From NCBI GenBank assembly GCA_018067055.1, contig JAGPVK010000134.1, positions 1 through 13,893 of the forward strand: a DNA stretch of 13,893 nucleotides, in the 5' to 3' direction. The position numbers and the translations under genes are program-made. Shown here piece after piece: positions 1 through 13,893 of the stretch. The notes below the pieces were generated by a model that saw nothing but the letters and a program-made list of their open reading frames with translations, had not been told where the DNA came from and searched no databases. The DNA comes from Sphingomonadales bacterium. GTDB taxonomy: Bacteria; Pseudomonadota; Alphaproteobacteria; Sphingomonadales; Sphingomonadaceae. The first letter of the stretch is position 1, and every line of letters starts with the position of its first letter.

Positions 1-814
1 TGTCGGGCGTAAGCTCGGCAACGGCGGAGATGACGCGAAAATCTGCATAGCCTTCCGTCAGATAGAACTGCCGGAGTTTTTGCTGGTCAAAAGCGAGACG
101 ATCCGGATCGTAAGTGTCACTGGAACTGAAGAAACGATAGAAGCGCGATTGCTTGGTAACCATTTCCCCGCGCAGCTTGCCATCGGAAAATTCTTCATTG
201 CCGATGATGTTGATCTGCTGGACCTTGGACTTCGGTCCTTCGTTGATCTCGAAGACAATATCCACGCGATTCTGGTCCAGCTGAACCATTTTCGGCTCAA
301 CGTTCGCCGCAAAGCGACCCTTGCGCTTATATAGCTCGACGATTCGCGCCACATCGGCACGGACTTTTGACCGCGTAAATATCTGTCGCGGAGCGAGCCG
401 GATCTCGGGATAGATCTTGTCTTCCTTGATCCGCTTGTTGCCTTCCAGCAAGATGCGGTTGATCACCGGGTTTTCGACAACCTCGATGATCACGGCACCC
501 TCATTGTTCCGGATACTGACATCCTTGAACAATTCGGTCTCGAACAGGTCCTTGAGCGCCTGATCGGCAGCTTCCTGCGTATAGGTCTGTCCGACACGCA
601 ATTTCATATAGGACAGGACCGTGGTCGGCTCCAGTCGCTGGGCGCCGTTGACCACTATCGAACGGATCGTATCTTCAACCGGCATCACTGGAGCAGCTTG
701 CGCTGCTTCCTGGGCTAACGCCTGTGAAGAAACCGCCGTGCCACCCAAAATGGTGCTGCACATCAAGAAGGGCAGAAGTCGCTTTTTATGATTCACAGAC
801 AAACTCGCTTTCAC
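1..814 (-). CDS. bamA: Outer membrane protein assembly factor BamA (N-terminal part, 3' end outside window)
   Basis: BamA is the Omp85-family insertase that folds beta-barrel proteins into the outer membrane. The 271 visible codons give a signal peptide (basic HKKR near residue 10, hydrophobic stretch, cleavage expected after ALA at 32-34) and then consecutive POTRA domains. POTRA1 starts near residue 50 (IRSIVVNGAQRL), POTRA2 near 117 (INRILLEGNKRI) and POTRA3 near 197 (VQQINIIGNEEF). The barrel lies beyond the left edge. The start is uncertain: I chose the GTG at 814, but a GTG at 796 also gives a full signal peptide, and neither has a strong Shine-Dalgarno. It lies downstream of rseP, a common neighbour, separated by about 90 bp with a strong hairpin. 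The family call is secure; the start is not. Confidence 0.93.
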   Translation of the reverse strand, partial: MKASLSVNHKKRLLPFLMCSTILGGTAVSSQALAQEAAQAAPVMPVEDTIRSIVVNGAQRLEPTTVLSYMKLRVGQTYTQEAADQALKDLFETELFKDVSIRNNEGAVIIEVVENPVINRILLEGNKRIKEDKIYPEIRLAPRQIFTRSKVRADVARIVELYKRKGRFAANVEPKMVQLDQNRVDIVFEINEGPKSKVQQINIIGNEEFSDGKLRGEMVTKQSRFYRFFSSSDTYDPDRLAFDQQKLRQFYLTEGYADFRVISAVAELTPD

Positions 815-839
815 ACCATAAACCAAAAATAAAATTCCC

Positions 840-857
840 CTGGTGCCAAGGCACCAG
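840..857 (-). terminator. Hairpin with T-rich tail between rseP and bamA
   Basis: A perfect inverted repeat with 8-nt arms (CTGGTGCC / GGCACCAG) and a 2-nt centre. In minus-strand RNA it folds as a 7-bp stem with a CUUG tetraloop, then GGG and a T-rich stretch at about 836-825. This resembles an intrinsic terminator or attenuator for the rseP-side transcript. The T tract is not immediate, and bamA starts only 26-44 nt past the stem, leaving little room for its own promoter. Partial attenuation or an mRNA-stabilising hairpin is therefore equally possible. Confidence 0.45.
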
Positions 858-903
858 CTTCGCCAACCCCCTGCCCCAATGCAGCGTGTCAATCAATGGT
901 CAA

Positions 904-2028
904 TCAGCCGGAGATAGACCGGAACAGGCCAAATGACGATAAATCGTTGAATGTTACAACCACCATGAACACCATCACCAGTGCCAATCCGGACCGGAAA
1001 GCCCATTCCTGCACTTTTGCACTGGCTGGCTTTCGCCGCACCGCTTCAATTGCATAGAACATCAGATGCCCTCCATCGAGCATCGGGATTGGCAGCAGGT
1101 TGATGAACCCCAAGTTAATTGAGATCAGTGCGACAAAAAGAATGAAGCTTTCCAGGCCGAGCTTGAACTGCTCACCGGAAACCTGAGCAATTTTAAGCGG
1201 CCCACCAAGTTCCTTTATCGACCGCTTGCCGGTAATCACCTGGCCGAGCGTGGTCGTGATCTGATCGACGATGCCGATGGTTTTCTCCACCGCAACGCCA
1301 GGTGCTTCCAGCGGAGTGACTTCGCGCCATTCCACTTTGCTGGATGACATGCCCAGCAACCCAAGCCGATATTCGTTGCCGAACCTGTCCTTCAGTATTT
1401 GGACGCCCGTCTTGCCCTGCTTGGCGATGCGCTGACCATCCCGTTCATAGACGATTTCGACATTCTGCTCCGGAATCAGCATGATTTTCTGTCGCAAATC
1501 CTCGAACAGTTCAATTTTCTCACCATTGACGGATATCACCCGGTCTCCGGGCTTCATACCAATCGCCGCAGCGGTTGAATTGGGAGAAACTTCACTGACG
1601 ACGGGCAGAGTTGCGCTGGTCCCGTAAGCAATGACGAAACCCATGATGATCAGAATGGCGAAGATGAAATTGATCGCCGGCCCGGCAAAAACAATCGCCG
1701 CCCGCTTCCACAGGGACTTGGACTGGAACGTCTGATTGCGTTCTTCGGCCGGAAGGCTCAGCCAGTCCGAACTCTTGGTACCGGACGGGTCCATATCCCC
1801 GGCGAACTGGACATAGCCGCCGAGAGGCAGCATGCAGATTTTCCAGCGGGTTCCGCGCTTGTCGGTCCATCCGGCAATTTCCTTGCCAAAACCGATGGCA
1901 AAGGTTTCCGCCTTGACGCCGCACCAGCGGCCGACCAGATAATGTCCCATTTCGTGCACGAAGACGAGCACGCCAATGACGACCAGAAACGCAAAAAGCG
2001 TAAGCAGAATACCGGGATTATCCGTCAA
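904..2028 (-). CDS. rseP: RIP metalloprotease RseP (site-2 protease, M50 family)
   Basis: A membrane-embedded zinc protease that cuts transmembrane substrates. In relatives it cleaves anti-sigma factors (envelope stress response) and leftover signal peptides. The 374-aa protein shows the zinc motif HEMGH (25-29) in the first membrane helix, a PDZ region around 140-215 (LPVVSEVSPNS, GMKPGDRVISVNG), and the second catalytic motif NLLPIPMLDGG (310-320) with the third zinc ligand Asp, followed by a C-terminal helix. It is shorter than the about 450-aa E. coli protein, and I see one PDZ rather than two, which is usual for alphaproteobacterial members. The start is a TTG sharing TTGA with the dxr stop, with GAGGAA/AAGG just upstream, so translation is probably coupled to dxr. 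No anti-sigma substrate gene is visible here. Confidence 0.95.
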   Translation of the reverse strand: MTDNPGILLTLFAFLVVIGVLVFVHEMGHYLVGRWCGVKAETFAIGFGKEIAGWTDKRGTRWKICMLPLGGYVQFAGDMDPSGTKSSDWLSLPAEERNQTFQSKSLWKRAAIVFAGPAINFIFAILIIMGFVIAYGTSATLPVVSEVSPNSTAAAIGMKPGDRVISVNGEKIELFEDLRQKIMLIPEQNVEIVYERDGQRIAKQGKTGVQILKDRFGNEYRLGLLGMSSSKVEWREVTPLEAPGVAVEKTIGIVDQITTTLGQVITGKRSIKELGGPLKIAQVSGEQFKLGLESFILFVALISINLGFINLLPIPMLDGGHLMFYAIEAVRRKPASAKVQEWAFRSGLALVMVFMVVVTFNDLSSFGLFRSISG

Positions 2029-3185
2029 ACCTTCAATTCCTCGACCAGTTGCTCGGTTCGAACGCGCGTTTCTTTGTCTATGGCAAAAATATCGGCCAAT
2101 GCGCTCGGTTCCGGCGGGCTATAACTATCTAGCAGCCGCGTTACAATCTCTGTGATGTCCAGAAACTGAACCGCACGACCGAGAAATGCCGCGACGGCCA
2201 CCTCGTTGGCAGCGTTCAGCATTGCCGGTTTGGCACCACCCGCCACGATTGCGGCCCTGGCAATCCTGGTCGCCGGGAAGCGGTGTTCATCGGGCAGTTC
2301 GAATTCCAGCTTCCCGATCTCCGCCAGGTTGAGTGGTTCGCAGTTGGTGGTCATCCGTTCCGGCCAGGCCAGAGTATTGGCAATCGGTATCCGCATATCC
2401 GGAGACCCCAGCTGCGCCAGTGTCGAGCAGTCATGATATTCGACCATCGAATGAATCACCGATTGGGGATGCACCAATATTTCGATATTTTCGAGCCCGA
2501 CCGGGAACAGATGGTGGGCCTCGATCAGCTCCAGCCCCTTGTTCATCATGGTGGCGCTGTCGACGGAAATCTTGGCGCCCATGTCCCAATTGGGATGGGC
2601 AACCGCCTGCTCCGGTGTCACGCTGGCCATCTGCTCGCGGGTCCAGGTGCGAAACGGACCGCCGCTGGCGGTCAGGGTGATCTTGCGAACCTGATCGATC
2701 CGGCCACCCTGAAGGGCCTGGAATATCGCATTATGCTCCGAATCCACCGGCAGTAACGTGGCCCCTGCTTTGCGGGCTTCGGTCATCATCAACGCGCCCG
2801 CGGATACCAGGGCTTCCTTGTTGGCCAGTGCGACCGTCTTGCCGCAGCGCAATGCCTCGAGCGTCGGCGGCAGTCCGGCGCATCCGACAATCGCCGCCAT
2901 CGTCCAGTCGGCGCCCAAAGCCGCCGCTGCGACAAGCGCCTGCGGTCCGCTGGCTGCCTCGATCGATGTGCCGGCCAGCAGCTGCTTGAGCTCAGCATAA
3001 GCGGAATCATCGGCCACAACCGCAATCTTTGCCGAAAATTCCCTGGCCAGAGCGGCCAACTGGGCGGCATTCCCGTTGGCGGTCAGGGCCAAAATATCAT
3101 ATTGGCCGGGATGCTGACGGATCAGATTGAGAGTGGACTGGCCCACCGATCCGGTCGCGCCAAATATGGATACCGACTTTATCAT
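2025..3185 (-). CDS. dxr: 1-deoxy-D-xylulose 5-phosphate reductoisomerase
   Basis: Second enzyme of the MEP isoprenoid pathway: it rearranges and reduces DXP to 2-C-methyl-D-erythritol 4-phosphate with NADPH and a divalent metal, in the cytosol. The 386-aa protein has the usual length. It shows the N-terminal nucleotide-binding loop GATGSVGQS (9-17), ANKEALVSAG (121-130), the metal ligands in PVDSEH (D148, E150), the substrate loop TASGGPFRTW (172-181) and SVDSATMMNKGLELIEAHH (207-225). ATG at 3185 overlaps the cdsA stop as ATGA, and its own stop overlaps the TTG of rseP. Its product feeds isoprenyl diphosphates to uppS, two genes upstream in the same run. The call is secure. Confidence 0.97.
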   Translation of the reverse strand: MIKSVSIFGATGSVGQSTLNLIRQHPGQYDILALTANGNAAQLAALAREFSAKIAVVADDSAYAELKQLLAGTSIEAASGPQALVAAAALGADWTMAAIVGCAGLPPTLEALRCGKTVALANKEALVSAGALMMTEARKAGATLLPVDSEHNAIFQALQGGRIDQVRKITLTASGGPFRTWTREQMASVTPEQAVAHPNWDMGAKISVDSATMMNKGLELIEAHHLFPVGLENIEILVHPQSVIHSMVEYHDCSTLAQLGSPDMRIPIANTLAWPERMTTNCEPLNLAEIGKLEFELPDEHRFPATRIARAAIVAGGAKPAMLNAANEVAVAAFLGRAVQFLDITEIVTRLLDSYSPPEPSALADIFAIDKETRVRTEQLVEELKV

Positions 3186-3985
3186 GACAAAGCGGCCAGG
3201 CTTTCAGCGAGCATGATCAGGGCAACGACCGGTGCCACCGGAATCAGGCCATCGAGACGATCCATCACACCACCATGACCGGGGAAGATCGTACCGCTAT
3301 CCTTCGCGCCCGCCTTCCGCTTCAGCCAGCTTTCAAACAGATCGCCCATTTGCGCCAGCACCGCCAGCGGAATGCTGAGCAGCACCAGATAGAACGGCAG
3401 CGCCCAATAGATGTGCAGCACATAGCTGACCGCCGCAGTCAGCAAGACGCCACCGATCAGGCCAGCCCAGGTTTTGTTGGGACTATATTGCGGAGCCAAT
3501 TTGGGGCCGCCAATCGCACGACCAGAGAAATAGGCACCGATATCGGTGGCCCAGACCAGAGCGAGCGTCCAGAAGACGATCAACATGCCATTGTCGATAT
3601 TGCGCAGATAGATGATCGCAAGAGCGGGAAGACCAGCGTAAAAGACGCCTGCGGCGAGCTTGTAGGACCGGTCAAATACCACGACAAACATGGCCGCGCC
3701 CATGATCAGCCCTAGCGCCAGAAATGACGGGCCTGCTGCCCAGGGCGACATGATCGCCAGCGGCACCGACAATGCATACATCGCCAGCAATCGATTTTCC
3801 CGACGGCCGGTCAGTCCCGCCCATTCGCTCATGATGCCAAGCGCCATCAGTACAACCAGAAACCACAGGAATATGCCGCCAAAATATTCCGCCAGCACGG
3901 CAGCGGTAATCAGAAGCACGCCTACGATGACGCGGGTCTGCAGTTCATTGGCTTTGCCGGGCACCGGGGCGGCGGGTTCAGCCAT
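3182..3985 (-). CDS. cdsA: Phosphatidate cytidylyltransferase (CDP-diacylglycerol synthase)
   Basis: Makes CDP-diacylglycerol from phosphatidate and CTP in the inner membrane, the branch point for all bacterial phospholipids. The 267-aa protein is mostly hydrophobic helices. It carries the full CdsA signature at 219-245, seen as SWLKRKAGAKDSG followed by HGGVMDRLD, with the conserved K-R, K-D and D-R-x-D residues. Another conserved piece is SPNKTWAG (168-175). The ATG at 3985 lies 2 nt after the uppS stop, and the gene ends in an ATGA overlap with dxr. Its product is the substrate of the PssA encoded at 10514-11308 in this window. The call is secure; the N-terminal 12 residues are hydrophilic and less certain. 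Confidence 0.96.
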   Translation of the reverse strand: MAEPAAPVPGKANELQTRVIVGVLLITAAVLAEYFGGIFLWFLVVLMALGIMSEWAGLTGRRENRLLAMYALSVPLAIMSPWAAGPSFLALGLIMGAAMFVVVFDRSYKLAAGVFYAGLPALAIIYLRNIDNGMLIVFWTLALVWATDIGAYFSGRAIGGPKLAPQYSPNKTWAGLIGGVLLTAAVSYVLHIYWALPFYLVLLSIPLAVLAQMGDLFESWLKRKAGAKDSGTIFPGHGGVMDRLDGLIPVAPVVALIMLAESLAALS

Positions 3986-3987
3986 GC

Positions 3988-4755
3988 TCAGCGACCACCG
4001 AACCGTCGTTCGCGATGGCCGAATGACTGCAATGCTTTTTCAAGTTCTGCCTTGTCGAAATCTGGCCACAGCGCGTCGGTAAAATATAGTTCGGAATAAG
4101 CGGCCTGCCACAGAAGAAAATTCGACAGACGCAACTCACCCGATGTTCTGATCAGCAAATCGAGCGGTGGCAGATCCGCCGTATCCAGCGCATCCGAAAT
4201 ATCACTGAGATTGATCGCTTCCGGCTCGAGTTCACCTGATCGCACTCTGCCGGCAATATGCTGGACCGCACGAAGCATTTCGTCCTGCGCACCATAGTTG
4301 AGCGCCACTGCCAGCGTCATCTTGCTATTTTGGGCGGTTTTTTCGATCGCATTGTCGATCATCGCAACAATATCGGAATCCAGCGCCCTGTAGTTGCCAA
4401 TCACCTTCAGTCGCACGCCATTTTCAACAAATTCGTCGATATCCGACTGAATATACTGGCGCAGCAATCCCATGAGATCGCTGACTTCCTCTTGTGGCCG
4501 ATTCCAGTTTTCCGATGAAAAGGCATAGAGCGTCATCACTTCGATACCCATTTCGCCGGCCACGCGAACAATATTGCGAACCGCCTCGACACCCTTTTTG
4601 TGACCAAGAGCGCGCGGCAGATGCTTGCGCTTCGCCCAGCGTCCATTGCCATCCATGATGATGGCAATATGGCGAACGCCATATGTCGGGCCGGATATCC
4701 CGGCCGTGGCTTGCACCGAATCTGCAGCACCGCTCTTGGAACGCGCGAGCTTCAC
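3988..4755 (-). CDS. uppS: Isoprenyl transferase, undecaprenyl diphosphate synthase type
   Basis: A cis-prenyltransferase that extends farnesyl diphosphate with isopentenyl diphosphate to the C55 carrier lipid used for peptidoglycan and O-antigen. The 255-aa protein shows IIMDGNGRWAK (32-42) with the catalytic Asp at 35, LYAFSSENWNRP (76-87), and the C-terminal block RTSGELRLSNFLLWQ followed by YSELYF, which holds the pyrophosphate-binding Arg residues. The start is a GTG whose GTGA overlaps the frr stop, and no better ATG lies between it and the first conserved motif. About 27 residues precede the conserved core, slightly more than in E. coli. Its place next to cdsA and dxr is the widespread order. 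The call is secure; the chain length of the product is taken from the family. Confidence 0.95.
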   Translation of the reverse strand: MKLARSKSGAADSVQATAGISGPTYGVRHIAIIMDGNGRWAKRKHLPRALGHKKGVEAVRNIVRVAGEMGIEVMTLYAFSSENWNRPQEEVSDLMGLLRQYIQSDIDEFVENGVRLKVIGNYRALDSDIVAMIDNAIEKTAQNSKMTLAVALNYGAQDEMLRAVQHIAGRVRSGELEPEAINLSDISDALDTADLPPLDLLIRTSGELRLSNFLLWQAAYSELYFTDALWPDFDKAELEKALQSFGHRERRFGGR

Positions 4756-5309
4756 TGGGTCAGGATTTCCTGCTCTTTGGCCTCGGACAGCTTGTCCGCT
4801 TCGGCAATCATCTCGTCGGTCAGTTTCTGAACTTCGGTCTCGAGCCGCTTCTTGTCGTCCTCGCTGATTTCCTTCTTGCTCTCGTCCGCCTTCAGGTCAT
4901 CCATGCCGTCCCGCCGGACATTGCGAATGGCGATGCGGGACTTTTCGGCAAATTGACCGGTCAGCTTGGCAAGATCCTTGCGGCGCTCCTCGGTCAGATC
5001 CGGGATCGGGAGCCTGATATTGGGACCATCGACCATCGGGTTCAATCCCAGACCCGCAGAACGGATCGCCTTTTCTACCGGCTGGATATTGCCCTTGTCC
5101 CAGACCTGGACCGACAGCATGCGTGGCTCGGGTACGGACACGGTTGCGACCTGATTGAGAGGCATGCTGGAGCCATATACCTCGACCTTGATCGTATCCA
5201 GCAGGGCAATATTGGCCCGGCCAGTCCGGAGACCGCTCAAATCATGTTTCAGCGCTTCCAGCGCCCCAAGCATCCGCTTTTGCAGATCGGCTTTGTCATA
5301 TTTTGCCAT
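4752..5309 (-). CDS. frr: Ribosome recycling factor
   Basis: Splits post-termination 70S ribosomes together with EF-G, freeing subunits for a new round. From the ATG at 5309 the protein is 185 aa, exactly the usual length. It contains GLRTGRA (26-32), the domain II segment VATVSVPEPRMLSVQVWDK (54-72), and IPDLTEERRKDL (102-113), followed by the long charged C-terminal helix. The reading frame stays open upstream to 5459, but the extra 50 residues have no family counterpart. An AGAGGAA Shine-Dalgarno (5316-5322 on the complement) sits 6 nt before the chosen ATG. It lies 19 nt downstream of pyrH, the standard pair, and overlaps the uppS start. Confidence 0.97.
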   Translation of the reverse strand: MAKYDKADLQKRMLGALEALKHDLSGLRTGRANIALLDTIKVEVYGSSMPLNQVATVSVPEPRMLSVQVWDKGNIQPVEKAIRSAGLGLNPMVDGPNIRLPIPDLTEERRKDLAKLTGQFAEKSRIAIRNVRRDGMDDLKADESKKEISEDDKKRLETEVQKLTDEMIAEADKLSEAKEQEILTQ

Positions 5310-5328
5310 TGCTGTTTCCTCTAAATAT

Positions 5329-6051
5329 TTATTCGGTTGTTCCGACCATGGTCGCAGTCCCACCGCCGCCCAAAACGGTCGCCAGATTGCCCTGCTCCCG
5401 GATCGAGAATACGACAATCGGTATCTTGTTTTCGCGGCACAGCGCGACGGCGCTGGCATCCATCACCTTGAGATTATCGCTCAGAACCTGATCGAAGCTC
5501 AATTGTTCATAGCGGGTCGCGGTGGCATCGAGCTTTGGATCGGCATTATAGACGCCATCAACGCTCGTGCCCTTGAAAAGCGCCTCACAGCCCATTTCTG
5601 CGGCACGCAACGCCGCAGCGGTATCGGTCGTGAAATAGGGATTGCCGGTGCCGGCCGCGAAGATCACGATGCGCCCTTTTTCAAGATGCCGGACCGCCTT
5701 GCGCCGGATATAGGGCTCGCAGACGCTCGCCATCGGAATGGCGGACAATACCCTCGTGTCACAGCCCATCTGCTCGAGCGCATTCTGCACAGCCAGCGCA
5801 TTCATTACCGTCGCCAGCATGCCCATATAATCGGCGCTGGTCCGTTCAAAACCTTTGGCTGCCGCAGCCAGTCCGCGGAATATATTGCCACCGCCGACGA
5901 CCAGACAAAGCTCAAATCCTGCCTCTTTTGCAGATTTCACTTCGGTCGCGATGCGGTTGACCGTCTCCGGGTCGATTCCGAATTCGCTCGAGCCCATCCG
6001 GACTTCACCAGAAAGCTTCAGCAAAATACGCTTGAACGCCGGTCGTTTCAT
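5329..6051 (-). CDS. pyrH: Uridylate kinase (UMP kinase)
   Basis: Phosphorylates UMP to UDP with ATP, the entry to UTP and CTP synthesis; the bacterial enzyme is a hexamer of the amino acid kinase fold and is regulated by GTP and UTP in relatives. The 240-aa protein shows the ATP-binding start RILLKLSGE (8-16), the glycine loop [10 protein letters not shown] (51-60), and [13 protein letters not shown] (134-146), which contacts UMP. Length and motifs match the family throughout. An AGGAT at 6061-6065 (complement) can serve as the ribosome binding site. It follows the tsf terminator, so some promoter activity in the short 6052-6097 stretch, or read-through, is needed. I could not recognise a clear promoter. 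Confidence 0.97.
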
Positions 6052-6084
6052 GCAAATCCCATCCTGCCGGAATCAATGCCCGGC

Positions 6085-6127
6085 CCCAAAAACAAATATG
6101 GCGCAGACCATAGATAGTCCGCGCCAT
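6085..6127 (-). terminator. Intrinsic terminator downstream of tsf
   Basis: Arms ATGGCGC (6098-6104) and GCGCCAT (6121-6127) are perfectly complementary, and the stem continues inside with GAC/GTC after one mismatch, leaving a loop of about 8 nt. In the minus-strand direction the stem is followed at once by ATATTTGTTTTTGGG (6097-6083), a good U tract. It lies 44 nt after the tsf stop, so it would end the rpsB-tsf transcript and separate it from pyrH. Confidence 0.68.
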
Positions 6128-6170
6128 GCTGCCAAGCGTTACCGCCTGAAATATTCAATCTGTTGCTCGA

Positions 6171-7094
6171 TTAGCCAGCAACCGCAGCTGCGACTTCCGC
6201 TGCGAAATCTTCTTCTTTTTTCTCAATGCCTTCGCCAAGCTGGAAGCGGACATATTCGGTCAGCTTGATTTCCACGCCAGCTGTTTTGCCGGCCTGCTCG
6301 ACGACCTGCGCGACAGGAGTCTTGTTGTCCATCACAAACGTCTGACTGAGCAGTGCATTTTCCTTGGCAAATTTCGCCATCGCACCATCGACCATTTTCT
6401 CGACGATATTGTCCGGCTTGCCGGATTCGGCAGCCTTTTCTTTCGCAATCGCGCGCTCACGAGCGAGCAATTCCGGATCAAGACCGTCTGCGTTCAGGGC
6501 CAGCGGGAATGCCGCTGCGATGTGCATCGCAATCTGCTTGCCGAGTGGTTCCAGAACATCGGCACCAGCCGTGCTTTCCAGCGCGACCAATACGCCGATC
6601 TTGCCCATGGTTGGGGTGACGGCATTGTGGATATAGGGAACGACCAGACCGCTGGAGACCGCAACCGTTTTCATCCGGCGGATCGCCTGATTTTCACCGA
6701 TGGTCGCAATATTGTTGGTCAGCACGTCCTTGACGGTGCCGCCTGAAGGATAATCGGAAGCTACAAGCGCTTCGACATCATCGCCGTTCAGAGCCAGCGC
6801 GACATCTGTTACCTTGGCAACAAAATCCTGAAACTGGTCATTTTTGGCAACAAAATCGGTTTCGCTGTTCACTTCAACAGCGACGCCCTTGGTTCCTGCG
6901 ACGGAAACACCAACCAGGCCTTCAGCTGCCGTGCGGCTCGACTTTTTCTGCGCCGCGGCAAGACCTTTGGTCCGCAACAGATCGACTGCTGCTTCGACGT
7001 CGCCATTGGTTTCGTTCAGTGCTTTTTTGCAATCCATCATGCCCGCACCGGTGCGATCGCGCAGTTCTTTCACTGCTGCTGCTGTAATAGCCAT
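6171..7094 (-). CDS. tsf: Translation elongation factor Ts
   Basis: Guanine nucleotide exchange factor that reloads EF-Tu with GTP. The 307-aa protein has the N-terminal UBA-like domain with [13 protein letters not shown] (14-26) and the EF-Tu contact motif TDFVAKN (79-85). A long coiled/core region follows, and a C-terminal segment rich in Glu and Ala ([16 protein letters not shown]) ends the protein. GAGGAA (7101-7106 on the complement) lies 6 nt before the ATG. It follows rpsB by 112 nt with a hairpin between, the near-universal rpsB-tsf pair, and is followed by a convincing terminator. The call is secure. Confidence 0.97.
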
Positions 7095-7133
7095 TATTTG
7101 TTCCTCAATTTCTTGACCGGGAAATGTGAAATT

Positions 7134-7155
7134 GGGGCGACAAAAATGCCGCCCC
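7134..7155 (-). terminator. Hairpin between rpsB and tsf (possible attenuator)
   Basis: GGGGCG (7134-7139) and CGCCCC (7150-7155) form a GC-only 6-bp stem with a 10-nt loop. Downstream on the minus strand comes AATTTCACATTTC, only mildly U-rich. A second perfect repeat (CTTGAAG, 7189-7195, with CTTCAAG, 7199-7205) sits directly at the rpsB stop. Partial termination or mRNA processing between rpsB and tsf is known in other bacteria; that either hairpin does this here is inference. Confidence 0.35.
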
Positions 7156-7206
7156 GTTTAAGTGTTTGTTACAGTCAATATATGACCGCTTGAAGAAGCT
7201 TCAAGT

Positions 7207-8103
7207 TCAGGCTTTTTCGTCAGCCTTTTCCGGAGCCGCTTTCGCTTCTTCTGCTGGTGCTGCATCAGCCGCTGTCATCTCTGCCGCTATTTCAGCAATA
7301 TCGGCAACCGCAGCTTCTTCTCCGGAAGTCATTGCACTGGCATTGGCTTCGCTCGATACGATCTGCTCAACCGGAGGAGCAACCGCTGCTCCGAGATCTT
7401 CGCCCGCTGCAACCGAAGCGTCCTGGCCGCCCTTGGTGGCTGCTGCCGCAACCGATTCACAGTAGAGGCGAATCGCCCGCGCCGCATCGTCATTGCCGGG
7501 AACCGGGAAAGCGATGTTGCTGGGATCAACATTGGAATCGAGAATTGCGACAACCGGAATACCCAGAACATTGGCTTCCTTGATGGCGAGTTCTTCCTTG
7601 TTGGCATCGATCACGAACATGACATCAGGAATGCCGCCCATGTCGCGGATACCGCCAAGCGAAAGCTCGAGCTTGATGTGCTCGCGCGTCATCTGCAGGA
7701 CTTCTTTCTTGGTGAAGCCAGCGGTGTCACCACCGAGCTGCTCTTCCAGGGTCTTCATCCGGCGGATCGAATTGGAAATGGTTTTCCAGTTGGTCAGCAT
7801 GCCGCCGAGCCAGCGATGGTTGACGAAATGCTGGCCGCTGGCGCGGGCTGCTTCGGCAATCGGCTCTTGTGCCTGACGCTTGGTACCGACGAACAGGACC
7901 TTGCCGCCTGCCGCAGTGGCGTTGGCGATAAAGTCGAGTGCCCGTGCGAACAAGGGCACGCTCTGCGAAAGGTCAAGAATGTGGACGCTGTTGCGGGCGC
8001 CGAAGATATATGGTTTCATCTTCGGGTTCCAGCGGTGGGTCTGGTGGCCGAAATGCGCTCCGGCTTCAATCAATTGCTGTAGGGTGACGACAGGGGCCGC
8101 CAT
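7207..8103 (-). CDS. rpsB: 30S ribosomal protein S2 with long acidic/Ala-rich tail
   Basis: Ribosomal protein S2 of the small subunit, which joins late in assembly and helps anchor S1. From the ATG at 8103 the protein is 298 aa. The frame is open further upstream, but [15 protein letters not shown] followed by [19 protein letters not shown] is the family N terminus, and AAGGAG (8111-8116 on the complement) precedes this ATG by about 7 nt. Conserved blocks include [24 protein letters not shown] and [20 protein letters not shown], then [19 protein letters not shown]. The family is normally about 230-260 aa; here the last roughly 65 residues form a low-complexity tail rich in Ala and Glu ending in [11 protein letters not shown], a type common in alphaproteobacteria. 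It heads the minus-strand run. Confidence 0.97.
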
Positions 8104-8743
8104 AATAGTTCTCCTTATCCGGTTATGCCTCTGGAAAGCTGAGAACCTCAAACGACCTGAAAGGCCGCCATTGGCACCGGTATGAGTGCTTTCCATGTGG
8201 AATGAGCGTGCCGTTAAGACGAAGCGGAGCAAAATGCAACCACAAATTGGCGAAGTAAGAGAGCGGCAAGGGGCACGGAGGGTGCCCTGACGTGCAAATA
8301 TCTGATTGAGTTAAAACGGTTCGGTCGAGTTAGCGCCTGTCGGTGTCAAGTTAAACGAGCACTCCCAAAGATAATTGGCTGTTTGCCTATGCGGATAGGT
8401 ATATTCCCCGAGTAAAGTTCATACTGGATCAGTGTTACAGGCGATCACCATTGGTGTTTCGGTGCTGCTTGATGGACGTTTTCCATGTCATTGTTGTGAA
8501 CAACGCTAATCTCTCGTTCTCACGACTGCCTGTCCGATCGCATTTTCAAGAGAAAGAATCCAAATGTTAGACTGGTTGGCCGAATCGCGAACGGAAAGAG
8601 GTCAAAAAAGACTGCGACTACAGACTGATACTCTCCTCTTTCCATCATGCTCCATTCGGCAACACTGCTCCGGCGCCGTTCCATCATTATACGGTCAACA
8701 ATGATATGTTGCTCCGGATGCTTCCGGTAAAGCGCTCGCCCTG
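8104..8743. other. 640-bp divergent intergenic region (rpsB leader plus cytochrome gene upstream region)
   Basis: No supported gene. The rpsB side (8104 to about 8290) should hold the rpsB promoter and leader; I see no clear -35/-10 pair. It contains an 8-bp complementary pair (8132-8139 with 8188-8195) and a GGGCAC/GTGCCC hairpin (8271-8287). The middle and right part holds several short perfect inverted repeats: CCTAT/ATAGG (8386-8399), ATGGA/TCCAT (8472-8486), GTTGT/ACAAC (8493-8504) and CCGGA/TCCGG just before the cytochrome gene. A 46-codon frame (8564-8704) and a 78-codon reverse frame (8520-8756) look non-coding. It could hold regulator binding sites or decayed sequence. Confidence 0.6.
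8132..8195 (-). promoter_or_regulatory. Long-range pairing in the rpsB 5' leader
   Basis: In the minus-strand leader, TGGAAAGC (complement of 8188-8195) is perfectly complementary to GCTTTCCA (complement of 8132-8139), closing a 48-nt internal segment. The segment ends about 16 nt before the AAGGAG ribosome binding site of rpsB. S2 represses its own mRNA in other bacteria through leader structure. Whether this element does so here is inference; an 8-bp match in a leader of this size can also arise by chance. Confidence 0.3.
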
Positions 8744-9328
8744 ATGGCCAGGTCACCTACTCTACTCGGCCGTGAAGTCTTACCCTTCTATGCTTCGCTG
8801 CTTGTGCTGGTCGGCGTGGCTCTTTTGCTCGATACATTGCTGCACCTGGGCAATATGGTCTGGATCGGTCGTTATCTGGGTATCCCGGGAATTCTCCTGA
8901 TCCTCGCATCCGCGCGCTATTCGATGCGCAAGCATAAGCTGATTTCTTCGGGAAAGCCCGGCAAGCTGTTGATCGAACACGAGCGGTTGGCCTGGCTCGG
9001 GTCGTTGCTGGTACTTGTCCATGCCGGCATTCATTTCAACGCGTGGCTGGGCTGGCTAGCAGTCGTCGCCATGTGCATAAATGTCGCCAGCGGCTTGACC
9101 GGTAAATATCTGCTGGGTCGCGCCCACAAACGCTCCGCTGCCAAGCGTCGAGCACTGGCGGATGCAGGCCTGTCGACAGATGAAATCGCAGAGCGCATCC
9201 ATTTCGACAGCCTTACGTTTAATCTCATAAAACAGTGGCGGGTGATCCACGTACCAATCACGCTGGCATTTGCCGGGCTCGCGCTTGCTCATATCATCGC
9301 GATCAGTCTGTTCTGGAACTGGAGATGA
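8744..9328 (+). CDS. Membrane protein, putative diheme cytochrome b subunit
   Basis: A 194-aa integral membrane protein with five predicted helices at about 14-35, 41-57, 79-101, 103-123 and 166-191. The loop after helix 4 is strongly basic (RAHKRSAAKRR), placing it in the cytoplasm and the C terminus in the periplasm. Two His pairs, H79/H93 in helix 3 and H169/H183 in helix 5, are each spaced 14 residues, the classic arrangement for two bis-His b hemes stacked across a membrane; H97 is extra. I do not recognise a named family with certainty; it resembles short cytochrome b or ferric-reductase-like membrane domains without flavin or NAD domains. The stop overlaps the start of an eight-heme cytochrome c gene (ATGA), so the two are most likely partners, probably moving electrons from quinol to the periplasm. 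No Shine-Dalgarno precedes the ATG; CTG is the only alternative nearby. Confidence 0.78.
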   Translation: MARSPTLLGREVLPFYASLLVLVGVALLLDTLLHLGNMVWIGRYLGIPGILLILASARYSMRKHKLISSGKPGKLLIEHERLAWLGSLLVLVHAGIHFNAWLGWLAVVAMCINVASGLTGKYLLGRAHKRSAAKRRALADAGLSTDEIAERIHFDSLTFNLIKQWRVIHVPITLAFAGLALAHIIAISLFWNWR

Positions 9329-10065
9329 AGCACCGCAAACTTCTGGCAGGGGTTATCATCGTGCTTGCGGCACTGATCGCATTGTTGTTCGTTTATCCGC
9401 ACCAGATGATTGCACCCGGAGCGCTGATCCCGGCCCATAGCCAGTTACAGCAGGATTGCTTCGCCTGCCACGCGCCATTACGCGGTGTCTCATCCGCGCG
9501 GTGCATCGCATGCCACGTGCCAGCCGAGATCGGGATCAGGACGACCAAGGGCCTCCCGGTTAGCAATCATTCGCAAACAACCGCATTCCATGCCGATTTA
9601 AAAGAGAGCAACTGCACCGCCTGCCATAGCGATCATGCCGCGGTCTTATTAGCGCAAAGCAACGCAAAACCGTTTAATCATGGCTTGCTCAAGCCAAGCA
9701 CGGCAGCGCAATGCACCTCCTGCCATGCAAAGCCCAAGGACGGCCTGCATGACACAATCATCAGCGGATGCGCGCAATGCCACACCACAAGAGCATGGAC
9801 GCCTGCAAATTTTGCGCATGAAAAATATTTCAGACTAGATTCCGACCATAATGTCGCTTGCACGACATGCCATAAGGGTAATGAGTTCAAGACGGTGACC
9901 TGCTATGGCTGCCATGAGCATCAGCAGACGCAGATCATTGCCGAGCATGCCGAGGAAGGCATTCGCAACATTGACAATTGCGCCCGCTGCCACCGCAGCA
10001 GCTCCGGGGAAGGTGGAGAACATGGCGGCGAGGAGCGCGAAGGCGGCGAGCACGATGACGATTGA
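9325..10065 (+). CDS. Membrane-anchored octaheme c-type cytochrome (cytochrome c3-like)
   Basis: A 246-aa protein with an N-terminal membrane anchor or signal (basic HRK, hydrophobic 6-24) and a periplasmic part with eight CxxCH heme sites starting at residues 45, 60, 97, 130, 149, 179, 193 and 219. Outside these motifs at least ten His remain (38, 82, 89, 104, 119, 142, 165, 175, 199, 208), enough for bis-His ligation of all eight hemes. The segment FAHEKYFRLDSDHNVACTTC (163-182) follows the F-x-H, F-x-L, H, CxxCH pattern typical of cytochrome c3/c7-like multiheme proteins. The last 22 residues are low complexity (Gly, Glu, His, Asp). I chose the ATG at 9325, in the ATGA overlap with the cytochrome b gene, over an upstream in-frame extension lying inside that gene. 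Likely role: periplasmic electron wire for the b subunit; the acceptor is unknown. Confidence 0.85.
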   Translation: MKHRKLLAGVIIVLAALIALLFVYPHQMIAPGALIPAHSQLQQDCFACHAPLRGVSSARCIACHVPAEIGIRTTKGLPVSNHSQTTAFHADLKESNCTACHSDHAAVLLAQSNAKPFNHGLLKPSTAAQCTSCHAKPKDGLHDTIISGCAQCHTTRAWTPANFAHEKYFRLDSDHNVACTTCHKGNEFKTVTCYGCHEHQQTQIIAEHAEEGIRNIDNCARCHRSSSGEGGEHGGEEREGGEHDDD

Positions 10066-10261
10066 CCGGGATTGGCGCGCGCCGCTTAACCGATAAGCAT
10101 GGCGAGAACGAAGCGAACAACCTGTGCTAATGCTCGCTTACGGGAGCCAGCGGCGCGTCCCTAATATCATAATTGCAAATGCTCTCGAGCACATCGGATA
10201 GACTAAGAACACAGCTTTTCTGAATCCCACCTTCTTTTTGGGGGCGTGTTCCAAATAGGGC
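10066..10261. other. Noncoding stretch after the cytochrome operon
   Basis: About 200 bp with no supported gene and no convincing terminator for the cytochrome pair. A perfect GC palindrome (GGCGCGCGCC, 10074-10083) and a short GCTTA/TAAGC hairpin (10084-10098) lie just after the stop, but neither has a T tract behind it. The right part is AT-richer and leads into the candidate promoter of the small gene. Confidence 0.5.
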
Positions 10262-10291
10262 TTGACAATGAGAACAGATATGGAACATTAA
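10247..10291 (+). promoter_or_regulatory. Candidate promoter with flanking inverted repeat, upstream of the small membrane protein gene
   Basis: A perfect -35 hexamer TTGACA lies at 10262-10267. The -10 is weak (CATTAA at 10286-10291, 18-nt spacer). The perfect 7-nt arms TGTTCCA (10247-10253) and TGGAACA (10281-10287) bracket the -35 and could be a regulator site. The start codon is 33 nt further on. Promoter and operator functions are inferred from sequence only. Confidence 0.35.
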
Positions 10292-10323
10292 GGGTTCATT
10301 GATAGAACGAATGGAATTACCAC

Positions 10324-10566
10324 ATGCTCAGCATCGCTATCTCAACTTTTTTCGCACTCGCGTTTCTTGGCTCTGTCATCGTCATCGCGATGATGTTTTT
10401 TCAATATCGGGACAGGATTGCGAGCGTCATTCAAAATGAGCTGCGGGTTGATCCTGCTGAAGCCATTTTCCCGTCATCGGTCTATCGCCACCGGACAGTC
10501 AAATCACCTCAGCTCATGATCCAGCATCGCTCGCTGCAGCCCGTTCCGCTGCGCGCTGCCGCTTGA
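10324..10566 (+). CDS. Small single-helix membrane protein, function unknown
   Basis: An 80-aa frame. Residues 3-26 form one clean transmembrane helix (IAISTFFALAFLGSVIVIAM), followed by FFQYRDRI and a cytoplasmic-type basic tail with several Pro and Arg. Reasons to believe it: a helix with a sharp polar boundary, an ATG with a perfect TTGACA upstream, and a location in an otherwise empty gap. Reasons for doubt: no clear Shine-Dalgarno, and the last 53 nt overlap the 3' end of the convergent pssA, so the C terminus is constrained by another gene. I recognise no family; no function is proposed. Confidence 0.55.
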   Translation: MLSIAISTFFALAFLGSVIVIAMMFFQYRDRIASVIQNELRVDPAEAIFPSSVYRHRTVKSPQLMIQHRSLQPVPLRAAA

Positions 10567-11308
10567 CCTTGGCATAGCTACGGACGCTGAACGGAATCAG
10601 TATCAGATAGCCGGTACTGATCGCTGACAGCATGATCCAGGGAGAGTTGATCAGCGCAACGCCGGTCAACGCGATAATGGCGATCGCTTCCAGTCTGATA
10701 TTCTTTCGCAAGCGCAGCGAGGACCAGCTGTAGGTCGCCGTGTTGGAAAGCATCAGAAAAGCGATCAGCACGATCCAGGGCGACACGATTGCATAATGAC
10801 GGAAAATTTCCTCACCGGTAATCATCCACAGATATAGCGGCAGCATCGCCAGTCCGGCGCCAACCGGTGCCGGGATACCGGTCAAGAATCCGGCCGACTT
10901 GTGCGGCTGGTCATCGGCATCAATCAAGGCGTTGAACCGCGCCAGCCTGAGAGCGCATGCGACTACCATGGTCAGCGCGAGCACCCAGCCAAATTGCGGC
11001 ATATATTGGGTAGACCAGAGATACATGACGAGCGCCGGCGATACGCCGAAGGCGATCACATCGGACAGCGAATCCAGTTCCGCGCCAAAACGGCTCTGCG
11101 CATTCAGCAGGCGAGCAATCCGGCCATCCAGGCCATCCAATATGCCAGCCAGAACGATCGATGCAGCGGCCAGCACCCAATTGTCCATATAGGCGAAACG
11201 AACACTGCTCAGGCCGACACACAGAGCCAGCGCCGTCACCGCATTCGGGACGAAGGCGCGCAGGGGAATACCGCGCTCGGGTCGCGTCAGTGAATCCTTT
11301 TTAGCCAT
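10514..11308 (-). CDS. pssA: CDP-diacylglycerol-serine O-phosphatidyltransferase
   Basis: Transfers the phosphatidyl group of CDP-diacylglycerol to L-serine, giving phosphatidylserine in the inner membrane. The 264-aa protein is a polytopic member of the CDP-alcohol phosphatidyltransferase family with the exact motif D61-G62-x2-A65-R66-x8-G75-x3-D79-x3-D83, plus D58 just before; these Asp residues bind the metal and CDP. The identity as a serine rather than a glycerol or choline enzyme rests on the adjacent psd and on the overall N-terminal sequence (RPERGIPLRAFVPNAVTALA). It follows psd by 37 nt; the gap holds a GGACG/CGTCC hairpin (11315-11340). The tail (KVKRQRAAERAAASDAGS) is overlapped by the convergent small gene. 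Confidence 0.93.
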   Translation of the reverse strand: MAKKDSLTRPERGIPLRAFVPNAVTALALCVGLSSVRFAYMDNWVLAAASIVLAGILDGLDGRIARLLNAQSRFGAELDSLSDVIAFGVSPALVMYLWSTQYMPQFGWVLALTMVVACALRLARFNALIDADDQPHKSAGFLTGIPAPVGAGLAMLPLYLWMITGEEIFRHYAIVSPWIVLIAFLMLSNTATYSWSSLRLRKNIRLEAIAIIALTGVALINSPWIMLSAISTGYLILIPFSVRSYAKVKRQRAAERAAASDAGS

Positions 11309-11345
11309 CAGCTTGGACGCACTTGGCCATCCGGCCGTCCAGCGA

Positions 11346-12080
11346 TCATTGGCCTACACCTTCAATCTCTTTCATCTCGCCAATCACGGCGATTACGGTT
11401 TCGCCAGCGATGGTCCGCTGCCCCAACACAACATTCGGCAAGGTGCCCTTGGGCAAATAGACATCCACGCGGCTGCCAAAACGGATCAGTCCGATTCGCT
11501 GTCCGGCGGCGACAAAATCGCCTTCCTTGACAAAGGCCATGATCCGCCGGGCCACCAGACCCGCAATCTGGGTAAAACCAACCTTGAGCCCGTCATTGCG
11601 CTCGACCAGAAAATGCTGTCGTTCATTTTCGTCGCTCGCCTTGTCCAGATCTGCATTGAGAAATTTTCCGGAAATATAAGCCTGACGTTTCACCGTTCCC
11701 TCGATCGGCGTGCGATTGATATGCACGTCGAACACGCTCATGAAAATCGAAACCCGGATCAATTCTTCCGCGCCAAGGCCACCTTCGCCCTGAAGTTCAA
11801 CCGGCGGTATCACCGGCATGATCAGGTTCACCAGGCCATCAGCGGGGGCGACTATATATTTGTCGTCGAGCGGCGTAACCCGTTTCGGATCGCGGAAAAA
11901 CGCCAATACCCAGACGGTGAGACCAGCCATCGGCCAGGCCAAAGTCTCCCAGGCCATGACAGCAAAAAATGCGGTGATAACCCCGGCGATGACCGCAAAT
12001 TTGCGGCCCTCGGGATGAATGGGCGGGAAAGCCCATTTGGCTTCCCCCAGTCCCTTGTTTGAATATTTTTCGATTGCCAT
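11346..12080 (-). CDS. psd: Phosphatidylserine decarboxylase, short form
   Basis: Decarboxylates phosphatidylserine to phosphatidylethanolamine using a pyruvoyl group made by self-cleavage. The 244-aa protein belongs to the short bacterial form. A hydrophobic N-terminal region (about 29-62) precedes FFRDP (61-65), followed by APADG (78-82), [11 protein letters not shown] (115-125) and the self-cleavage site [12 protein letters not shown] (199-210), where Ser203 after Gly202 becomes the pyruvoyl group of the small chain. It heads a two-gene unit with pssA, so the decarboxylase is encoded before the enzyme that makes its substrate, a common arrangement. No strong Shine-Dalgarno precedes the ATG. 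It is divergent from icd across 193 bp. Confidence 0.95.
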
Positions 12081-12273
12081 GGACGCTACTTAGAGCCGGG
12101 CCATTGTTCTGACAACACTCCCGTTGATATATCGGAAATTCAACTTCGGGATTTTGCCTGACCGCCAGCAACGCAAGTCATCAACTCTGGGTTGAACAAA
12201 CGACAATCTTTGCTAAGAGGCTGGCAACATCATTCCTCCCTCTGGTTCCCGTTTCAGGAAAGAATAGAACGAT
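12081..12273. promoter_or_regulatory. Divergent promoter region psd/icd
   Basis: This gap must drive psd leftward and icd rightward unless transcription enters from outside. The best icd candidate is TTGAAC (12192-12197), a 16-nt spacer and TAAGAG (12214-12219); it overlaps a TCAAC/GTTGA inverted repeat (12181-12195). For psd, TTGTCA near 12109 on the complement has only a poor -10 partner. Both are weak matches to the sigma-70 consensus. Confidence 0.3.
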
Positions 12274-13494
12274 ATGTCGAAAATCAAGGTCAAAAACCCG
12301 GTCGTCGAAATTGACGGCGACGAAATGACGCGGATCATCTGGCAATGGATTCGCGAACGGTTGATTGAACCTTATCTCGACATTGATTTGCATTATTACG
12401 ATCTTTCGATCGAAGTCCGCGACGACACCAACGACAAAATCACCGTCGATGCCGCCAATGCGATCAAGAAGCACGGCGTTGGCGTAAAATGCGCAACGAT
12501 CACACCGGACGAAGACCGGGTCGAAGAATTTGGCCTGAAACGGATGTGGAAATCGCCGAACGGCACCATCCGCAACATTCTTGGCGGCGTCGTCTTCCGC
12601 GAACCTATCGTGATCGACAATGTCCCGCGGCTCGTGCCGGGCTGGACCGATCCTATCGTGGTCGGCCGTCATGCCTTTGGCGATCAATATCGTTGCACCG
12701 ACTTCAAGGTCCCCGGACCCGGCAAGCTGCGGCTGATCTGGGAAGGCGATAATGGCGACACGATTGACGAGGAAGTATTCCAGTTCCCGTCCCCCGGCAT
12801 CGCCATGGCAATGTACAATCTGGATGACTCAATCCGCGATTTTGCCCGCGCATCGATGAACTACGGTCTGAACCGCGAATGGCCGGTCTATCTGTCGACC
12901 AAGAACACGATCATGAAAGCCTATGACGGGCGCTTCAAGGATCTGTTCGAGGAAATCTTCCAGGCCGAATTCAAGGACAAGTTCGACAAGGCGGGAATCA
13001 CCTACGAACATCGCCTGATCGATGACATGGTGGCTTCGGCTCTGAAATGGAGCGGCAAATTTGTCTGGGCCTGCAAAAACTATGATGGCGATGTCCAGTC
13101 GGACACGGTTGCGCAGGGCTTTGGCTCGCTCGGCCTGATGACATCGGTATTGATGACACCCACCGGCGACTGTGTCGAAGCCGAAGCAGCGCATGGTACG
13201 GTGACCCGTCACTATCGCCAGCATCAGCAAGGCAAGGCGACGTCAACCAATCCGATCGCCTCGATCTTCGCCTGGACCCGCGGCCTGATCTATCGCGGCA
13301 AATTCGACGATACGCCTGATGTCACGCGCTTTGCCGAAACACTGGAACGTGTCTGTATCCAGACCGTTGAAAATGGCGACATGACCAAGGATCTCGCGAT
13401 TCTTATCGGGCCGGACCAGTCGTGGATGACCACGGAACAGTTTTTTGAAGCGGTTCGGTCCAATCTCGAAACGGAAATGCAGAACTGGAAATAG
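12274..13494 (+). CDS. icd: NADP-dependent isocitrate dehydrogenase (dimeric, eukaryote-like type)
   Basis: Oxidative decarboxylation of isocitrate to 2-oxoglutarate in the citric acid cycle, producing NADPH. The 406-aa protein matches the type II dimeric enzymes, as in mitochondria and many alphaproteobacteria, rather than the E. coli type. Seen are [12 protein letters not shown] (12-23), the substrate loop SPNGTIRN (94-101) with Arg100, Arg109 and Arg132, the catalytic-type Lys in LSTKNT (207-212), the family signature [19 protein letters not shown] (269-287) with metal-binding Asp residues, and [13 protein letters not shown] (303-315), where the Arg-His pair marks NADP preference. An AGGAA at 12256-12260 lies 13 nt before the ATG, rather far for a ribosome binding site. 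The stop abuts the stop of the convergent neighbour. Confidence 0.97.
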
Positions 13495-13893
13495 TCATTT
13501 TGGGCTGGTGGGAATTTCGGGCGATTGGATAGCCTCTCGCCCGAACCCCAGCCCGATGACGCGCCCGGGAAGCCGTCGCAACCATGGCATGCTGTTCAGC
13601 AGTCTCAATGCCATAAACGGCTTCGTGATTGGCTTGGTCCGTCGCAATAGCGGCGCAATCACCCTGTCCTGCGCCAATTTCTGCAAGGCTTGCATACGGC
13701 GCACTGGCCCTATTCTGCGGGCATAGACGTGCTTGAGCAGAGGATCGGGATCCTCGCCGCTCTTCATCGGACCAGCCAGAATATTGGCAGCAGTCACTGC
13801 ATCCTGAATAGCGACATTGATACCGACACCGCCAATCGGTGACATGGCGTGCGCAGCATCGCCAATCGCGAGCAAGCCGGGGCGATGCCAGCG
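13495..13893 (-). CDS. FAD-dependent monooxygenase/oxidoreductase, C-terminal part (5' end outside window)
   Basis: The last 132 codons of a gene entering from the right edge. The visible part opens with RWHRPGLLAIGDAAHAMSP and continues GGVGINVAIQDAVTAANILA, the conserved GD motif and FAD ribityl/pyrophosphate contact of the UbiH / PheA-TfdB type flavoprotein hydroxylases. A basic helical region follows (YARRIGPVRRMQALQKLAQD) with a hydrophobic C-terminal end. The N-terminal Rossmann motif and any substrate-defining region are outside, so I give no substrate and no symbol. It is convergent with icd, stop codons adjacent with no intervening base, and a shared terminator is not visible. Confidence 0.85.
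   Translation of the reverse strand, partial: RWHRPGLLAIGDAAHAMSPIGGVGINVAIQDAVTAANILAGPMKSGEDPDPLLKHVYARRIGPVRRMQALQKLAQDRVIAPLLRRTKPITKPFMALRLLNSMPWLRRLPGRVIGLGFGREAIQSPEIPTSPK

What the first reader, a model, noticed from the sequence alone, without database searches (positions are those of the whole stretch)
8744..10065. Two-gene transmembrane electron module: diheme cytochrome b plus octaheme cytochrome c in a sphingomonad-like core locus
Seen: a five-helix protein with paired His overlaps by 4 nt a membrane-anchored protein with eight CxxCH sites. Known: multiheme cytochromes coupled to membrane quinol oxidising subunits (NapC/NrfH/CymA, cytochrome b types) pass electrons to periplasmic or extracellular acceptors, mostly in anaerobic or metal-respiring bacteria. 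Inferred: a compact quinol:octaheme pathway, unusual in what looks like an aerobic alphaproteobacterium, with no terminal reductase, flavin or iron-sulfur subunit beside it. This is my best candidate for an undescribed system.
Basis: partly seen in the sequence, partly recalled or inferred. Interest (0 to 1): 0.72.

Follow-up and report, generated by a model that had tools for sequence, protein, structure and literature searches.

The report
Heme wire pair missing its feeder
Two neighbouring genes encode a membrane heme protein and an eight-heme periplasmic protein that probably move electrons out of the cell's inner compartment; relatives are widespread, usually carry a third gene that feeds in the electrons, and in this genome only a broken trace of a feeder gene remains.

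Summary
In detail: window 8744-9328 encodes a five-helix b-type cytochrome (194 aa) and 9325-10065 an eight-CxxCH cytochrome c (246 aa), overlapping by 4 nt. The pair is conserved: b lies beside c in 80 of 80 named loci (the best of 531), and the same 24 of 398 phylum genomes ring strongly for both. It is not core: 1 of 32 genus genomes has it, at a variable site between rpsB and pssA. Nor is it naturally a two-gene module. In 58 of 80 named loci a membrane-anchored FAD/NAD/[2Fe-2S] reductase gene precedes b; in 4 of 80, including near kin of the window, a cytochrome b561 gene does. The window keeps only a relic of that b561 gene, abutting b. Best reading: a transmembrane electron conduit (ferric-reductase-like diheme b to octaheme c) with interchangeable input modules, often behind an FNR/FixK-type low-oxygen box (18 of 66 loci, about 1 expected), which the window has lost. 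Distant cousins lie on plasmids beside metal-handling genes or a hydrogenase. Similar b/multiheme-c pairs were noted, not characterised, in iron oxidisers (PMC5566968). Function is inferred; the window's copy may be decaying. New variant of a known kind.

The parts
8249..10252 (.). accessory insert between rpsB and pssA; approximate limits of DNA without counterpart in genus relatives
   Evidence: blastn against 4 relatives: left homology ends near 8203-8248 in all four, resumes near 10252-10262 in three (in L149 only at pssA); in G550 only about 109 bp lie between
8608..8670 (+). possible N-terminal relic of a cytochrome b561 gene (tentative)
   Evidence: second-best match of the b561 profile in all six frames of the window, profile 9-29, but only -2.8 bits (2.9 bits in the 498-nt search)
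8673..8744 (+). C-terminal relic of a cytochrome b561 gene; its stop TGA (8742-8744) overlaps the ATG of the b gene
   Evidence: best match of the b561 profile in the whole window (8673-8732), profile 168-187 of 188, 6.2 bits, E 0.0022 (11.7 bits in the 498-nt search); intact b561 genes sit here in L021, L022, L003
8744..9328 (+). five-helix, probably diheme cytochrome b, 194 aa; H79-x13-H93 and H169-x13-H183, SGLTG 116-120
   Evidence: dN/dS 0.11-0.14 against L021 and L003
9325..10065 (+). octaheme cytochrome c (c3/c7 type), 246 aa, hydrophobic N-terminal anchor, acidic Gly/His-rich tail
   Evidence: 8 CxxCH; dN/dS 0.13-0.16 against L021 and L003

Best explanation
The pair is the core of a transmembrane electron conduit of the inner membrane. 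The b protein carries two stacked b hemes (H79/H169 towards the cytoplasm, H93/H183 towards the periplasm), laid out as in ferric reductases and NADPH oxidases, and passes electrons to the anchored periplasmic octaheme c, which hands them to periplasmic acceptors. The input module is interchangeable: a membrane-anchored NAD(P)H-FAD-[2Fe-2S] reductase in most relatives seen, a quinol-type cytochrome b561 in the window's near kin, or nothing detected. The window's lineage held the b561-b-c form between rpsB and pssA and has since lost most of b561 and its upstream box, so b must now take electrons from quinol itself or from an unlinked donor, or the conduit idles. Shown: gene content, co-occurrence, ligand conservation, the relic, upstream boxes in relatives. 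Inferred: heme loading, direction, donor, acceptor.
For: b beside c in 80 of 80 named loci and 25 of 25 strong b loci of a 398-genome phylum sample; the same 24 genomes ring for b (E<=1e-50) and c (E<=1e-30). Reductase directly upstream in 58 of 80; two representatives carry NAD_binding_1, Fer2 and FAD_binding_6, the last below cut-off in one. Cytochrome b561 (PF01292, 1.4e-30 in L021) directly upstream in 4 of 80 and in L003. b561 relic in the window. Invariant HX13H pairs and SGxxG, the signature reported for PCC3/PCC4 inner-membrane proteins. Low dN/dS. FNR/FixK-type boxes at one mismatch or fewer before the first gene in 13 of 47 reductase, 1 of 3 b561 and 4 of 15 other loci, 0.45, 0.02 and 0.05 expected; control palindromes and wrong spacings not enriched like this. 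Distant plasmid cousins keep the order reductase-b-c in 6 of 7 regions viewed.
Confidence: 0.6

Rival explanations
1. One reading: a self-sufficient two-gene quinol to octaheme pathway, ending at extracellular or periplasmic acceptors.
For: 17 of 80 named loci have neither reductase nor b561 detected upstream. Of 20 reductase-less genomes searched (of 21; four of them have b561) none holds a reductase orthologue elsewhere: best 236 bits against 623-696 in 4 of 4 controls, 9 of 20 nothing. 4 of 15 such loci have a box at one mismatch or fewer, 10 of 15 at two, right before b, as if b starts the operon.
Against: In the window itself an upstream partner existed and was lost. The b561 profile is narrow (it missed the PF01292 protein of L123), so partners may be overlooked. 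No porin or outer-membrane cytochrome gene lies beside the pair; PMC5566968 argues that porin-less pairs are less likely to serve extracellular transfer.
Confidence: 0.15
2. Electrons flow inward: the octaheme c collects electrons from a periplasmic donor (H2, metal ion) and b passes them to quinone or, through the reductase, to NAD(P)+.
For: A cousin trio lies directly upstream of a NiFe hydrogenase cluster in an Alteromonas plasmid. He et al. model inward flow for PCC3/PCC4. Relatives occur in Ferrigenium, recalled as an iron oxidiser.
Against: Orf1 and Cyt of an Alteromonas cluster were not needed for maximal hydrogenase activity in E. coli (PMC3102683, passages; that orf1 = b and cyt = c is my reading of gene order). 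FNR-type boxes fit an electron sink at least as well.
Confidence: 0.15
3. Metal (copper) handling: the conduit supplies electrons for periplasmic metal reduction or protects against metal stress.
For: In the plasmid cousins 6 of 7 regions viewed have metal-related genes near the trio; five cousin reductases have a His/Met-rich N-terminal part, by eye. L190 has an RND efflux cluster beside it, by eye. A cation-efflux exporter lies near the window-type cluster in 14 of 80 loci, 10 within 1.5 kb.
Against: The plasmid branch is distant (c about 32% identical; b 91% hhalign probability over 98 columns). No metal gene is evident beside the window pair.
Confidence: 0.1
4. The window copy is a non-functional remainder: once b561 and its promoter region were lost, b and c are decaying.
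For: b561 relic; box present before b561 in L021, L022 and L003 (2 mismatches) but missing in the window; pair in 1 of 32 genus genomes. Raised from 0.2 to 0.25.
Against: Both frames are intact with all heme sites; the junctions are kept; proteins 98-99% identical to b are recorded on other long contigs.
Confidence: 0.25

Closest known systems
Porin-less multiheme c + five-helix HX13H inner-membrane protein pairs of iron oxidisers (He et al. 2017, PMC5566968, section 18 read)
   Same: Short five-helix protein with two HX13H motifs on helices 3 and 5, a multiheme c gene beside it, in most cases another redox protein, mostly no porin.
   Different: There the membrane-protein gene is described as downstream of the cytochrome gene; here b is upstream. 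Their table of members could not be read, so identity of the families is not shown. Swappable input modules and oxygen boxes are not described in the sections read (15-18).
PCC3 / PCC4 inner-membrane proteins (PMC5566968, sections 15-17 read)
   Same: SGxxG on helix 4 and HX13H on helices 3 and 5; the window's profile matches a 308-aa protein beside a frame with 24 CxxCH (L124/L189, 97.7% hhalign).
   Different: Those clusters have porins and, in PCC3, much larger cytochromes; W-x3-H holds only on helix 5 here.
Ferric reductase / NADPH oxidase systems such as SpNOX and MsrQ
   Same: Diheme HX13H layout; FAD/NAD module as donor in most relatives seen.
   Different: Five helices, no Pfam ferric-reductase match for the window b, separate reductase with [2Fe-2S], electrons go to a multiheme c.
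Alteromonas macleodii orf1-cyt beside the HynSL hydrogenase (PMC3102683, passages)
   Same: Same order reductase-b-c in a distant branch (L152).
   Different: 7 CxxCH, longer b and reductase, hydrogenase neighbour; role of orf1 and cyt unknown.
CbcL, CymA/NapC quinol-to-multiheme systems (recalled)
   Same: Inner-membrane quinol side joined to a multiheme c.
   Different: CbcL is recalled as one fused protein and CymA/NapC as single-helix tetrahemes; no NapC-type profile was listed.

Membership tests
Ferric reductase domain (PF01794) superfamily | two HX13H motifs on helices 3 and 5 | tested here: met
   invariant His in 98 sequences and helix limits of the model
Ferric reductase domain (PF01794) superfamily | profile match PF01794 for the window protein | tested here: not met
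   no Pfam family at E<=1; of five other b homologues scanned one had 0.0079, below cut-off
Ferric reductase domain (PF01794) superfamily | fold similarity to solved members | tested here: inconclusive
PCC3/PCC4 conduit | SGxxG on helix 4 plus HX13H on helices 3 and 5 | tested here: met
   S116, G117, G120 and the His invariant; motif from PMC5566968
PCC3/PCC4 conduit | porin gene in the same cluster | tested here: not met
   no other ORF of porin size between rpsB and pssA (by ORF list, no porin profile run)
Catalytic octaheme reductases (HAO, OTR, MccA) | match to a profile of such an enzyme | tested here: not met
   four c3/c7/class III/paired-CXXCH families above cut-off; MtrC/MtrF-like and DmsE-like only below cut-off; no octaheme reductase listed
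NapC/NrfH/CymA | NapC-type profile match in either protein | tested here: not met
   none listed at E<=1
NAD(P)H-driven b-c conduit of betaproteobacterial relatives | reductase gene directly upstream of b | tested here: not met
   no match upstream of the window b nor in the 80%-complete genome
b561-b-c operon of the window's near kin | b561 gene directly upstream of b | tested here: inconclusive
   only relic pieces remain

The most novel reading that the evidence does not exclude
One b/octaheme-c core is mated in different bacteria with interchangeable electron-input modules (NAD(P)H-flavin-[2Fe-2S] reductase, cytochrome b561, or none) and is switched on at low oxygen, forming an uncharacterised electron outlet of otherwise aerobic alpha- and betaproteobacteria.
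Probability: 0.5. Interest if true: 0.7.

Novelty: new variant of a known kind. Interest (0 to 1): 0.5.

Why it matters
If right, many alpha- and betaproteobacteria, among them Accumulibacter, Rhodoferax, Ferrigenium and sphingomonads (record titles), carry an oxygen-regulated outlet that moves reducing power from NAD(P)H or quinol to the periplasm. That would bear on redox balance in wastewater bacteria, iron cycling and metal tolerance. The natural swap of input modules on one core makes donor specificity directly testable.

Tried and rejected
Rejected: that the two proteins occur apart (80 of 80, 25 of 25). Rejected: reductase encoded elsewhere in reductase-less genomes (the 4 controls rang). 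Rejected: CRP box, other palindromes or wrong spacings as explanation of the upstream motif; the first count with single-base shuffles and no control palindromes is superseded. Two mistakes of mine were corrected: two-gene loci were at first taken as lacking any partner, because the gene picker preferred antisense frames over the b561 gene, found later by aligning upstream DNA; and the box was first sought before b also in b561 loci, so that near kin seemed to lack it; sought before b561 it is there. An early note that reductase and b are fused in L037, L059 and L100 was an over-long frame.

Led nowhere: window promoter/terminator scan (1 and 3 sites, 2.1 and 2.4 in shuffles); FNR-type half-sites in the window (5 found, 6.2 expected); window b on plasmids (no match); no solved structure matched the b profile at E<=1, and for c only weak matches such as flavocytochrome c3 at 0.003 and profile hits at 1e-4 to 0.005; first structure model with 21 sequences too poor (pLDDT 65.6). 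VIA-align listed no family clearly above noise. The Accumulibacter 'novel quinol reductase' (passages of PMC4930944 and PMC2289847) was considered as the same protein, not shown; a separate ferric-reductase/FAD protein lies near some loci, among them Accumulibacter. Passages only of PMC10734462, PMC8238504 and PMC4307346: no description of this module seen.

Rows dropped: 8 of 80 loci left out of the box counts for short upstream DNA or a cut reductase, and 7 of 73 as near copies; 17 of 98 alignment rows (database proteins without locus) left out of the tree, and 11 of its 81 rows labelled unknown; L023, one of the 21 reductase-less loci, not among the genomes; five weak b matches (1e-15 to 1e-4) among the 29 and eleven among the 17 not counted as b.

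Full report
What is there. Window 8744-9328 (+) encodes a 194-aa membrane protein and 9325-10065 (+) a 246-aa protein with eight CxxCH motifs; the two overlap by 4 nt. Shuffling the residues of the second protein 20,000 times never gave more than three CxxCH. Pfam puts it with class III, c7 and doubled-CXXCH cytochromes; the first has no Pfam family at E<=1 and in NCBIfam one chance match at 0.68. In 98 aligned b sequences His79, 93, 97, 169 and 183, Ser116, Gly117 and Gly120 are invariant. The model (pLDDT 83.1) has five long helices. H79-x13-H93 and H169-x13-H183, on the third and fifth, fit two b hemes; the Lys/Arg-rich loops (5 and 8 Lys/Arg) put the 2-3 and 4-5 loops in the cytoplasm. In 21 aligned c proteins nine further His outside the motifs are invariant, enough for bis-His ligation of eight hemes. 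Of the 120 best c homologues 73 have eight CxxCH, 45 ten, one seven and one thirteen.

Co-occurrence. In 398 genomes of the phylum 24 have a strong b (25 loci, E<=1e-50; five further genomes weak matches only), all 25 with c beside it. The reverse search with c at E<=1e-30 found the same 24 plus a partial match in G330. In 149 genomes of the family 6 have a full b, each with c beside it; G011 also has a broken second b without c.

Not core. Of 32 genomes of the genus only the window's has b. In four relatives compared, the DNA between the rpsB and pssA flanks is about 109 bp in G550, 2.5 kb with another gene in G538 and 5.1 kb with what look like a regulator, a large unassigned protein and a TonB receptor in G540 (gene names by eye). 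The pair sits at a variable site inside a core neighbourhood.

The missing partner, most relatives. In 58 of 80 named loci a gene of mostly 410-430 aa lies directly upstream of b (57 scored adjacent; L037 counted by hand because its b frame is over-long; a few are cut by contig ends). It has an N-terminal hydrophobic helix; two representatives scanned show NAD_binding_1, Fer2 and FAD_binding_6, the last below cut-off in one. Its nearest solved relatives are flavohemoproteins, dioxygenase reductases and NqrF. L091 ends at the contig edge. Of 20 genomes (of 21) whose locus lacks it, none has an orthologue: best 236 bits against 623-696 in four controls; 9 of 20 nothing. The window's genome has none (80% complete). 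Traces of a lost reductase remain before b in L110 (N-terminal helix and Fer2 end, E 3e-17) and perhaps L065 (20 residues, E 4e-4), not in the window. On the b tree the label needs few changes (three labels together 10 against 28.1 in shuffles), consistent with several losses. In the phylum sample 12 of 25 b loci have the reductase adjacent.

The missing partner, window clade. Aligning the DNA upstream of b in the window with that of its near kin showed an intact gene in L021, L022 and L003: a cytochrome b561 (PF01292, E 1.4e-30 for L021), also present in L026 and L056. So among the 80 named loci 58 have the reductase, 4 the b561, 17 neither detected, 1 is cut. The b561 profile is narrow: it missed the PF01292 protein before b in L123. 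In the window the best match to it in all six frames is 8673-8732, its C-terminal end, and the second best is 8608-8670, its N-terminal end, in another frame (6.2 and -2.8 bits, so the N-terminal piece is tentative). The relic's stop overlaps the ATG of b, as in L021, L022 and L003. The window therefore shows a b561-b-c operon whose b561 has lost its middle. E. coli CybB of the same family is recalled as a quinone-linked cytochrome.

Regulation. For 73 loci (72 of 80 plus the window) with enough upstream DNA, 66 non-redundant, I looked for an FNR/FixK-type box (TTGAT-N4-ATCAA; consensus recalled) within 300 nt of the first gene. With at most one mismatch: 13 of 47 reductase loci, 1 of 3 b561 loci, 4 of 15 with neither, 0 of 1 window; 0.45, 0.02, 0.05 and 0 expected from dinucleotide shuffles. 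With two: 23 of 47, 3 of 3, 10 of 15, 0 of 1; 3.8, 0.25, 1.15 and 0.25 expected. In the earlier form of the test the same windows elsewhere in the loci gave 0.7 of 47 and 0.3 of 19, and CRP, three other palindromes and spacings of 3 or 5 were not enriched in this way. The boxes lie mostly 45-120 nt before the start; starts are estimated. L021, L022 and L003 have one at two mismatches before b561; the window has none better than three.

Distant branch. Weak c matches on plasmids (48 records; 53 with a cousin as query) belong to a cousin trio. Seven regions were viewed: six show reductase-b-c in that order (b by position in one), the seventh (Gluconobacter) does not in its incomplete table. Six of seven have metal-related genes nearby (MerR-type regulator, copper-binding four-helix protein, multicopper oxidase, metal sensor or transporter); the Alteromonas one lies beside a NiFe hydrogenase. 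Profile comparison supports kinship for the SYK-6 reductase (100%, E 5e-45) and b (91%, 98 columns), and five aligned cousin b proteins keep H-x13-H-x3-H and H-x13-H by eye. PMC3102683 (passages) reports that Orf1 and Cyt of the Alteromonas cluster were not needed for maximal hydrogenase activity in E. coli; that these are b and c is my reading of gene order.

Literature. PMC5566968 (sections 15-18 read) describes inner-membrane proteins with five helices, SGxxG and WX3HX13H motifs in PCC3 and PCC4, and, in section 18, multiheme cytochromes mostly without porin, with a shorter HX13H protein and in most cases another redox protein, considered less likely to serve extracellular transfer. That is the nearest printed description I found. 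It gives the membrane gene as downstream, whereas here it is upstream, and its table was not readable, so I cannot say whether it lists this family. The profile of the window's b also finds a 308-aa protein beside a frame with 24 CxxCH (L124/L189).

Mechanism and limits. The most likely working is electrons from NAD(P)H or quinol through an input module to the two b hemes and on to the octaheme c. Direction, donor in the window and acceptor are inferred. No acceptor gene is conserved: besides the reductase, the commonest neighbour clusters are sensor kinases (23 of 80 loci, 4 within 1.5 kb), a cation-efflux exporter (14, 10 within 1.5 kb) and a P-type cation ATPase (12, 9 within 1.5 kb). dN/dS of 0.11-0.16 between the window and its kin, with dS above 1, shows past constraint, not present function. 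CcmF was not found in the draft genome but is present in 24 of 24 near-complete genus genomes, so its absence is probably incompleteness.

Verdict. The notable points are the constant pair, the swappable feeder genes, the low-oxygen box in relatives, and the relic in the window.

Noticed in passing
window 10324-10566 (+): An 80-aa hydrophobic ORF overlapping the 3' end of pssA on the other strand is conserved (45-78% identity) in all four genus relatives examined; no Pfam family at E<=0.01.
   Followed up: partly
L146 2221-7362, L147 4207-6708, L148 about 4136-4245: The rpsB-pssA interval is a variable site in this genus: different cargo in G540 and G538, nearly empty in G550.
   Followed up: partly
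L110 2080-2427 (-): A frame that keeps only the N-terminal helix and the Fer2 end of the reductase, directly upstream of b.
   Followed up: partly
L019: G011 has, besides a reductase-b-c set (L004), a second b with three stops and no c within the stretch held.
   Followed up: no
L150-L155 (plasmids): Plasmid reductase-b-c(7 CxxCH) trio, mostly near metal-related genes; the reductase carries a His/Met-rich N-terminal part before its membrane helix.
   Followed up: partly
L103, L105-L107, L110, L111, L113, L114: In some genomes c has 10 or 12 CxxCH; in aligned 10-heme homologues the extra hemes form an added block.
   Followed up: no
L123 837-1430 (+): Another PF01292 cytochrome b561 subfamily upstream of a distant b.
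   Followed up: no
L028, L077: MAG contigs labelled Bordetella parapertussis; the species label looks doubtful.
   Followed up: no
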